In this document: one piece after another, positions 1-64,000 of the stretch | Position numbering within the stretch: the stretch's first letter is position 1 | Layout: every line of letters starts with the position of its first letter | Assembly (NCBI RefSeq): GCF_014203225.1 | Contig: NZ_JACHIO010000011.1 | Span: 124,001-188,000, forward strand | Source of the DNA: Granulicella mallensis | Lineage (GTDB): Bacteria; Acidobacteriota; Terriglobia; Terriglobales; Acidobacteriaceae | DNA length: 64,000 nt | Direction of reading: 5' to 3' | Position numbers and translations under genes: made by a program | Notes under the pieces: model-generated | What the model was told of the DNA's origin: nothing | Database searches by the model: none | The model's input: only the letters and a program-made list of their open reading frames with translations

Positions 1-820
1 GGTGACGAGCGGAGACCTGCACGCTATATGTCCATAACGTCAGCTTTCGGTAACCTAACGCCCGGGCCCGGTCGATGCACGTACGAACCAGCCGAGTGCC
101 GACGCCTAGACCGCGGGCGGACGGTTCCACATACAGCAGTCTCAGTTTTGCTTCTCCGGGATCGACCGTTTTCATAAGAAACACGGAACCAACTACATCG
201 CCCCCAACTTCAGCGACCCATGCATCATCATGGTCTGCGTCGTAGTGCGCGGCAAACTCCCCGAGAATCTGCGACACCAAGCCCTCATAGGTCCAGTCCC
301 ATCCGTACTCATCGTGGTAGAGAACCCCCTGGCGATGGGTAATCCATCCCATGTCACCCACTCGTAGCGGTCGCAGATTTACGCTGTCCGCTGATGCCTT
401 TTCAGGCTGAAGAACTGTCTGAATATCTCGCATGCCCGCGACCAGTTTTCGTCGCTCCCCCTCTGCGAGGGGGGAAAGAAGTGTTTCGATCTGAGATTGA
501 GTTCCAAGATTCAATCGTCTGAAGGACTTCCGGCCTGCGGATGTCAGAGTCAGGAGCTTTTGCTTACCGTGCGCTGGGCTGATGCGGCTTTGAAGCAGGT
601 CTCCCCTGCGAAAACGAGCAACGATGCGACTAACATGCGCCTTGTCCATCCCCAGGCTTCGAACGATAGTCGCCGCAGTCTGCTCTTTTGACTGCGCCAA
701 TTCGTAAAGTACCCTTGCCTCGGCCAGAGACAACTCGCTTTCCGGCAAGTGTTCAGCGAGCAAACCAATCTCACGGGTATAGAACCTATTGAAACTCCGA
801 ATTTGATCGACTATCGACAT
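1..820 (-). CDS. MarR-family regulator fused to a GNAT acetyltransferase (partial)
   Basis: Translated from the ATG at 820, the protein has a winged-helix MarR domain (about residues 1-140) with a typical recognition segment around 'SLGMDKAHVSRIV'. A GNAT domain follows from about residue 145, with the acetyl-CoA loop 'ARGLGVGTRLV' near residue 240. The frame is open to the window edge, so the C-terminus is missing; about 273 codons are visible. MarR-GNAT fusions are a known architecture, but the acetylation substrate cannot be told. The gene is divergent from the oxidoreductase at 996, with a palindrome between them that suits autoregulation. Confidence 0.85.
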   Translation of the reverse strand, partial: MSIVDQIRSFNRFYTREIGLLAEHLPESELSLAEARVLYELAQSKEQTAATIVRSLGMDKAHVSRIVARFRRGDLLQSRISPAHGKQKLLTLTSAGRKSFRRLNLGTQSQIETLLSPLAEGERRKLVAGMRDIQTVLQPEKASADSVNLRPLRVGDMGWITHRQGVLYHDEYGWDWTYEGLVSQILGEFAAHYDADHDDAWVAEVGGDVVGSVFLMKTVDPGEAKLRLLYVEPSARGLGVGTRLVRTCIDRARALGYRKLTLWTYSVQVSARH

Positions 821-840
821 CTGTATGATCCCCAAACATG

Positions 841-857
841 TGTTGTCATATACAACA
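841..857. promoter_or_regulatory. Candidate MarR operator between divergent genes
   Basis: A perfect inverted repeat, TGTTGT-CATAT-ACAACA, lies 21 bp upstream of the MarR-GNAT start and about 140 bp upstream of the oxidoreductase. Its size and TTGT/ACAA half-sites are typical of MarR-family operators. That the MarR-GNAT protein binds it is inferred from position. Confidence 0.5.
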
Positions 858-995
858 TAGCTTGGCTTGCCTTCCCCTGCAAGGGCATGCGGGGCAGACC
901 AGGCCGCCATTCCCATAGACCCCAGTCAACTCTCACGCATCTGATGAAGGTACTGCGGATGTCTGCGAACCAGCGGGCCGGCAGGGAGATACGCG

Positions 996-1925
996 ATGAA
1001 GGCAGTAAGGCTCTATGAGTATGGTGGTCCCGAGAATCTGAAGTTTGAAGACAACGTTCCTGAACCGCAGATTGGTGGAGACACGGTACTGATTGCGGCG
1101 GTTGCTGCGAGTGTCAACCCGATTGACTGGAAGGTGCGTGCCGGGCTGCGGCAAAAGGATTTTCCACTATCGCTTCCTGCCATTCTGGGCCGCGATGTGA
1201 GTGGCATCGTGCGTGCGGTTGGTTCTAACGTGAAGTATTTCAAACCAGGCGATCGGGTTCTTGCCTACACCAATGCGACCTATGCAGAATGGGTCGCCGT
1301 GGATGATTCAGAGGTGACGCACCTGCCGGATGGACTGGATTTGGACGATGCGGCTGCGCTTCCGCTGATCGTACTGACGGGGGACCAGCTTGTGCGCCTT
1401 GCAAGCAACGTGCAGAAGGGACAGGTTGTCCTGGTAACAGGGGCGCTGGGCAGCGTTGGACGCGCTGCGGTGCATGCGGCGAAGAAGATTGGTGCGCAGG
1501 TGATTGCAGGGGTTCGCAGGAAAGAGTTGAATGATGCTCATGCCCTTGGTGTCTCCGGCGTGCTGGCACTCGATGATGATGAGGCGATGGAGCGATTCCA
1601 GATGGTAGATGCCATTGCGGACACCGTTGGCGGAGACGTTGCCGCGCGACTGCTCGTGAAGGTAAAGCCGGGTGGCTCCTTTGGTTACGCCTCGATGTTG
1701 CCAGGGAGCGCGGTGGCGCAGAATCCTACGGTGAAGATTGCACGTGTGTTTGCGAAAGCCGATCCATCCAAAGTGCGTGAGTTTGCGGATGATGTCCGCG
1801 ATGGCAAGTTTGTTCTGCCGATTGGTCGTCGGATGGCGCTACGTGACGCGGCCGAGGCCCATGCACTCGCTGAAAAAGGTGGCGTGGGGAAGATCCTCCT
1901 ACTGATGTCGGCCTTGCAAAATTGA
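996..1925 (+). CDS. NADP-dependent quinone-oxidoreductase-like protein (MDR superfamily)
   Basis: This 309-residue protein has the layout of zinc-independent medium-chain dehydrogenases/reductases: an N-terminal GroES-like domain with 'NPIDWKVRAG' and 'GRDVSGIVRAVG', then a Rossmann fold with 'VTGALGSVGRAAVHAAKKIG' near residue 150. The cysteine/histidine zinc ligands of alcohol dehydrogenases are absent, so NADPH-dependent reduction of quinones or enones is the likely chemistry. The ATG has an AGGGAG ribosome site. It is divergent from the MarR-GNAT gene, a frequent partner arrangement. The exact substrate is unknown. Confidence 0.85.
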   Translation: MKAVRLYEYGGPENLKFEDNVPEPQIGGDTVLIAAVAASVNPIDWKVRAGLRQKDFPLSLPAILGRDVSGIVRAVGSNVKYFKPGDRVLAYTNATYAEWVAVDDSEVTHLPDGLDLDDAAALPLIVLTGDQLVRLASNVQKGQVVLVTGALGSVGRAAVHAAKKIGAQVIAGVRRKELNDAHALGVSGVLALDDDEAMERFQMVDAIADTVGGDVAARLLVKVKPGGSFGYASMLPGSAVAQNPTVKIARVFAKADPSKVREFADDVRDGKFVLPIGRRMALRDAAEAHALAEKGGVGKILLLMSALQN

Positions 1926-1942
1926 TGCCCTCTTTAAAAGCG

Positions 1943-2061
1943 GATAAGTACTCTTTAACTCCAGGTGTGGAACCGCTTGATAAGTACTCCTTGTGCGGAC
2001 AACGATTGATTTCAAGAATTTGATAATTATGCTTGACTCTATTGATAAGCATGCTTATTTT
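1943..2061 (+). promoter_or_regulatory. Prophage left-end promoter with four operator-like sites
   Basis: GATAAGTACTC occurs at 1943-1953 and again at 1979-1989. A related site, GATAATTATGCTT, lies at 2022-2034, and the perfect 14-bp palindrome ATAAGCATGCTTAT at 2045-2058. All fit a shared AAG-N4-CTT dyad. A promoter (TTGACT at 2033-2038, TATTTT at 2056-2061, 17-bp spacer) is overlapped by the last two sites, the arrangement of a repressed phage promoter. The cognate repressor is not in the window. Confidence 0.5.
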
Positions 2062-2084
2062 CGATTCATCGAGGATTGTCAGCC

Positions 2085-2501
2085 ATGCCAGCATCTCCTG
2101 CTCCCCCTTCCACCTTTCTTCCTGAACTGGCAGCGCCTCCGGCGTTAGCGTTGGTTCCCAATCCGCTGAGTGAGTTTGAGTTGCGCCAGGTGGCGGATTT
2201 TCTCGCGGATTTTCTGCTGTACGACATGGAAGTTGCGATGCAGCATTCCGCAAGTTGGTATCGCAATCAGGTTGGAGACGACGTCTGCTCTATGAATCAG
2301 GCGATCAGGTTAAGACAGCTAACCATTGAGGTCTGCTGTTCGGCTGTCGATCAAGCTTTGGAAGATGAGCTGAAGGATTCCGAAGCGTCAGAGTTTTGGA
2401 TGGCGGCGCAGATTGGCCTTAAGTTTCTGCTGGCCTTTGTAGTGCTGGCGGGGGTGTGGCTTGCAGTCTGTGTGACTTGGGTGGAAGGCGGTTCGCGATG
2501 A
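2085..2501 (+). CDS. Hypothetical prophage membrane protein
   Basis: This protein of 138 residues matches no family I recognise. The N-terminus is proline/alanine-rich and the middle is helical. A single hydrophobic span of about 20 residues ('FLLAFVVLAGVWLAVCV') lies just before the C-terminus, so it is probably a tail-anchored inner-membrane protein. The ATG at 2085 is preferred over an in-frame TTG at 2076 because GAGG at 2071-2074 is properly spaced only for the ATG. It is the first gene after the operator-bearing promoter and overlaps the next gene by 4 bp. Confidence 0.6.
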   Translation: MPASPAPPSTFLPELAAPPALALVPNPLSEFELRQVADFLADFLLYDMEVAMQHSASWYRNQVGDDVCSMNQAIRLRQLTIEVCCSAVDQALEDELKDSEASEFWMAAQIGLKFLLAFVVLAGVWLAVCVTWVEGGSR

Positions 2502-2839
2502 ACAACCTACCTGCCGGTGTGCTGTATGACTCGCGTGCTCCGTGGAACCTGCCCGATATGTCGCATGGAATAGAAGAGTGCGGAGACTGTTGCGAGCTTT
2601 ATTCGCGGTCAGAGATGTACTTGTTCGAACGTTACTCGTGGATTCATCGGCGGATGGAAGAGGTGCAACTCTGCGAAGCCTGTGTGCCGCGCTGCGGATG
2701 GAAGATCTGTTCCTATGACGAGCGGTGCCGTGAACCCGCGATAAGTAAGAGTGAAGGAGGATGGTGCGCGAAGCATGATCGTGCGGCCGAAGAGTTGGAT
2801 GCGGAAGAAGAATTGGGCGGACAACAGATCGCCGCGTGA
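2498..2839 (+). CDS. Cysteine-rich hypothetical protein, probable zinc binder
   Basis: This 113-residue protein has several Cys pairs (CGDCC near residue 28, C-x2-C near 62, and further Cys/His including 'WCAKHD' near 95), suggesting one or two zinc knuckles. No family is recognised. The start overlaps the upstream stop as ATGA, and a purine-rich ribosome site lies at 2482-2490, so the two genes are translationally coupled. The acidic tail (DAEEELGG) is typical of small phage early proteins. Any role is inference. Confidence 0.6.
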   Translation: MNNLPAGVLYDSRAPWNLPDMSHGIEECGDCCELYSRSEMYLFERYSWIHRRMEEVQLCEACVPRCGWKICSYDERCREPAISKSEGGWCAKHDRAAEELDAEEELGGQQIAA

Positions 2840-2873
2840 TGGATGACGTCTGTGCCTTAAATGGAGAGAAAAG

Positions 2874-3179
2874 ATGCAGGGTATTACGGTGAACAAATAC
2901 GAAGGCAACAAGATGAATGTCGTGGCATTTCGAAGTGGTGAGGCTCGATATGCGAATGCTCGCGAGACGATTTATGCACTCATTGCTGAATCCAGCGACG
3001 GTATGACCAGTAAAGAGATTGCGCAGAGAACCGGCTGGGCTCTCCATACCTTTGGCAGGCGACTTACAGAGTTGAAAGACTCAGGAAAGATTCGGAGCAC
3101 AGGGCAGATGCGCTATGGGGCTGAGGTGTGGATTGCCTATCGCGCTTTTCCGATGCAGTTGTTGATAGAGGCTGCATAA
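2874..3179 (+). CDS. Small winged-helix DNA-binding protein
   Basis: Residues 25-85 read as a winged helix-turn-helix: a first helix around 'TIYALIAES', the segment 'MTSKEIAQRTGWALHTFGRRLTEL' as HTH, then a wing ('SGKIRSTGQMRYGAEVW'). Similar 90-100 residue proteins sit just upstream of terminase in many phages, where they act as regulators or terminase helpers. GGAGAG precedes the ATG. There is no autoregulatory site I can pick out. Confidence is high for the fold and low for the function. Confidence 0.65.
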   Translation: MQGITVNKYEGNKMNVVAFRSGEARYANARETIYALIAESSDGMTSKEIAQRTGWALHTFGRRLTELKDSGKIRSTGQMRYGAEVWIAYRAFPMQLLIEAA

Positions 3180-3224
3180 GTAATCGAGCGTTGAGTGGAC
3201 ATTATTGGAAGCTGGAGGGGGAAG

Positions 3225-3518
3225 ATGGCTACAGATACGGAGTTCGATCGAGTAAGTGCGAACTATTCGCAAACAAAGAGGGGCTATGTCCGGCACCAAC
3301 CAGGTGAGGTCATTCCATTTGCTACAACGCTAGAGGTGCAGGACCATGTAGATCTCAAGGCGATGGCGCACGCTGATGGTATGACGATTGCCGCATTTTG
3401 CAAGAAACTCATTGGTCGTGAGCGTTTGCGAAGGTTGCGGATGATTGAGCTGGGGAGAGACGGGCGTAGCCGTGAAAATATTTCTGGCACCGCCCATGCT
3501 TCTGTGAAGACTGCCTAA
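3225..3518 (+). CDS. Hypothetical prophage protein, possibly ribbon-helix-helix
   Basis: The ATG at 3225 follows a strong GGAGGGGGAAG, so it is preferred over an upstream in-frame ATG at 3195. The product is 97 residues. A short strand ('TTLEVQDHVDLKAMA') followed by two helices ('MTIAAFCKKLIGRERLRRL') resembles ribbon-helix-helix DNA-binding folds, but this is a weak inference. The C-terminus is basic, then polar. No other family is recognised. Confidence 0.5.
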   Translation: MATDTEFDRVSANYSQTKRGYVRHQPGEVIPFATTLEVQDHVDLKAMAHADGMTIAAFCKKLIGRERLRRLRMIELGRDGRSRENISGTAHASVKTA

Positions 3519-3586
3519 TTACGAGCTGCGAGTTATGAGCTGCGAGTAACGAGTTAGTTGAGTCAACTATTTCGACCGCGATTGTG

Positions 3587-3755
3587 AAAGATTTCTAACC
3601 GCAATTTGCTTGGTACGTCTCTTGTGGCGTGACATAGTAGTTTTCGAGTCGTGATTACAACTTGTTGTGCCTGTCTCGCTGGGCCTTGTGCGGCGAGTAG
3701 AACTCCTGATTTTCGATGGAGTCCCAGTGGAAAAATCCAGTGGGTTACGGCACGG
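3587..3755. repeat. Dispersed intergenic repeat A, copy 1
   Basis: This is a 169-bp segment in the 313-bp gene-free gap 3519-3831. It is recognisably the same as 18878-19045, from AAAGATTTCTAAC to TTACGGCACGG/TTGCGGCACGG. It contains a CTCGC...GCGAG hairpin and two copies of CCAGTGG, and no ORF. The gap also has a short direct repeat (GAGCTGCGAGT, 3520-3550). It is probably a chromosomal repeat or a structured non-autonomous element. Confidence 0.6.
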
Positions 3756-3831
3756 ATTCCTGTGCCTCACTAACTTCTTCCCTCATTTTTAGATGAGTAT
3801 CTTCTGCGGATGCTTTCTTTGGAGATTTAAT

Positions 3832-4131
3832 ATGGCTACTTCCAGTCGTGTGTGCATTCTTTCAGACGGAGAAGCGGAAGAGCTTCGCGCCGGCCGTCCA
3901 GTTTATTGCCATCAGCACAAACATGTAAGTGCTGACGAAGCCTTCGGCATGACGGCTCCCCTCTATATGCAACGGAACGGCAAGGCTGCGGAGCCGGTAG
4001 CGGAGTGGGTTGGTCCCAGGCAGGTTCGCTATATTCTGCAGCACACCTGGCTGAGTGTGAACCGCAGTTTTCTGCCGGGTGGAAAGAGTTTGCGCATCAA
4101 GACGAAGCAGTTAAAGGCGGGGTTCGCGTGA
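3832..4131 (+). CDS. Hypothetical prophage protein
   Basis: This 99-residue protein starts at the ATG at 3832, which has GGAG eight bases upstream; an earlier in-frame ATG at 3793 lacks a site. The sequence is polar with a basic C-terminus ('GGKSLRIKTKQLKAG'). It has no signal peptide or membrane span, and I do not recognise the family. It sits directly before, and overlaps by one base (TGATG), the small-terminase gene, so it is probably co-translated with the packaging genes. Confidence 0.55.
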   Translation: MATSSRVCILSDGEAEELRAGRPVYCHQHKHVSADEAFGMTAPLYMQRNGKAAEPVAEWVGPRQVRYILQHTWLSVNRSFLPGGKSLRIKTKQLKAGFA

Positions 4132-4568
4132 TGGATGAAGCTCAAATGGACTCAGACTGTGCGATGCAGCCATACAAAAGCCGGCACGAAGCTTATGTGG
4201 AAGGCCTGATGGATGGCAAGACGAAAAAACGGTCTGCCCTGGATGCGGGATTTCCATTGAGCCGCGCACGTAATCCGAAGCGGAGAATCGAAGGGCCGAT
4301 AACTCAGGAGCTAATGCGGAGGGCGATGGTAGAGGCTGGACTGACCCTTGCGTTCCTAGCGCAGAAGACACGCGAGGGGCTGGATGCGAAGCGGCCCCAG
4401 TTGTTGTCCGGCGGGACGGGTAAGGCCGCGACATTTGAGATGGTGGACGATTTCGATATCCGTCTGAAGTACATCCAGCATGCGCATAAGATGCTGGGCA
4501 TTGTCGAGTCGGAGGAGAGAGAGCCTCCGTCGGTGCAGGTAAACATTGTGGCGGTGGGGGCGAAGTGA
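4131..4568 (+). CDS. Phage terminase small subunit-like protein
   Basis: This 145-residue product has an N-terminal helix-turn-helix-like segment ('ALDAGFPLSRARNPKRRIEG') and a helical middle ('LMRRAMVEAGLTLAFLAQKTREGLDA'), as in small terminases that recognise pac or cos DNA and stimulate the large subunit. Position decides the call: it ends in a 4-bp GTGA overlap with the large terminase. The ATG at 4131 is chosen because it overlaps the upstream stop and follows a GGCGGGG tract. The family match is structural and contextual, not motif-level. Confidence 0.65.
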   Translation: MDEAQMDSDCAMQPYKSRHEAYVEGLMDGKTKKRSALDAGFPLSRARNPKRRIEGPITQELMRRAMVEAGLTLAFLAQKTREGLDAKRPQLLSGGTGKAATFEMVDDFDIRLKYIQHAHKMLGIVESEEREPPSVQVNIVAVGAK

Positions 4569-6118
4569 GCAAATCAGCCGCGATCAAATTCGACATTGCG
4601 CTTCAGCCGAAGCAACTCGCGATTTACGAACTGGTTGAGAATTCGCCGGCTACTGAGATTGGTTATGGGGGCGCGCGTGGCGGTGCCAAGTCGCACGGGG
4701 CACGTGGCATTATGCTGCTGAGGCGGCTGAAGTATGCCCGTACCAATGGGCTCTTCCTTATGCGGGTGTGGGGGCAGATCTATCGCAACCATCTGGAACC
4801 TTTGTTTCGCGAATTTCCATTTATGGCGAACTGGTATGTCGGGGGCGATAAGAAGCACCTGACGCTGCCAAATGGTTCGCGTATTTATTTCGCCTCCGCG
4901 GACACGATGGATGACATTCGCAAGATAGCCCAGGGGCCTGAGTATGCGGACATCTTTGTGGAAGAGGCTACACACTTCAGCGAGGAAGAGCTGATCTTTC
5001 TGCCTACGGCGCTTCGCTGGACAGGGAAGTCCGGGATTACTCCGAAGATGTTGTATACCTGCAATCCCGGTAGCCGAGGGCACGATTACATCAAGCGCAT
5101 CTTTAAGGATCGCAGATTCCAGGAACATGAAGAGCCTGATTCGTTTGCTTTTGTTCAGGCTTATGGGTGGGACAACATCGAGTGGGTGCGGCCGTATCTG
5201 CACGAGCAGAACATTACAGACTTTGAGTACTACAACACCTGGACCGATCAGCAGCGGTTCCAGTGTTTTATTGCGAACTCTGACTATGGGGCTAAGTTGA
5301 ACCAGATGCCCGAGAAGGAACGGAAGGCGCATCTCTTTGGCGATTGGGACACGTTCGAGGGACAGTACTATCCGAACTTTATCCGTGCTCAGCGGGAGCT
5401 TAAGGCTGCACAGGTGGGACAGCTAATGCAGCCGTGGTGGAGGCGCTGGGCTTCGTGCGATTGGGGTTATCAACATGCGGCTTCCATTCACTGGCATGCT
5501 TCGGGCCTGGTGTCTCCTGAAGATGCGCGCAGGCATCTCGGGCGTGAGTGGAGTGAGGCTCGCGAGGTTGTGATTACTTATCGCGAACATGTAGTTGCAG
5601 GGCGTCCTGAGATGCTGCTGGCCCAGGACTTTGTGGAGCGATGTGATAACGACGATAGGCGTGAGTTGTCACGGTTCTTTATGTCGCCTGAGACCTTTGG
5701 CGAGCGTAATGCCGTGGCGGATATATTTCGCAAGGTGTTTCGCGAACACTCGTTGCCACAGCCAGAGGAGGCACGCAACGATCGTGTGAATGGCTGGCGA
5801 TTTATCCATACATTGATTGAGCAGGATCGATGGTTCGTGTCGGACCGGTGTGAGGGGGCGCTAACTGCGATTCCTTCGTTGATCTATGACGACAAGAAGC
5901 TTGAAGACGTGATGAAGACAAGCAAGGTCTCGGACGATATCGCGGACGAAGTGCGGTACGGGTTGTTTTCCATGCTGGGACCGAGTGCCAAGCCCTATGA
6001 GGTGAGGCTGCGCGAGACGCTGGCTCCGATTCAGGATATGACCGCGAAGCACCTGGCGCATCTTGACTTCAAGAGGAAGAACCGGAAACGGTCCGCTGGG
6101 TTCACTGTCGGAAGATGA
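4565..6118 (+). CDS. terL: Phage terminase large subunit
   Basis: This 517-residue ATPase-nuclease drives DNA packaging. The Walker A motif is 'GGARGGAKSHG' near residues 36-46 and Walker B is 'ADIFVEEAT' near 136. The C-terminal RNase H-like nuclease domain begins at 'WASCDWGYQHAASIHWHA' near residue 296, with later acidic residues in 'DDIADEVRYG'. Length is normal for the family. The start is GTG in a 4-bp overlap with the small subunit. This is the most diagnostic phage gene in the window. Confidence 0.95.
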   Translation: MSKSAAIKFDIALQPKQLAIYELVENSPATEIGYGGARGGAKSHGARGIMLLRRLKYARTNGLFLMRVWGQIYRNHLEPLFREFPFMANWYVGGDKKHLTLPNGSRIYFASADTMDDIRKIAQGPEYADIFVEEATHFSEEELIFLPTALRWTGKSGITPKMLYTCNPGSRGHDYIKRIFKDRRFQEHEEPDSFAFVQAYGWDNIEWVRPYLHEQNITDFEYYNTWTDQQRFQCFIANSDYGAKLNQMPEKERKAHLFGDWDTFEGQYYPNFIRAQRELKAAQVGQLMQPWWRRWASCDWGYQHAASIHWHASGLVSPEDARRHLGREWSEAREVVITYREHVVAGRPEMLLAQDFVERCDNDDRRELSRFFMSPETFGERNAVADIFRKVFREHSLPQPEEARNDRVNGWRFIHTLIEQDRWFVSDRCEGALTAIPSLIYDDKKLEDVMKTSKVSDDIADEVRYGLFSMLGPSAKPYEVRLRETLAPIQDMTAKHLAHLDFKRKNRKRSAGFTVGR

Positions 6119-6171
6119 CGGCTTGAACCAAAGACGACAAGACCATGACGGATATTAGGGAGGGATTACTG

Positions 6172-6438
6172 ATGATCGACGCATTGTTTGTTGTGAGTGT
6201 TGCAATCAATGTGTTGTTGATTGTGCTGTGGCCAAAAGAGATAGCTGAGATCGTTCCGGCTGAGGACATGGTTTTTGAGGAGTCGAAGCCTGTGTCCGTT
6301 CCGAAGCCGTTTCGCGCGCGCAAGGCGTTTCGTGAAGTGAAGAGGCAGTTTGAGGATGCGCACGACCCTCGAAGGGTATCGATGAAACAGGTAGAGAGGT
6401 TTGTTCAGAAGGCTAAGGAGAAGAGAGATGATCGGTAA
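6172..6438 (+). CDS. Small single-span membrane protein
   Basis: Starting at the ATG at 6172 (AGGGAGGG eight bases upstream), the protein has 88 residues. A hydrophobic N-terminus ('ALFVVSVAINVLLIVLW') is followed by a charged, helical cytoplasmic tail rich in Arg/Lys ('FREVKRQFEDAHD'). It overlaps the 5' end of the tagged hydrolase gene by 11 bp. No family is recognised. A holin-like or anchoring role for the following effector is possible but unproven. Confidence 0.6.
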   Translation: MIDALFVVSVAINVLLIVLWPKEIAEIVPAEDMVFEESKPVSVPKPFRARKAFREVKRQFEDAHDPRRVSMKQVERFVQKAKEKRDDR

Positions 6439-7315
6439 ATCAGGTCAGTATTATCGAGCAGGCTATTTGGCACGGCAGGCGGGGGACTGGCCTGACGGCA
6501 CAGACAACGAAGGACAAGAAACGCAGGATGGTACTCCAGCGCTGGCTCAGATAAATATGTCCGTTCCATCCGTGGTACAGGCGAGAGCGGTAGCTACTAA
6601 GGCGGCAACCCCTTTTGCCCGTGCGTCTGCGTATCCCACAACAAATGCGGTGCAGGACTCTGTCGGTGGAGATCTTTATAAGGCGGTTCAGAGCCTGTCT
6701 CAAAGAGCGCAGGACTCGTATCACCAGAATATTGATCCTCTGGAGCAGCGGGTCGATAATTGGCAGCGTGGCAATGGCTTTAGAACCAACGCGCAGGTGC
6801 TACCACCGGCTCCACTAGCGCCGCCGCCGCGATTGGCGACGCCAGGGATAGACCCAAGGGTATATAGAGCGTCGCTTGCCGGATATCGTCCGGCCGGAAC
6901 AAAGGAGTCAGTTGCCGAACTTGCAGGGAATATCAACTGTGAAACGGGAGGCATGAGAGACTCACGGAACGAAAATATGCCGCTTTCCGTAGCCAGAGGA
7001 GATATTGCGCATATGCGCATCAATGGCGAAAGACAGTGGGGCGATAGGGTGAAGGGGCTTGCCGGGCTGGGAAATTGCGAGACACCTTTGATGTCAGGGC
7101 CGGATTATCCGAACGCCCTGAATGCGGCCACAGATGCTGCTATGGAAGATTTAAACGGTGTCGACCCAACACATGGAGCGACCAATTACAATGGTCGAAC
7201 CTCCATGGGCGACATCAGTCCATTTGGTGGAAAGAATGGACCGGTAATACATACGCACGCTGGGCCCTATATCAGTCCGTCAATATATAAGGTGATCAAT
7301 ACTTATGGCAAATAA
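6428..7315 (+). CDS. Tagged cell-wall hydrolase, SleB/Hydrolase_2-like
   Basis: The ATG at 6428 follows AAGGAGAAGAG; 295 residues. Residues 1-22 form the segment 'MIGKSGQYYRAGYLARQAGD' plus WP, which is shared with the proteins at 9406 and 12040. A low-complexity Ala/Pro/Gln linker follows to about residue 165. The C-terminal 125 residues resemble SleB-type peptidoglycan hydrolases: the putative catalytic Glu in 'NCETGG', and the late motif 'GVDPTHGATNYN', matching the DPTxGATxY signature. It is the first of three tagged genes and is followed by two small exported proteins. The hydrolase call is by motif; how the protein is delivered is unknown. Confidence 0.7.
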   Translation: MIGKSGQYYRAGYLARQAGDWPDGTDNEGQETQDGTPALAQINMSVPSVVQARAVATKAATPFARASAYPTTNAVQDSVGGDLYKAVQSLSQRAQDSYHQNIDPLEQRVDNWQRGNGFRTNAQVLPPAPLAPPPRLATPGIDPRVYRASLAGYRPAGTKESVAELAGNINCETGGMRDSRNENMPLSVARGDIAHMRINGERQWGDRVKGLAGLGNCETPLMSGPDYPNALNAATDAAMEDLNGVDPTHGATNYNGRTSMGDISPFGGKNGPVIHTHAGPYISPSIYKVINTYGK

Positions 7316-7856
7316 GAAGATGGTTGCATTGCTCAGTCTATTGTTTGTAGGAACAGGGCACGCGTTGCCGGAAAAACGACGAGTGAACCTTGCACCTACA
7401 CCTGCACGCATTCAAGGTGCCCTTGGATGCCTGGCAACAGTGCTTGCAGGCATGGATGATAATGACTTCAAGGTGTTTGGCCTAGCGCGACATGAATTCA
7501 GGCCGGGTAAGGTAGTGCAGGCCCGTGTTCACGTGCATAAAGAATACTGGGGATCCGACCCAGACTACGATCGAGACTACGAGTACGATGTTGTTCTTTA
7601 TGCAAAAGATGGACTGCATGGAGCATTTTTTACAATGTATGTGGATGAAACTGGTCCCTATGTGAGCAAGGCGATGACCTACAAGCTGGATAGAGTGGGT
7701 AGGCGGTGGGAAGCAAGCGAGGGAAATGGAGGAGGGCCTACCTATTTTATGCTAGGCAAAGAAGTCACATTATTAACTAATATGATAGCGAGTGACGAGA
7801 TTAAATTGAAACCGGGAAAGTGCTCCGCCGAGGTAGATGAGACAAGTTTTCTTTAG
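7305..7856 (+). CDS. Small exported protein, candidate periplasmic inhibitor
   Basis: This 183-residue protein has a signal peptide ('MVALLSLLFVGTGHALP' after a basic start). The mature part is mostly beta strand, with two cysteines, one in 'GALGCLA' near residue 42 and one in 'GKCSAE' near 173, fit for one disulfide. The next gene has the same plan and the same 'GALxCLA' motif. It overlaps the hydrolase gene by 11 bp; an ATG at 7320 is an alternative start. Tight coupling to a peptidoglycan hydrolase and export suggest an immunity or inhibitor role, by inference only. Confidence 0.55.
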   Translation: MANKKMVALLSLLFVGTGHALPEKRRVNLAPTPARIQGALGCLATVLAGMDDNDFKVFGLARHEFRPGKVVQARVHVHKEYWGSDPDYDRDYEYDVVLYAKDGLHGAFFTMYVDETGPYVSKAMTYKLDRVGRRWEASEGNGGGPTYFMLGKEVTLLTNMIASDEIKLKPGKCSAEVDETSFL

Positions 7857-7871
7857 TTTGACGAGAATAAG

Positions 7872-8378
7872 ATGAGTATGTTCAAGGCTTCAATATTGTT
7901 TCTGTTTATATTATGGAGTGGCGTTGCAGCCCCTACTCAAAGCCATGGTTCTTCGTTATTGCGTGGGGCTTTACACTGCCTGGCTGTAAAAGACACGGAT
8001 TGGCTTGCTGTCCAAAAGTCTCAAGCACAGTCTATCCGTGTAAGCTATGCGATCGACACAGCATCACATCGAACAGAAAACACTACCTATGTTGTGGCCT
8101 ATGCGAATAGAAGTCGTACCCGTGGCAAGGTGTTCGATTTGATCTATCAGCAAAAGGGCCACACGGTGGTCTTCGATGTACAAAACAATGGCAGCTTTGC
8201 GAGATCGGGAAGTAAGATTGATTTTTTTAAGCCACCGCTTGGAGGAGTTTGGACGCAGGCGCATCTTCAAGGAGCTATTAAGCAGGCGGATCAGCGAGTG
8301 GAAGTTCTCTTCGATGTGAAAACGCTGTCTGCTCCGCTTTCAGGTGTCACTTGTAGATCGTTTGTGGATAACAAATAG
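7872..8378 (+). CDS. Small exported protein, paralogue of the preceding one
   Basis: This protein of 168 residues has a clear signal peptide ('FKASILFLFILWSGVAAPT'). The mature protein opens with 'LLRGALHCLAV', matching 'RIQGALGCLA' upstream, and has a second Cys near residue 163 ('GVTCRSF'). The middle is beta-rich and polar. Overall identity to its neighbour is low, so the pair are diverged paralogues. The context is as for the upstream gene: a candidate second inhibitor in the hydrolase cassette. Confidence 0.55.
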   Translation: MSMFKASILFLFILWSGVAAPTQSHGSSLLRGALHCLAVKDTDWLAVQKSQAQSIRVSYAIDTASHRTENTTYVVAYANRSRTRGKVFDLIYQQKGHTVVFDVQNNGSFARSGSKIDFFKPPLGGVWTQAHLQGAIKQADQRVEVLFDVKTLSAPLSGVTCRSFVDNK

Positions 8379-8475
8379 GCGCTTGGAAAGGATTACAGGT
8401 CTCAGAGTCTTAATACGACGATCAGTTTTCCAGTCGTTTCTGGTGGGAAATGTCCTGTGGCTGGAAGCAAGAACC

Positions 8476-9175
8476 ATGATATTTGTGCGTCATGCTTCTT
8501 TTTTTTCTCAAGCTTACGTGCCAGCGGCCCCGCGGCAAAGCCCTATGTGTTTCAGTTCGCAGGCTATGACCCCAACACGGAAAAGAAAGGGAAAGAACCA
8601 CATTCGTTGGGACGAGAGAGAAACCCTCACCTCTCCTGATCGAAGGTGGAAGCTGGATGTGTTTCCAGTGTTTGACGGGAAGGACAATCACAGCCCGGTG
8701 CAACTGACGGATTGTGCCGATGGCAAGACGCACACGATCATGTATCTGGAATCGGAGGCGGACGTACATTGGGGGCCAAACGGCAATAGTCTCCTTATCG
8801 TCGACGAGCAATGTGCCGTCTGTTCAGACGCTCTTGTTTGGAGATGTGGAATCCCGGTTGCATGAAGACAAGCCAAATACCCGTGCCAAGAGCCATGTAG
8901 CTGATGAGATACATCATGCCGTCGAAAATAGGGTGGGAAGTGACATGGATCTCTACCACTACGCCGTGGGATTTGCGTGGTGGCGAGGAAACAGTCTGAT
9001 CGTATCCATCTCCGTAGATTCTGTAAAAAAAGATACCGATGGATCTGCAGCAGGGAATTCCAACAAGATAGTGGGACATTGTTATGGTGCAATTGTAGAT
9101 ACAAAAGAAAATAGGTTAGCCAGATTGGTTTCAGACAAAAAGCTTCGTAAAGAATATGGCGGCCATTGCGAGTAA
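8476..9175 (+). pseudogene. Frameshifted remnant of an exported or soluble cassette protein
   Basis: Coding sense passes through at least two frames. One reads from the ATG at 8476 to about 8810 ('SPDRRWKLDVFPVFDG', then 'NGNSLLIVDE'). The continuation ('SNVPSVQTLLFGDVESR') is in another frame and runs to 9175, ending 'YGGHCE'. The text joins naturally across 8805-8815, so a small indel is the likely cause. A third frame near 8540-8630 ('YVFQFAGYDPNTEKKGKE') hints at a second shift by an eight-T run at about 8501. No family is named. Confidence 0.5.
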
Positions 9176-9335
9176 TCGCAGATGCCAGTTCTCAGGCTTG
9201 TCTGCGGAGACGACGACGTCGTAATTATCAATATATTTTCTTTTTAAAAGTGAGTGGTTCGGGATTCACGCGGGACGTCTGGGTGAGGTTGGCATGTTCT
9301 GAATGATTCAATTCCAATATTCATTTCGCTTTTCC

Positions 9336-9368
9336 AGTTGGGCACCCTAAAGGGTGCCCAACTTTTTT
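9336..9368 (+). terminator. Rho-independent terminator
   Basis: A 13-bp perfect stem (9336-9348 with 9351-9363) has a two-base loop and is followed by a T-run. It closes the SleB cassette, so the lysozyme gene 38 bp downstream must have its own promoter or rely on readthrough. Confidence 0.85.
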
Positions 9369-9405
9369 GAATAAAGGATGGCATTGACGTTTATAGGAGG
9401 TGGAA

Positions 9406-10556
9406 ATGATCGGTAAATCTGGTCAGTACTACCGTGCAGGCTATCTCTGCCGTATGGCAGGCGATTGGCCCGACGCGCAGACAATAGACCCAGAGAGTTC
9501 AGATTTGGGCCAGACAGATGATCAACAGCAAGGGACTCAACCAGTTAAATATGATGGCTCTCAGAATCCAAATCAGTCTATCAATGTTACGGCTGCTCCG
9601 AATCCGCCGATGCCTTTATCTGATTCGCCGCCGCTGGATGCAACCATGGGCCCGGAGACTGGCTCGCCTATGTCTGCGACGTCTGCATCGCAACAAAGAA
9701 GCACAAGAGCTTTGGCTGGTTCGGCTTACCCCGGCGCTTCTGGTGAATCATTCGCAGGTACACGTAGCGGCATGGCTTCTGGAGCAAAGCCAGTGCAAAG
9801 TACCGGATTCAATTCTAATCGGCAACAGCCTTCGCAGGGAGCGGCGAACAGGCTTCAGGGCGCGGCGCCAGCATTTGCGGTTGATCCGCAACGGGAGCAG
9901 ATGCTGAATTACATCGCCGATTGCGAGGGGCAGGCAAAGCCCAACGAATGGGGTGCCTATAACGATTCAAAGAATTACTGTACAACCGGCTATGGGCAGT
10001 TGTTGCACCAGAGTCTCTGCACACCCGATGATTACTCACGATATCAAGGGGAGACCGAGGCGCAAGATTGGGGCAGGATTACGATAAGTTTTATCGAGAT
10101 ATTCATAGCCGTATTCCCAATGCAAACATGGGGCAGACTCATTCGTTCGTCGATCAGGCGTTCAATATGGGGGTGGATGACTCCACACATCAGCACGGCG
10201 TGATCAATCATCAGGCATGGACGGATTTCAATGATGGAAAGTATGATGCCGTACCTTCGGATATAATGACGTTGCTTGCAGGGGGACGCGGGATTACTCC
10301 CAGACGTGAGGGTGAGGATGTTATGTATAGACGTAACGAAATTCCTGCGGGGTGTCACGTGCCTCCTCCCGGATATGTTCCTCCCCCTGGGTTTAAACCT
10401 CCCGTTGGAGTTGCACCCGACGGGAGCCTGCTCCTGAGAGATTACTCAAGGAAGAAAAATGAAGCGCTGCGCCCTGGCTGTGATTTCGAGAAAAATGAAG
10501 AGCTACCTATGGATTCCAGTCTTTGTTATGGTGCCGGTAATAGGATGCAAGGCTAG
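9406..10556 (+). pseudogene. Tagged GH24 lysozyme, interrupted by a one-base frameshift
   Basis: The ATG at 9406 has AGGAGG five bases upstream. Residues 1-22 repeat the tag ('MIGKSGQYYRAGYLCRMAGD' then WP). A long Gln/Ser/Pro linker leads to a GH24 lysozyme domain from about residue 165, with Glu in 'DCEG', then 'YNDSKNYCTTGYG' giving the Asp and Thr of the catalytic triad. The frame is lost at GATTGGGGC (10066-10074). One extra G restores it, and the domain continues from 10068 ('QDYDKFYRD', 'FVDQAFNMG', 'GRGITPRREGEDV'). A proline-rich tail ends at 10556. It could be a real mutation, programmed slippage or a homopolymer error. Confidence 0.75.
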
Positions 10557-11028
10557 ACCGGGAAAAGTTACCAGTTCTGTCCATTCTCAAGCTGCAAGGA
10601 AAACTACTGCGCTTCCTTCTTCTCAACCCAAAAAGGTTGTGGATTATAAGGGGTGTTTGGCTGACGATCGAAGCGATAGCAGCAGTGAGATGTCTTCCGA
10701 TGAGATTGCGGGTACGGCAGATTTTTTGAGCGACCTTCAGGCTGCTGTCAGAGAAGATCGCCGGGCTAAAGTAGCTACCTTTATGCACTACCCTTTGCGC
10801 ACTTGGCCGGAGGGTACGAAGAGACCGAAATATGTCAATTCAAGCCACGACTTTGTGGCCAATTACGACAGGCTGCTCCCGCCGGCTACCCGCGAGATAT
10901 TGCTTAAGCAAAGACCTGAATGCATAGGCAGGATGGGGGATCATGGCTATGAACTCGGAGATATTACGATGTGGTTTGATCTTTATGGTCCAGGTGAATA
11001 CAACATCTTTGCGCTTTATACTCATTGA
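10459..11028 (+). CDS. Lipoprotein, candidate lysozyme inhibitor (copy 1)
   Basis: This 189-residue protein has a lipobox ('VPVIGC', Cys near residue 30) after a hydrophobic stretch, so it should be a lipoprotein facing the periplasm. AGGAAG precedes the ATG at 10459; a second in-frame ATG at 10495 would give a shorter signal. A polar linker is followed by a folded domain with 'FMHYPL', 'FVANYDRLLP' and 'MWFDLYG'. It overlaps the end of the lysozyme frame and is about half identical to the next gene. Pairing with a lysozyme gene suggests an inhibitor; the family function is not known to me. Confidence 0.65.
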   Translation: MKRCALAVISRKMKSYLWIPVFVMVPVIGCKARPGKVTSSVHSQAARKTTALPSSQPKKVVDYKGCLADDRSDSSSEMSSDEIAGTADFLSDLQAAVREDRRAKVATFMHYPLRTWPEGTKRPKYVNSSHDFVANYDRLLPPATREILLKQRPECIGRMGDHGYELGDITMWFDLYGPGEYNIFALYTH

Positions 11029-11142
11029 GTGAACCGCGGGATGTGAAATTGACTCCGGGCCGGAGTGCAAAAGTAATGAAGCGCTTGGTGGAAGGACAGC
11101 ACTATTCAATGCGGCCGATAGATAAATCTTCGAATATTTTTT

Positions 11143-11688
11143 ATGAAAATGAAGAGCTACATGTGGGTTCCAGTTCTTATTGCGGTCTCGATGACAGGAT
11201 GCAAGGCGAATTCGGGAAAGATTCCCAATCCTACCCATTCTCAAGCTGCCAGGAAAGCCGATGTGCCGCCCTCTTCTAAGCCGAAAGAGACTGTTGTCCA
11301 GGTGAAATGCCCGCTGCCAGGCAGTAATGACCTAGGCGACTCAATGTCTGAGGATGAAATAAAGGACAACGCGTATTTTTGGAACGAGGTTCAAACTGCA
11401 ATCAGGGAAGGTCGCCGGGACAAGGTGGTGGGGTTTATGCACTATCCTTTATTAGATGGCGTAAAGGGGCGTGTATCTGTACGCTCAGCACACGAGTTTG
11501 TAGCAGACTACGACAAGCTATTTCCTGTTGGGCTTAGACAGTACATTCTTGGACACGACTCTTCCTGCGTACATAGGGTGGGCGACAAGGGCTATACGAT
11601 CGGGAGTGGCGTGCTGTGGTTTGATATTTACGATAAAGGGGAATTTCGGATCTTTACGATCAATGGAACAGAGCCTTGGGATGACTAG
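11143..11688 (+). CDS. Lipoprotein, tandem paralogue of the preceding gene (copy 2)
   Basis: This 181-residue protein has a lipobox 'VSMTGC' near residue 20 and the same order of motifs as copy 1: 'HSQAARKA', 'FMHYPL', 'FVADYDKLFP', 'LWFDIYD'. DNA similarity begins before the start codon and includes sequence from the end of the lysozyme gene, so this is a tandem duplication of the lysozyme tail plus lipoprotein. ATG at 11143 and 11149 are both possible; neither has a good ribosome site. It is followed by a terminator at 11743. Confidence 0.65.
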   Translation: MKMKSYMWVPVLIAVSMTGCKANSGKIPNPTHSQAARKADVPPSSKPKETVVQVKCPLPGSNDLGDSMSEDEIKDNAYFWNEVQTAIREGRRDKVVGFMHYPLLDGVKGRVSVRSAHEFVADYDKLFPVGLRQYILGHDSSCVHRVGDKGYTIGSGVLWFDIYDKGEFRIFTINGTEPWDD

Positions 11689-11742
11689 GCTGGTAAGGAT
11701 GCGATGATGTGGCAACCATGTCATTCGACAAAAGGGTCTGAT

Positions 11743-11769
11743 ACCCCGTCATTTGCGGCGGGGTTTTTC
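11743..11769 (+). terminator. Rho-independent terminator
   Basis: ACCCCG (11743-11748) pairs with CGGGGT (11759-11764) and five T follow. It ends the lysozyme/lipoprotein cassette. Confidence 0.75.
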
Positions 11770-11796
11770 ATTGACTAGACCCTGATTGGCGGTTTT

Positions 11797-11874
11797 AGCA
11801 ACAACGAAGAGGGCGTGGAATACACCAAGACCAAAAAGAGTCCTGGTGTATTCCACGCCCTCTTCGTTGTTGCT
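11797..11874. repeat. Perfect 31-bp inverted repeat
   Basis: Positions 11797-11827 are the exact reverse complement of 11844-11874, with a 16-base loop. It lies in the gap 11689-12039 behind an ordinary terminator and before the third tagged gene. The length and perfection exceed what a terminator needs, and there is no T-run directly after either arm. The rest of the gap holds no gene I can support. Confidence 0.85.
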
Positions 11875-12039
11875 TATTGGGATGCTGTATTGCCTGCAAA
11901 AGCGGGAATTGTGTTCCTGTTTTTCGATTTCTCTCGAGAGCGAACGTTAGCCAAGAGTCAAGACAAAAAATGCCGAATATTTAGCCCCAGTTTGATGGGG
12001 TTATGGGCGTTATTACAAACGTTACTAAAGGAGGCAGTG

Positions 12040-12411
12040 ATGGTTGGTGAATCAGGTAAGTATTACCGCAGCGGGCATATTGCTCGTAGGATGGGCGATT
12101 GGCCCACAGGAAAGAGCAAGATGGACGTCTCCGATGAGGATCGCGATCAGTGGGATGACTGTCACGATCGTGGTGACTGCGAGGGCAAGTGTGAGGTCGA
12201 GAAGATGCTCGACGGCTATAAGTGCGTGCATCATGGGCCGGATGGGATGGAAGAGCGTGAGCATCCCGACTTGCGGAGCGTGATGGAGCATCTGCGCGAG
12301 GTGTTGGGTAGCGACGACGATGACGATGACTTTGAAGAAGAGGAACACATTGCCCCTTCCAATGCAAGGTTTTCAAACGCCCTGAAGGGCCTGAACAGAT
12401 TGGGGGACTAA
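12040..12411 (+). CDS. Third tagged protein: acidic, cysteine-containing, next to portal
   Basis: The ATG at 12040 follows AAAGGAGG; 123 residues. The N-terminus ('MVGESGKYYRSGHIARRMGD' then WP) is the same tag as in the two hydrolases. The rest is highly acidic, with four Cys/His clusters between residues 45 and 70 ('DDCHDRGDCEGKCEVE'), perhaps metal-binding, and a run of Asp/Glu near residue 100. It abuts the portal gene with no gap, so it is probably a core phage gene (virion or assembly) and may be the source of the tag. No family is recognised. Confidence 0.6.
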   Translation: MVGESGKYYRSGHIARRMGDWPTGKSKMDVSDEDRDQWDDCHDRGDCEGKCEVEKMLDGYKCVHHGPDGMEEREHPDLRSVMEHLREVLGSDDDDDDFEEEEHIAPSNARFSNALKGLNRLGD

Positions 12412-14592
12412 GTGTCCGACGAACAAGAGCAGGATCAGCTCGACCAGCATCTGCAGAGTGTTCTGCTTTCGTTGGTTCGCAAACACACGACGCGCGATTC
12501 AACCGCGCGTCGTGTGCAGGTGCTGGATGCACGCACCCAGCGTTTCTTTTATCGCGGCCTGCAGTATCTGGCATGGGATGCGAAGGACCAGGCGCTGGTT
12601 TCGATTAATGGACTTGCCTCGGTGACGGAGGATGCAGACACTGCGGCCAGCTATCGGCAGACTTTTAATATCTACCAGGCCTATGCGAAGAGTTTTATGG
12701 CGGTGTTCAGCCAGAACTCGCCGAACTCGCGGGCAGAGGCGGATGACCCGATGAATCCGTTGGATATTGCCGCGGCAGCTGAGGCGAATAAGGCTCGACG
12801 GATTATTGAGAAGCAGAATCCGCCAAAGGCTTTACAGATCGACGCGGCACGTTTGTTGTGGACGGATGGGATGGTTGTGACCTATACGCGTTCGGTATCA
12901 GATAAGGACGATAAGCCGGGGGAGAAGATCGACCTCTTCGGTGTACTCGAGACGCGATTTCCGATGACTGCGGGGACGGTTGCGGAGTGTGGGTATGCGC
13001 AGATCAACACGGAACACGATGTTGCTTTTCTGAAGTCGAAGTTCCCCGAAGCTGCGAGCAGGATTACAGCCAGCGACAGTGGCGATGAGTTCGATCGCAT
13101 CTCCAGGTTGTCGGTGGCCCAGGGGATGAACCAGCAGCAGGTAAATACGGGGAACTCCAGCGCATACCTTGCGACTTTTAGCCGGACCTGGATGCGGCCC
13201 TGGGTGTTTGAAGAGTTGCCCGATGGTGAGGACAAAGATGCTCTGAAAGAGGCTTTTCCGCGTGGCTGTTACGTGGGGTTTGCTGGAGAGACTTATTGCG
13301 AGAGCCGGGATGAATCGATGGATGACCACCTGGCGCTGTGCCATGCGCTACCTGGTGATGGAATGCATCGTCCGTCGCTGGGCAAGTCGATGATGTCTGC
13401 TCAAGAGGCGTTCAACGACATGATGAACCTGGCGCAGGAGACGTTCGAGTATGGAGTCCCTTCGACCTGGGTGGATCAGGATGCGATCGACATCGATGCG
13501 ATCACGGAGCAGGAGTCGAAGCCGAAGATGTATCTGCCGTTCGAGCGGCAGAACGATGCTTCGGCGGAGAGTCACTTCTTCCAGGAGGCGGCGGCGGAAC
13601 CTTCGCCTTCGATGATGTCGTTTATGCAGGATGTGCAGGGGCCGCTGTGCCAGTTTCTTACGGGGCAGCAGCCGTCGTTGTTTGGTGCGGAGATGGATGC
13701 GCAGCAGACAGCGTCGGGCTACTCGATGGCTCGGAATCAGGCGATGGGGGTGATGGGGCTGAACTGGTTACCGTATGTTCAGTTCTGGTCGACGGTGATC
13801 GGGCAGGCGGTACGTGCGGCTGCTGAAGTCCGGTCGGGTACTCTTTCGGCGCTGGTGCCATCCAGCGGAAAGAGGGGGCAGACCGAGACTGTTTCGGTGG
13901 ACTTCGATGCGCTGCGCGAGGGCAAGGCGCGATGGACCCCTGAGACGGATGAGAACTTTCCTGACTCGTATGCCGAGAAGGTGAATAAATTTAGTTCTTT
14001 CGTTCAACAGTTCGGGTCATCGGCAGCGGGACAGGCTATTCTGCAGCAGCCGGATAATCAGGCGTTTGCGAAGAACCTATTGGGACTGGAAGATCTGGTC
14101 ATTCCTGGGGCGGACTCGCGGGATAAGCAGTTGGTCGAGATCAATGAGTTACTGGCCGCTACTCCTATTCCGGATATCCAGGGATTTGCGGCGGCCATGC
14201 AGCAGTGGCAGGGAGCTGCGCAGCAAGCACAGACCACGGGGCAACAGGCGTCGCCACCTCCGGCACAGCAGCAGTTTCAGTCAAGCTCGATCTCGGTGGA
14301 TGCGGATTTTGATATGCATGCCGTGGAATTTGCGGAGGTGCAGACCTTTGTGAACTCTCCTGATGGGCAAAAGGCGAAAGCGCAGAATCCGTTGGGCTTT
14401 GCGAATGTGCGGCTGCATGGGTTGGAGCACAAAAAGGTGATGGATGCGCAGCAGGCCGAACAACAACAGCAGCCGGATAAGAAGCTTCCGCGAGAAACTA
14501 TCAATTTCAAGGACATGCCTCCGGCGGGGCAGGCACAGATGGCGGCACAGGCTGGGATTACGCTGCCTCTGCAACAGCAGCAGAAGGCATAG
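12412..14592 (+). CDS. Phage portal protein
   Basis: This 726-residue protein follows directly on the acidic tagged gene with a GTG start. Its size matches P22-type portals (about 725 residues), and it sits in the portal position between terminase and scaffold/capsid. The long central part carries portal-like helical segments ('SAQEAFNDMMNLAQETFEYG', 'GYSMARNQAMGVMGLNWLPY'), and the C-terminus is glutamine-rich ('QQAEQQQQPDKK'), as expected for a barrel-like helical end. The call rests on length, order and composition rather than a short signature. Confidence 0.8.
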   Translation: MSDEQEQDQLDQHLQSVLLSLVRKHTTRDSTARRVQVLDARTQRFFYRGLQYLAWDAKDQALVSINGLASVTEDADTAASYRQTFNIYQAYAKSFMAVFSQNSPNSRAEADDPMNPLDIAAAAEANKARRIIEKQNPPKALQIDAARLLWTDGMVVTYTRSVSDKDDKPGEKIDLFGVLETRFPMTAGTVAECGYAQINTEHDVAFLKSKFPEAASRITASDSGDEFDRISRLSVAQGMNQQQVNTGNSSAYLATFSRTWMRPWVFEELPDGEDKDALKEAFPRGCYVGFAGETYCESRDESMDDHLALCHALPGDGMHRPSLGKSMMSAQEAFNDMMNLAQETFEYGVPSTWVDQDAIDIDAITEQESKPKMYLPFERQNDASAESHFFQEAAAEPSPSMMSFMQDVQGPLCQFLTGQQPSLFGAEMDAQQTASGYSMARNQAMGVMGLNWLPYVQFWSTVIGQAVRAAAEVRSGTLSALVPSSGKRGQTETVSVDFDALREGKARWTPETDENFPDSYAEKVNKFSSFVQQFGSSAAGQAILQQPDNQAFAKNLLGLEDLVIPGADSRDKQLVEINELLAATPIPDIQGFAAAMQQWQGAAQQAQTTGQQASPPPAQQQFQSSSISVDADFDMHAVEFAEVQTFVNSPDGQKAKAQNPLGFANVRLHGLEHKKVMDAQQAEQQQQPDKKLPRETINFKDMPPAGQAQMAAQAGITLPLQQQQKA

Positions 14593-14626
14593 GCGATTCA
14601 ATTACGAAGGCAATGAGGAGTGAATC

Positions 14627-15904
14627 ATGGGTGGTTATAGTGTCGATCCAACAGGAGCGAAGCCGGTGGCGGCGATATCCCAACAAGGGACTTCGGTAGA
14701 TATAGATATGGCGGATGCTGTTGTGGATCCTGGGCATGATGATGGGGTGGCTACCGGCAGAGAGGATGCTACTCCCGGCACTGAATCGAGTGAAGAGACA
14801 CACGACGAGACCGCCGATCCTCGGGATAAGGCTGCTTCTGTGGACGCCGATGTATCGGGTGATGGAAGGCAGATTCCTCCTGCGCTGCGTTCGGCACTCA
14901 ACGACCTGCGGTTGAGCGATCCAAAGCTGGCGAACCGGCTAAAGAACGTATGGTTCGCGGACCTTGCCTTGAAGAAGGAGTTTCCTGGCGGGTTGAACGA
15001 GGCTCGTGCGTTGCGCGAGTTCAAGGAGAGGCTCGGGGGCGATGAAGGGATTCAACAGATCGAGCAGGAGCGGCAGAGTTACAGGGATCTCGACCAGCAG
15101 TTTGCGGCGGGTGACGTGAAAGTGCTTGATCATCTTGTGGGCGTTTCTCCAGAGGGATTTTCGAAGCTCGTGCCGGCCGCATTTGGAAAGCTAGCGGAGG
15201 CGAACCCTGAGCAATTTCGTCATGTTATGGCGAGGGTTGCGGCAGAATCGATGCCCGAGGGGCTGATTGCTGCGATCCATCAAGTTCTGTCATCTCATGA
15301 GGGCACAACAGGGTTAGCACAGCATCTGGTGAATTGGTATAACCCGTTGATGAGATTGGCACAGAGTGCACCTCAACGGCGAGTGGAGCCCGAACGCAGA
15401 CGATTGGATGCTGATCGCCGGCAATTTGAGGCGCAAAGGCAAGGGACGTTTCAGCACGGCATTGTTAAGGAGATAGAGCAGCATGGTGGCACGCAGTCGG
15501 ATAAGATCATCGACCAGCTCTCAGGAGGGAAGCTCTCGTCCGAAGCAAAGTTCAGGCTGCGGGGGGTTATTACTTCTGAACTAAATGCTGCTCTGCGCGG
15601 AGATCCAAGCTTTATTCAGAAGCGTGATCTGCTGTTGGCCGAAGGGGACCGCAACAAGATTCTCACGAATTACAAGGCCGAGGTAGGCAAGCGCTTGCCG
15701 GAGATCGTGAAAAGAGTGCATCGCGAGTTTTATGGTTCGACGAGGCCAGTAGTGAAGGCTCCGGTGGATATTGGAACAGGGCGTGCTGCACGGACCAGCC
15801 GACAGCCGAGCACCAGTGAGATTGATTGGACACGTACTTCCCGCCGAGATGTGCTCGATGGCAAGGCATATGTAAAAGGAAAATCTGAACAGATACTTTG
15901 GTGA
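14627..15904 (+). CDS. Phage scaffolding protein
   Basis: This protein of 425 residues has an acidic disordered N-terminus (Asp/Glu/Ser/Thr to about residue 85), a helical middle, a basic segment ('PQRRVEPERRRLDADRRQFE', near 250) and a basic C-terminus that may bind capsid. This charge layout between portal and capsid genes is typical of scaffolds. Residues about 285-360 are repeated in a truncated copy at 18611-18848, next to the capsid gene. An ATG with AATGAGGAG upstream supports the start. Confidence 0.7.
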   Translation: MGGYSVDPTGAKPVAAISQQGTSVDIDMADAVVDPGHDDGVATGREDATPGTESSEETHDETADPRDKAASVDADVSGDGRQIPPALRSALNDLRLSDPKLANRLKNVWFADLALKKEFPGGLNEARALREFKERLGGDEGIQQIEQERQSYRDLDQQFAAGDVKVLDHLVGVSPEGFSKLVPAAFGKLAEANPEQFRHVMARVAAESMPEGLIAAIHQVLSSHEGTTGLAQHLVNWYNPLMRLAQSAPQRRVEPERRRLDADRRQFEAQRQGTFQHGIVKEIEQHGGTQSDKIIDQLSGGKLSSEAKFRLRGVITSELNAALRGDPSFIQKRDLLLAEGDRNKILTNYKAEVGKRLPEIVKRVHREFYGSTRPVVKAPVDIGTGRAARTSRQPSTSEIDWTRTSRRDVLDGKAYVKGKSEQILW

Positions 15905-15961
15905 GTAAGATTTTGCGACATTTTGAGCGTGAGTCAACGGTGAGAGTTATAAGGAGAAACT

Positions 15962-17347
15962 ATGGACGATCTGGGAAATGATCCAGCGAAAGATAAATTA
16001 ATAACTACAACTCCTCTGACGCAACAGCCGCGTCCGACGGAGGTAGCAACTGACCAGCTATTGACGAATACGGCTCTACAGTCTCCCGAACCCTCACAGG
16101 AGCCTTGGGAAAGTGTTTTTCAGCACACCCGAAAAGCATTTCAAGGCGTGGGCGATGACGCAAGAGGCTTACCCGGATCAGAAGAAGCTTCAGGCGCTCA
16201 GTGGGCCGGAGTGCCATATGCACCTGATGTTACGGGTGCTGATGCTACTGCCCCTTGGGTATCTCCTGTAACTCAATCGTGGAGTCCCTCTACTGGCGGC
16301 ACCGCTATACGAAACTCGCAAAATCAATCGTTGCATACCCAGTCCAGTAACTTCCTTAGGAACGGTTCACCTCAAAGCGTCATTCCCAATACTCAAAGGA
16401 CTACTGGCCCGATAGTTGACAGGGCTCCCAATACGCAACCACAGTCCTTCTTTAGTGCCAATCCAGATCCAGGAGCAATTGAGCATCTACGCGAGACCGT
16501 AGCCAATGGAGCGATTGGGCACATGTTAGATCGAAATGCTCCGGATCTTGGAAAATGGCTGCGCCTCCTTCCGACAGAAAATTCTGGATCTCCAGAGTAT
16601 GAAGAACACGGGAATCAATTACTTCCGCTCGAGTATATGGCACCTTACCTCCAACCGAATGTCTCCCCCAATAGTTTGCAGGGACGTACACATTCTCTTG
16701 GCGTTGGTATTGCGAAAGGTACTGGGGAGTTAACAAGTCCCGAGAACCTCGCATTTATTGGTGCTACCGGCGGGGTAGGGGAATTGGGGCCGATGTTGGA
16801 AGAAGCTCCAGCGATTGCACGTTACATGCCTGCTGCTGCGAAGGGGGCTCTTATGGGTTGGAGCGGAAACAAGCTTATTAATCACTGGAAAGATGCATGG
16901 GATCAGTACCGGGGTGGCAATACCAACGAAGCTCTTGAGACTCTTGGGTCTACGCTTCCAGAAAGCGCGCTGCTGGCGAATGATATTCGAGAGGGAGCGA
17001 TGGAAAATAATCACGACCATGCTTATGAGTCTCCCCATAGCAACTTTCAATATGATCCAGCGCACCCTATGTCCTCTCCATATCGGTTGACAAACCTAAA
17101 ACCTGAGTATCTGGGCCCTGATGAAATACCGCGTTCGCTGTTCGAGCCAGGTAATCATGGAGTTGGCCATCCACGAGGGCTATTCGATCAGCCTGCGCGA
17201 CCGTTTGGATTGTTACCGGAGCCAAGCCCACTCGTATCTGTTCCTCGGCCGCGGTCACTTCCGGCAGGCACTCTTCCGAAGGGGCTATTGGGTAATGGTG
17301 TTGGTTCAAATTCTTTGGCATTGCTGCCTACTAATTCTGCCCGATAG
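15962..17347 (+). CDS. Large hypothetical prophage protein, possibly internal virion or effector
   Basis: This 461-residue protein has AAGGAG before the ATG. It opens with a polar, Pro/Gln/Thr-rich region to about residue 165. A glycine/alanine-rich amphipathic stretch ('GVGIAKGTGELTSPENLAFI', then 'AAKGALMGWSG') near 230-310 resembles membrane-active parts of large phage polyvalent or ejection proteins. The C-terminus is rich in Pro, Leu and Gly. It lies in a block inserted between scaffold and capsid. I cannot assign a function. Confidence 0.5.
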   Translation: MDDLGNDPAKDKLITTTPLTQQPRPTEVATDQLLTNTALQSPEPSQEPWESVFQHTRKAFQGVGDDARGLPGSEEASGAQWAGVPYAPDVTGADATAPWVSPVTQSWSPSTGGTAIRNSQNQSLHTQSSNFLRNGSPQSVIPNTQRTTGPIVDRAPNTQPQSFFSANPDPGAIEHLRETVANGAIGHMLDRNAPDLGKWLRLLPTENSGSPEYEEHGNQLLPLEYMAPYLQPNVSPNSLQGRTHSLGVGIAKGTGELTSPENLAFIGATGGVGELGPMLEEAPAIARYMPAAAKGALMGWSGNKLINHWKDAWDQYRGGNTNEALETLGSTLPESALLANDIREGAMENNHDHAYESPHSNFQYDPAHPMSSPYRLTNLKPEYLGPDEIPRSLFEPGNHGVGHPRGLFDQPARPFGLLPEPSPLVSVPRPRSLPAGTLPKGLLGNGVGSNSLALLPTNSAR

Positions 17348-17579
17348 GCCGCATTGGTGGCTCCCCAATGCGATGCTCAGGTACAGCCAATGCTACCGTG
17401 AACAACCCACTTTATAACCCACCCCCGTCCATGTAAATTCGCACTAATCAGGAATTTCAATTTCATACGCAATTGAGTTTATTTAAATTGGATTTGGGTA
17501 GCCGTGCATGGAACCCGCTTTAAGGTCGTGGATCTCGATGAGCTGTAGGTTCTTCGTTGCCATCATTCAAAACGTAAAA

Positions 17580-18455
17580 TTAGTGATCCGGTTCTATTGA
17601 GTCAGTGTTACTGGTTTTTTTATGCAGTGTTCTTCTAAAGTGCCCTTCGAATGCCATACCCAGGGGGATCCACAGACCGACAATCAACCCTCCAATTATG
17701 GCTCCCATTAAGGCATCATGTAGTCGGTCATGGCTTCCTATAGCATTGCTGGCAGTATAGAGGGCTCCATATACAGCGCCACCTAAGGTTGCAAAAAAGG
17801 TAACTCCCAAGAACCTGGTCAATAGGACGAGAACAGGAACTGTATCTTCTGTGTCGCCCCATATATTAAGTACTGGAGGGGCTTTCGCAAGAATGTTGGG
17901 GGCTGTTCTTGTGAAATCTCCCAGGAAGGGACTGATTAGAGCGCCAAGTAATGCTGCAAAGACAGCCATATTTACAGCTTGCTGGGCAATGTTTGTTCTG
18001 GATAATGTCCCGTAGAGCGCTCCAAAAGCGGCCCCGGCCGTGGCAGAAATAAGGACTACAACTACCACTCTGGCTAATATTTTGTAACCTGGTGTTTTGT
18101 TGTCTATATCATGCCAGAGATGCAGTGTTGCTGTGGGTTCCTGATGGGCTGCCGGTGCTTCTGGCAGATTGAGGTTATCGAAAGTCTGGCGAGGACCTTT
18201 ACGTTGATACTCTCTTCTGATTTTCTCTTCGAGTGTGAGGGCAAAACGGTCAAAGGATGGGCGAATCCATCTCTTATTCAACGCTCGGGTTGCTACCCAT
18301 GTGATGATGCCCGTCAGGGCGCATGACAACCCAAAGACAAATGCCGAAGCACTGTTACCGATCAGCGCAGTGATAAGAGCGCTGATTGGTCCCATGGCTG
18401 AAAAGAAGATAATGCATGCGATAAGAAGACATATTGTAAATCTCAGTCTGGACAT
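17580..18455 (-). CDS. Polytopic membrane protein, candidate moron
   Basis: This is one of only two intact genes on the minus strand inside the prophage. It has 291 residues with about six predicted spans in two groups (residues 7-58 and 128-275) around a soluble charged loop. Gly/Ala-rich hydrophobic repeats ('ATAGAAFGALYGTL', 'FATLGGAVYGALYTA') suggest two related halves. Opposite orientation and the inserted context fit a lysogen-expressed cargo gene such as superinfection exclusion or immunity to the neighbouring 461-residue protein. This is inference; no family is recognised. Confidence 0.55.
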   Translation of the reverse strand: MSRLRFTICLLIACIIFFSAMGPISALITALIGNSASAFVFGLSCALTGIITWVATRALNKRWIRPSFDRFALTLEEKIRREYQRKGPRQTFDNLNLPEAPAAHQEPTATLHLWHDIDNKTPGYKILARVVVVVLISATAGAAFGALYGTLSRTNIAQQAVNMAVFAALLGALISPFLGDFTRTAPNILAKAPPVLNIWGDTEDTVPVLVLLTRFLGVTFFATLGGAVYGALYTASNAIGSHDRLHDALMGAIIGGLIVGLWIPLGMAFEGHFRRTLHKKTSNTDSIEPDH

Positions 18456-18610
18456 GCTTCACCGTCTCCGTCCGCGACATATGCGCCACGGAACCTTATG
18501 GTTCAAAGTATATCTTCGGTTGGAGTTGTACCGACGATATATGCCATTCATTATTGGATTTACGGACAATGAGCGGGGAAGATGCCGGTTCGGTGCGGAA
18601 TCTGGGGGTG

Positions 18611-18848
18611 GGACGTCGTCAGTGAGATTGAACGAGATTGTGGTGCGCAGGCGGGTAAGATCATCGATCAACTCTCTGGAGGAAAGCTCTCGTCCGAAGC
18701 GAAATCCCGGCTCCGGGGAGTGATTACTGCCGAACTCGATGCGACTCTGCGTGGGGATTCAGGGTTTGTTCAAGGGCGCGACCGATTGTTGGCTGAAGGG
18801 AATCGAAACAAGATTCTCACGAGCTACAAGGCTGAGGTCGGCAAATGA
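18611..18848 (+). pseudogene. Truncated duplicate of the scaffold gene
   Basis: The frame reads 'EIERDCGAQAGKIIDQLSGG' and ends 'YKAEVGK' then stop. It aligns with residues about 285-360 of the scaffold at 14627, at roughly three quarters DNA identity. Both ends of the scaffold gene are missing. It probably marks where the scaffold 3' end lay before the 15905-18610 block was inserted, or an ancient duplication. Confidence 0.75.
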
Positions 18849-18877
18849 ATAGAACGGCTAGCGTGCGGTCTTGGGAT

Positions 18878-19045
18878 AAAGATTTCTAACTGCAATTTGC
18901 TTGGGTTCATCCCGTTCTTCTGGCATAGTAGTTCTTGAGTAGTTCACAACCTGATGTGCCCGTCTCGCTGGGCCTGATACGGCGAGTTAGAGCTCCTGAT
19001 TTACGATGGAGCCCCAGTGGGAAAGTCCAGTGGGTTGCGGCACGG
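18878..19045. repeat. Dispersed intergenic repeat A, copy 2
   Basis: This is the partner of 3587-3755, in the same orientation and with the same ends. It begins 30 bp after the scaffold remnant and opens the 706-bp gap 18849-19554. That gap otherwise holds a repeat-B copy and a hairpin, with no supportable gene. An apparent reading frame at 19084-19395 is repeat sequence. Confidence 0.6.
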
Positions 19046-19120
19046 GTTGTTGTATCCGAAAGGCACTTTGAGGCCCCCTTGTTTTGGCCTGGCATTGTTG
19101 CTGCTACTGGCGAAGAGCGG

Positions 19121-19240
19121 GAGGAAGCAGGTTCCTCACTGTGCTCGGAATGACAACCAGGAAGGCAAAGGCAACAGCCAAAGCCAAAGCGGATTCCCCA
19201 CGGGAACGACAGAAAGAAAAGCAAAGAGCAGAAGCGAAGG
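19121..19240. repeat. Host-type intergenic repeat B, copy upstream of capsid
   Basis: It begins with the small hairpin GAGGAAGCAGGTTCCTC, runs through CGGAATGACAA and low-complexity AAAGC/AACAGC units, then GATTCCCCACGGGAACGACAGAAAG. The same order is seen at 20909-21019. Shorter relatives lie near 53050, 54619-54687 and 58860 in host spacers. Confidence 0.55.
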
Positions 19241-19437
19241 GTTCTGCAGGCACTGCTGCAAATGCGGTTGATGTCTCATGCTCTTTCAAGATTCGCGGCG
19301 AGTCGCAGGGATACGGACACCCTGAACACAAACCGGGGCGAGCCGCAAAGAAGCCTGTAGCCAGGCCAGGTGCGCGAACCTGCCTCAACGCGTGATTGCT
19401 GCAGGTCTCTTCTTCAGCAGAGCCGAGGCTGGAAGGA

Positions 19438-19508
19438 AAAAACAGAGTGTAGAGGATAGAGTGTGGAGGATAGAGAAGGCTTTTCTCTAAGCTCTACACT
19501 CTGTTTTT
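19438..19508. terminator. Long hairpin before the capsid gene
   Basis: A 17-bp perfect stem pairs 19438-19454 with 19492-19508. The loop contains two further copies of the AGAGTG-GAGGAT unit. A-run and T-run ends would let it terminate on either strand. It lies 46 bp before the major capsid start, so capsid may be transcribed separately. Confidence 0.5.
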
Positions 19509-19554
19509 CTGGGAAATCGGTGGCCGGCAAGCTCAAAAGACTTACAGGAAAAAT

Positions 19555-20820
19555 ATGTCTCAGTTCAATGCACAGACCCTTGGTTTGCAGCTTGAGAAGG
19601 TGCGCGACAAAGTACCTCTGCTTTATCAGCAGGACCACTCTCTGTTCGATCGCATCATGAAGCGGGATGTGGAGAAGGTCTCCTCGCGCAATATGCGCAT
19701 CCCGTTGAAGATCCTGGCAGGCGGCAAGGCTCGCCAGGTTAATCCGGATGGCGGCGGTCTTGGCCGCGGGTCCGGCACGACGTACGACATCGCACAGGCT
19801 ACGCCGGTTTATCTGGCCTTTGCGTCGGAGATGAGCTATCTCACTGAGATCTCGACCGACAGCAAAGAAAAGGCTGTCGAGAATGCGGCGAAGGCCGAGC
19901 TCGAGAATGCGATGGAAGGCTTCCGCACCTTTGTGGAGGCGCTTCTGAACACAGACGGATCGGGGACTCTCGATTCGGTGGCGACGGGGACGGGGACGGT
20001 CGTCGGTTCGTTCCAGATTATTGTCAACAACGCAAATGCGTTCTATGACAATCAGGACATCCAGATCTTCTCTGCGCTGGGTGGAACGAACCGCGGCAAG
20101 GTGACCATTCTTTCGGTGGATGCCAACAATAAGGCGCTGAACCTCGCCGCAGCAACCCCGGTACCGGCCGGTACCGTTCCCGGTGATTTGCTCATCATCG
20201 ACGGCGCTCCAGGCACGGCCGCTTCGTCTCTGTTCGGCATCGAGTATCACCATGTGGACTCGAATGTGGGCACGTGGATGCAGCTACAGCGCTCGGCATA
20301 TCCCGGCAAGCTGGATACGCCGCATGTTGGAGCGGCTGGATCACTGATTACGCCGGTGCTGGTTCGTATGCTGATTCAGAAGCAGCGGCGTGCCCTGGGT
20401 GCGGCGACGGGTGCGAAGGACTCCATGCTCTTCCATCTAGGATTGGACCAAGAGGCAGCGTGGGAAAATGTGGGTTCTGTGGTCTCGCAGGTCATTACGA
20501 ACCAAGTTACGGGGTCGAGCTCGCAGGACATGCTGAAGAAGAATGCGCCTACGACGATCGCGGGACGTTCGACGCTGGTGTCCATTCATGCGCAGCCCGG
20601 ACGTATCGATCTGCTGGCTCCGGACCACTGGTTCCGCGCAGAGAACCGGGCGATGGATTACTACGATGTCGATGGCCAGACCATCTTCCCGACGTATGAC
20701 ACTACCGGAGGCATCCAGACTACCAATATCTTCTACCTGTTTACCGGTATGCAGATTTGTATGGATGGTCCGCGGTTTGGGGCGTACATGGATGGGCTGA
20801 TGTTGCCGCCGGGATACTAA
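19555..20820 (+). CDS. Major capsid protein
   Basis: This 421-residue protein is in the position directly after scaffold. It looks like an HK97-fold or P22-like coat protein: an N-terminal arm ('LEKVRDKVPLLYQQDHSLFD'), a spine-like helix around 'EKAVENAAKAELENAMEGFR', and a Gly/Thr/Val-rich beta region. 'GPRFGAYMDGLMLPPGY' closes the protein. CAGGAAAAAT precedes the ATG. Host-type repeats lie on both sides of the gene. The assignment is by order, size and composition. Confidence 0.75.
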   Translation: MSQFNAQTLGLQLEKVRDKVPLLYQQDHSLFDRIMKRDVEKVSSRNMRIPLKILAGGKARQVNPDGGGLGRGSGTTYDIAQATPVYLAFASEMSYLTEISTDSKEKAVENAAKAELENAMEGFRTFVEALLNTDGSGTLDSVATGTGTVVGSFQIIVNNANAFYDNQDIQIFSALGGTNRGKVTILSVDANNKALNLAAATPVPAGTVPGDLLIIDGAPGTAASSLFGIEYHHVDSNVGTWMQLQRSAYPGKLDTPHVGAAGSLITPVLVRMLIQKQRRALGAATGAKDSMLFHLGLDQEAAWENVGSVVSQVITNQVTGSSSQDMLKKNAPTTIAGRSTLVSIHAQPGRIDLLAPDHWFRAENRAMDYYDVDGQTIFPTYDTTGGIQTTNIFYLFTGMQICMDGPRFGAYMDGLMLPPGY

Positions 20821-20908
20821 TGGCTTTGTGGGAGGCACGAGGGATCGTGCTTCCCGTGAAGTTTATTGCCTTCCAGGGCGGCGTTTGTGGGGAGGGATGA
20901 ACGAGGGT

Positions 20909-21019
20909 GAGGAAGCAGGCTCCTCGCCCTTCGCTTCGCTCGCGGGCTCGGAAAGACAAGCAGAAAAGCAAAAGCAGATTCCCTGTGGGAATGACAGAAA
21001 GAAAAGCAAGAGCAACGGC
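20909..21019. repeat. Host-type intergenic repeat B, copy downstream of capsid
   Basis: It parallels 19121-19240: GAGGAAGCAGGCTCCTC, a GC-rich stem, AAAAGC/AAGC units, then GATTCCCTGTGGGAATGACAGAAAG. The gap 20821-21059 holds only this repeat. An upstream extension of the next gene's frame runs through it but is not likely coding. Confidence 0.55.
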
Positions 21020-21059
21020 AAAAAACGAGAATCCCTACACCGGAGAACCGAGATCCTTC

Positions 21060-21716
21060 ATGCTTATTCGCAATGACTATGTTGGCCCCAGGAACGATAC
21101 TGCTGAACGCGTTCTTCGCCGGTTTGGCCAGAACCCTTTTGGCGAAAATATCTATCGCGCGGTTTGGGCTCCGCAAAAACTTATCTGGAGCTATGAGGAA
21201 CAGGTTCCGGAGTATCCGAATCTTGGCGAGGAGTGGGTGCTCGAGAAGTGGCTCTCTGTTGAGGATGATACCGGCGGGATGTCGCGGGCTGAATGGGAGA
21301 TCAAGAACTTCGATGTAGAGAGTGGTAAGAGCGTCCTTGGGCCCTATCCAGCTTATGGTTACTACAACTTTTCCTTTGCGTTGGGTGAGGGGGTGCCTTG
21401 CAACGCTCAAGCGATGGAGCTAATTGCCCAATTAATTGAACGAGGCAAGTTGTACAGCGCAGCAGAGAAGCAACTAGCCCTGAGGCAGCGTGAGGAAGAT
21501 CGTAAGCTGCAGCAGCGACAGAAGATCTCCGATGCCGTTGATGATGTGCAGACCGCAGCGATGCGTGGTGCGGCGTTTTCAGGCTTTGGGGGACACTCGA
21601 CGGATAAGCGTCCGGATGATATGCGGATTAATATTTCGCATGAAGACCTGCTGCGTAGAAGGCCAGAGCTGGGAAGACGCGGTGGGCACCAGATATCAGC
21701 AAGCAGGAAACAGTAG
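21060..21716 (+). CDS. Hypothetical virion or assembly protein
   Basis: From the ATG at 21060 the product is 218 residues. The N-terminal half has many aromatic residues ('IYRAVWAPQKLIWSYEEQVP'). A helical, charged segment follows ('RGKLYSAAEKQLALRQREED', near residue 140), then a polar C-terminus. The frame extends 51 codons upstream, but that part is the intergenic repeat and is unlikely to be translated. The position after capsid suggests a structural or completion protein. Family not recognised. Confidence 0.55.
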   Translation: MLIRNDYVGPRNDTAERVLRRFGQNPFGENIYRAVWAPQKLIWSYEEQVPEYPNLGEEWVLEKWLSVEDDTGGMSRAEWEIKNFDVESGKSVLGPYPAYGYYNFSFALGEGVPCNAQAMELIAQLIERGKLYSAAEKQLALRQREEDRKLQQRQKISDAVDDVQTAAMRGAAFSGFGGHSTDKRPDDMRINISHEDLLRRRPELGRRGGHQISASRKQ

Positions 21717-21773
21717 ACAGGGAACAGGGAAGACGCTTTGTCCGTTCCCGCTGCGAGAACTCAAAGGAGATGC

Positions 21774-22475
21774 ATGATTACAGCAAACGAAGTAGCCTCC
21801 GCTGTCGGCGGGCTGAATAAGCGGGCGCGTCAACCTATCCCGGATGCGTTGAAACGCAATCCGCCACTGTACATCTTCAATATCTATGAGATGAAGCATA
21901 CGCGTGGGCTGGGATCGCTGGGCACCTTTCGTGTGCCGGCTTGTGAGCCAGGTGAGGCTTACTCGAAGCCACTTATCGTTCCGGGAGAGTTTTTCGATGA
22001 GTTCGACCGTGGTGAAGGCTCGCTGGGGTGGACCTATGAGACAGGTGCTGACGTTGCGAAGGCTATCTTGAATGTCGGCCATCGTGATGGAGCTGACCTG
22101 AGTGCCTGGGGAGTATTTCTCGCCGCCGATAAAAAGCCTACGCGGGAGGAGTTGTCTGCGGCGCGTGAGAAGCTTACAGCCAAGATGCGCGAGGTGCTGG
22201 CTGCTGGCGATGCACTTGCCTTGCAGGGAGATAGTGGTCTTGCGCAGATCCAGGCGATGCATCGTAAGGCGGCGCATTATTTGAAGCAACATCGCGACTG
22301 GATCAATGCTGAGCCTGTTGAGATGCGTGAGTGCCACGGCTGCGGAGCCTTCGTGAAGCCGACGTTGCCGCGCTGCCCACAGTGCAAGGCTCCGTTCGAC
22401 TTAGTTAAGTGCCGTGAGCTTTGGCCGATGGAGTATCCGATTATGGCTCAACGATCTACCACTGTGGCAAGGTGA
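21774..22475 (+). CDS. Zinc-ribbon structural-region protein
   Basis: The ATG at 21774 follows AAAGGAG; 233 residues. The N-terminal 100 residues are globular ('IFNIYEMKHTRGLGSLGTFR'), followed by helices. The C-terminus carries a four-cysteine ribbon: C-x2-C in 'CHGCGAF' and C-x2-C in 'CPQCKAPFD', near residues 195-215. It probably binds one zinc. Similar proteins occur next to capsid genes in some phages, but I cannot name a function. Confidence 0.6.
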   Translation: MITANEVASAVGGLNKRARQPIPDALKRNPPLYIFNIYEMKHTRGLGSLGTFRVPACEPGEAYSKPLIVPGEFFDEFDRGEGSLGWTYETGADVAKAILNVGHRDGADLSAWGVFLAADKKPTREELSAAREKLTAKMREVLAAGDALALQGDSGLAQIQAMHRKAAHYLKQHRDWINAEPVEMRECHGCGAFVKPTLPRCPQCKAPFDLVKCRELWPMEYPIMAQRSTTVAR

Positions 22476-22482
22476 GGAGTTG

Positions 22483-22545
22483 TCAGGTTGTTAGCTCTCA
22501 GTTGAAGCGAGTTCTAGCTTTCTCTACTGAGGGCTAACAGCCAGA
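22483..22545. repeat. Imperfect inverted repeat
   Basis: 21-base arms (22483-22503 and 22525-22545) pair with four mismatches; the core TGTTAGC...CTCAGT pairs with ACTGAGG..GCTAACA. It directly follows the zinc-ribbon gene and may end its transcript, though there is no T-run. Confidence 0.45.
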
Positions 22546-22554
22546 AGATGCCAT

Positions 22555-22740
22555 TTGCTCGGGTATGAATCGGCTCCCGGCAAAGTTTCCAACTACTTCA
22601 ATACACCGCAACCAAGCGTGGACGATAACGAGCAGAGGTTTCAAGGTCCACCGATCATCTTGAAATCTCTGGCCCCTGCAGCATTCCCCAGCAGCGGAAC
22701 GCCCAGAACCAATCTCTATGGATGGACCGAGTACCAATGA
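22555..22740 (+). CDS. Possible small prophage protein
   Basis: A 61-codon frame from a TTG start, ending 'GTPRTNLYGWTEYQ'. The composition (Pro, Asn, Gln, Gly) resembles short phage structural peptides, and the frame lies in the main coding direction. The ribosome site is weak (AGAAG) and the start is rare, so it may not be translated. Confidence 0.3.
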   Translation: MLGYESAPGKVSNYFNTPQPSVDDNEQRFQGPPIILKSLAPAAFPSSGTPRTNLYGWTEYQ

Positions 22741-22762
22741 GGCGCGCTAACGTTAGCGATGT

Positions 22763-23263
22763 TCACTGAATTTCGATAGCTGCAATGCCCTCGAATTTTT
22801 TAGCGATCACCGCAGCCTCTTCTCTTGAGAGGTTCGTCTTCACGGTTCTGGGTGTGCCCTCTACGAGGTCTTTGGCGTCTTTTAGACCGAAGCCGGTAAC
22901 CTCTCGTACCACTTTGATGGTGCCAATGATGTTTTTGCCGCGCTCTTTCAGGATGATGGTGAAGGCGGTCTTGTATTCCGCCGCAGAGGCGCCTATCTGG
23001 CCAGGTACCGGAGAGCCGAGTAGAAAGCTGATGCGAGCATCTATTTTGGCCTCGAGTATGGAGTTCATACGAGCATCGATGCGAGCGTCAATCTGGCTGG
23101 TGTTGAGTTGATTGGATGAGCCGTTGAACTGATCTTCGCGCTGCTTTGTATCGGAACGACTGCGGCCCAGGCCTCGAATGATGCCCTTGATGATCTCGTA
23201 AATAAGAATGACAGTGGCCGTTGGCAGCAACGACTGCCTGATCCATTGATCCCAGTTGTTCAT
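22763..23263 (-). CDS. Membrane-anchored protein with a ribosomal bL12 C-terminal-like domain
   Basis: This 166-residue protein has an N-terminal hydrophobic span (residues about 10-32, 'LLPTATVILIYEIIKGIIRG') and a charged coiled linker with the heptad-like 'IDARIDARMNSILEAKIDAR'. Residues 99-166 closely follow the L7/L12 C-terminal domain: 'IKVVREVTGFGLKDAKDLVE' followed by a Gly-x-Pro and Val-Lys. Residues that bind elongation factors in bL12 (Ile/Lys/Arg of IKxxR and the Lys of DAK) are kept. It is on the minus strand against the late genes, so it is probably expressed in the lysogen. Its function is unknown. Confidence 0.75.
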   Translation of the reverse strand: MNNWDQWIRQSLLPTATVILIYEIIKGIIRGLGRSRSDTKQREDQFNGSSNQLNTSQIDARIDARMNSILEAKIDARISFLLGSPVPGQIGASAAEYKTAFTIILKERGKNIIGTIKVVREVTGFGLKDAKDLVEGTPRTVKTNLSREEAAVIAKKFEGIAAIEIQ

Positions 23264-23415
23264 GCTTCCTTGTTCCGTCCGTAGCGTGGCAATTACAAGA
23301 CCTCAGCAGTATATCTTCCGGCGCAGGTGCAGGGCTGTCTGTCGTTATGCGTCTGCGCATGATTACCAGATTTTCATCTTGCATCGGCCGCTCATAGCTA
23401 CAGGAGAGAAAGACT

Positions 23416-24186
23416 ATGCCACTCGTCGAACTGCCGCCGCGTTCGCCCTATCCCACGCTGGACCATGTGCTGCGTCTGGCGCGTGTTTATACCAACGATG
23501 CTGCGCAGACGTTGGATGGAAACCTGCTTGCTCTGTCGCAGCCTTACACGCTGGAATATGTGAACTCCGCCTGGCACAAGCTACAAGACGAGCTTGCGGA
23601 GGCCGGAGCGCCAAGGTTAGAGCGCGAGGTGATTCTGCAGCAGGTTCCTATTGCTTCTGCGCTTGACCCTGCCGTGCAGGTCAGTGTGAGTTATATAGGC
23701 AGCAATGATGGCGCACTGCTGTGGTCTTCGCCAATATTGCCACAGGACCTGATGGAGCCAATGCGGCTGCATGAGCGGCAGACCGGGATGATTGGGAACT
23801 TTATCCCCATGAAACAGTCGACAGATGGGTTGCCACGTATTGTGCAAGGGCAGCGACTGCGCTGGTGGGACTGGGAAGATGACAGCCTGTACTTTACGGG
23901 CGCGACGCAGTTGAACGATCTCTTGCTGCGGTATTACGCCTATCTGCCCGATATCCCAAACGATCCAAAGGCTCAGCTCGGGATTCTGCGCTGTCAGCGA
24001 GCGATGGGCTTCTATATCGCTGGAGAGTTTGCCGCAGCTCGCGGATCGACCGCTGCAGCCGATCTGATGAGTAAGGGCGATGACGCTGTGCAGAAGATGA
24101 CGATTCGTATTGCGCGGGTCAAGCAACGGCTTTCGCGCAGGCGTAAACCGTATGGACGAGTGCGCGGCAGCGCCAGTAACTACTAG
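23416..24186 (+). CDS. Head-tail connector/adaptor-like protein
   Basis: This 256-residue protein has an ATG after CAGGAGAG. It is rich in helices near both ends with a beta-rich middle ('QVSVSYIGSNDGALLWSSPI'). A helical C-terminus ('MTIRIARVKQRLSRRRKPYG') is strongly basic. Similar proteins between capsid and tail hub are head-completion or adaptor proteins. It is followed after 12 bp by the tail hub gene. The call is based on position and size. Confidence 0.5.
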   Translation: MPLVELPPRSPYPTLDHVLRLARVYTNDAAQTLDGNLLALSQPYTLEYVNSAWHKLQDELAEAGAPRLEREVILQQVPIASALDPAVQVSVSYIGSNDGALLWSSPILPQDLMEPMRLHERQTGMIGNFIPMKQSTDGLPRIVQGQRLRWWDWEDDSLYFTGATQLNDLLLRYYAYLPDIPNDPKAQLGILRCQRAMGFYIAGEFAAARGSTAAADLMSKGDDAVQKMTIRIARVKQRLSRRRKPYGRVRGSASNY

Positions 24187-24198
24187 GAGGAGAAACTC

Positions 24199-27100
24199 AT
24201 GGATAATGCCGCTGGATCTGTAGATGTGTCACTCGACCTGTTTGGTTCGCTCGATACGGAGCTTGTTCCGTCTGAGCTTCCGGAGGGGGTATCGCCGGCA
24301 AATGTCGATGTAGCCTACCTGCCCGGCAGCGTGTTTACAAGGCCTTCGCGCAAAGCGGCGTTGCTTATGCCGCCGTCGGCTCCTATCTATGCTAAGACTT
24401 ATGTTCCTCCGACGCAGAAGCCTGTGACGATTCTGCTTGGGCAGGACGGGGGATTCAGAACTATTGACGGCAGCACATACACGACTTTCGGGAATACGAT
24501 CCCGGGCAATAAGGTCAAATCAGTGACTGCTTTCGGGCGCGAATACTTTGCGATCTCTGACGGCAATCTAGGGCAGGACATCCCTCGGCAGTTCGATGGG
24601 ACCTTCTTCGACCGCGTGACGCAGGATGGTCCCGGCGCACCTCCGGCAATAGCCAATCTCCAGCACCCTGGCGTATCTATGGCAGCGAGCAGTAATACAC
24701 TCGTGCGAAACAACAATCAGGTTCTGTGCACTACTGCTGCGCCACACAATCTGAAGGTCGGCTATCAGGCGCAGATTTCAAACGTCCCAGATTCCAATGC
24801 GACCACGGTGAACCAGACGGGTCAGGCTAGCACATTTTTCGCACAGAACGACTGGCAGCAGGGTGGCGGCGGAACTTACGAAACAATCAGCGAGCCGACG
24901 ACTACGGCGCTGGGTGATCTTATTTTCTCCGGATTCGGAATGGCCATCCCAAACACTGCGACTATCCTCGGGGTTGTAGTCGGAATGGGTTTGATCTCGC
25001 AGAGCCCCACGGCAGGCATACTTTCGCAGGTATCTCTCTGGAACTCCGCCGGCATCCTTGGTTCCGCGAAGCCAGAGAGCACCGAGTTTACAAACGTAAA
25101 CACACAGCAATCCTATGGATCATCGGCAGATACGTGGGGTCTAACACCCGATAAAATAACGCCTGCGGTTATCAACGATCCAAGCTTCGGATTCTCGGTT
25201 GCGGTCAGCCAGCCAGACAATGTCAGACTGTTTATCACTCAGGTCTACCAGATCACGGTCTATTACACCCTGTCTGGTTCGGGAACTGTAGGCATTGTTT
25301 CTAGCATCGTCATCAACAACGAGACGAATCCAGGACAGGCTCTTGTCACAACCAGCGGCCCTAATGGGATGGTCCCTGGCACGTTCTGCTCGATCAACGG
25401 AGTAGAGCCTGCACCAGTACCTGGAGGCTTGTCTGCGGCGCAATGGGCGACAGGTCTAACGACGCTTCGGACGGTGAATAACCACAATCTTGGCCCCGGA
25501 GCAGTGATTCAGGTTTTAGGGGTCGCTACATCAACGAGCGGGACAGCGTTCAGTTTCAATGGAAACTTTACGATCCTGACGGTTCCCTCGCCTGACCAGC
25601 TAACCTACGAGCAGACGCCAATAACGGCTAACGATCCTGATGTTATCGATGGAACCACCACCAGCGCATCGGTGAGCGTTTCATGGCCCATCCCTGACAA
25701 CACTACAACGCCAAGCTATTTCCAGGTTCAGTCGTGCCCCACGCTCGAGTCGTTCTATATCTCGCTGAATTATCCAGATGGGATATGGACGAATGGGACC
25801 GTGGGGTTCATCTGGGAGGGCGTGTTTTATGTGAGCCAGGTGGTGAGCCCGACTCAGTTCTACTACGCGCAACAGGGCCCTAATGGAGCCACTACGGCGG
25901 TAGGAACTGTAACTCCGTTCGGACAGGCATCGCCCGGCACCCATCAGATGGTTGTAATGTTTCAGACGCGTCAGGGTGGCATAACAAAGCCTTCGCCCTC
26001 AATTCAATTCATCGCGAATGGTGGGCAGTATCTCAACGTCACGAACATTCCTATAGGGCCATCTAACACTGTAGCGAGGATCCTGGGCTTTACCGGAGCA
26101 TCGGGTGGAAACTACTTTTACCTTCCTGTGCCAGCCTCTCTGAATGGTCAGGTGACGTCGACCTCGACGCTAATCCCAGACAACACGACGACCGAGATAA
26201 CGCTCGACTTCAGCGACAATGCGCTTTTTGCAGCCACGGCTATCGACATACCGGGGAACAATCTGTTTGCTCAAGTCGTGCTTGGTCCATGCCTGGGTGT
26301 CTTCTCCTATGCCGATCGGATGATCTGGTGGGGAGAGCGTAACAAGATCCCGAACCTGCTCAATATGGGTTTTGATGGTGGGTATCAAGCGTCGACGCCG
26401 GCAAACCCGCTGGGTTGGACTGTTGGATCCGGAGGAGGAGGTGCGCTCGTACAATCTCCATCGGATGCCGGAGGGGCTTGGCAGATTACCGGCGACGGCA
26501 CCAGCAACCAACGCGGGCTCATCTCCCAATCGGCCTATCAAGACTCTTTCTTTGCAGCCATCCTGCAGCCTTCCACGCAATACACCTTTCGCTGCTGGCT
26601 GAGTTCACCAATAACGGCGGGGAACCTGGGAGCCTTTCTGGTCAACTCAGGCGGCATCATCGCCACCGCCTCTTTCATCATTCAGGCTGGTACTGGTTTC
26701 GTTCAGGCTGATTTCTCCGCGATGACGCCAGCGCAGATCACGCCCGATACAGAGCTTCAGGTCTTCGGTATCAACCTCCAGGCTGGTCAGGTAATCGTCA
26801 TTGACGAGATGGAGATCGACTATACGGACAATCTCTACATTCCATATGCACGCGTCTCCTATGTGAACAATCCCGAGGGCATCGACGGCGTGACGGGAAT
26901 TCTCGGGCCTGATTCTGATGCGAACCCAGTCCGTACCTTCCAGAAGCATCGCGACAACCTTTGCATGTTGACGACGGGGCCGAACGGATCGCTCTATGAA
27001 ACGCAGGACTCCTCTGGTTCAGAGCCTTCCTCATGGAATGTCGCGCAAATCGCTACTCTCTGCGGCGCCACCTCGGTATGGGGCGATAGCTCGGGCGAAG

Positions 27101-27894
27101 ATTGGTTTGTGTGGGCTTCCGATACGGGTTTGCGCGCCTATGAAGGCGGCGAAGTCTTCAAGATTTCGCAGGAAATACAGACACTCTGGGACGCGATCGC
27201 AGCACCTCAGAACACGGTCGTGGTGAATGATCCTGTAACGCGTAGGATCTACATCCTGGTGTCCTTAGCCTCCTCATCACCCGCGACCTATGTTCTTGAC
27301 TATCGCGAGCTCAACACGGCGGCGGCGATCGACGGCAGCGGACCTATCAAGGTCAGCTATTCCGGGCGCGTCCTCTCTACCGATGTCGTCCGCAAGTGGA
27401 CGACATGGACGGGGCCCGCGACATTCGGGGGCTTGCTGACGTTGCCGGATGGGACGAATCAGATGTGCTTTACTGGCGCTGGTGTTTACAAGCTTTTGAA
27501 CGACCAGCATGGCATCGACGACGATACTGGTTCCTTTCAGGCGACGTATACCACCTATGCCTTTACCGGCACAGACAACGAACGCCAGCTTCAGATAGGA
27601 ATGCACCGCAAGCTCTTCGCCTTCGTCTCCCTGAGCGCAAGCGGTCTAGGGCAGATAAGGCTTGTACCGCTCGCAGAGAGCTTGGCTAACAGGTGGGCTC
27701 CGACGCCCTGGCTGCCGCTGCAAAGCTCGAGTATGTTCGATGTCGAATGCGGTCTAAACGTGCTGGCTACACGCTGCTTCTTTCGCATCGAAGGACAGCC
27801 GGTGGCGCCCGGAGGGCCTTCATTCTGGAGCATGAACAAGATGATCTTCAGCGTTCGTGCTGATGCGCTGATACCTGTCCGAGGAGCATTTTAG
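24199..27894 (+). CDS. Large tail hub / stopper-like structural protein
   Basis: This 1231-residue protein has AGGAGGAG before the ATG. The N-terminus ('SELPEGVSPANVDVAYLPGS', then 'FTRPSRKA') resembles phage stabilisation or tail-hub proteins, which open with a Gly-x-Ser/Asn and Arg-rich plug and then beta-propeller-like repeats. The rest is mostly beta strand with many Thr/Ser/Gly loops. An inserted carbohydrate-binding-like jelly roll is possible near residues 735-880 ('STQYTFRCWLS'). Two hydrolase-like motifs looked for were not found. It is probably the central tail component of a short-tailed phage. Confidence 0.6.
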   Translation: MDNAAGSVDVSLDLFGSLDTELVPSELPEGVSPANVDVAYLPGSVFTRPSRKAALLMPPSAPIYAKTYVPPTQKPVTILLGQDGGFRTIDGSTYTTFGNTIPGNKVKSVTAFGREYFAISDGNLGQDIPRQFDGTFFDRVTQDGPGAPPAIANLQHPGVSMAASSNTLVRNNNQVLCTTAAPHNLKVGYQAQISNVPDSNATTVNQTGQASTFFAQNDWQQGGGGTYETISEPTTTALGDLIFSGFGMAIPNTATILGVVVGMGLISQSPTAGILSQVSLWNSAGILGSAKPESTEFTNVNTQQSYGSSADTWGLTPDKITPAVINDPSFGFSVAVSQPDNVRLFITQVYQITVYYTLSGSGTVGIVSSIVINNETNPGQALVTTSGPNGMVPGTFCSINGVEPAPVPGGLSAAQWATGLTTLRTVNNHNLGPGAVIQVLGVATSTSGTAFSFNGNFTILTVPSPDQLTYEQTPITANDPDVIDGTTTSASVSVSWPIPDNTTTPSYFQVQSCPTLESFYISLNYPDGIWTNGTVGFIWEGVFYVSQVVSPTQFYYAQQGPNGATTAVGTVTPFGQASPGTHQMVVMFQTRQGGITKPSPSIQFIANGGQYLNVTNIPIGPSNTVARILGFTGASGGNYFYLPVPASLNGQVTSTSTLIPDNTTTEITLDFSDNALFAATAIDIPGNNLFAQVVLGPCLGVFSYADRMIWWGERNKIPNLLNMGFDGGYQASTPANPLGWTVGSGGGGALVQSPSDAGGAWQITGDGTSNQRGLISQSAYQDSFFAAILQPSTQYTFRCWLSSPITAGNLGAFLVNSGGIIATASFIIQAGTGFVQADFSAMTPAQITPDTELQVFGINLQAGQVIVIDEMEIDYTDNLYIPYARVSYVNNPEGIDGVTGILGPDSDANPVRTFQKHRDNLCMLTTGPNGSLYETQDSSGSEPSSWNVAQIATLCGATSVWGDSSGEDWFVWASDTGLRAYEGGEVFKISQEIQTLWDAIAAPQNTVVVNDPVTRRIYILVSLASSSPATYVLDYRELNTAAAIDGSGPIKVSYSGRVLSTDVVRKWTTWTGPATFGGLLTLPDGTNQMCFTGAGVYKLLNDQHGIDDDTGSFQATYTTYAFTGTDNERQLQIGMHRKLFAFVSLSASGLGQIRLVPLAESLANRWAPTPWLPLQSSSMFDVECGLNVLATRCFFRIEGQPVAPGGPSFWSMNKMIFSVRADALIPVRGAF

Positions 27895-28446
27895 GTGGCA
27901 AATCTCAACCCTCGCAATATGGCCTACATACGGTCGATTGATCCAAAACTGCACGAGGCTCTTTTGGACATCGTAAATGCACACAATAACATTGCGCGGC
28001 AGGTCAACGCCGATCCTACGAGCGTAACGCCGCCGCCACCGAAGATCTCCGGACTGAATGTTGTCGAGAAGAACGGTGTGTTCGACGCACAGATTACCGA
28101 CCACTCGGAATTCAATCGGGGGGCGAGCTATTTGCTCGAATACTCGGATACGCCGAACTTCCAGAATGCGCACACCGTTCATCTGGGGCCATCACGCAAC
28201 TGGCGAGGCAATTTAGGAGCGGGGCCGCTACATTTCAGGGCCTATAGCGCGTATGGAAGCTCGGCTCCGAGCGAGCCGGTGTATCACGGCGGCGGATCTG
28301 GGATTGTTGTAGGCAGCGGCGGTACGGTAGGACCTCCGATGCAACAAGGTATGGGGAGTGGGACTGGAAGTGCTACCCAGACGGCACAGGGCTTCGGTTC
28401 GTTGCCTTATCGATCAAGCACCGGAAAGGCACCGACGCGCGGATGA
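27895..28446 (+). CDS. Tail-associated protein with an FN3/Ig-like domain
   Basis: This 183-residue protein has a GTG start immediately after the stop of the tail hub gene. Residues about 50-130 look like an FN3 or Ig-like beta sandwich ('ISGLNVVEKNGVFDAQITDH', 'YLLEYSDTPNFQ', 'FRAYSAYGSSAPSEPV'). The C-terminus is Gly/Ser-rich and flexible. Such domains on tails aid weak surface binding. It overlaps the next gene by 4 bp. Confidence 0.6.
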   Translation: MANLNPRNMAYIRSIDPKLHEALLDIVNAHNNIARQVNADPTSVTPPPPKISGLNVVEKNGVFDAQITDHSEFNRGASYLLEYSDTPNFQNAHTVHLGPSRNWRGNLGAGPLHFRAYSAYGSSAPSEPVYHGGGSGIVVGSGGTVGPPMQQGMGSGTGSATQTAQGFGSLPYRSSTGKAPTRG

Positions 28447-28838
28447 AAGTTCGTAAAGCAGCAGAGAGCGATGTCGCCAGGCTGAAAGAGATTTATGAGT
28501 TGCGTGGCTTCGAATGGGAGTTCCCAAAGATGGAAGAGTTGATAGCGGCTTATGTATTCGTAGACGACGCCGACCGTGTGGTGATGTTCGCCGGAGCTGT
28601 GGCGATGGCATGCACGACACTGCTAGCCGATTCTTCATGGTCGACGCCACGCTGGAGGCTTCAGGCACTCGCAGAACTGCATGACGCAGTTGAACTCGAA
28701 ATAAAGGCAAAGGGATTTACTCGTGGCCTGGCTTTTATTCAGCCAGACCTCGCAAAACGGTTTGGATCGCGTCTCAGTCGAGCATTCGGATGGGTCAGCG
28801 GAAACGGCTGGGCGCATTGGCACAGAAAGGTAAAGTGA
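28443..28838 (+). CDS. GNAT-like small protein
   Basis: This 131-residue protein begins 'MKVRKAAESDVARLKEIYEL', typical of N-acetyltransferases, followed by strands and helices of the right lengths. The acetyl-CoA loop (R/Q-x-x-G-x-G/A) is not clear ('DLAKRFGSRLSRAFG' lies in its place), so activity is uncertain. Short GNAT-like proteins are common among phage tail genes. The start overlaps the upstream stop as ATGA. Confidence 0.55.
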   Translation: MKVRKAAESDVARLKEIYELRGFEWEFPKMEELIAAYVFVDDADRVVMFAGAVAMACTTLLADSSWSTPRWRLQALAELHDAVELEIKAKGFTRGLAFIQPDLAKRFGSRLSRAFGWVSGNGWAHWHRKVK

Positions 28839-28839
28839 T

Positions 28840-29406
28840 ATGGGATCTTCGGGAGTCAAACAACAGGACCTCGCGAACAGCGGGTATGCACAAAATGCAG
28901 CCACAACGTATGGCGGCCAAGCTAGCGGGCTTTATAGTTCACTCGCGCCCGCGCTCACGGCCGAGGCGTTCAATCCGCAAGGTTTTGGACCAACAACCCT
29001 CGCGAAGATGAACACTGATTCTCAGCAGTCCCTCGGAGGCTCGAATGCTGGGGTTACTGGCCAAGCAGGACTTGAGGCGGCACGCACACGCAATGCCGGT
29101 GGCACGACTGCCGCGTTAGATGCGTCCAGCCAGTCTGCCCAGCGTCAGAACTCCGAAAATGCCATCGGCACTGATCTTCAGGATGCAAATCTCGAGCAGA
29201 AACAGCAGCAGGAGGGCCTGAGCGGCCTTAGTAGTTTGTATGGAACGAATGTGAATGCGGAGATGGGCGAGCAGGGAATTTCTAATCAGGCACTCAATAA
29301 TGCGGGTCAGATCCAGAATCCATGGATGAGCCTGTTGCAGCAGGGGATAAAGAGCGGTGGAGAAGTCGCATCGGCTGGATTCGGCAATGGGGGAGCTTGG
29401 AGTTGA
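28840..29406 (+). CDS. Gln/Ala/Ser-rich internal virion or ejection-like protein
   Basis: This 188-residue protein is dominated by Ala, Gln, Gly, Asn and Ser, with heptad-like helical segments ('AALDASSQSAQRQNSENAIG') and a Gly-rich end. The composition and the position after tail completion genes match small ejection proteins of podoviruses, which are carried in the head and enter the cell with DNA. No sequence signature. It overlaps the next gene by one base. Confidence 0.5.
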   Translation: MGSSGVKQQDLANSGYAQNAATTYGGQASGLYSSLAPALTAEAFNPQGFGPTTLAKMNTDSQQSLGGSNAGVTGQAGLEAARTRNAGGTTAALDASSQSAQRQNSENAIGTDLQDANLEQKQQQEGLSGLSSLYGTNVNAEMGEQGISNQALNNAGQIQNPWMSLLQQGIKSGGEVASAGFGNGGAWS

Positions 29407-29627
29407 TGGATCGTGCTGAGCTCTATAGTGGCCGGGATGATCCGCGCACGATCTCTGTCCGTCATTGGATCTTCACCGATTTCATTCGGTCTCGCGCCGG
29501 GCGTGTGGTGTGCGTTCTCTATTTGAAGTTCGGTAAGCGCACCGCCGTCGCGATTCGTAAGTACGCAATGCTGCGCGCTCTATTCAGGGCTCTGTTTGAC
29601 TGTGCTCTTCGGAGGTCGCAGCGCTAA
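29406..29627 (+). CDS. Small basic protein
   Basis: This 73-residue product starts at the ATG that overlaps the upstream stop (TGATG). It is rich in Arg/Lys with aromatic clusters ('ISVRHWIFTDFIRSRAG', 'VVCVLYLKFGKRTAV'). No family is recognised. One-base overlaps on both sides suggest a compact translational unit. Confidence 0.5.
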   Translation: MDRAELYSGRDDPRTISVRHWIFTDFIRSRAGRVVCVLYLKFGKRTAVAIRKYAMLRALFRALFDCALRRSQR

Positions 29628-29767
29628 TGTCGACACAGCCGATCTCTTACTACATCGCGAATCCTGGGTCTGGGGCATTTGCTCCAGGAGCGGCAAAGTT
29701 TTTTAGTAATTTTCCGGCTAATCCATTTTGGTACAACTCGAACGTTTTCACGAACAACGGTAAGTAG
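29627..29767 (+). CDS. Very short prophage protein (46 residues)
   Basis: The ATG at 29627 overlaps the preceding TAA and has GGAGG at 29611-29615. It reads through 46 codons to TAG at 29765, beginning 'MSTQPISYYIANPGSG' and rich in Asn, Phe, Pro and Gly. The coupling and clean frame support translation. The composition is like that of short virion peptides. No family is known to me. Confidence 0.45.
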   Translation: MSTQPISYYIANPGSGAFAPGAAKFFSNFPANPFWYNSNVFTNNGK

Positions 29768-29801
29768 GGTAAGCACGAACCCCTATGAGGCAGAAAGTTA
29801 A

Positions 29802-30215
29802 TCAATGCTTTTCTTCAACGCGGCTCTTGAAGCCCTCGACGCAAGCTTTGATGGAAGAATTTCCGAATAACTTGCTTCTATACCTCAGGGTTGTCTGAAA
29901 CCCGGCTTCATCTGATCTGGGCACAGTTATTACTACCTGAGTAAATCCTATGGTGGTCCCAGCGGTCAATTAGGAGGCATGAGTAAAAGTCACAATCCAA
30001 TAGGCCTTTGTTTTGTCAGTCGCGATGAGTAGTGCTCCATTTTGATAACTGTGCATCGGGCACATCCAAGGTTTCTGTGTGTCTGTTTGGCTCACGATAT
30101 AGGAAGTCTTGGCGCTATAGATCACATCTGGGAGCGGCACCCTGCTTAGCTGCTAAGGCTAGTAGCTAAACGCACAGCAAAAGGAACAGAGTCGCACATC
30201 GCAGAAGCGTTTCAT
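29802..30215 (-). pseudogene. Decayed minus-strand gene for a small exported protein
   Basis: From ATG at 30215 to TGA at 29802 there are exactly 138 codons in one frame. It has three internal stops (two early, after 18 and 20 codons, and one after about 80). The text between stops is protein-like ('VIYSAKTSYIVSQTDTQKPW', 'LTAGTTIGFTQVVITVPRSD') and the start resembles a cysteine-rich signal peptide. It occupies most of the 600-bp gap 29768-30367. It is probably a dead lysogenic cargo gene related in style to the exported cassette proteins. Confidence 0.5.
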
Positions 30216-30326
30216 GATGGTGATAGTGTACTCGAACATCTTTATTTATGCCGATCGCGCCAGGGAGATGGAAACGGTTACCGTACAGCAGTGATTTGAT
30301 CGACCGCAAAAAACAAATTCAATCAG

Positions 30327-30346
30327 GCCCTCTTCGGAGGGCTTTT
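30327..30346 (+). terminator. Terminator-like hairpin before the tail spike
   Basis: GCCCTC (30327-30332) pairs with GAGGGC (30337-30342) around a TTCG tetraloop, followed by TTTT. The sequence just after it (CTTTTCTATTGC) recurs before the gene at 32520. Confidence 0.65.
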
Positions 30347-30367
30347 CTATTGCACGAAAGAGGACCT

Positions 30368-32449
30368 ATGTCAGGCATTCGATACGACGGCAATATCACA
30401 ACCGCAGCACAGAATGTTCCCTTGGGTGCAGCAGCTCCCATGTACACGATGCCCTATGCCCAGGTCACAGTCTATGAATACGGAACGCCTCCGCTTACCC
30501 TCGCGACCTTGTTCGCAGATGGGGCACTGACAGAGCCGATTCTGAACCCGATCACCACTGATTCGCAAGGTCGGTTCGGGTTCTGGATCGTGGCAGGCGT
30601 GTATTCCTACACCGCAAAGTCGGCGAACGGCGTGCTGATCGGAAACTACAACCTGACACTGACCGCCCCTCAAGGGCCAATGGGAACGCCGGCGACTGTG
30701 GCGATCGGGACTGTGGGCACAGGAGCACCAGGCAGCGCCGCGAGCGTGAGTAATTCCGGCACTCAGAGTGCGGCCGTGTTCAACTTCGAGATTCCGCAAG
30801 GCCCCGTCGGGCCGACCGGAGCACAGGGCCCCACTGGCGCAACTGGAGCTTCTGGCGCGAACGGCGTGGCGTCGATGGCACAACTGGCGTCTCTGCGCGT
30901 CAATGAGCCGACCCTCCAAAATTTCTACAATCCTGCGAACGCGGTCGCAAATTCATTTGTGAGCCATGTCGATGGAACGATCAACACTTTGGCGAATTTC
31001 ACCGCAACCGGTTTCATTGTGGCGAACGCGGGTGGTTCGATGACGTCAAGCCTTCCCCTCGCTAACAACGGAAACGCTGGCGTAGCATTTTACGATGGCA
31101 ATCTTACTTTCATCAGCGGATTGTCCCCAACAACGACAACGTTTTCTGTCCCGGCAACAGCCGCTTATGTCAGGCTCACCTGGCAGACTTCGGTTTTGGC
31201 CGCCGCGGTCGGGCTGGTCATGGTAATTGCGGGCACTGTGCTTCCCTCTCCGGCGATCGCGTTCGGAACCTACGCGACAAACATCATCGACAGCAAAGAC
31301 CTTATGACAGTGGCTCAGGCTCAGGCTGCTGTGGCAGCGGGGCAACCTCTCGTTATCAACCTTTTCGACCTGAACCGCATCACGGTGGGTGCCTACAATA
31401 CCCTTACCAACGCCATCGATCCAACCCAGACGACGCTGTATGTCTCTGGGAATATGCCCGTTGTCGGCGGCCAAACATACACAATGGCAAAGGGAACGGG
31501 AGGAGCATCAAATTCGAGTTTTGGAGGCGCGTGGCTGGATGCAGCCAAGAACGTAATCAGCACATTTGCCACTCCAGAGACAGACGGGGAAAACTTCACG
31601 GCACCCGCAAAAGCGGTGTATTTCCTCTTCACGGGAGTCTTAGCGAGCTCTGAGGGTGGACCTGCCGTGCAGATGTTTACGGCTGGAACGACTGTGCCTT
31701 CGCCTTACATTCCGTTTGGGCGATCGACTCCAACTCCCACGGCGGCGACCTACTCGACGGGCAACGGCAAGAACATCGGCGTGTTGGGCGACAGCTTCTC
31801 CGCCTGGTTCAACAATGAATGGCAGAATATCGTTCTCGCTCGCACCGGCGCGAATCTTACGTTTCAGGATTCGCGAGGAGGTCGACAATGGACGCAGGCC
31901 CTTGAGTGCTACGGCACGGTCACACCGGGAGCGGCGCTGTCGACCTATAGCACCACTTACCCGATCATCGACCAGACGAATTTTGCATTCAATCTGACAG
32001 GCCGCGCTCCGCAGATTTCCACGCTCGGAAACACTCTCGCTCAGAATCTCGCCACCACGGAACTGCTGATTATCGAGTTGGGTGAGAACGACAGCACCTA
32101 TGCCGTAGGGGCTCCGAGCGATCCTACTACAGCAGGAACTCTCTGGGGAAACATGAGATGGGTCGTGGAGGCCTATCTCACCGCAAAGCCTACTCTGCGA
32201 ATTGTCATGATCGGTAACACATATCGAGGCGACGCACCGACGCTCGCGGCACAGCAGGCCGTGGCGGCTGCGGAGAAGGCCTTCGCTCAGTCCTATGCGA
32301 TCCCTTATCTGGATCTCTTCAACGTGGGCGGTAACTCACTCTTCACAAATACGGCCTACACGCGCACGGACTTCATTCACCCGAATGACTTCAATTTCCA
32401 GAACGTGTACGCACCGGCAGTGGCGAACTTCATCCAGCAATGGTTGTAA
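30368..32449 (+). CDS. Tail spike with collagen-like stretch and SGNH esterase domain
   Basis: The ATG at 30368 follows AAAGAGG; 693 residues. The N-terminal 110 residues would attach to the tail. A short collagen-like run follows ('GPVGPTGAQGPTGATGASGA', near residue 150). The long middle is beta-rich. The C-terminal 200 residues are an SGNH/GDSL hydrolase: block I 'GVLGDSFSAW', block III 'IIELGEND', block V 'DFIHPND' with the Asp/His pair. Phage SGNH domains de-O-acetylate surface polysaccharide, so this is the probable receptor-processing protein. The exact sugar is unknown. Confidence 0.8.
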   Translation: MSGIRYDGNITTAAQNVPLGAAAPMYTMPYAQVTVYEYGTPPLTLATLFADGALTEPILNPITTDSQGRFGFWIVAGVYSYTAKSANGVLIGNYNLTLTAPQGPMGTPATVAIGTVGTGAPGSAASVSNSGTQSAAVFNFEIPQGPVGPTGAQGPTGATGASGANGVASMAQLASLRVNEPTLQNFYNPANAVANSFVSHVDGTINTLANFTATGFIVANAGGSMTSSLPLANNGNAGVAFYDGNLTFISGLSPTTTTFSVPATAAYVRLTWQTSVLAAAVGLVMVIAGTVLPSPAIAFGTYATNIIDSKDLMTVAQAQAAVAAGQPLVINLFDLNRITVGAYNTLTNAIDPTQTTLYVSGNMPVVGGQTYTMAKGTGGASNSSFGGAWLDAAKNVISTFATPETDGENFTAPAKAVYFLFTGVLASSEGGPAVQMFTAGTTVPSPYIPFGRSTPTPTAATYSTGNGKNIGVLGDSFSAWFNNEWQNIVLARTGANLTFQDSRGGRQWTQALECYGTVTPGAALSTYSTTYPIIDQTNFAFNLTGRAPQISTLGNTLAQNLATTELLIIELGENDSTYAVGAPSDPTTAGTLWGNMRWVVEAYLTAKPTLRIVMIGNTYRGDAPTLAAQQAVAAAEKAFAQSYAIPYLDLFNVGGNSLFTNTAYTRTDFIHPNDFNFQNVYAPAVANFIQQWL

Positions 32450-32474
32450 GAGACTTTGAGGCGAGTGCAGAGAG

Positions 32475-32494
32475 AAGGCTCTTTGGGGCCTTTT
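32475..32494 (+). terminator. Weak terminator-like hairpin
   Basis: AAGGCTC (32475-32481) pairs with GGGCCTT (32486-32492), including one G-T pair, followed by T-rich sequence. It is a shorter relative of the hairpin at 30327 with the same downstream CTTTTCTATTGC. Confidence 0.4.
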
Positions 32495-32519
32495 CTATTG
32501 CGCAAAGAAAGGAACACGG

Positions 32520-33014
32520 ATGGCGCCAAGCTTTGATTTGAACGCGTTGAGTACAGCCATATGCAAAGGCGTGGTGGAGGGGAATGCAGCCCTGGTGGCG
32601 AACCTCGTCGCTCAGGATGCGCAGCGCCACAACCTGCACGATGCCGTGCAGCAGAATGCGGACAAGGTGTGGGAGATCGACGGGGAACTAAAGCTCCTGA
32701 AGGGGGTGATCGTGTCTCTTGTCGGAAGCGGTGATGGATCAAGCGGGATGGTTCCACGGCTAGAAAAAGACCTGAAGCAGATGAGTGGCGACGTAGTCCT
32801 GCTTGGTGCCGAAGTGCGGGATATGCGCGCCGATGTAAACAACATCGGAAACGACATCCGGGCGATCCGAAGTTCGCAGACTGAGGCGAAGTCCTGGATG
32901 GACGGCTGGCGCGGAGTTGGGATCGCAGTGGGGATCATTGGGACGTGCGCCACAGTGATCGGCGGAATCATTACCGGCATCGTCTGGTTGTTTACACACG
33001 GAGTGCAGCCGTGA
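32520..33014 (+). CDS. XhlA-like lysis-associated membrane protein
   Basis: This 164-residue protein starts with AAAGAAAGGAA upstream. A long amphipathic coiled-coil region (residues about 20-125, 'LVANLVAQDAQRHNLHDAVQ', 'RDMRADVNNIGNDIRAIRSS') leads to one C-terminal membrane span ('GIAVGIIGTCATVIGGIITG'). This is the plan of XhlA/hemolysin-like lysis proteins that work with holin and endolysin. It overlaps the endolysin gene by 4 bp, which strongly supports a lysis role. Confidence 0.65.
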   Translation: MAPSFDLNALSTAICKGVVEGNAALVANLVAQDAQRHNLHDAVQQNADKVWEIDGELKLLKGVIVSLVGSGDGSSGMVPRLEKDLKQMSGDVVLLGAEVRDMRADVNNIGNDIRAIRSSQTEAKSWMDGWRGVGIAVGIIGTCATVIGGIITGIVWLFTHGVQP

Positions 33015-33619
33015 CCTACATCGACGCAGAATGCATACAGATTCCAGTCTGGGAGGGCAACGAAAACTTCCTGTACCTGGACTCGGATGATCCACCGAAT
33101 GCGACCACCGGTCAGGGCCATCTCGTAGCCAATCTGCACGACTCACAGCAACTCCTCTGGTACATGCCAGACGGCACACCTGCGACCTCCGACCAGATCG
33201 CGGATGAGTGGCAACGGGTCAAGGCTATGCCGGGTGACCGCGATGCTCAGTTTTATAAGTCGCTCACCGGCCTGCATCTTCTCCAGTTCGATATCGATGC
33301 ACTCACACGTACCTCAGTGCAGGCTCTGGATGAGCCGCTGCACGTCCTATATCCGGCTTTCGACTTATTTCCCCAGTGCGCACAGGTCGGCATTGCTGAC
33401 ATGGCCTATGGGCTGGGGATTGGAGAACCTGTGACAACGGAAAGGCCAGCTACCGGGCTGCATGACTATCCCGCCTTCAATGCCGCGGCCAACTCCATCC
33501 CGCCGAACTTTGTGCGAATGGCGCAGGAGTGCTATCGCGACAGGAACAATCCGGCTTTCAGCAAGCGCAACTCCTGGACAGTGGCGCAATTTATTCAGGC
33601 TTCAAAGGAGGCAGTTTGA
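33011..33619 (+). CDS. Endolysin, GH24 lysozyme-like
   Basis: The start is GTG in a 4-bp overlap with the XhlA-like gene; 202 residues. 'WEGNENFLYLDSDD' places a Glu and an Asp eight residues apart, and 'NATTGQGHLV' follows, the order of the Glu-Asp-Thr triad of phage lysozymes with a slightly longer spacer. Helical segments such as 'QVGIADMAYGLGIGEP' fit the C-terminal lobe. No signal peptide is present, so release depends on the neighbouring membrane proteins. It has no tag segment, unlike the two hydrolases at 6428 and 9406. Confidence 0.7.
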   Translation: MTYIDAECIQIPVWEGNENFLYLDSDDPPNATTGQGHLVANLHDSQQLLWYMPDGTPATSDQIADEWQRVKAMPGDRDAQFYKSLTGLHLLQFDIDALTRTSVQALDEPLHVLYPAFDLFPQCAQVGIADMAYGLGIGEPVTTERPATGLHDYPAFNAAANSIPPNFVRMAQECYRDRNNPAFSKRNSWTVAQFIQASKEAV

Positions 33620-33855
33620 GCGACCAGATTGAAGCTAAGCAGTCCACTCAAAATCAATTTATAGGCCTCGCCATGGTCGTTTTTGGGATAGTCGCCATCT
33701 TCGTAGGCTGCAGATTCCATTATGCGGAACTGACGACTTCAGCCGCCGGCGTTACCGGCGCCGGTATCAACATGCTGACTAACCAGATTCGCAACGCCCT
33801 CAACAACAAGCAGGGTGGGACCATCAACGTGGCCGATTCGGCCCCAACTGTATAA
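33616..33855 (+). CDS. Small single-span membrane protein, holin candidate
   Basis: Starting at a TTG (33616) with AAAGGAGG just upstream, the product is 79 residues with one hydrophobic span ('FIGLAMVVFGIVAIFVGC', residues 15-33) and a polar C-terminus ending 'INVADSAPTV'. It overlaps the endolysin stop by 4 bp. Position beside endolysin supports a holin or spanin-like role, but one span and a soluble tail are not decisive. Confidence 0.5.
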   Translation: MSDQIEAKQSTQNQFIGLAMVVFGIVAIFVGCRFHYAELTTSAAGVTGAGINMLTNQIRNALNNKQGGTINVADSAPTV

Positions 33856-33867
33856 GAGAGGGCATTC

Positions 33868-34302
33868 ATGAACATTTTTTCGGAAGTGGTAAAGGGACTG
33901 ACATGGGTTGGTAAGGAGTTGGCAATCGTCCCCGACTGGATCAAGAAGGTTGTCACCGTTACGAACGACGTCGAGAAGGACGCCGAAATATTGCTCCCGG
34001 AGACGGTTCTTATTATCGAGGATGTGGATGCTCTGGTTGTGGCGGCCGTGAAGGACTCAGGTTCTGCAATCACCTCAGCCGAAAACCTGGTCGCCGCCAT
34101 CACTACTGCAGCAAAGGCCGATGCGCTCAATATCTCAGATGATGAAGCTGTCCTGGTGGCGTTTAAGGCCTTTATTGCCGAGGTTACGACTTCGAGTAAC
34201 TATGTCGATGTCATCGCCGCCGAGAAGAAGTTGGTGGTTGACTTCGACGGATTCAAGGGAGATGCCGTTGCTGCTCTCCAAAAGCTCGAAGCCGACGTTT
34301 AG
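33868..34302 (+). CDS. Last prophage gene, helical hypothetical protein
   Basis: This 144-residue protein is Ala/Val/Asp/Lys-rich and largely helical. It has an amphipathic N-terminus ('MNIFSEVVKGLTWVGKELAI') and a repeated Ala-rich middle. It has no strong membrane span or cysteine. Similar short proteins occur beside phage lysis genes, but I cannot name a family. GAGAGGG precedes the ATG, and a strong terminator follows 22 bp after the stop, so it closes the late operon. Confidence 0.5.
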   Translation: MNIFSEVVKGLTWVGKELAIVPDWIKKVVTVTNDVEKDAEILLPETVLIIEDVDALVVAAVKDSGSAITSAENLVAAITTAAKADALNISDDEAVLVAFKAFIAEVTTSSNYVDVIAAEKKLVVDFDGFKGDAVAALQKLEADV

Positions 34303-34324
34303 GCCGATCCTCTTTCCTGCAACA

Positions 34325-34370
34325 AAAGCCCCGCGAATGCGCTTACGCGCATGGCGGGGCTTTCGTTTTT
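34325..34370 (+). terminator. Strong terminator at the right end of the prophage
   Basis: A 10-bp perfect stem (34325-34334 with 34354-34363) has an inner ATGCGC/GCGCAT stem and is followed by CGTTTTT. It closes the late transcript 117 bp before the tRNA-Lys 3' end. Confidence 0.85.
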
Positions 34371-34486
34371 CTCCCGGCGGACTGTAGTTGAACAGCCCAT
34401 AATAACGAACGACAACGTGAATGCTGGAGGGTGCCCGGATGCCTCTCAGCATGTTGCGTAAGTTGATTGATGTCTAAGGAAGAAAT

Positions 34487-34562
34487 TGGTGGACGCGGTA
34501 GGGATCGAACCTACGACCAGTCGATTAAGAGTCGAATGCTCTACCAGCTGAGCTACGCGTCC
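34487..34562 (-). tRNA. tRNA-Lys (anticodon CTT), CCA encoded
   Basis: On the minus strand the sequence folds as a cloverleaf: a seven-pair acceptor stem (GGACGCG with CGCGTCC), the D-loop 'AGCTCAGCTGGTAGAGC', anticodon loop CT-CTT-AA, and 'GGTTCGATCC' T-loop, ending in ACCA. The anticodon CTT reads AAG. Its 3' end faces the prophage, a classic integration site, but I see no second copy of its 3' end at the left border. Confidence 0.97.
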
Positions 34563-34648
34563 AAGCCTTGAATCTCACTCGGGAGAGTGAAGAGCGAACA
34601 TTTTGGCTCGCTAAGGAATGCGCGGGAGAACATCACCGCACGAAGATA

Positions 34649-34676
34649 AGTATAGCACGATTTGACACGATGTCTT
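34649..34676 (-). promoter_or_regulatory. Promoter of tRNA-Lys
   Basis: On the minus strand there is AAGACA, a 16-bp spacer and TATACT, placed about 90 bp upstream of the tRNA. The -10 is strong and the -35 is moderate. Confidence 0.45.
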
Positions 34677-34737
34677 GCGTTTTTGGTTGTGGAGAAGCGT
34701 GGTGTCCGCCAGCGTTTTGGAGGAGGTATTTGCTTTG

Positions 34738-34791
34738 AGGTTCCAGCTACGAGTTGCGAGTCACGAGACCTGCAACTCATAGCTGGAACCT
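34738..34791. terminator. Long hairpin after mqnD
   Basis: 20-base arms (34738-34757 and 34772-34791) pair with one mismatch. It starts 8 bp beyond the mqnD stop and probably ends that transcript, or is an intergenic repeat; its words (GAGTTGCGAGT) resemble those at 3520-3550. Confidence 0.5.
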
Positions 34792-34798
34792 TGTGGCG

Positions 34799-35653
34799 TT
34801 AGCCTACGAAGTCTACGTTGGCCTTGTGTGGGATGATGCCGCGTTCGTAGCCCATGTCGAGGATTTTGCGAATGGCTTCGCGGCCGTCTTCGCCGTAGTT
34901 CAGGGTGCGCTCGTTTACGTACATACCGACGAAGCGGTTGGCTAACGTTGGGTCAAGGTCGCGGGCGAACTGCATTGCGTATTCCAACGCCGCTTCGCGG
35001 TGGTCGAGCGCGTGTTGAATGCTCTCGCGCAACGCGTTTGTCGTGATGACCTGCACCTCTGTGCCCAGGGAGCGGCGGATGGCATTGCCTCCCAACGGCA
35101 ACGGCAGGCCGGTTTGCTCGCGCCACCAGACGCCGAGGTCGAGGATTTTCTTCAGTCCGTCGCGCGTGTAAGTGAGTTGGCCTTCGTGGATGATGAGCCC
35201 GGCGTCGAACTCGCCCGCCACCACGGCGGGAATGATCTTGTCGAAGTCGACCGTAACAGTCTCGATCTCCGGAGCAAAGAGCTTCAGGGTGAGATAAGCC
35301 GTGGTGAGAGTGCCGGGGACGGCGATGCGGAGCTTCTTCACTTCGTCCAGGGTGTAGGCCTTGGGGGCAACGATCATCGGACCATAGTTCTCGCCGACGG
35401 AGCCGCCGCAGGCCATCAGGGTGTAGTGCTCCTGAAGGTACGGATAGGCGTGAAAGCTGATGGCCGTAACATCGTAGAACTGCTCGTTCATAGCCTTGCG
35501 GTTGAGCGTTTCGATGTCCGTGAGCGTGTGGTTGAAGCGATAGCCCGGAACGCGCACTTTGCTGGTGGCGAGTCCGTAAAACATGAACGCGTCGTCGGAG
35601 TCAGGGCTATGGGCGATGCTGATGTCGTGAATTTCAGTTGATGCGGAGGTCAT
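34799..35653 (-). CDS. mqnD: 1,4-dihydroxy-6-naphthoate synthase (futalosine menaquinone pathway)
   Basis: This 284-residue protein starts 'IHDISIAHSPDSDDAFMFYG', the family signature. It has the periplasmic-binding-protein-like fold of MqnA/MqnD: 'YDVTAISFHAYPYL', 'LMACGGSVGENYGPMIVA', and the lobe return 'EFDAGLIIHEGQLTY'. MqnD converts cyclic dehypoxanthine futalosine to 1,4-dihydroxy-6-naphthoate in the cytoplasm. AAGGA precedes the ATG. No other menaquinone gene is adjacent, which is common because futalosine genes are often scattered. Confidence 0.9.
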   Translation of the reverse strand: MTSASTEIHDISIAHSPDSDDAFMFYGLATSKVRVPGYRFNHTLTDIETLNRKAMNEQFYDVTAISFHAYPYLQEHYTLMACGGSVGENYGPMIVAPKAYTLDEVKKLRIAVPGTLTTAYLTLKLFAPEIETVTVDFDKIIPAVVAGEFDAGLIIHEGQLTYTRDGLKKILDLGVWWREQTGLPLPLGGNAIRRSLGTEVQVITTNALRESIQHALDHREAALEYAMQFARDLDPTLANRFVGMYVNERTLNYGEDGREAIRKILDMGYERGIIPHKANVDFVG

Positions 35654-35761
35654 TCTGTCCTTACTGATGTTGAGGTCTATCGTAGCGACTTTTCCTGTAT
35701 TGCGATGGAAGAAAGCCGGAAGACGAGGGGAAGGCGGGTTGGGCAGGTACGGTTTGCATCG

Positions 35762-35935
35762 TTAGTCTTCGTCATGGCGCTTAGTGGTGTGGCCTAGTAT
35801 GGCTGAGGGCGTATCGTCTACGATGCGTCCGGGGCGCCGGCGGAGACCTGTCCGGCGAATGTGCTGTGCGATTGATATGGTGGCCCACAAAAGAGCAATC
35901 AGCGCCAGAATCGAGATGGCAAAAAGGACATGCAT
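35762..35935 (-). CDS. Small membrane protein
   Basis: From the ATG at 35935 the product is 57 residues. An N-terminal span ('VLFAISILALIALLWATISI') is followed by a very basic cytoplasmic tail ('RRTGLRRRPGRIVDD'). A TTG seven codons upstream is an alternative start. No family is recognised. The 380-bp gap beyond it (35957-36338) holds no gene I can support. Confidence 0.45.
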   Translation of the reverse strand: MHVLFAISILALIALLWATISIAQHIRRTGLRRRPGRIVDDTPSAILGHTTKRHDED

Positions 35936-36338
35936 GGGCCTTGCTAAGGATAGCAAAGCCTGAAGGCGATGGGGGGCGCCGGTGTTCGTTTCCGAAAAGA
36001 GGCGTTCCAGGGATCTCCCCTTTACAGGGCGGGTCTCGTTTTATTCTTCCAAACCCTCTGAATGTCTGGCACTTGAAAACGCATCCATAGAAAACGGGTT
36101 CTTCGCCCCACGTTTCGTTCGAGAGCGTTGAGACGATAATCTGGAAAGCAACGGCATCACTAGAAATAGCACCAAAGAATAAAAGGGTAGGGCAATGGCT
36201 ATCTATTCATAACTATCGATTCACCCGCTCCAGATGAGGGAAATGTAACAAGTGTGGTTCCTTTATTTGGTTGTGGACGCATTCTTTGTTGTGATAAGTG
36301 ATACTTGAAAGATGCAGTAGCTATAAAAGGGCCTCGTT

Positions 36339-36734
36339 ATGCCAGTCAATGGACAATCCGAAAACATTTCGCGCTTGGTGACGGTCGCTGGGACCGCGCG
36401 CGAACGTGTCTACGGTTGGCGGCGCAAGGCGGCTACCGTGGCGGTTGGTGTTCTGGCCCTGGGCATGGCGTATGGCGTAGTCTTCGGCAACAACGGAATT
36501 ACGGTCTTCCTGCATAAACGGCAGGAGGCTCGGTCGTTGCAGCAGCAGATGCAGTTGCTGCAGGCTGAGAATGATCGTTTGCGTGGACACGTAGACCGTC
36601 TGCAGAATGACCCTGGTGCGATTGAACATCAGGCCCGCGAGGAGCTTCATTACACTCGGGCAGGTGAGGTCATTTATACGCTGCCCGTTGCCCCGAACGC
36701 TCCTGCGACAGCGCAACCAGCGGCCAATCCGTAA
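36339..36734 (+). CDS. FtsB/DivIC-like septum formation initiator
   Basis: This 131-residue protein has a short cytoplasmic N-terminus, one membrane span (about residues 30-50, 'AATVAVGVLALGMAYGVVFG') and a coiled coil ('RQEARSLQQQMQLLQAENDR'). The conserved end is 'DPGAIEHQAREELHYTRAGE', which matches the DPxxIExxAREExxxxxPGE motif of FtsB and DivIC. It would act in the divisome with FtsL and FtsQ. The C-terminus is Ala/Pro-rich. Confidence 0.85.
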   Translation: MPVNGQSENISRLVTVAGTARERVYGWRRKAATVAVGVLALGMAYGVVFGNNGITVFLHKRQEARSLQQQMQLLQAENDRLRGHVDRLQNDPGAIEHQAREELHYTRAGEVIYTLPVAPNAPATAQPAANP

Positions 36735-36836
36735 GGCTTTCTGGCTGATATTCATCTCCAAAGGGATCTCGGACTATCAAGACAAAATCATGACATCTTG
36801 GCGACAAGACTGTGACAAGTGAGGCATTGGGTTCCC

Positions 36837-36887
36837 CTAATATCGGACTAGAACAGTCGGATTCCGACTGTTCTAGTCCGATATTAG
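36837..36887. promoter_or_regulatory. 51-bp perfect palindrome before the TonB receptor gene
   Basis: 25-base arms (36837-36861 and 36863-36887) are exact reverse complements around a single T. Outside, TCCCC (36833-36837) could also pair with GGGGA (36894-36898), which overlaps the ribosome site. It lies 20 bp from the start codon, so it may be a terminator or attenuator, a large operator, or a translation-blocking hairpin. Confidence 0.6.
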
Positions 36888-36906
36888 CTTTAAGGGGATA
36901 ATAAGG

Positions 36907-39411
36907 ATGGCCGCCGCCTTTAGTAGGAGTTCTTGCGCTAAAAGAGCTTTTGTTTCTAGTTTGTTGATTCTTTTTGGTTTCGTTGTGGTGGGAAAGGGTT
37001 GGGCTGGAGTCCCCGAGGACCAGGCGGTATCGTCGGGAGCCGTAGACGCGAATGCACCGGTAGAGCTCTCTGGTGTAGTTGTGGATGCTTCAGGAGCGAT
37101 GGTGCCGGGAGCAGCGGTGAGGTTCAGCCCTGTAAATGGCGCCCCTACCGAAGTGACGGCGGACTCTGCCGGGGTGTTTCATGTGCTGCTGAAGATAGGA
37201 CATTATCAGATCTCTGCCGTGCAGACCGGTTATGAACAACAGGAGCGGCCTCTAGAGCTTGCAAGCAGTTCTCCCACAAGATTGACGCTGACCCTGAAGA
37301 TCAAGGGAAATGTGGAGAGCATTACCGTTGTGGCAGATGTCGGATACACGGCGACCTCAGCGATAACGGCTACTCGGGTGCCGATGAGTTTGCTGGATAC
37401 ACCGCAGTCAATCTATGCCGTCACTTCCCAGTTGATAGAGGATCGTGGAGCAGAGTCGCTGAAGGATGCATTGATGGGGGTTCCCGGTGTGCAGGCGGTG
37501 AGTCTTGGCGAAGGGCGCCGCGACCAGGTGTTGATTCGGGGCTTTAGTGCGAGCACGGACACCTATATTGATGGCGTCAAGGACGATGCTCCTTATTTTC
37601 GTGACCTCTCGAACACCGACCGGATTGAGGTGGTGGAGGGGCCGGCGGCTGTGTTGTATGGACGTGGATCATCCGGTGGATTGATCAACCGTGTCACGAG
37701 GCAGCCGCAGATGGAAGGCCTACAGGGACAGATTGGCTTTCTCGGCGGAAGCTATGGGGATAAACGGTTTGAGAGCGATGTAGCGGACAGTTGGCTGAAC
37801 AATAAGCTGGGCGTGCGGCTAACCGGAGCAGCGGAAAAATCGGGAAGTCAGAGAGACTTCTTCTACCTTGATCGTTATGCCTGGGCTCCTACGGTGCGCT
37901 GGCAGCCGAACGACAGGACCCAGGTCTATGCCCAGTGGGAGCGGCTGCGCGATGAGCGTGAGCCGGATCGTGGTCTCGCGGCCATCAGCGGGCCACAGGG
38001 CGTGGTGCCGATTGGGACCAACTACGGATATGTGACGGGAACGCCGACGACGGCTCCGCATAACTTCAGTCACACTTCCGCGACGGACGAGACGTTGGAC
38101 GTCAAGCATGAGTTTGTGGACGGATGGCATGTTCACAATGTGTTTCGGCAGGCGGGCGATGTCGTGGTCTGGTCGGAGACCTATCTCAATGAGGATCTCA
38201 GCAGTGGAATCTTTGGCACGGACGTGCGGAGTAAGCCTGGAGTTGTGACGCTGTTTTCTTTTGCTCAGGCTAATGCGAGTGGTAGCCCGGATAATCCGAT
38301 CCTGACGCGTGGACAGACGAATGCTACGCAGAGCCAGCAGAACGTCTTCGACCAGGCGGAGGCCTACCGCTCAGGTAAGTTTCTGGGAATGGAGCATCTG
38401 CTGCTGATAGGCGCGGAGTATGGACGTCAGACGCAGGACAGGCTGCAGTTCACGGGAACAGCTCCCTCGGTGACCCTGTATAACCCGGACACGAGCCTTG
38501 CGCCGACCTTGTCGGCGACGCCTTCGACCAACAGTCGTGGGTTCTTTCAGACGGCAGCGGTGTATACGCAGGATCTCATGCAGCTTGCCTCTAAGTGGAA
38601 GCTATTGGCTGGAGTTAGGTTCGATAACTTCAAGCAAAACGTGGACAACCGGCTGCCGGGTGCGACGAGCCCGTCGCGTGTAGATAACGACTTCAGTCCG
38701 AGGGTGGGACTGTTATTCCAGCCGGTATCGAGCAGCACGGTGTACTTCAGCTACAGCCGGACGTTCGATCCTTCGGGCGAGGGCTTGAGCCTCTCAACCT
38801 CGAGCGCGGACCTGCCACCGCAGGTGACGACCAACTATGAGGTTGGGGCGAAGGTCGCCCTGTTGGGTGACAAGCTGACCTCTGCGGTTGCGATCTATGA
38901 CCTGGATCGGACGAACATCCTGCAGGTGAGCCCTACGAACCCGAACCAACTGATCCAGGTGGGCGAACAGCGAACGCTGGGAGCGACGTGGTCGGTGCAG
39001 GGCAGCATCACGCCGCACTGGATGGTGTACGGCGGCTACTCGTGGAACGATGCTGTGCTGCTGAACTCGCCGACCACGTTCAATGGGGTGTCGTACAACG
39101 GCAAGCGTCCGAACGATGTACCGGTGAATAGCGGCAGCTTGTGGACGACATACAGCTTCAAGGGAGGATTCGGCGCGGGCGGCGGGTTGGTATTCAACAC
39201 CGACAGCTTTGCGGCGGATGACAACCTGGTACAGTTGCCCGGCTATACGCGGCTGGATGCGATGTTCTTCTATCGCAAGCGGCATGTGGACGTGACGGCG
39301 CACCTGGATAATTTGACGAACACGCGGTACTACGACACGGGGCACTCGGACCTGGAGATCTTTCCAGGAGCTCCGATTAGTGGGAGCGTGAACCTGAAGT
39401 ATCGGTTCTAG
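36907..39411 (+). CDS. TonB-dependent siderophore receptor with N-terminal regulatory domain
   Basis: This 834-residue protein has a signal peptide (residues 1-34) and a carboxypeptidase-regulatory-like domain ('LSGVVVDASGAMVPGAAVRF', residues about 52-130). The plug follows ('LLDTPQSIYAVTSQLIEDRG', 'VLIRGFSASTDTYIDG', 'VVEGPAAVLYGRGSSGGLIN'), then a 22-strand barrel ending in '...LKYRF'. The plug is closest to ferrichrome/catecholate receptors (FhuA or Fiu type). AAGGGGATAATAAGG precedes the ATG. The ligand is inferred, not shown. Confidence 0.9.
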   Translation: MAAAFSRSSCAKRAFVSSLLILFGFVVVGKGWAGVPEDQAVSSGAVDANAPVELSGVVVDASGAMVPGAAVRFSPVNGAPTEVTADSAGVFHVLLKIGHYQISAVQTGYEQQERPLELASSSPTRLTLTLKIKGNVESITVVADVGYTATSAITATRVPMSLLDTPQSIYAVTSQLIEDRGAESLKDALMGVPGVQAVSLGEGRRDQVLIRGFSASTDTYIDGVKDDAPYFRDLSNTDRIEVVEGPAAVLYGRGSSGGLINRVTRQPQMEGLQGQIGFLGGSYGDKRFESDVADSWLNNKLGVRLTGAAEKSGSQRDFFYLDRYAWAPTVRWQPNDRTQVYAQWERLRDEREPDRGLAAISGPQGVVPIGTNYGYVTGTPTTAPHNFSHTSATDETLDVKHEFVDGWHVHNVFRQAGDVVVWSETYLNEDLSSGIFGTDVRSKPGVVTLFSFAQANASGSPDNPILTRGQTNATQSQQNVFDQAEAYRSGKFLGMEHLLLIGAEYGRQTQDRLQFTGTAPSVTLYNPDTSLAPTLSATPSTNSRGFFQTAAVYTQDLMQLASKWKLLAGVRFDNFKQNVDNRLPGATSPSRVDNDFSPRVGLLFQPVSSSTVYFSYSRTFDPSGEGLSLSTSSADLPPQVTTNYEVGAKVALLGDKLTSAVAIYDLDRTNILQVSPTNPNQLIQVGEQRTLGATWSVQGSITPHWMVYGGYSWNDAVLLNSPTTFNGVSYNGKRPNDVPVNSGSLWTTYSFKGGFGAGGGLVFNTDSFAADDNLVQLPGYTRLDAMFFYRKRHVDVTAHLDNLTNTRYYDTGHSDLEIFPGAPISGSVNLKYRF

Positions 39412-39517
39412 GATGGTTGCTCATGTCGGTTTCATCGGAGGGAGTGGAAGGCTTCAGGCCCGGCTCCCTCCGTCTTCTGACGCTAAAAGATAAGGAGTTG
39501 AGCTCTCCGCCGCGTCC

Positions 39518-39551
39518 GATGTGTATCCAGAAACGTTTATGGATACACATC
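39518..39551. terminator. Hairpin between convergent genes
   Basis: A 12-bp perfect stem (39518-39529 with 39540-39551) lies between the convergent TonB receptor and ClC-F genes. It probably terminates in one or both directions, although the T-run is weak. Confidence 0.45.
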
Positions 39552-39607
39552 GAGAAGCAGGTTTCTGCTCTTTGGCTTTGCTCAAAGAATGGCAAAAGTT
39601 AATCCGG

Positions 39608-41395
39608 CTACACTTCTTTGTTCGGCTTGTTGAACCCTTCATCATGTTCCATATCGAGAGCTTGCTCGAGCTCTCCGCGTTCGATGGCAGCTTCGATGCG
39701 AGCCTCTTCGCCACGCAGAAATACCGTGCGCACCTTCGTAAGGCGATCGCGGTTGTGCTTGAGGAAGGCTTGCAGGTCTTCCTCTTCGCCGACCAGTTCG
39801 AGGCATTGAGGGAGACGGGCCGGTGGAATCTCGCCGGTATCCATAACGAGATCTTCGTTCTTGAGATAGCCGCCGATTACACGGTGCAGCAAGGCTTGCT
39901 CGATGCCGTGTTCCTTGGCCTGGCGCAGGAGATAACCGCCGAGGCTTTGCGGCGCGAGCCGTTTCCACCACGAGCCGGAGCTGTGCATTTCAGATGCGGA
40001 GAAGTAGAGCCGTAAGACACTGAGATGTTCCATATCGCTCCCTTGAACATAGCCGAAATCGTTGATGCTTTCGAGCAGATCCGCCTCGTCTTCGTCATTC
40101 GCCTCATTACGCATTTTAGTAATGACTGCCAGCGACATGCCTTCATCGAGGTTCATGCTGAGGTGCTTGCTTTTGCCGACGCGTTGGGACTGGTAGATGC
40201 TGGAGTGCCCGGAGAAGAGATAGCTAATGATGCAGGCGATGCCGGCGTAGGCTCCAGCCTCCGCGCCGAAGAGCTCAACGGCCATGAGGGTGGAAGCGAT
40301 GGGAGTATTGGCGGCTCCGGCAAAGACAGCGACAAAACCCATGCCTGCAAGAAGTGAAGGGGGTAAGGGCAATATGCCGGAGAGAGCATTGCCAAGCGTA
40401 GAGCCGATATAGAACAGTGGTGTGACTTCGCCGCCTTTGAAGCCACTACCCAGGGTTACGGCGGTGAAGAGAAACTTCGCCGCCCAGTCGTAGATAGGCA
40501 GTTTGTGATCGAACGAGGCGACGATGGTGGGGATGCCGAGGCCGATGTACTTTGTGGTGCCGAGAGCGAAGACTGCGGCGGTGACGAGCACGCCGCCGGC
40601 GGCAGGCCGCAGTGGAGCGAAGGCGATGTGTCTGCGGACGAAGTGGGCGATGGCATGTGTAACTTTGGCGAAGGCCATACCCACCAGGCCGAAGGCCACG
40701 CCCGCAGCTATCGCGGCGAGGATGCCTTTGATATTGATCTCCGGAACGGTGGTCACTCGATAGAGCGTGTGACGCACTCCCCAGGCGTGGGTGACGAGGT
40801 CTCCGATGAAGGCGGCGATCATGCAGGGTGCGAGCGCTTCATAGCTGAGACGGCCGATGGCGAGTACTTCGATGCCGAAGAGCGCGCCAGCCAGGGGGGT
40901 TCCGAAGACCGAGCCGAAGCCGGCGCTGATGCCCGCCATCAGCAGGATGCGGCGGTCGCGAGATGCGAGACGCAGTGGCCGGGTGAGCTGATCGGCCAGC
41001 GAAGCTCCGGTTTGTAGCGCGGTACCTTCACGCCCGGCGGAACCTCCGAAGAGATGCGTGAGAAAGGTTCCGAGCAGAATGAGGGGCGTCATCCGAAAGG
41101 GAATGACGGACTTGGGATCGTGGATCTCTTCGAGGAGAAGATTGTTTCCGGCTTCGACCGAGCGGCCGAGGTAGTGGTACATCAGTCCGACGAGAACGCC
41201 CACAGGCGCCAGAAGGAGGATGATCCACTTGTGGCTCTCACGCACCTCTGTGGCAAAGTTGAGCGAGACCAGCAGTAGGGCCGAAGCGCTGCCGGCGAGA
41301 ATGCCAACGATCGCGGAGATCGGGATCCAGCGGGCCAGATCGAGCAGTAAACGAAGTTGTTCGGAGAGATAACGGTGACGAGATGTTTCGGACAA
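39608..41395 (-). CDS. ClC-F fluoride/proton antiporter
   Basis: This 595-residue ClC-family protein is called from the TTG at 41395, because the AGGAGG at 41400-41405 and the riboswitch occupy everything upstream. The motif 'GGSAGREGTALQTG' (about residue 112) replaces the GREGP of chloride transporters and is typical of the fluoride branch; 'SGFKGGEVTPLFYIG' is the later filter motif. After the last span it has a cytoplasmic extension of roughly 150 residues without a clear CBS pair. The neighbours crcB and DUF190 and the riboswitch support fluoride export. Confidence 0.9.
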   Translation of the reverse strand: MSETSRHRYLSEQLRLLLDLARWIPISAIVGILAGSASALLLVSLNFATEVRESHKWIILLLAPVGVLVGLMYHYLGRSVEAGNNLLLEEIHDPKSVIPFRMTPLILLGTFLTHLFGGSAGREGTALQTGASLADQLTRPLRLASRDRRILLMAGISAGFGSVFGTPLAGALFGIEVLAIGRLSYEALAPCMIAAFIGDLVTHAWGVRHTLYRVTTVPEINIKGILAAIAAGVAFGLVGMAFAKVTHAIAHFVRRHIAFAPLRPAAGGVLVTAAVFALGTTKYIGLGIPTIVASFDHKLPIYDWAAKFLFTAVTLGSGFKGGEVTPLFYIGSTLGNALSGILPLPPSLLAGMGFVAVFAGAANTPIASTLMAVELFGAEAGAYAGIACIISYLFSGHSSIYQSQRVGKSKHLSMNLDEGMSLAVITKMRNEANDEDEADLLESINDFGYVQGSDMEHLSVLRLYFSASEMHSSGSWWKRLAPQSLGGYLLRQAKEHGIEQALLHRVIGGYLKNEDLVMDTGEIPPARLPQCLELVGEEEDLQAFLKHNRDRLTKVRTVFLRGEEARIEAAIERGELEQALDMEHDEGFNKPNKEV

Positions 41396-41464
41396 AGAAC
41401 CTCCTACCTGATGAGTAGGAGTTATTAGCGCCGCAGAGCGGAGCGTCGGACGAACCCCATCGCC
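41396..41464 (-). promoter_or_regulatory. Fluoride riboswitch (crcB motif) with SD-sequestering platform
   Basis: On the minus strand the aptamer runs 41464-41414: GGCGATGGGGTTC, then GTCC, a GC-rich stem-loop, then CGCTAATAACTCCTAC. This matches the GGxGATGGxGTTC...CTGATGxCTCCTAC layout. CTCCTAC (41421-41415) can instead pair with GTAGGAG (41407-41401), which holds the ribosome site of clcF. Ligand-bound RNA would free the site, so fluoride would raise translation. The assignment is by sequence pattern. Confidence 0.85.
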
Positions 41465-41479
41465 ATGACTGTTACCCAG

Positions 41480-41509
41480 AAGATAGCAGGGCGTTTGAGC
41501 GGGCGTCAA
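41480..41509 (-). promoter_or_regulatory. Promoter for the riboswitch-clcF transcript
   Basis: On the minus strand: TTGACG (41509-41504), 18-bp spacer, TATCTT (41485-41480). The expected start lies about 10 bases before the aptamer, so clcF has its own promoter inside the operon. Confidence 0.55.
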
Positions 41510-41514
41510 TCACT

Positions 41515-41844
41515 CTAACCGGCGGCCTTCACGACGGTTGTTTCCTGCATTTCGATCATGCCGGTGCGCGCCAGTTCGATGAGCTTTGGCATCAACTCAT
41601 CTGCCTTCTCGCGAGTTTCGATGAACTCAATCTTCACGGGAAGGCGATCAGCTAGAAAGATTGAGGTCGAGGTGTGCAGATGATGATCGGAGCCGAAGCC
41701 TGCAAAGCCTTTGAGCGCCGTGGCACCGGAGACGCTGCTTTGGAAGAGAAAGTTCAAAATGCTTGAGCACACGGACTCGCCATGATGGGAGGCGCCGTCC
41801 GTTAGGTAGATGGAGACCTTGACTGCTTTTCCCGGTATCAACAT
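41515..41844 (-). CDS. DUF190 (PII-like) protein of the fluoride locus
   Basis: This 109-residue protein is read from the ATG at 41844. 'KAVKVSIYLTDGASHHGESV' and 'GATALKGFAGFGSDHHLHTS' are the usual strand-helix and loop motifs of DUF190 proteins, which have a PII-like trimeric ferredoxin fold. They are widely found beside crcB. Their role is not settled; regulation of transport is suspected. An in-frame ATG at 41856 is an alternative start. A 14-bp tandem duplication (41843-41870) covers the start region. Confidence 0.85.
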   Translation of the reverse strand: MLIPGKAVKVSIYLTDGASHHGESVCSSILNFLFQSSVSGATALKGFAGFGSDHHLHTSTSIFLADRLPVKIEFIETREKADELMPKLIELARTGMIEMQETTVVKAAG

Positions 41845-41870
41845 AGGAACCTCCATATAGGAACCTCCAT
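41843..41870 (-). repeat. 14-bp tandem duplication over the DUF190 start
   Basis: ATGGAGGTTCCTAT is repeated exactly twice on the minus strand. Each copy carries ATG and GGAGG. The first ATG opens a 10-codon frame whose TGA overlaps the true ATG, so it might act as a translated leader. Confidence 0.7.
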
Positions 41871-41879
41871 GAAACGCAG

Positions 41880-42257
41880 CTAGGAGATCGACCTGGCCGC
41901 TGCGGCTCCGAATGCAACCGCTACGAAACCGACAACGAGGCTGATGACCACATAAGCGAGCGCGATCCAAAACGCGCCGGTAGTGATACTTGTCCAAACT
42001 TCCCATTCAAAGGTAGAAAAGGTGGAAAAAGCACCGATGAATCCAATGGGTACAAGATACCGCCATGCAGGGTTGAGCCCGGCGTGACGGTTCAGATATT
42101 CGATCGACAGACCGATGAGAAAGCACGCCGTGATGTTAATCACCAGCGTGCCGATGGGAAAACGGGGACCGAAGCGCTCGGCAGCCGTTGCGCCGACGTA
42201 GTAGCGCAGGATGGAGCCTAAAGCGCCGCCGATCGCGATGAATAGGTATCGTTGCAA
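41880..42257 (-). CDS. crcB: Fluoride channel CrcB/Fluc
   Basis: This 125-residue protein has four membrane spans. 'FIAIGGALGSILRYYVG' opens it, followed by 'PIGTLVINITACFLIGLSIE' (with the conserved Asn) and 'GFIGAFSTFSTFEWEV' (the Phe box and Thr/Ser). This is a standard Fluc subunit; two would form an antiparallel dimer that lets fluoride out. It lies 50 bp after galE, and no riboswitch is visible in that gap, so it is probably transcribed from the gal operon or from an unseen promoter. Confidence 0.95.
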   Translation of the reverse strand: MQRYLFIAIGGALGSILRYYVGATAAERFGPRFPIGTLVINITACFLIGLSIEYLNRHAGLNPAWRYLVPIGFIGAFSTFSTFEWEVWTSITTGAFWIALAYVVISLVVGFVAVAFGAAAARSIS

Positions 42258-42306
42258 GCGTACGCTCCTTCGACACTTCGGCAGCTATCCGACTTTACAC
42301 CGTTCC

Positions 42307-43275
42307 TCAGGCGTAGCGCTGCTTATGCCACTCCCACGCACTCTCCAGAATGCGATCTAGTTCCGGGTATTGTGGCTGCCAGCCTAGCTCTGTCTTGGCT
42401 TTCTCGGAGCCTGCGACCAGTCTCGCGGGGTCGCCGTCTCTGCGGGGCTTGATCTCGGCGGGGATGGCGTGGCCTGTGACGCGGCGTGCGGAGGCGATGA
42501 CTTCCTTGACCGAGAAGCCGCTGCCGTTGCCGAGGTTGAGGATCATGCGGTCGCGCTCGCTCAGTGCCTTGATGGCCAGGATGTGGGCGTCGGCGAGGTC
42601 GCGGACGTGGATGTAGTCGCGGATGCAGGTGCCGTCGGGTGTGGGGTAGTCGTCGCCGTAGATGTTGATGCTGGCGCGGCGGCCGAGGGCGACGTCCAGG
42701 ATTAGCGGGATGATGTGGGTCTCGGGCTCGTGGGCTTCGCCGCGTCCGGGGAGTGCGCCTGCGACGTTGAAGTAGCGTAGCGAGGCATAGCGTAGACCGT
42801 GAACGCGATGGAACCAGCCGAGCATCTGCTCGACCATCAGCTTGGACTCGCCGTAGGCGTTGGTCGGTGCGAGGGCGGCGGTCTCTTCGATGGGCGTCGA
42901 CTTTGGTTCTCCGTAGACGGCGGCGGTTGAGGAGAACACGAGGCGGTTGGTGCCGGTCGCGTGCATGGCTTCGAGCAGTGCAAGGGTCGAAGCGGTGTTG
43001 TTGCGGAAGTAGATCTCGGGCTTTTGCATGGACTCGCCAGCTTCGATCAGGGCGGCGAAGTGCAGGACGCCATCCGGCTTCAGCTCGCGCAGCAGCGCTT
43101 CAACGCGGGGACGATCGGCGATGTCGGCTTCCACGAACTCCGCGCCCGCGGGCAGCTCTGCGCGCTTGCTGTGGCAGAGGTTGTCGAGCACGGTAACGCG
43201 GTGGCCTGCCTGCATCAGGATGGTCGAGACGGTTCCGCCGATGTAGCCTGCGCCGCCTGTAACTAAGAGGTTCAT
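42307..43275 (-). CDS. galE: UDP-glucose 4-epimerase
   Basis: This 322-residue protein is read from the ATG at 43275 (GGAG five bases upstream). It opens 'MNLLVTGGAGYIGGTVSTIL', an NAD-binding GxxGxxG. It has the catalytic Tyr-x3-Lys in 'TNAYGESKLMVEQML', Ser/Thr in 'VFSSTAAVYGEP', and a GalE-type substrate region ('YPTPDGTCIRDYIHVRDLAD'). It interconverts UDP-galactose and UDP-glucose. Upstream frames add no conserved residues. Confidence 0.95.
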   Translation of the reverse strand: MNLLVTGGAGYIGGTVSTILMQAGHRVTVLDNLCHSKRAELPAGAEFVEADIADRPRVEALLRELKPDGVLHFAALIEAGESMQKPEIYFRNNTASTLALLEAMHATGTNRLVFSSTAAVYGEPKSTPIEETAALAPTNAYGESKLMVEQMLGWFHRVHGLRYASLRYFNVAGALPGRGEAHEPETHIIPLILDVALGRRASINIYGDDYPTPDGTCIRDYIHVRDLADAHILAIKALSERDRMILNLGNGSGFSVKEVIASARRVTGHAIPAEIKPRRDGDPARLVAGSEKAKTELGWQPQYPELDRILESAWEWHKQRYA

Positions 43276-43344
43276 TGCTTCTCCGTGGGTTGATTGCGCT
43301 GACTGTACGGACGGGCTGAAGCCCGCCCCTTTCAAGCTTCCAAT

Positions 43345-44403
43345 TTATTCTGCGGTTGCCTGCATGGCGTTGCGCAGCGTCTCGGCCGCGGACTCCGGGG
43401 TGATGTCACGTTGCGGCGACCCCAGCAATTCAAAGCCCACCATGAACTTGCGTACGGTAGCCGAGCGCAGGAGTGGCGGATAGAAGTGGGCGTGGAGATG
43501 CCACTCCGGATAGGCTTCGCCGTTGACAGGGCCGTCGGAGGGTGCGGGGTGAAGGCCCATCGAGTAAGGGAAGGGCGTGTCGAAGACGCGGTTGTAGCCG
43601 CGCGTTACCTGCTGCAGGATGGCAGCGAGGCCATCGCGCTCGGGGCCGGTCAGCTCCGCGAGTGTGGCGACACGGCGCTTCGGCAGGACGAGCAGCTCGA
43701 ACGGCCAGACCGCCCAGAATGGAACGAGCGCTGCCCAGGTGTCGTTCTCGGTGATGATCCGCTCGCGCTGGTTCATCTCCAGTTCGAGATAGGCGGTCAA
43801 CAGCGAGACGCGGTGTTGCTCGAAGTACTCGCGCTGCGCGGCGAGCTCCAGGGTGGGCTCGTTGGGGATGTGTTCGGTCGCCCAGATCTGGCCGTGCGGA
43901 TGGGGATTGCTGGCGCCCATCATGGAGCCGCGGTTCTCGAAGATCTGCACATAGCGCATCTCGGGCCGTGCGCCGAGTTCGGCAGCCTGGGCGTCCCACA
44001 TATCCACGACGCGGCGGATGGCGGAAAGCTCCATGGTCGCGAGTGTGAGGTCGTGGCGCGGATCGAAGCAGAGCACACGGCAGATGCCGCGCTCAGTCTC
44101 GGCACGCAGCAGCCCGGCCTGGTTCAGATCCATGGTTGTTTCGGGAACGTCAGACTTCAGGGCTGCGAAGTCGTTCTCGAAGACGTAGGTGCCGGTGTAA
44201 GCAGGCGTCTTGTGGCCGCCCGCGCGGGTGTTGCCGGGGCAGAGATAGCAGGTGGGGTCGTATTCCAGCGAGGGCGGGGTGGCCTTCTCTTCGGTCTGGC
44301 CCTGCCACGGACGCTGCGTGCGATGCGGTGAGACGACGACCCACTCGCGCTTCAAGGGGTTCCAGCGGCGGTGGGAGGCCTCACGAAAGATGGGGTCGAT
44401 CAT
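43345..44403 (-). CDS. galT: Galactose-1-phosphate uridylyltransferase
   Basis: This 352-residue protein has the histidine-triad nucleophile region 'SNPHPHGQIWATEHIP' near residue 168 (HPHGQ) and the zinc-site 'CYLCPGN' near residue 51. It exchanges UMP between UDP-glucose and galactose-1-phosphate (Leloir pathway). The start overlaps the galK stop by 4 bp. 69 bp lie between it and galE, including a short GGGCTGAAGCCC hairpin. Confidence 0.95.
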   Translation of the reverse strand: MIDPIFREASHRRWNPLKREWVVVSPHRTQRPWQGQTEEKATPPSLEYDPTCYLCPGNTRAGGHKTPAYTGTYVFENDFAALKSDVPETTMDLNQAGLLRAETERGICRVLCFDPRHDLTLATMELSAIRRVVDMWDAQAAELGARPEMRYVQIFENRGSMMGASNPHPHGQIWATEHIPNEPTLELAAQREYFEQHRVSLLTAYLELEMNQRERIITENDTWAALVPFWAVWPFELLVLPKRRVATLAELTGPERDGLAAILQQVTRGYNRVFDTPFPYSMGLHPAPSDGPVNGEAYPEWHLHAHFYPPLLRSATVRKFMVGFELLGSPQRDITPESAAETLRNAMQATAE

Positions 44404-45554
44404 GCTTGCGATTCCTTTGCTTTGGTGCTGTTACGAAGCATGGCGCCGTCGACGGCCTCGCAGATGTAGGTCTCGGCCTTGATATTGAAGCGCTTCAGGT
44501 AGGCGGCCGCCAGGGCCTGCGCAAAGGTGTCTGCCTTGTCCTGGCTGACGAGGTTGACGGTGCAACCGCCAAAACCGCCGCCGGTCATGCGAGCGCCCAG
44601 GCAGCCTTCAAGTGCTACCGCCTGGTCTACGAGGAAGTCGATCTCTTCACAACTGCACTCGAAGTCGTCGCGCTGGCTGGCATGGGCTGCGATCATCAGC
44701 TTGCCCAGGTTTGCTGCGTCGCCGGCTACCATCGCGTTCTTTGCCTTGCGAACGCGGGCGTTTTCGGTGATGATGTGGCGGCAGCGGCGATAGGATTCCG
44801 GTGTCATCTTCGCGGCGCAGGCTTCGAGCTGATCGAGAGTCGCGTCGGCGAGATCACGCAATTGCGGAAAGGCGGCGCGCAGTACGTCTTGTCCGGCTTC
44901 GACCTCGCGACGGCGAAGACCGTAGTCTCCATCGGCGATGGAGTGCTTGACCATCGAGTTGCAGACGACGATCCGCATATTTACGAGGCCGTCGTGATTC
45001 ATCGGGATGTGCTCGTAGCTGAGCGAGCGCGTGTCGAGCAACAGCGCGTGGCCAGCTTTGGCGGCGGTGATGACGAACTGATCCATAATGCCGCAGGGCG
45101 AGTGGACGTAGTCGTTCTCCGCGAGCTTGCAGAGCATTGCGATCTCTTCCAGAGGGAGAGTGGCGTTCGCGTGGGCTAGTATGGCGATCGCGGAGGCGAC
45201 TTCTACCGAGGCTGAGGAGCTGAGGCCTGCGCCGAAGGGGACATTGCCGTGGATCTCAAGATGGAAGGGCGGCGGTGTAATACCGCGCAGTTGAAGCTGG
45301 CGGAGCACGCCGACAGGGTAGTCGCTCCAGTTGCCGGCGGCTTCGGAGCGATCGTCCAGCGTTATCTCGCGGGTCTCTTTGAACTGCTCGCTATGGAAAT
45401 GGTACTGCGAGTCGCTGTTCGGTGAGATGGTGGCTGTGGTCGAGAAGGGAATCGCCATCGGCAGCACGAGGCCGCCGGTGTAGTCGGTGTGCTCGCCGAT
45501 CAGGTTGACGCGGGCGGGCGCAATGTATACGTGTTCATTTGAGTTCTTTTGCAG
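44400..45554 (-). CDS. galK: Galactokinase, probable CTG start
   Basis: The family's N-terminal motif 'APARVNLIGEHTDYTGG' is encoded at about 45525-45475 but has no ATG, GTG or TTG before it in frame. The best start is CTG at 45554 with AGGAG six bases upstream, giving 384 residues, the normal length. Other motifs are 'VPFGAGLSSSASVEVA' (ATP loop), 'PCGIMDQF' and 'GARMTGGGFGGCTVNL'. It phosphorylates galactose on C1. A GTG at 45467 is possible but would delete the substrate-binding signature. Confidence 0.9.
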   Translation of the reverse strand: MQKNSNEHVYIAPARVNLIGEHTDYTGGLVLPMAIPFSTTATISPNSDSQYHFHSEQFKETREITLDDRSEAAGNWSDYPVGVLRQLQLRGITPPPFHLEIHGNVPFGAGLSSSASVEVASAIAILAHANATLPLEEIAMLCKLAENDYVHSPCGIMDQFVITAAKAGHALLLDTRSLSYEHIPMNHDGLVNMRIVVCNSMVKHSIADGDYGLRRREVEAGQDVLRAAFPQLRDLADATLDQLEACAAKMTPESYRRCRHIITENARVRKAKNAMVAGDAANLGKLMIAAHASQRDDFECSCEEIDFLVDQAVALEGCLGARMTGGGFGGCTVNLVSQDKADTFAQALAAAYLKRFNIKAETYICEAVDGAMLRNSTKAKESQA

Positions 45555-45592
45555 AACGATCTCCTGGGGCCAAGTCGGCGAATCGAATGCTG

Positions 45593-45787
45593 TTAGCTTT
45601 TTTTACGGGCTGCGATAAACATGATAAGGCCAAAGGCGAGCATGACCAGACCCCAGACCAGATTCAGGTTGATCCCCTGGGAGCTGGCGTACATGGCGCT
45701 GCCGCGTGTAAAGACGCCGTAGCCTGCCATGATGCCGCCGATGATCAGGAAGATGAGGCCGAGGGGGAGGCGTATGTCGAGTCCCAT
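45593..45787 (-). CDS. Small membrane protein of the gal operon
   Basis: This 64-residue protein has two hydrophobic spans ('LGLIFLIIGGIMAGYGVF' and 'LVWGLVMLAFGLIMFIAA') with a short polar link and a basic end. No family is recognised. It lies between the symporter and galK on the same strand, so it may assist transport or be neutral. Confidence 0.6.
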   Translation of the reverse strand: MGLDIRLPLGLIFLIIGGIMAGYGVFTRGSAMYASSQGINLNLVWGLVMLAFGLIMFIAARKKS

Positions 45788-45875
45788 AAGGTGTGCTTTC
45801 CTTCGCTTTGTTGATTAGATCAGTTTTGGGGTGCGACCACAAAACCGGGATGGTTTGCTTGTTTGCCGTAGTTTG

Positions 45876-45907
45876 TTTCGTCGTCATCCTTAAGGATGAC
45901 GACGAAA
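45876..45907. repeat. Perfect 32-bp palindrome
   Basis: TTTCGTCGTCATCC (45876-45889) is followed by TTAA and then its exact complement (45894-45907). It lies between the symporter stop and the small membrane gene. It may be a terminator or an mRNA-stabilising hairpin separating transporter from gal genes. Confidence 0.7.
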
Positions 45908-45920
45908 ACAGGCAATACCT

Positions 45921-47729
45921 CTACGCGAACACCAGATTCAACGCAATCAGCACCGCCAGCACCCCAAGCGCGAGCGTCATGGGCTTCTGGTACCAGGCCA
46001 GGTGGTGCTCCGGGGCTCTCGGGGTGAGCGAGTAGACCAGGCCGACGAGCTCCGGCTCCGGACGTGGCTTCGTAAACAGGCTGACCACGATGGTCACCAG
46101 CAGGTTTACCCCGAAGGCGAAGATTGCCGTCCAGAAGTTCTGCGCCATATCGCTGGGGTAGGTGTGGACCGTGTGGATCCATCCGCCATGAATGCCGGGG
46201 ACGGCGTCCGCCGGAATGGTGAGGCCGTGATGCACCAGGGCCGCAGCGGTGCCGGTAAGCAGCCCGGTGAAGGCCCCATGACCGGTTGTCCGCTTCCAGA
46301 ACATGCCCAGCAGAAAGGTTGCGAACAGAGGGGCGTTGACCAGGGAGAAGATCAACTGCAGCGCGTCCATGATGTTGTTGAAGTTGGTCACCGCATAGGC
46401 CGCGGCAATGGAGAGCAATATCCCTCCTATGGTTGCGATGCGGCCCATCCAGAGGTAATGCGCATCGCTGGCGTCCTTCTTGATGTACGACTGGTAGATG
46501 TCGTAGGTCCACACGGTATTGAACGCGGTCACGTTGCCGGCCATGCCGGACATGAAGCTCGCGAGCAGGGCCGTGAGACCGAGACCGAGAATGCCCGTCG
46601 GGAAGAAGTGCAGCAGCATGACGGGGATGGCGAGGTCGTAGTTGTAGACCGGGTTGCCGCTGGCATCGAGGATGGGCTTACCGCTGATCGGATCGATCTT
46701 GAGCGGGATGATGCCGTGAGGGTGCTCTTCATCCAAAGGAACCGCGTGCTGCGAAGTCGTAGCTTGTTGGGTGAGGGCGGCGGGGGCCTGCACGGCGGTG
46801 GAGTGCGATGTAACGCTGACCGCGATCAGGCCTGGCAGGATGACCAGGAACGGGAAGAACATCTTCGGTACGGCGGCCAGGATGGGCACGCGGCGCGCGG
46901 AGTCCTGTGACTCGGCGGCCATGGCGCGCTGGATGACGAGGAAGTCCGTGCACCAGTATCCGAAGGAGAGCACGAAGCCCAGTCCCATGACGAGGCCGAC
47001 GACTTCGACGCCGAGCGAGTTGGTAGAGGCATGCGTCATGCCTTTCCAGGAGTGCGTCATGGATGTGGGCAGCTTCTGCTGAATGCCATGCCAGCCGCCG
47101 ACGTTGCGCAGACCGATCCAGACCAGGGGAAGGAACCCGGCGACGATCAGGAAGAACTGTAGCACCTCGTTATAGATCGCGCTGGTAAGCCCGCCTAGGA
47201 AGATATAGCCCAGCACGATGACCGCGGAGAGCAGGATGGACACGTGGAAGACCCAGGCGTCCGGCACGATGCCGTGCAGCAGGCCCAGCGTCTGGATGAG
47301 CAGGGCCATCGCGTACATCGAGATGCCTGAGCTGAAGACCGTCATGATGGCGAAGGAGAACGCGTTGACCGCGCGGGTCTTCTCGTCATAGCGGAGACGG
47401 AGGTATTCAGGAACGGAACGGGCCTTCGAGCCGTAGTAGAAGGGCATCATAAAGAGGCCGACGAAGAGCATCGCCGGAATGGCGCCGATCCAATAGAAGT
47501 GGCTGGTGATGATGCCGTACTTGGCCCCCGAGGCCCCCATGCCGATTACTTCCTGCGCACCGAGGTTCGCGGAGATGAAGGCCAGTCCGCAGACCCAGGC
47601 CGGGATCGAACGCCCGGCGAGGAAGAAGTCGGTGCTGGTGCGCATGTATCGTTTCAGTGCAAAGCCGATACCGAGCACAAAAACAAAGTAGACCAGCATG
47701 ATGAGCCAGTCGATGATCGAAAGATGCAT
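45921..47729 (-). CDS. Sodium:solute symporter, probable galactose/glucose transporter
   Basis: This 602-residue protein of the SSS family has about 14 spans. It opens 'IIDWLIMLVYFVFVLGIGFA' and has 'FFLAGRSIPAWVCGLAFISA' (first-helix signature), then 'GSKARSVPEYLRLRYDEKTR'. The layout and length match SglT-like sugar symporters. A large soluble insertion with 'PISGKPILDASGNPVYNYD' (near residue 345) is unusual but seen in Bacteroidetes/Acidobacteria relatives. Operon context with galK, galT and galE makes galactose the likely substrate. Confidence 0.85.
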   Translation of the reverse strand: MHLSIIDWLIMLVYFVFVLGIGFALKRYMRTSTDFFLAGRSIPAWVCGLAFISANLGAQEVIGMGASGAKYGIITSHFYWIGAIPAMLFVGLFMMPFYYGSKARSVPEYLRLRYDEKTRAVNAFSFAIMTVFSSGISMYAMALLIQTLGLLHGIVPDAWVFHVSILLSAVIVLGYIFLGGLTSAIYNEVLQFFLIVAGFLPLVWIGLRNVGGWHGIQQKLPTSMTHSWKGMTHASTNSLGVEVVGLVMGLGFVLSFGYWCTDFLVIQRAMAAESQDSARRVPILAAVPKMFFPFLVILPGLIAVSVTSHSTAVQAPAALTQQATTSQHAVPLDEEHPHGIIPLKIDPISGKPILDASGNPVYNYDLAIPVMLLHFFPTGILGLGLTALLASFMSGMAGNVTAFNTVWTYDIYQSYIKKDASDAHYLWMGRIATIGGILLSIAAAYAVTNFNNIMDALQLIFSLVNAPLFATFLLGMFWKRTTGHGAFTGLLTGTAAALVHHGLTIPADAVPGIHGGWIHTVHTYPSDMAQNFWTAIFAFGVNLLVTIVVSLFTKPRPEPELVGLVYSLTPRAPEHHLAWYQKPMTLALGVLAVLIALNLVFA

Positions 47730-47933
47730 GAGTCGGGCCTCGTAAACAGGGTTAAGACAGGATGGTCAAAGAGTTCGTTTGTTAGCCATCATACGTGCGA
47801 GGATCATGATGTCGAAAGTCAGGCGGCTCGCTCGCGCGGACAGCTTCGCGGGGAAGACGGATAGTTTGCTAATGAATCCAATTTCCTATTGATGAATCTT
47901 ATGAAGCCGTAAGAGATGAAAGGAAGGGACCAA

Positions 47934-48890
47934 ATGCCACAACTCCCGATTGTTGGGCTTCACCATGTAACTGCTATTGCCTCGGATCCACAGCAGAACC
48001 TGGACTTCTATACCGATGTCCTCGGATTGCGGTTCGTCAAGCGAACGGTGAACTTCGACGACCCCGGCAGCTACCACTTCTATTTTGGCGATGACGCCGG
48101 AACGCCGGGCACAATCCTGACCTTCTTCCCCTGGCCGCGCGCCTCGCGGGGTCTTGCCGGCGCCGGTGAGACTACGCATACCGCCTTCAGCGTGCCGCTG
48201 GCCTCCCTGGAGTATTGGGAGAAGCGGTTGACTGAAAAGGGCGTGCTTGTGGAGCGCACTGGCAAGCGTTTCGAGGAAGAGGTGCTTACTTTCGCCGATC
48301 CCGATGGCATGAAGGTCGAGATCGTAGGCCACGCCGGTGCAGGTGAGGCGAAAGCCCCACGCTTTGCTACGGTGCCTGCGGAGCATGCAATTCGCGGCTT
48401 CTTCGGCGTGACCCTGCTGCAGCAGCGCGCGGAGGAGACGGCAGCCATTCTGAACGTGATGGGCTTCCGCAAGGTCGCCGAAGAGGGCAAGCGGCAGCGT
48501 TTCGCAGCGGAGGGCTCGGCGCTGGGTAATCACATTGATCTGTTGATTGAGCCCGGTGCCAGCCATGGGCGTCCTGGAGCGGGTTCGGTGCATCACATCG
48601 CGTTTCGCGCGGCGGATGAAGCCTCGCAGAAGGAGTGGCGCGAGGAGATCGAGAAGCACCTGGACGTGACCCCGGTGCTCGACCGCGACTACTTCCACTC
48701 GATCTACTTCCGTGAGCCGGGCGGCGTGCTGTTTGAGCTGGCAACGGATCCTCCGGGCTTTGCTACCGATGAGCCGGTGGAATCGCTGGGTGAAGCTCTG
48801 CGCCTGCCGCCGTGGCTGGAGCCGAGGCGCGCAACGATCGAACAGCGTCTGCCGAAGATCGAGCTGCACAAATGGAAGGAGACCGCATGA
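47934..48890 (+). CDS. Ring-cleaving dioxygenase of the VOC superfamily (MhqA/MhqO-like)
   Basis: This 318-residue protein is called from the ATG at 47934 (GGAAGGGA before it). Two vicinal-oxygen-chelate modules are visible: the first metal His is in 'GLHHVTAIASDPQQNLDFYT', a second in 'GAGSVHHIAFRAAD', and a Glu in 'GGVLFELATDPPG'. It probably cleaves (hydro)quinone or catechol rings. It overlaps an esterase gene by 4 bp, as in mhq operons of Bacillus that answer quinone stress. The regulator is not adjacent. Confidence 0.85.
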   Translation: MPQLPIVGLHHVTAIASDPQQNLDFYTDVLGLRFVKRTVNFDDPGSYHFYFGDDAGTPGTILTFFPWPRASRGLAGAGETTHTAFSVPLASLEYWEKRLTEKGVLVERTGKRFEEEVLTFADPDGMKVEIVGHAGAGEAKAPRFATVPAEHAIRGFFGVTLLQQRAEETAAILNVMGFRKVAEEGKRQRFAAEGSALGNHIDLLIEPGASHGRPGAGSVHHIAFRAADEASQKEWREEIEKHLDVTPVLDRDYFHSIYFREPGGVLFELATDPPGFATDEPVESLGEALRLPPWLEPRRATIEQRLPKIELHKWKETA

Positions 48891-49534
48891 GCGCCGACCC
48901 TCACAAGGACGGAAAGGTGCATCGCTTCGGGGCCTCGTTGGAAGAGGCCTCGGGAGCGGTCATCCTGCTACACGGCCGAGGCGGGTCGGCTGAGGACATC
49001 CTGTCGCTGGCCGAGGCGATGTACAACCCTCGGCTGGCCTATCTCGCGCCGCAGGCTGCGGGTTCCACGTGGTATCCGAACTCATTTCTCGCGCCGCGCG
49101 AGAGCAATGAGCCGTGGCTCAGCTCTGCGCTGCGTAAGGTCGAGTCCGTCCTTGATCTCGTGATCGCTGCGGGGATTCCCCGGGAGCGCATCGTGGTGGG
49201 AGGGTTCTCTCAGGGAGCCTGCCTGTCGACGGAGTTTATTGCCACGCATCCGGGGCGCTATGCAGGCTTGATTGCTTTGACCGGAGGCCTCATTGGGCCT
49301 CTGGGCAGCGATGTCACGCATGTTGGAGACCTGGCGGGAACACCCGCGTTCTTTGGCAGCGGCGATCCCGATCCTCATGTGCCGTGGAGCCGGGTGCAGG
49401 AGTCCGCCGAGGTGCTCACGGACATGGGCGCGAAGGTGACGACACGACGCTATCCCGGCCACCCGCATACGGTGTCTCAGGAGGAGCTTGAGTTCGGACG
49501 GCGACTTCTGCAGGATGCGTTTCCTGCCGTGTAG
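48887..49534 (+). CDS. Phospholipase/carboxylesterase-family hydrolase (MhqD-like)
   Basis: This 215-residue alpha/beta hydrolase starts at ATG 48887, overlapping the dioxygenase stop. 'AVILLHGRGGSAEDI' is the oxyanion region, 'VVGGFSQGACLSTEF' holds the nucleophile Ser (GFSQG), and 'GSGDPDPHVPWSRV' and 'YPGHPHTVSQEEL' supply Asp and His. It lacks a signal peptide and is cytoplasmic. The pairing with the ring-cleaving dioxygenase suggests hydrolysis of aromatic breakdown products. Confidence 0.85.
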   Translation: MSADPHKDGKVHRFGASLEEASGAVILLHGRGGSAEDILSLAEAMYNPRLAYLAPQAAGSTWYPNSFLAPRESNEPWLSSALRKVESVLDLVIAAGIPRERIVVGGFSQGACLSTEFIATHPGRYAGLIALTGGLIGPLGSDVTHVGDLAGTPAFFGSGDPDPHVPWSRVQESAEVLTDMGAKVTTRRYPGHPHTVSQEELEFGRRLLQDAFPAV

Positions 49535-49572
49535 ACGGGGCCCAGCATCTACACTGGAGTTGCGCGTAAAAA

Positions 49573-49648
49573 GTCCCCGTCGTCTAGTGGCCCAGGACGC
49601 TGCCTTCTCAAGGCGGAAACATAGGTTCGAATCCTGTCGGGGACGCCA
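49573..49648 (+). tRNA. tRNA-Glu (anticodon CTC), CCA encoded
   Basis: A cloverleaf with acceptor stem GTCCCCG/CGGGGAC, D-arm 'CGTCTAGTGGCCCAGGACG', anticodon stem CTGCC/GGCGG with loop TT-CTC-AA, T-arm 'GGTTCGAATCC', and a GCCA end. CTC reads GAG. Confidence 0.97.
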
Positions 49649-49723
49649 CTGCTCCAGCTTCTAAGCTGCTACCCGGCGAAAGTTCCACGACATCTTCGCC
49701 GCCACCAAATCAGGTAACTCGCT

Positions 49724-51031
49724 TTAGACGACGGCTAGCGGAGCATCTATTGACGAGCTTCTCATCGGGTCTGCAAGCACGGCATCAACGGTTCGGGCGA
49801 TTTCGTTTAGCGCGTTATATTGGGCGAAGTTTTTCTGTACTCTCTGTGCCTGCTCCCGATATCGCTTATCTGTCAGGACGGCGCGCACTGCAGTTTGAAT
49901 CTGCTCAGGGGTGGGACGTCCCGTCTTCAGATTGATTCCCGTGCCTGTCCACTCCACGCGGCTAGCGGTAAATGCCTTTTCTTCTGTGTCACCGGCAACT
50001 ACCAGCGGTACGCCAAAGCTGAGTGACTGTTGCACCGCACCGTATCCACCGTTGGTGACAAGCACGTCGACTTTTGGCAGCAGCGGTACAAATGGGACAA
50101 ACGTCTCGACCCTCGAATTAGGGGGAGCAATAAGGTCATCAATATTGGCGCGTCCTGTAGCTGCGATGACAAGAGCGTTGTCTTCGTTCAAAGCCATGAG
50201 AGTGGGCTGGAGCAATTCCTGTAAATCGAAGTTGGCGAATGTGCCCTGGGTAACAAGGACCACTGGTTTTGATCCATCCAATTCACTCCACCACGCAGGT
50301 TCTTTGAAGCTGGAGGTTTTATTCGGCAATACTGGTCCCACATAGCGAACTTTTGATGGCATGTCGCTGCGTGGATATTCGAATGCGTCGCCGGTGAACT
50401 GCAGAAATAAATCAGGCACAGTGTAGATGGCGTCGAACCAAAAGCCAGAAAGTGGAGGAGAGCCGCATTCGGAGAGTGCCAGATTCAGCAGGTCGGCAAC
50501 CGGCTGAAAACCTCTCTCCATTTGAATATGCTCTGCCTGATTACGCTTGCGACCTTCGGGGGTGTTGTCATACGAGTCGAGACCACAATCGATACTTCGC
50601 AGCATCAAGGGAGTCACTCCACAGCCTATGACTGGCGGTCGATTCTCCCTTGGCCCTAACAACATCGGAAAGCATCCGAGATACATGGAAGACGTCAGGA
50701 TCAAATCAACCTGCGTTTCATTCAAGACTTGCAGCAGGCCCCGATGTTGATCAGGGAGGGGATCAATGAACCAGTATTTGATGTTATTGAGAATCCGTGC
50801 GACTCCCGTCAGTGTTTCCCTTTCGGCTGCATTCCCTGGATTTCTGTAATCGATATTGGCTTTTCCGGTCATTGGAGCGAATCGAAGACCAGTTTCTTCC
50901 ACCTGCCGGCGAAAAATATCTCCAGTATGAAATATGACTGTATGGCCTAGACTCGCGAGATGAACGCCTACAGATAGCATCGGCGTTACGTGGCCAGGAT
51001 TCGGGAGAGCGCAGATCAGGATGTTACTCAG
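49724..51031 (-). CDS. MGT-family glycosyltransferase, probable CTG start
   Basis: This GT-B glycosyltransferase of the macrolide/UGT type has an N-terminal motif, 'SNILICALPNPGHVTPML', in frame upstream of the first ATG. It can be reached only from CTG at 51031, which has GAGGAG six bases before it. That gives 435 residues. The C-terminal donor site is clear: 'VLVTQGTFANFD', 'VETFVPFVPLLPKVDVLVTN' and 'GGYGAVQQSLSFGVPLVV'. It would glycosylate a small lipid or aromatic molecule; the substrate is unknown. No related biosynthesis genes are adjacent. Confidence 0.85.
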   Translation of the reverse strand: MSNILICALPNPGHVTPMLSVGVHLASLGHTVIFHTGDIFRRQVEETGLRFAPMTGKANIDYRNPGNAAERETLTGVARILNNIKYWFIDPLPDQHRGLLQVLNETQVDLILTSSMYLGCFPMLLGPRENRPPVIGCGVTPLMLRSIDCGLDSYDNTPEGRKRNQAEHIQMERGFQPVADLLNLALSECGSPPLSGFWFDAIYTVPDLFLQFTGDAFEYPRSDMPSKVRYVGPVLPNKTSSFKEPAWWSELDGSKPVVLVTQGTFANFDLQELLQPTLMALNEDNALVIAATGRANIDDLIAPPNSRVETFVPFVPLLPKVDVLVTNGGYGAVQQSLSFGVPLVVAGDTEEKAFTASRVEWTGTGINLKTGRPTPEQIQTAVRAVLTDKRYREQAQRVQKNFAQYNALNEIARTVDAVLADPMRSSSIDAPLAVV

Positions 51032-51285
51032 AGAGATCTCCTCTATAGAGACTTTCCATATAATATAACTGACACACCGAGCAAGACATTTGAAGATCAG
51101 GCAGACATGTGATGGTGGTTTCAGTAAGAGGGCTGCTGAGGTCGTCTGCCACTATTCACACGGTCGCCTTCAACACTGCGGCGAGTAAGCGGCTGTACTG
51201 CTTCTCACTCACTCGTACCTTTTAGGGCCATGTATCAGCTGCAACAAAAATTGCAATCCCAACAAAGGGCACGTGTCGATACGCG

Positions 51286-52071
51286 CTAGGTCAGCGCGCG
51301 ATCCAGATGCGTGTAGCCGCCATCGACGATGAGGTGTTGCGCCGTCGTGTGGCCGGACTGCTTCGAAGACAGTAAAAATACCGTCATCGCAGCAATCTCA
51401 GAGCCTTCCGTCATGCGATGGCCCAACGGAATCTTGTTTGTGATCGATTTCAACGCGGCCGCCGGGTCGTCGCGGGTGTCGAGCCAGCGTTTGTAGAGCG
51501 GGGTCAGCACTTCGGCGGGCAGTACGCTGTTCACGCGAACGCCAAAGGGAAGCAGCTCTGCCGCCCACTCGCGGGTGAGCGCAAGCTGCGCGCCCTTCGC
51601 TGCCGCATAGGCTGACGTTCCTCCCTGGCCGGTGAGCGCTACCTTGGAGCTGATGTTGACGATGGAACCCTTCGCCTCCTTCAGCATTGGCAGCGCATAG
51701 TGGGCCATGGCGTAGTAGTGAACGAGGTTCTGCCGCAGGCTCTCAAGGAAGCGGTCCGGATCGCCGCTGGCCAGGCCGACGCCGTCGTTGGCTCCGGCGT
51801 TGTTCACCAGTCCGTCAAGCCTGCCATATTTCTGCTGCACATACTCGACGGCCCGCCGGCATTGTGTGGAGTCTTCGAGGTGCGACTCGATGAAATCGCA
51901 GGGCTTTTCCTCGCGCTGCATCTCTTCGATAAAGTGTTCGACGTTCTCCGAGACGCGGCTGACGACGACAACCTTTGCGCCCTCGTCCAGGCAGGCGCGG
52001 GTTACGGCTTCTCCAATGCCCGAGGCGCCGCCGGTCACTACGATGACGTGACCTTTCAATCCCAGATCCAT
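51286..52071 (-). CDS. SDR dehydrogenase of the fucose cluster (L-fucose dehydrogenase-like)
   Basis: This 261-residue short-chain dehydrogenase is called from ATG 52071. It has 'VIVVTGGASGIGEAVTRACL' (TGxxxGIG), 'DGLVNNAGAND' and the catalytic Ser plus Tyr-x3-Lys in 'SAYAAAKGAQLALTREWAAE'. A close type is L-fucose dehydrogenase, which oxidises fucose to fuconolactone. The assignment comes from neighbours: a second SDR, fuconate dehydratase and fucose permease. The ribosome site is AGGAACA. It lies 16 bp after the second SDR. Confidence 0.75.
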   Translation of the reverse strand: MDLGLKGHVIVVTGGASGIGEAVTRACLDEGAKVVVVSRVSENVEHFIEEMQREEKPCDFIESHLEDSTQCRRAVEYVQQKYGRLDGLVNNAGANDGVGLASGDPDRFLESLRQNLVHYYAMAHYALPMLKEAKGSIVNISSKVALTGQGGTSAYAAAKGAQLALTREWAAELLPFGVRVNSVLPAEVLTPLYKRWLDTRDDPAAALKSITNKIPLGHRMTEGSEIAAMTVFLLSSKQSGHTTAQHLIVDGGYTHLDRALT

Positions 52072-52087
52072 ATTGTTCCTTTGAGCT

Positions 52088-52855
52088 TTAGCGCAGGTTG
52101 AAGAAGCCGCCATCGATTGGATAGTCGACACCGGTCAGGAACGAAGCCTCGTCCGAGCAGAGATAGAGTGCCAGCACGGCGATCTCTGCAGGAGTGCCCA
52201 TGCGCCCGATCGGCTGGGCCTGGGCGAGGACCTTCATCTTCTCTGCTTCCTGGCCGGGGTAGTTCTTGGCGAGAAAGCCGTCCACAAACGGTGTGTGGAC
52301 ACGCGCCGGGGAGATGCAGTTGCAGCGAATGCCCTGCGAAATATAGTCCTTGGCGGCGGAGAGCGTCATTGACAGCACCGCGCCCTTCGTCATGGAGTAG
52401 GCGAACCGGTCGGTGAGCCCTGCGGTTGCGGCGATCGAAGCCAGGTTGAGGATCACGCCGTGCTTGGCTTCGAGCATGGGCTTGATCGCGGCCTGCATGC
52501 ACAGGTACGTACCGCGCACGTTCACCGAGTAGAGCCGGTCCATGTCCTCGGGAGTGGTGGAGAGCAGGTTACCCACGTGCGCGATGCCGGCGCAGTTGAC
52601 GAGGATGTCGAGCTGGTCGCCGGCCTGGCTGAAGGCCTCCGCGACGCTGTCCGCGCGGGAGACATCGCAGGCAATGCCTGTAGCGCTGGCCGATGTCTTC
52701 TCCGTAATGGCTTTGGCCGCTCCGGCCGTCTTTTGCGCATCGAGATCGAGCAATACGACATCGGCCTGGTGTGCTGCAAATAGCTCGGCTATCGCCAGGC
52801 CTATACCGCTGGCTGCGCCCGTTACAACAGCCCGTTTCCCCTTAAGATCAAACAC
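52088..52855 (-). CDS. SDR dehydrogenase, 2-keto-3-deoxy-L-fuconate dehydrogenase-like
   Basis: This 255-residue SDR has 'AVVTGAASGIGLAIAELFAA', 'DILVNCAGIAHVGNL', Ser in 'LNLASIAATAGL' and Tyr-x3-Lys in 'RFAYSMTKGAVLSMTLSAAK'. In the non-phosphorylative fucose route this enzyme oxidises 2-keto-3-deoxy-L-fuconate. It is the first gene of the leftward operon and shares a 400-bp regulatory gap with the dehydratase. The exact step is inferred from context. Confidence 0.75.
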   Translation of the reverse strand: MFDLKGKRAVVTGAASGIGLAIAELFAAHQADVVLLDLDAQKTAGAAKAITEKTSASATGIACDVSRADSVAEAFSQAGDQLDILVNCAGIAHVGNLLSTTPEDMDRLYSVNVRGTYLCMQAAIKPMLEAKHGVILNLASIAATAGLTDRFAYSMTKGAVLSMTLSAAKDYISQGIRCNCISPARVHTPFVDGFLAKNYPGQEAEKMKVLAQAQPIGRMGTPAEIAVLALYLCSDEASFLTGVDYPIDGGFFNLR

Positions 52856-53155
52856 GTCTGAACTCCTGTCGAAGATGTTACCGATACCGCCTGAGTTTTA
52901 CTTGTCCAGTGGATATCTGTCAAATATGAAAATCTAATATCATGGATGAAATATATCCTTTCCTGGATGGATGCCTCCAGATCATAGGATGCGGACAGAA
53001 TACCAAGAGGTCTGGCAGACGGGCTTTTTGCGTTTCTTATCTCATTTTCGCGAGGCAGGTGTTTTCAGGAATGACAAAAAGAAGAGAAAAAGCACATCTT
53101 TAGGACTATTTTCATAGCAGATTCCGTTGTATTCTTTAGTGCAATCGATGTTTCA

Positions 53156-53194
53156 TTGACGAAAAATAATTTCATTCGCTACGATTCGAGCGAA
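53156..53194 (+). promoter_or_regulatory. Promoter with overlapping operator for the fucose genes
   Basis: TTGACG (53156-53161) and TACGAT (53180-53185) are 18 bp apart. A perfect inverted repeat TTCGCT-N8-AGCGAA (53175-53194) covers the -10 box, the placement of a repressor site. The rest of the gap 52856-53256 holds a repeat-B fragment near 53040-53090 and no gene. Confidence 0.45.
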
Positions 53195-53256
53195 GCATAA
53201 TTGGGTATCATGCAGAACAGCAATTTAACCGTTATTCCAGAACTCCGAGGCCGCTC

Positions 53257-54585
53257 TTGAAGCCCATTACAATTACCAACACGCGTGTCATCGATGTGCG
53301 GTTCCCGACATCGCGTGAGCACATTGGATCTGACGCTGTAAATAAAGATCCCGACTACTCCGCGGCGTACTGCATCCTTGAAACCGATGCCGGGATAGAA
53401 GGACATGGACTTACCTTTACCTTGGGTCGTGGCACGGAGCTTTGTGTCAGCGCGCTCCGCTACTTGACCCAGTTTGTCCAGGGACGCACGTTGGAGTCCC
53501 TGACCTCCGATCTCAACGCCATGTACCTGGAATTGACCGGGGACACGCAGTTTCGTTGGCTTGGGCCTGAAAAGGGTGTGATTCATCTAGCCTGCGGTGC
53601 GCTGGTAAATGCTGTCTGGGACCTGTATGCCAAGGCCGAAGGAAAGCCGGTCTGGCGGCTGCTTGCGGATATGACGCCGGAGCAGATCGTCTCGGCTATC
53701 GACTTTCGTTATATTGCCGACGCACTTTCGCCCGAAGAGGCGCTCGCTATCCTGCGCAAGGGCAAAGAGGGCCAGCAGCAGCGGCTCGCGGAGATTACGG
53801 CAGGCGGTTATCCGGCCTATACGACCTCGGCCGGATGGTTTGGCTTCAGCGACGAAAAGATTCGGCGCCTTTGCCGCGAGGGGATTGCCGACGGCTGGAC
53901 CCACTTCAAGCTCAAGGTGGGCGGCGTGCCGGAGGACGACCTGCGGCGCGGCCGGATTGTGCGCGAGGAGATCGGCTGGCAGAACCGCATGATGGTCGAT
54001 GCCAATCAGAAGTGGGGCGTCGAGGAGGCAATCAGCCGTACGCGGCAGCTCGCTGAGCTTCAGCCCTGGTGGATGGAAGAGCCCACGAGCCCGGACGATA
54101 TCCTGGGCCACGCCCGTATCCGCCGCGAGGCCGCTCCGACCCGCATTGCAACGGGTGAGCACTGCCACAACAGCGTCATGTTCAAGCAATTGTTTCAGGC
54201 TGGAGCGATCGATGTCTGCCAGATCGATAGCTGCCGGGTCGCGGGCGTGAATGAGAACCTGGCGATCATCCTGATGGCCGCAAAGTTTGGCATCCCGGTC
54301 TGCCCGCACGCCGGTGGCGTCGGACTGTGCGAGTATGTGCAGCATCTCTCGATCTTCGATTTTCTGAGCGTCTCGGGCACGATGGAGAATCGCGTGATCG
54401 AGTATGTCGATCACCTGCATGAGCACTTCCGGTACCCGGTAAAGATTCGCCGGGGACACTACCTGGCGCCCACCGATCCCGGTTATAGCTGTGAGATGTT
54501 GCCTGAATCTCTGAACAAGTTCAGCTTCCCCGAGGGTGAGGTATGGAAAGAGCAGGAACCCGAAACTAGCCTGGCTCAAAAGTAG
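53257..54585 (+). CDS. L-fuconate dehydratase (enolase superfamily)
   Basis: This 442-residue protein has a TTG start with GAGG seven bases upstream. It opens 'ITITNTRVIDVRFPTSREHI', typical of fuconate dehydratases. The barrel has Lys-x-Lys in 'HFKLKVGGVP' (catalytic base), metal ligands in 'MMVDANQKWGVEEAI', 'PWWMEEPTSPDD' and 'IATGEHCHNSVMF', and His in 'VCPHAGGVGLCEY'. It converts L-fuconate to 2-keto-3-deoxy-L-fuconate. It is divergent from the two SDR genes. Confidence 0.9.
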   Translation: MKPITITNTRVIDVRFPTSREHIGSDAVNKDPDYSAAYCILETDAGIEGHGLTFTLGRGTELCVSALRYLTQFVQGRTLESLTSDLNAMYLELTGDTQFRWLGPEKGVIHLACGALVNAVWDLYAKAEGKPVWRLLADMTPEQIVSAIDFRYIADALSPEEALAILRKGKEGQQQRLAEITAGGYPAYTTSAGWFGFSDEKIRRLCREGIADGWTHFKLKVGGVPEDDLRRGRIVREEIGWQNRMMVDANQKWGVEEAISRTRQLAELQPWWMEEPTSPDDILGHARIRREAAPTRIATGEHCHNSVMFKQLFQAGAIDVCQIDSCRVAGVNENLAIILMAAKFGIPVCPHAGGVGLCEYVQHLSIFDFLSVSGTMENRVIEYVDHLHEHFRYPVKIRRGHYLAPTDPGYSCEMLPESLNKFSFPEGEVWKEQEPETSLAQK

Positions 54586-54618
54586 ACGTTGGGCTGGAGC
54601 TTCAGAGATAGAGATGTA

Positions 54619-54687
54619 GCTGTTGTTCTTGCCTTTCTTGTTGTCATTCCCTGCGGGAATGACAACAAGAAAAGCAAGAACAACAGC
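54619..54687. repeat. Long hairpin of repeat-B type
   Basis: 33-base arms (54619-54651 and 54655-54687) pair with one mismatch around a TGC loop. The centre GTCATTCCC/GGGAATGAC is the shared core of repeat B. It lies in the 162-bp gap between fuconate dehydratase and permease and could uncouple their expression. Confidence 0.8.
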
Positions 54688-54747
54688 AGAGTTGTGGATC
54701 GACTACCATCAGCTTTTCAACTTCCTCGTTCTGCCCGAGGTTCCATC

Positions 54748-56088
54748 GTGAATATCGCCGTCGACACGCCCTCTTCAACCGGACCCTCCAGTAACGGCCA
54801 AAAGCCTTGTCTCTTTCCCGTGGGGCACATGGTGCCGTTCGTACTGGTTACGGTGCTCTTCTTCATCTGGGGGATGTCGAACAACCTCACTGACATCCTG
54901 GTGCAGCAGTTCAAGAAGTCCTTTGAGCTTTCACCGCTACAGGCGCAGCTGGTACAGACGGCAGTCTTTCTCGGCTATTTCTTCATGGCGCTCCCTGCGG
55001 CGCTGGGTATGCGGAAGTGGGGCTACAAGGCGGGCATTCTGGCGGGACTCTGCCTGTTCGGCTTGGGCACGCTCATGTTCTGGCCTGCGGCTGTGATCGG
55101 GCGTTACTGGCTCATGTTGACGGCACTGTTTGTCGTGGGCTGCGGCTCGGCGACGCTGGAGACGGCGGCGAATCCCTTCATCGCCCAGACCGGTGCTTCC
55201 GAGACCTCGGAGCAGCGCCTGAACTTTTCCCAGGCCTTCAACCCGCCCGGCACCATTATGGGCGTCCTGATCGGTACCTTCTTTATCTTCTCCGGCGTTG
55301 AGCTTTCAGCCAGTAAGGTGGCGGAGATGAAGGTTGCCGGCACCTATGCTGCCTACCTTCATGGCGAGATCATGCGAGTCGTGCCCACGTATGTCACACT
55401 CGGCTGCGTTGTTCTGCTCCTTGCTCTGGTGATTGGCCTGACGCGTTTTCCTGCGAATGCTCGTGAGCATGACGCGAGCGAGGAGCACAACCTTGGCTCA
55501 CAGCTTTTATCTCTGCTGCGAAGCCCCGGGCTTCTGGCCGCCATCGTCGCACAATTCTGCTACTGCGGTGCACAGGTAAGCACCTGGTCCGCGTTTATTC
55601 CGTACGTGAAGCAATACACCCACGCCACCGAGCGTACGGCAGCCTTGTTCCTGACCGGAAACCTGATCGCCTTCGCCGCCGGCCGCATCATTTCGACAGG
55701 ACTGATGCGGTGGTTTGCGCCCGCGAAGATGATGGGTGTCTATGCGATCGTGAATATTGGGCTGATCTCCCTGGGTATTCTGCATCCGGGACTGGTGGGT
55801 GCAGGCGCTCTTCTGCTTACGAGCTTCTTCATGTCGGTGATGTTCCCTACGATCTTTGCGCTCGGCGTAAAGGGCCTGGGGCCGCGCACCAAGCTGGGTG
55901 GTTCCTTGATCGTGATGTCGGTGGTGGGTGCGGCCGTTGTGCCGCCTCTACTGGGGTTGATTGCGAAGCACTTCGGCAGCTATGCACTGGGCTATGGGGT
56001 GGTGATCGCCTGCTATGTCGTGGTTGCTGTCTATGGCCTGCGCCCGCGCCCGGTGACGAGTGTGCATACCGTCCCTGTGATGCCGTAG
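54748..56088 (+). CDS. fucP: L-fucose:H+ symporter, MFS (FucP-like)
   Basis: This 446-residue protein is called from GTG 54748 (CGAGG before it), since the frame further upstream is repeat sequence. Twelve spans are expected. 'FFIWGMSNNLTDILVQQFKK' and 'QAQLVQTAVFLGYFFMALPA' are FucP-family motifs, including the acidic residue used for proton coupling, and 'GSATLETAANPFIAQTG' is another. It brings fucose into the cell for the adjacent pathway. The cluster lacks visible fuconolactonase and final hydrolase/aldolase genes. Confidence 0.9.
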   Translation: MNIAVDTPSSTGPSSNGQKPCLFPVGHMVPFVLVTVLFFIWGMSNNLTDILVQQFKKSFELSPLQAQLVQTAVFLGYFFMALPAALGMRKWGYKAGILAGLCLFGLGTLMFWPAAVIGRYWLMLTALFVVGCGSATLETAANPFIAQTGASETSEQRLNFSQAFNPPGTIMGVLIGTFFIFSGVELSASKVAEMKVAGTYAAYLHGEIMRVVPTYVTLGCVVLLLALVIGLTRFPANAREHDASEEHNLGSQLLSLLRSPGLLAAIVAQFCYCGAQVSTWSAFIPYVKQYTHATERTAALFLTGNLIAFAAGRIISTGLMRWFAPAKMMGVYAIVNIGLISLGILHPGLVGAGALLLTSFFMSVMFPTIFALGVKGLGPRTKLGGSLIVMSVVGAAVVPPLLGLIAKHFGSYALGYGVVIACYVVVAVYGLRPRPVTSVHTVPVMP

Positions 56089-56142
56089 GGGCTTGTTGAG
56101 CTTGATCCTGAACGCGCAGGATGATTCAGAGAGCAATTGAAA

Positions 56143-56180
56143 GGGGGCAAGAGATATTTCATCTCTTGCCCCCCTTTTTT
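56143..56180. terminator. Bidirectional terminator
   Basis: A 13-bp perfect stem (56143-56155 with 56161-56173) has a five-base loop and T/A runs on both sides. It lies between the convergent fucP and beta-helix enzyme genes. Confidence 0.9.
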
Positions 56181-56203
56181 CATTTAACATTCCTGCTTCG
56201 GTG

Positions 56204-58744
56204 CTATGGCTGCGAGGTATCTGCCGAATCATTCGACCACGCAGGTTCGCCCTCTCCCAACGGATTTACCGCAGAGACCCCGAACGTATACTTTGTGCCT
56301 GGTGTCAGGCCATCCATTGTGACGAAGGTAACGTGGCGGCCTTCCAGTGTCAGCGTGCGGCGTCCCGTAAAGACTTGCCTGCGGCCGCCCGGCCGGATGG
56401 TGACAGCATAGGCAGTGATCCCTTCTGCATTGTCCTTGGGATCTCCAAAGTGGATGCTGGCGCGGCTGCCTTCGACATAGGCTTTGACCGTCTGCGGTAC
56501 GCCCGGACGGCTGATCGGCGCAGTAGACGCGGTCACCGGATTAGAGGGCAGGGACTTGACGCTGCTGCCGTGAGCATTGGAGGCCGTGACCGTGAAGGTG
56601 CGGGGTCTTGAAGCCCGTTTGACAGGCATTCGGGCGTAGGCAAGTTTATTGAACTTCTCGGCCGGGAGTGTGACCTGAAGACCATCGCTTGATCGGACGG
56701 TGTAGTGATCGATTGGCGCGCCGCCTTCGAAGACCGGAGGACGCCACGTGATGTAGGCCTCAGTGGATGTCTCGAAGGCTGAGACCGCCGTGGGCGCCTC
56801 AGGGGCCGTCCTCGGCGTAGGAGCAGTGATCAGGTCACGGAAACCCGCTTCGAGTCCAGCGTCCTCGAGTAACTCGGCAGGAGCCTGGTTTATCGCGGTG
56901 ATCGTGTGATTATTCTTCTCGATGACCTGTTTGGCCGCTGTGTCGGGATCGCCCTGCTCCCACCAGTTGCCTTCAATGGCGAGGGGATCGTTACTGTCTC
57001 CCTTGCCGCCATCGTAGTAGTCCTTATGGCGTGATCCCCAGTTGTCGTGATTGGTGTTGAACATCACGTTGCCGCGAACCGTGATCATGGCGGAGCCGTT
57101 GTCAGTATAGATAGCGTGCCCCGTACTGAACTGATCGTCGATTACGTTGCTCTCCACGTGTTCGCCGTCGGCAATCGTTACTCCTGTCCGGCCCTGGGTG
57201 TAGATGCCGCCGCCATCGGAGAGTTTGAGCATAAAGTGCGTGATGCGATTGCGCTCGATTACATTCCCGGTGGAACGATTCATTACGCCGGGCAGTGCGA
57301 TCTTATCCGGCCATCCGCCCCAGCCAATGGAGATGCCCGCGTAGGGAACATGGTCGATCTGGTTGTGCGCGATGTGGGTGAAGCGGGCATAGCCTACGAC
57401 GATGGGGATGCCGCCGTGGAACTCCGCTCCAACATTGCGAAACAGGTTATCTTCGATCCGGTTTTTGATGGCGAATTCGACATCCGGCGCCATCGGTTTG
57501 TCGACGCCCGCGAGCTCCAGTCCATTGCCGGAGATGTCGGTGAAGACGCAGCCTTCGATCACATCTCTATGCGCGCCACCGCTCAGCGAAAGGCCCGCTG
57601 CGCCGAGATGGGTGAAGGTGTCCCGCGTGAAGTGGAGGTCATCGGTAAAAGTTGCAGAGACATTGCCAGGCTCAGGTGTCCAGGCGGCAAAGGGACAGGT
57701 GCCGCCGGGGACGAGCGTGCAGAGTGCCTGCTTCGCTGCGCCGTTATAGGTGGTGACGCGGTAGTTGGCCTGGATCTCGGAGAAGCCCTCCGAGGTGCTG
57801 GGTTCCTGCCACGCGGCGTAGGCGAAGGTGATGCCCGAGATCGTGACATGCTGTACCGGCTCTTCCACGCTTCCGTGCAGTTCAAGCAGCGATTCGAGCA
57901 CTGGCACTTCGACGTCCGCATTGTGCAGGTCTTCTCCCTTGCGAGGCGTATAGAAGAGCATGTGGGTTGTGCGGTCGAAGTAGAACTCGCCTGGTGTGCC
58001 GAGGAGTTCATAGGCGTTGTCGATGTAGGTGGGCTGCTTGCCCACACTTGCTGGACCCACGAGGTTCGCACTGCGTGCGCCGTTCGGCAGCATGACGCGC
58101 TTGGTGGAGTTCTGCCAGCAGGGCTCGGCCATCTCGATCTCCCTACCGTGGATGGCGGACATGGGGCAGCGCGGTTCGGTCCAGGAGCCCAGACCGACGG
58201 AGGGCTCTCCCCAAAGTGCATTGCCGCCGGTGTAGACGAACTCGAGATCGTCAGGGTGTCGCCAGTGCGAGAGTAGATCGCTATCGGCGGTATAGCCGGT
58301 CTCGGTCATCGTCAGCTTCACAGGCGAACGTCCCTGCGCACGGCTTGCGCGAACCCCATCGACATAGATCTGGCGTGGTGCTGCAATCTCCTCGGGAATA
58401 CGTGCGGACCGCACAGACTGCCGCGCGTCGGTAAGCTTCCATCCTGTGATGCGCGTGCCGCCGCTCAGGGTAACGTTCTCATGGGCCGCGGCCTTGAGCG
58501 TAAGCCCGGAGTCCGCTGATGTCAGTATCAAAGGAGCTGAAAGGCGATAGACGCCGCCAGCAAGCTCAACCGTGTGCTCGTGCGTCTGCCGTGCGAGTGC
58601 GAGGGCGGTCGCCAGAGATCGCACCGGCGCGGTCTGCGTTCCGTGTGCCTTATCGTTGCCGGTGGGCGAGACGTGGACTACCTGCGCGTGTGCGCCGAGA
58701 ACGAATGTGGCGGCTAGCAGGGAAGCAGAAAAGCGAAGCGTCAT
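56204..58744 (-). CDS. Secreted parallel beta-helix glycosidase with FN3 domains (GH141-like)
   Basis: This 846-residue protein has a signal peptide (residues 1-20). 'VVHVSPTGNDKAHGTQTAPV' and 'VELAGGVYRLSAPLILTSAD' open a right-handed beta-helix of the type seen in GH141 alpha-L-fucosidases and xylanases. Central repeats follow ('SDGGGIYTQGRTGVTIADGE', 'DNWGSRHKDYYDGGKGD'). Two FN3 domains fill residues about 650-840. The neighbouring fucose operon makes alpha-L-fucosidase the best guess; a polysaccharide lyase is the alternative. The catalytic residues were not mapped. Confidence 0.7.
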   Translation of the reverse strand: MTLRFSASLLAATFVLGAHAQVVHVSPTGNDKAHGTQTAPVRSLATALALARQTHEHTVELAGGVYRLSAPLILTSADSGLTLKAAAHENVTLSGGTRITGWKLTDARQSVRSARIPEEIAAPRQIYVDGVRASRAQGRSPVKLTMTETGYTADSDLLSHWRHPDDLEFVYTGGNALWGEPSVGLGSWTEPRCPMSAIHGREIEMAEPCWQNSTKRVMLPNGARSANLVGPASVGKQPTYIDNAYELLGTPGEFYFDRTTHMLFYTPRKGEDLHNADVEVPVLESLLELHGSVEEPVQHVTISGITFAYAAWQEPSTSEGFSEIQANYRVTTYNGAAKQALCTLVPGGTCPFAAWTPEPGNVSATFTDDLHFTRDTFTHLGAAGLSLSGGAHRDVIEGCVFTDISGNGLELAGVDKPMAPDVEFAIKNRIEDNLFRNVGAEFHGGIPIVVGYARFTHIAHNQIDHVPYAGISIGWGGWPDKIALPGVMNRSTGNVIERNRITHFMLKLSDGGGIYTQGRTGVTIADGEHVESNVIDDQFSTGHAIYTDNGSAMITVRGNVMFNTNHDNWGSRHKDYYDGGKGDSNDPLAIEGNWWEQGDPDTAAKQVIEKNNHTITAINQAPAELLEDAGLEAGFRDLITAPTPRTAPEAPTAVSAFETSTEAYITWRPPVFEGGAPIDHYTVRSSDGLQVTLPAEKFNKLAYARMPVKRASRPRTFTVTASNAHGSSVKSLPSNPVTASTAPISRPGVPQTVKAYVEGSRASIHFGDPKDNAEGITAYAVTIRPGGRRQVFTGRRTLTLEGRHVTFVTMDGLTPGTKYTFGVSAVNPLGEGEPAWSNDSADTSQP

Positions 58745-58985
58745 GATGTGTACCAGTCTAAAAACTTTTGGTGCTGCTATTTTCTATTGTCACCTTGAAT
58801 TTCAGGCCTTAGAACTCAGGCCTTTGTCGTTGCCTTTCTGACAGTCATTTCTCGTCTCATTCGGAATGACAACCTCCAACTTGCTCCTCTCTTTTTTCGA
58901 TGTTGCTGAAACGCAACTACAAGATTCCAGTGATTCTGGCGGATTCTCCTCCTGCAAACGATGAGATGGTAGATTGCTTTTTGAC

Positions 58986-59672
58986 ATGCGTGTACTCATC
59001 GTTGAAGACGAAGTTCGGATTGCCCATAACATCGCGACAGCCTTGCGCGAAGGTTCTGGCTTTGCGGTAGATTGTGCTGACAATGGCGCCGACGGCGCGA
59101 CCCTATCGGCGCAGGGGCACTATGACTTGATGTTGCTGGACCTCATGCTGCCCGGTTTGGATGGGATGGGCATTGTTCGCCAGGTGCGGGCTCGCGGCGA
59201 CTCAACCCCGATCCTTGTGCTGACGGCCCGCAGTGAACGTGAGAAGGTCGTCGAACTGCTCAATGCAGGTGCCGACGACTACCTGACCAAACCGTTCGAC
59301 CTCGGCGAGTTGCTGGCACGGGTCAAGGCGCTGATCCGGCGCGGTAAGGGCGTGGCGCATCCCCTCATCACCTTTGGGCGGTTGCGTGTAAATACCATCG
59401 AGCAGACGGTGAGGTGTGCGGATCTCCTCGTCGACCTCTCGCCGACGGAGTACCGGATCTTCGAATACCTCATCTTCCGCCCCCGCGCCATCGTGTCCAA
59501 GCGAGAGCTGCTGGAGCACCTCTACGACTATCGCTGGGAGCACCACTCCAACGTGATTGAGGCGCACGTCTCCAACCTGCGCAAGAAGCTGCGCGCCATG
59601 GGCGAAGAGGCTACGGTTGAAACCATTCGCGGCCGAGGCTATCGGCTGTTTGCACCGGAGAGCCCCCAATGA
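58986..59672 (+). CDS. OmpR-family response regulator
   Basis: This 228-residue protein starts at the ATG at 58986 ('MRVLIVEDEVRIAHNI'). The receiver has acidic pocket 'VEDE', the phosphoacceptor Asp in 'LMLLDLMLPGLDG' (about residue 51), Thr in 'ILVLTARSE', and Lys in 'DDYLTKPFDLGELL'. The C-terminal winged helix has 'LSPTEYRIFEYLIF' and 'VIEAHVSNLRKKL'. It overlaps the sensor kinase gene by 4 bp. Targets are unknown; the neighbouring beta-propeller and RND pump are candidates. Confidence 0.95.
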   Translation: MRVLIVEDEVRIAHNIATALREGSGFAVDCADNGADGATLSAQGHYDLMLLDLMLPGLDGMGIVRQVRARGDSTPILVLTARSEREKVVELLNAGADDYLTKPFDLGELLARVKALIRRGKGVAHPLITFGRLRVNTIEQTVRCADLLVDLSPTEYRIFEYLIFRPRAIVSKRELLEHLYDYRWEHHSNVIEAHVSNLRKKLRAMGEEATVETIRGRGYRLFAPESPQ

Positions 59673-61096
59673 AGTCGCGTTCGCTGACGCACAGGTTGAT
59701 CGCCGGGGTTTTGCTGGCGGAGTTCCTGTGCGCGGCGTTGTTTTCGGCCGTGGCCATTACGCACGAGATGCACGGGCGCAGACGCGCCTTCGACGTAATG
59801 CTGCGCGGACGTGCGGACTCGTTGATGGGCGCGGTGCAGGACGCTGAAGACCCCGAAGATAACGTCATGGTCGACCCGACGGAGCTATCGCTGCCGTCCG
59901 AGGATGCCTATGCTGTGGCGACTCCCGCAGGCCACGTGCTCGGGAGCTCTCCGAAGTCCTCTCCGGAGCTGCTTGCGGCGTTGGAGTCGCCGCATAAAGA
60001 GGGGTACTTCAACTTCGCGATCGGGGACAAACAGTACCGGGCTATTCGCACGCCGGGTATGCGCGTGATTGATCGGGAAGAGAAGACGGGGGCGCTGCGC
60101 ATTCCCGTAACAGTTCTTTACGCTGCTCCGACCGCGCACCTGTGGCACGAGGCTGTGGAGGCTGTGAGCTTCTACATGGCGACAGGAGCGCTGCTGCTGG
60201 CCCTGACGGCGCTGGCGCTCGTCTGGCTCTTGCGGCGCTGGCTGGCGCCCCTGCACGAGCTAGCCGAGCGTGCCAGCCATGTCTCGGTGCAGGCCTGGGA
60301 GTTTGTGCCGCCAGAAGCTGCGCTGCACACCCGCGAGTTGGAGCCGATGGCCTCCTCGATCCAGAAGCTGCTCGCCGGGCTGCAGCAGTCCTTTGAACGC
60401 CAGCGCCAGTTCACAGGGGACGCCGCGCATGAGCTGAAGACGTCGATTGCGGTACTGAAATCCAGCTTGCAACTGCTGTCCTTGCGGCAGCGAACGGCGG
60501 AGGAGTACGAGAGCGGCATCGAAGGCGTGCTCGTCGATACGCAGCGCATGGAAGAGCTCACGGAGCGAATGCTCGCGCTGGCACGCCTTGAAGAGGCTCC
60601 CTCGAAGAGTCAGGAGAGCGTGGACCTGTCCTCGGTGGTGCAGGCCGTTGCAGAGCGTCTGAGGCCGGTGGCGGAGCTGCGGCAGGTTCTTCTCGGCACG
60701 GCTGTTCAGGACTCAAGCAGGGTTGCTCTTTCTCTGGACGATGCGGAGATCCTTTGCTCCAACCTGATCTTGAACGCACTGCAGCACAGCGCGGGTGGCA
60801 GCCACGTTATGGCAAGCGTGGAAAACCAGACAGGCATAGTTGCCCTCATGGTCGAAGACCATGGCGAGGGCATCCTCGCTGAGGCGCTGCCGCATGTCTT
60901 CGATCGTTTCTATCGCGCCGATGCTTCGCGAAGCCGCAATAGCGGTGGCGCGGGCCTGGGACTCGCGATGTGCAAGGCGATTGCCGAGCGCTGCGGGGGA
61001 AGCATTGAGATCGTGAGCATCCCCGGAACGGGCACCCGGGTGAGAGTGATCCTGCCGGCATCGACGACAAACAAAGACATCTTCAGCGACGCTTAA
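59669..61096 (+). CDS. Membrane sensor histidine kinase
   Basis: This 475-residue protein has an N-terminal span (residues about 8-30), a periplasmic sensor region of about 130 residues, and a second span (about 168-190), then HAMP. The dimerisation motif is 'FTGDAAHELKTSIAVLKSSL' (phospho-His), followed by the ATPase boxes 'NLILNALQHS', 'VEDHGEGILAEAL', 'DRFYRADASRSRNSGGAGLG' and 'GTGTRVRVILP'. The Lys in HELKT replaces the usual Arg. It is paired with the upstream regulator. Confidence 0.95.
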   Translation: MKSRSLTHRLIAGVLLAEFLCAALFSAVAITHEMHGRRRAFDVMLRGRADSLMGAVQDAEDPEDNVMVDPTELSLPSEDAYAVATPAGHVLGSSPKSSPELLAALESPHKEGYFNFAIGDKQYRAIRTPGMRVIDREEKTGALRIPVTVLYAAPTAHLWHEAVEAVSFYMATGALLLALTALALVWLLRRWLAPLHELAERASHVSVQAWEFVPPEAALHTRELEPMASSIQKLLAGLQQSFERQRQFTGDAAHELKTSIAVLKSSLQLLSLRQRTAEEYESGIEGVLVDTQRMEELTERMLALARLEEAPSKSQESVDLSSVVQAVAERLRPVAELRQVLLGTAVQDSSRVALSLDDAEILCSNLILNALQHSAGGSHVMASVENQTGIVALMVEDHGEGILAEALPHVFDRFYRADASRSRNSGGAGLGLAMCKAIAERCGGSIEIVSIPGTGTRVRVILPASTTNKDIFSDA

Positions 61097-61156
61097 TCAT
61101 TCCCAACGATGATCAGATGTGGGCAGACCCCTGTCTGCCGAGTTCAGGAGAAATCT

Positions 61157-62191
61157 ATGCCTTTCTTGCCTTCCCGTATCGGCGCTCGTTTGTTTATGGT
61201 CCTTGGCGCTGCGACGCTTTGCTGCACCCTCGCCCAGGCTCAGCAGCCTTACAAAATTCTTGACCACTGGAAGATCGGCGGTACGGGTGGCTGGGACTAC
61301 CTGCTCGCCGACCCTGCAGCGCATCTGCTGTACGTTACGCACGGCCCGCGCGTTGAGGTGCTCGATACCGAAACTGGCAAGCCCGTTGCAGCGATTACTG
61401 GCCTGAAGGGAACGCATGGCATCGCGCTCGATGCCGATGGCAAGTACGGCTACATCAGCGATGGCGGCAGCAACGATGTGCTGGTCTTCGATCGCCACAG
61501 CTTCAAGACCGTGACGACGGTTCCTGCCGGCACCAATCCCGACGGCATCGTGTTCGATCCGGCCACGAAGACGGTGTGGGCGTTCAATGGCCGCAGTAAC
61601 AACGTCACCGTCATCGACACGGCGACCAACCAGGTTGTCGCGACGCTCCCTGTTCCCGGCAAGCCCGAGTTTCCTGTAGCAGACGGTCAGGGCTCGGTCT
61701 ACGACAACATCGAGAGCACGAATCAAATTGTCCGCTTCGACGCGCGCGCGAAGAAGCAGACGGCGGCATGGAAGCTCGAGAACTGTGAATCGCCCTCAGG
61801 ACTGGCGCTCGACAAAGATCATCGCCAGCTCTTTGCCGTGTGCGACGGCAAGAAAATGGCCGTGGTCGACGCCGACAGCGGCAAGCAGTTGGCATCGCCT
61901 GCTATCGGCGATAGCCCCGATGCCGCCGGCTTCAGCGCGAAGCATCGGTTGGCGTTCAGCTCCAATGGTGAGGGCACTCTGACGGTGGTGGATGCGGCAC
62001 ATGGCTTCAAGGTGATCGAGGACCTGCCTACAGAGAAGGGCGCACGAACGATGGCGTACGACTCTGGTAAGGACCGCATCTATGTGGTGACGGCACAGCT
62101 TGGACCGCGTCCTGAACCGACGGCACAGACTCCACGGCCCCGGCCTTCGGTGATCCCGGATAGCTTCCAGGTGATTGTGATCGGGCGGTAG
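61157..62191 (+). CDS. Secreted YncE/YVTN-type beta-propeller protein
   Basis: This 344-residue protein starts at ATG 61157 (CAGGAG before it). A signal peptide (residues 1-29) precedes repeated blades of 'VLDTETGKPVAAITGLKGTH', 'SDGGSNDVLVFDRHSFKTVT' and 'NGRSNNVTVIDTATNQVVAT' type, typical of seven-bladed YVTN propellers. Such proteins act as periplasmic binding or scaffold proteins. It follows the sensor kinase by 60 bp and is convergent with the RND gene. Confidence 0.8.
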   Translation: MPFLPSRIGARLFMVLGAATLCCTLAQAQQPYKILDHWKIGGTGGWDYLLADPAAHLLYVTHGPRVEVLDTETGKPVAAITGLKGTHGIALDADGKYGYISDGGSNDVLVFDRHSFKTVTTVPAGTNPDGIVFDPATKTVWAFNGRSNNVTVIDTATNQVVATLPVPGKPEFPVADGQGSVYDNIESTNQIVRFDARAKKQTAAWKLENCESPSGLALDKDHRQLFAVCDGKKMAVVDADSGKQLASPAIGDSPDAAGFSAKHRLAFSSNGEGTLTVVDAAHGFKVIEDLPTEKGARTMAYDSGKDRIYVVTAQLGPRPEPTAQTPRPRPSVIPDSFQVIVIGR

Positions 62192-62293
62192 TTGAGTCTG
62201 GGTTCTATTGCCTCATTGACGCACTGACTTGGTTGAATGGAGAACAGGCCATAGTCCAATGGCGAACATGCCATTGGAAGCCTCACAAAGCCG

Positions 62294-62485
62294 AGCCCCG
62301 AAGGGCGACACCATACCAGCCCAGGGCAACGCCCTGGGTTAGGTGACCAATAAAAGGCAGAGGGCTGAAGGCCCGATCTATCGGTTATGCCACGATAGGT
62401 CAGGCTTTCAGCCCTCTATATTTTTATGTGGTTTCGTGGCCCAGGGCGTTGCCCTTGGCTGGTATGGCGTCGCCCCTTCGGGGCT
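62294..62485. repeat. Composite palindromic intergenic element
   Basis: The outer 28-base arms (62294-62321 and 62457-62485) match in inverse with one mismatch and one extra base. Inside lie further inverted pairs (CCCAGGGCAACGCCCTGGG with CCCAGGGCGTTGCCCTTGG; AGAGGGCTGAAGGCC with GGCTTTCAGCCCTCT; GATCTATCG with CGATAGGTC). The whole 192 bp could fold as one long hairpin. It fills the 306-bp gap 62192-62497. Confidence 0.75.
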
Positions 62486-62497
62486 TGTTTTGGTGCG

Positions 62498-64000
62498 CTA
62501 CAGGACGATCTCACGCTCTTCATTACGCGTGAGCAGGTAATAGACCACCGGCGTCACCACCAAACTCAGCAACATCGAAAGCGCCAATCCCCCGATCACC
62601 GCAATCGCAAGCGGCTGCAACATCTGCGACCCGGCTCCGAAGGCGAAGGCCAGCGGCAACATCCCACAGACTGCCGCGACCGCGGTCATCAGAATCGGCC
62701 GCAATCTCCGCTGTGCGGCGAGCAGCATGGCATCGCGCGCACTGGCACCCTCTGTGCGGAACCGTTCATCCGCATCGAGCAGCAGGATGCCGTTCTTCGC
62801 CACAATGCCGATCACCATAATGAGCCCCATGAACGAGGCCACATTGAAGCTTATGCCCGTGACCAGCAGCGCGAAGACGACGCCCGCAATCGACAGCACC
62901 GAAGAGGCGAGGATCGCCACCGGCGCCGAGAGATTGCGGAACTCCGCCAGCAGCACACCGAAGACCAGCACCAGCGCCAGCAAGAGCACGCGCAGCAGGT
63001 CTGCAAATGACTTCTGCTGCTCCTGATAGGTACCGCCGTACTCCACACGCATGCTTGGCGGCAGGTGCATCGCCGCGACGACCTTCTGCACCTGAGCCAC
63101 GCCTGTGCCGAGGTCGGAGCCCTCAAGTCTTCCAGTCACGACAACGGTCTGCTCCAGGTTTTCACGATGGATCTCGTTCTGCGGCGGCAGTTGCGTAATC
63201 TCCGTCATCGATCCGAGCGTCGCGGTGTGGCCGGTGCTGCTGTTGAAGACCGTGTTTTCGATTGCGTCAAGCGAGCTGCGCGTCTCATCGCCTAGCCGCA
63301 CGCGAATCGTATAGGGTCTGCCATTTGCGATCAGGGGATCGTTCGGCGTGACGCCGTCGAGGATCGAGGTAGCATCTTCGGCGACCTCGGTTGGGGTAAA
63401 GCCCATGCGGGCCGCCAGTACAGGATCGACCTGGAAGTTGGTGGCCGGGCCGCTGATCGTATTGTCGACGCCGTTCTGCACGTCGACGACGCCTTTTATC
63501 TTCCCGATAGCATCCGCTATGCGTGGCCCAAGCTGGTAGAGCAGCTTCGAGTCGTTGGAGAAGAGTTTGATCTGGATCGGCTCGGGTGCGTTGGAGAGGT
63601 CGCCGATCATATCCTGCAGCACCTGCGTGAACTCGACGTCCAACTCCGGTTCCGTAGATTTAATCTCGTCGCGGATATCATTCATCACGTCGTCGATCGC
63701 ACGGTTGCGCTTGGCCTTCAGCTTGACGGTGATGTCGCCGGTGTTCGCCTCCGTGACGGCAGCGAGGCCCATCTGCAGGCCTGTGCGGCGTGAGGTGCTT
63801 TCGACTTCGGGAGTGTCGTGCAGGATTTTTTCCACGTGGGTTAGCACGCGGTTGGTCTCTGCGAGCGAACTGCCGGCCGGCATGATGTAGTCGAGCACGA
63901 AGCCGCCTTCGTCCATCTCGGGCAACAGGTCCGAGCCGAGCGAGCGATAAGCGAAGAAGGCACCGGCAGCCAATACTATGCAGAGAAGCCCGAGTATCTG
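62498..64000 (-). CDS. RND efflux permease, C-terminal half (partial)
   Basis: The frame is open to the window edge; about 500 residues are visible. The segment 'LLPEMDEGGFVLDYIMPAGS' after a membrane span is the periplasmic start of the second half of an RND pump (heavy-metal/CusA-like branch). Later come 'VLVFGVLLAEFRNLSAPVAI', the central 'GIVAKNGILLLDADERF' and 'LRPILMTAVAAVCGMLPLAF' with the closing spans. The substrate and partner genes lie outside the window. Confidence 0.85.
   Translation of the reverse strand, partial: QILGLLCIVLAAGAFFAYRSLGSDLLPEMDEGGFVLDYIMPAGSSLAETNRVLTHVEKILHDTPEVESTSRRTGLQMGLAAVTEANTGDITVKLKAKRNRAIDDVMNDIRDEIKSTEPELDVEFTQVLQDMIGDLSNAPEPIQIKLFSNDSKLLYQLGPRIADAIGKIKGVVDVQNGVDNTISGPATNFQVDPVLAARMGFTPTEVAEDATSILDGVTPNDPLIANGRPYTIRVRLGDETRSSLDAIENTVFNSSTGHTATLGSMTEITQLPPQNEIHRENLEQTVVVTGRLEGSDLGTGVAQVQKVVAAMHLPPSMRVEYGGTYQEQQKSFADLLRVLLLALVLVFGVLLAEFRNLSAPVAILASSVLSIAGVVFALLVTGISFNVASFMGLIMVIGIVAKNGILLLDADERFRTEGASARDAMLLAAQRRLRPILMTAVAAVCGMLPLAFAFGAGSQMLQPLAIAVIGGLALSMLLSLVVTPVVYYLLTRNEEREIVL

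Follow-up and report, generated by a model that had tools for sequence, protein, structure and literature searches.

A probable phage cargo gene of Granulicella mallensis encodes a bL12 C-terminal domain behind a probable membrane anchor

A small gene on the minus strand of DNA from the soil bacterium Granulicella mallensis, at 22763-23263 of the 64,000-nucleotide stretch analysed here (the window), encodes a 166-residue protein, P0001, in which the C-terminal domain of ribosomal protein bL12 is preceded by a predicted helical linker and a probable membrane anchor. The gene looks like phage cargo, placed antisense within a structural module. It is with the bL12 C-terminal domain that the ribosome recruits translational GTPases, and the leading interpretation, tentative and given somewhat less than an even chance, is that P0001 is a moron-type cargo protein acting as a membrane-anchored stalk mimic that binds these factors. 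The open reading frame had been picked out from the DNA letters alone, and its coordinates and strand proved exact, with a complete frame from ATG to stop. The features of the gene are as follows.

22763-23263, minus strand: gene for P0001, 166 aa, stop codon included, with probable membrane anchor, helical linker and bL12 C-terminal domain
22766-22978, minus strand: bL12 C-terminal domain, residues 96-166 (the PF00542 match itself covers residues 101-162)
23018-23101, minus strand: predicted helical linker, residues 55-82, with IDARIDAR-type repeats (low-confidence model and sequence)
23177-23233, minus strand: borderline hydrophobic stretch, residues 11-29, probable membrane anchor (hydropathy)
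23267-23270, minus strand: AGGA, a Shine-Dalgarno-like run 3 bases upstream of the ATG (sequence)

The score of the domain, the AGGA run and the existence of an 87%-identical copy differing by an in-frame indel together rule out a spurious gene. This copy lies in a congener (genome G002), and AAGGAAGC stands ahead of both genes. The plus-strand ORF at 22785-23111 looks like the reading frame commonly seen opposite a bL12 domain, and the host rplL has a similar one. A scan of 22400-23500 confined to sigma-70-like promoters found none (0 sites, against 0.8 in shuffled sequences).

A Pfam-A search of P0001 listed a single family at E-values up to 1, Ribosomal_L12 (PF00542), at E 4.7e-19 and 68.9 bits against a cut-off of 25.9, which is far above chance, and the closest solved structure by sequence is a bL12 chain (E 2.6e-16). 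AlphaFold2 modelling gave a mean pLDDT of 44 from an alignment of 3 rows and of 60.5 from one of 42 rows; in the latter the block means across residues 101-166 were 64-73, and the modelled helices at residues 4-10, 15-32 and 55-82 were of lower confidence than the domain. The modelled domain superposes on E. coli 1ctf over 67 residues with an rmsd of 1.0 A and a Z score of 12.8, and bL12 domains align with it at Z up to 13.0 and 28-53% identity. Profile search and fold thus bear out the original prediction of a bL12 C-terminal domain, and its further claim, that the ribosome-binding N-terminal domain is absent, agrees with the NCBIfam bL12 equivalog model TIGR00855, which matches residues 90-162 at model positions 48-120 of 125 only and, at 72.2 bits, falls short of its cut-off of 84.4. 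Because the N-terminal dimerisation and uL10-binding domain was looked for with this model and went unmatched, P0001 is not a ribosomal bL12, and a canonical bL12 was rejected. It shares with ribosomal bL12, as encoded by the host rplL, the C-terminal domain and a Gly/Ala/Pro-rich stretch before it, and differs in having an extra hydrophobic helix and a helical linker, in being encoded outside the rpl operon and in having no N-terminal dimerisation/uL10-binding domain.

The membrane span that had been predicted in the N-terminal part is plausible, but its hydropathy is borderline. The best 19-residue Kyte-Doolittle mean is 1.66, at residues 11-29, and the corresponding stretch of the G002 copy has 1.59, both close to the usual threshold of 1.6; Glu23 and Lys26 fall within the stretch, and the Wimley-White octanol sum over residues 7-25 is +4.8 kcal for P0001 and +4.55 kcal for the G002 copy. 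Residues 11-29 are probably a membrane anchor, an amphipathic helix lying on the membrane surface being a possible alternative. They are followed by basic residues (Arg30, Arg34, Arg36, Lys40 and Arg42; Arg34 is Leu in the G002 copy). According to the positive-inside rule the positively charged flank of a span stays cytoplasmic, and the bL12 domain should therefore be cytoplasmic. The coiled linker of the original prediction survives at low confidence, as a single predicted helix at residues 55-82 carrying the IDARIDAR-type repeats, with pLDDT block means of about 47-64.

The factor-contact surface, which had been predicted to be kept, is mostly retained. The two phage copies were compared with 15 distinct host domains hand-picked from the tree described below (14 from the same family and 1 from the same order), with attention to E. 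coli positions 65, 66, 69, 70, 73, 80, 82 and 84, which we take to be the factor-contacting residues of bL12. The equivalents of V66, I69, K70, R73, L80 and K84 are the host residue in both phage copies, but the equivalent of K65 is Ile, one of 10 host-invariant positions altered in both copies, which also include E82 (Asp). IF2, EF-Tu, EF-G and RF3 are described as binding to the C-terminal domain of bL12 at a conserved site, positively charged and formed by helices 4 and 5 (PMC6753160), and the domain is given a further role in RF1 recruitment (PMC6076264). Since the helix 4-5 face is mostly retained, binding of translational GTPases by the P0001 domain is a reasonable inference from these residues.

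The cargo character of the gene follows from comparison with related elements. In the window, the ORFs on either side of it are separated by 940 bp, compared with 84 bp in the congener G010 (capsid 93% identical), where the P0001 gene is absent between them, and 1 bp in the viral contig L104 (capsid 68% identical), where the slot is empty; L104 is the one for which this spacing was worked out among 28 viral-contig loci with a related capsid. An extra gene thus stands between two genes that adjoin in relatives, the mark of a moron or cargo gene. The congener G002 has the same module at about 90% DNA identity and carries its copy of P0001 in the same slot and the same orientation, together with about 2.5 kb of additional DNA containing an ORF of 918 codons, of which the window retains the 3' end only. 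The slot is laid out as follows.

21774-22475, plus strand: left flanking phage gene, 233 aa from its ATG, with two Cys-X2-Cys pairs by eye and no PHROG match
22439-23405, no strand: cargo insert, the stretch missing from the related G010 element, with approximate limits taken from blastn ends
22555-22740, plus strand: left-over 3' end of the ORF that spans 918 codons in the G002 element (from translations; blastn break at 22501/22588)
23416-24186, plus strand: right flanking phage gene, 256 aa, a "neck gene" by position alone, with no Pfam or PHROG match

The G002 element also contains, antisense to the 918-codon ORF, a 153-codon ORF for P0003 (L075:10546-11007), which has strongly hydrophobic stretches as well as DAR-type repeats resembling those of the P0001 linker; codon-position GC is no guide to which of the two overlapping ORFs is real. 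P0003 is 30% identical to the N-terminal part of P0001 over 92 aa, perhaps through the repeats alone. Its single PADLOC match is weak (4TM effector, E 0.015), and of 61 genomes G002 was the only one in which it was found.

The original prediction placed the gene on the minus strand of a prophage. The antisense position among phage genes is confirmed by a terminase large subunit (4565-6118, plus strand), a weak major-head-protein match (19555-20820, plus strand, E 2.5e-4) and a GDSL-domain protein resembling tail fibres (30248-32449, plus strand), but no integrase was recognised among those ORFs of the element that were scanned, and the prophage may for this reason be a remnant. A tRNA-Lys lies at 34487-34562, and a menaquinone-biosynthesis gene follows at 34799; no exact attachment repeat of the tRNA of at least 13 bases was found in the window and the 6 kb upstream. 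"Prophage" is a fair term as to origin, with an active state unproven. As to the superinfection exclusion suggested earlier, P0001 and P0002 were without a PADLOC match at E up to 0.1, which bears on it neither way. A second minus-strand ORF in the structural module (17580-18455) encodes 291 aa that look by eye like a multi-span membrane protein, without a Pfam or PADLOC match and with one weak PHROG match (E 1.4e-4). Outside the module, the sequence at 54647-54683 of the window belongs to a dispersed repeat, 37-42 bases of which recur at 90-97% identity within the related G002 and G010 elements.

The domain probably came from a bacterial host. The host's own bL12, encoded on another contig (G000:C32) after a 239-codon ORF read as rplJ, is 62% identical to the P0001 domain over 71 residues, and the P0001 gene has no such rplJ-rplL context. 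The region around the host rplL is closest, among 8 named contigs compared, to that of a Granulicella sapmiensis MAG (88% over 2.3 kb). In a tree of 57 distinct bL12 C-terminal domains over 72 columns, in which few forks are resolved, bootstrap support is unsettled and both phage rows have an unusual residue composition, the phage copies form a pair with support of 100/100 and fall within a set of 6 rows with four Acidobacteriaceae bL12s (support 99/96; branch of 0.55 changes per site). In the alignment, the phage copies have in common with the host bL12 and the domains L032, L033 and L066 a gap of one residue close to the C-terminus, which is not present in L007, L017, L009, L006 and L027. 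Nesting among Acidobacteriaceae bL12s and identity to the host protein therefore suggest that the domain was probably captured from the rplL of such a host, which is the simplest reading of these sequences.

Comparison of the two phage copies bears on the main competing explanation, according to which P0001 has no function at present and is a fusion left to drift: 3' sequence from a host rplL would have come to lie behind a stretch coding for a membrane peptide, and the gene would be little expressed or idle. The dN/dS between the copies is 0.49 (Nei-Gojobori), compared with 0.05-0.15 for 8 neighbouring genes. In a simulation of neutral mutation with an assumed transition bias, the observed non-synonymous changes were close to expectation for the whole gene (20 codon changes vs 22.8, P 0.18), the bL12 domain alone (9 vs 11.5, P 0.13), the linker (6 vs 7.0, P 0.34) and residues 1-46 (5 vs 4.3, P 0.87). 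The simulation thus does not distinguish the change from neutral, and no purifying selection can be demonstrated between the copies. This favours idle drift, as do the failure to find a sigma-70-like promoter, the very narrow distribution of the protein and the failure to recognise an integrase in the element. Against it, the copies differ by an in-frame indel of 2 codons and neither contains a stop, whereas only 35% of simulated mutants at equal distance keep a stop-free frame. Three-point arithmetic with P0001, the host rplL and L066 further gives a dN of about 0.20 and a dS of about 1.6 on the phage side of the path from host rplL to phage domain, which suggests constraint, though part of this path may predate capture. 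Idle drift is considered rather unlikely, and is the strongest competitor of the GTPase-binding stalk mimic.

Relatives of P0001 are few. Among 398 genomes of the family, the first 95 residues of P0001 were detected in 2 and the capsid in 16, and PF00542 matched twice per genome in 3 of 61 relatives (G000, G002 and G010). Scans with P0001 returned 3 loci in viral contigs, 17 records in a phage collection and 61 in a plasmid collection; among the matches listed (30 of the 61 for plasmids) there was no full-length relative, all lying within the bL12 domain, and the phage and plasmid records were below 60% identity, with none covering 80% of P0001 and many looking like host rplL. A scan of GTDB contigs returned 9 loci, 8 of them Acidobacteriota bL12 genes by match and 1 a Jiangella repeat protein. 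The right-flank gene (23416-24186) had no relative in viral contigs. A hypothetical-protein family, PRK06771 (NF005269), presumably a membrane protein of Bacillus, matches residues 107-135 weakly (E 0.049), and at 14.3 bits against a cut-off of 90 P0001 is not a member.

The domain itself is more widespread. A profile scan of IMG/VR found 75 loci with a bL12-type domain in many different architectures, 17 of which also match the bL12 N-terminal half in a loose automatic test whose hits are in some cases, such as L138, probably false. By eye, zinc-ribbon-like cysteine motifs are joined to the domain in the viral contigs L116 and L134 (match at 3001), and in L131 it lies within a longer protein. 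Three of the 75 loci have a 19-residue stretch with a mean of at least 1.6: L152, apparently read in the wrong frame; L113, from a 4.9 kb contig whose nature is doubtful; and L170. In the L170 protein (2464-3216, 250 aa) the bL12 C-terminal domain (PF00542, E 7.3e-15) is accompanied by a hydrophobic helix and a long coil-type helix, the same layout as in P0001; the protein is encoded beside an HNH-endonuclease gene, differs in length and neighbours, shows no likeness seen outside the domain, and is apparently an independent case of this architecture. Two bacterial proteins have a hydrophobic N-terminus by eye: L076:6909-7754 of G010 (281 aa), with a degenerate partial bL12 domain (31.8 bits) and a neighbouring ORF that reads like HslU, and L074:7791-8447 of Jiangella endophytica (218 aa), with three short bL12 'GLKDAKD'-type repeats; unlike P0001, neither is phage cargo as far as seen. 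Together with L170 they indicate that a membrane-type bL12 architecture seems to recur, rarely.

This variety of architectures in viral contigs would suit a membrane-bound adaptor, in which the bL12 domain has acquired a new phage or host partner that is not a translational GTPase, for example in assembly or lysis, and the loss of the K65 equivalent along with the change of 10 host-invariant positions points the same way. The helix 4-5 face, mostly unchanged in both copies, argues against such a new partner, and the gene, being antisense to the structural module, is not obviously a late gene, which also counts against it. We regard an adaptor of this kind as rather improbable, less so than the explanations that follow and more so than idle drift.

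Phage-borne bL12 domains are already published, and the membrane-anchored form is a variant of them. As reported by Mizuno et al. 2019 (PMC6375957), bL12 occurs in 7 cultured phages as well as in uncultured ones; it was acquired several times independently and frequently forms part of a larger polypeptide. P0001 resembles these proteins in that its bL12 domain is encoded among phage genes, and differs in its membrane-anchored form and in its cargo slot flanked by structural genes, neither of which that paper seems to describe. In the literature searched, mostly outside subscription journals, no description of a membrane-anchored bL12-domain phage protein was recognised. The same paper bears on a further possibility, that a phage bL12 takes the place of the host stalk protein in the ribosome: mass spectrometry is reported there to detect the bL12-domain protein of Salmonella phage FSL SP-076 in E. 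coli 70S preparations, but a tagged phage bL12 did not permit ribosome purification (PMC6375957), and the uL10-binding N-terminal part is unmatched in P0001, which makes ribosome entry very unlikely here.

A comparably slim chance is given to P0001 being a membrane-tethered stalk decoy that serves counter-defence, drawing off host proteins that grip the stalk to reach the ribosome. Cami1, a CRISPR-signalled ribonuclease on the 70S ribosome (PDB 8phj, by title), would be one such stalk-gripping protein, and proteins with the transmembrane, coil and bL12-domain layout of L170 would then be convergent solutions. A search for the Cas10 palm domain found none in the three genomes searched (3/3), both carriers included, which counts against counter-defence, and on this result the idea that P0001 decoys type III CRISPR effectors here was rejected for these hosts. 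A ClpS-like proteolysis adaptor, prompted by the fold being common to ClpS, is barely credible: ClpS chains align with the modelled domain at Z up to 9.5 and 7-18% identity, a weaker match than that of bL12 domains, no ClpS family appeared in Pfam-A at E up to 1, where Ribosomal_L12 stood alone, and the ClpS-like fold settles nothing about function.

The tentative preference thus stays with the membrane-anchored stalk mimic that binds translational GTPases, with the borderline span, the lost K65 equivalent and the other altered host-invariant positions, the near-neutral change, the missing promoter match and the occurrence in 2 of 398 genomes as points against it. The anchor would sit in the inner membrane with the bL12 domain in the cytoplasm, where the domain may still bind IF2, EF-Tu, EF-G and RF3; P0001 might then retain some of these factors at the membrane, or compete for them there, and translation in the lysogen or infected cell could be altered as a result. 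Any benefit to the phage is speculation, and so are the roles in superinfection exclusion or stress control suggested earlier.

The role of phage-borne bL12 domains is a question that PMC6375957 seems to leave open, and one that P0001 could address. With one small gene, a known binding face and known partners, it offers a compact test system. If the stalk-mimic interpretation is true, a membrane-tied bL12 domain would give a phage a direct way of relocating translation factors or lowering their supply, and of doing the same to proteins that make use of the stalk.
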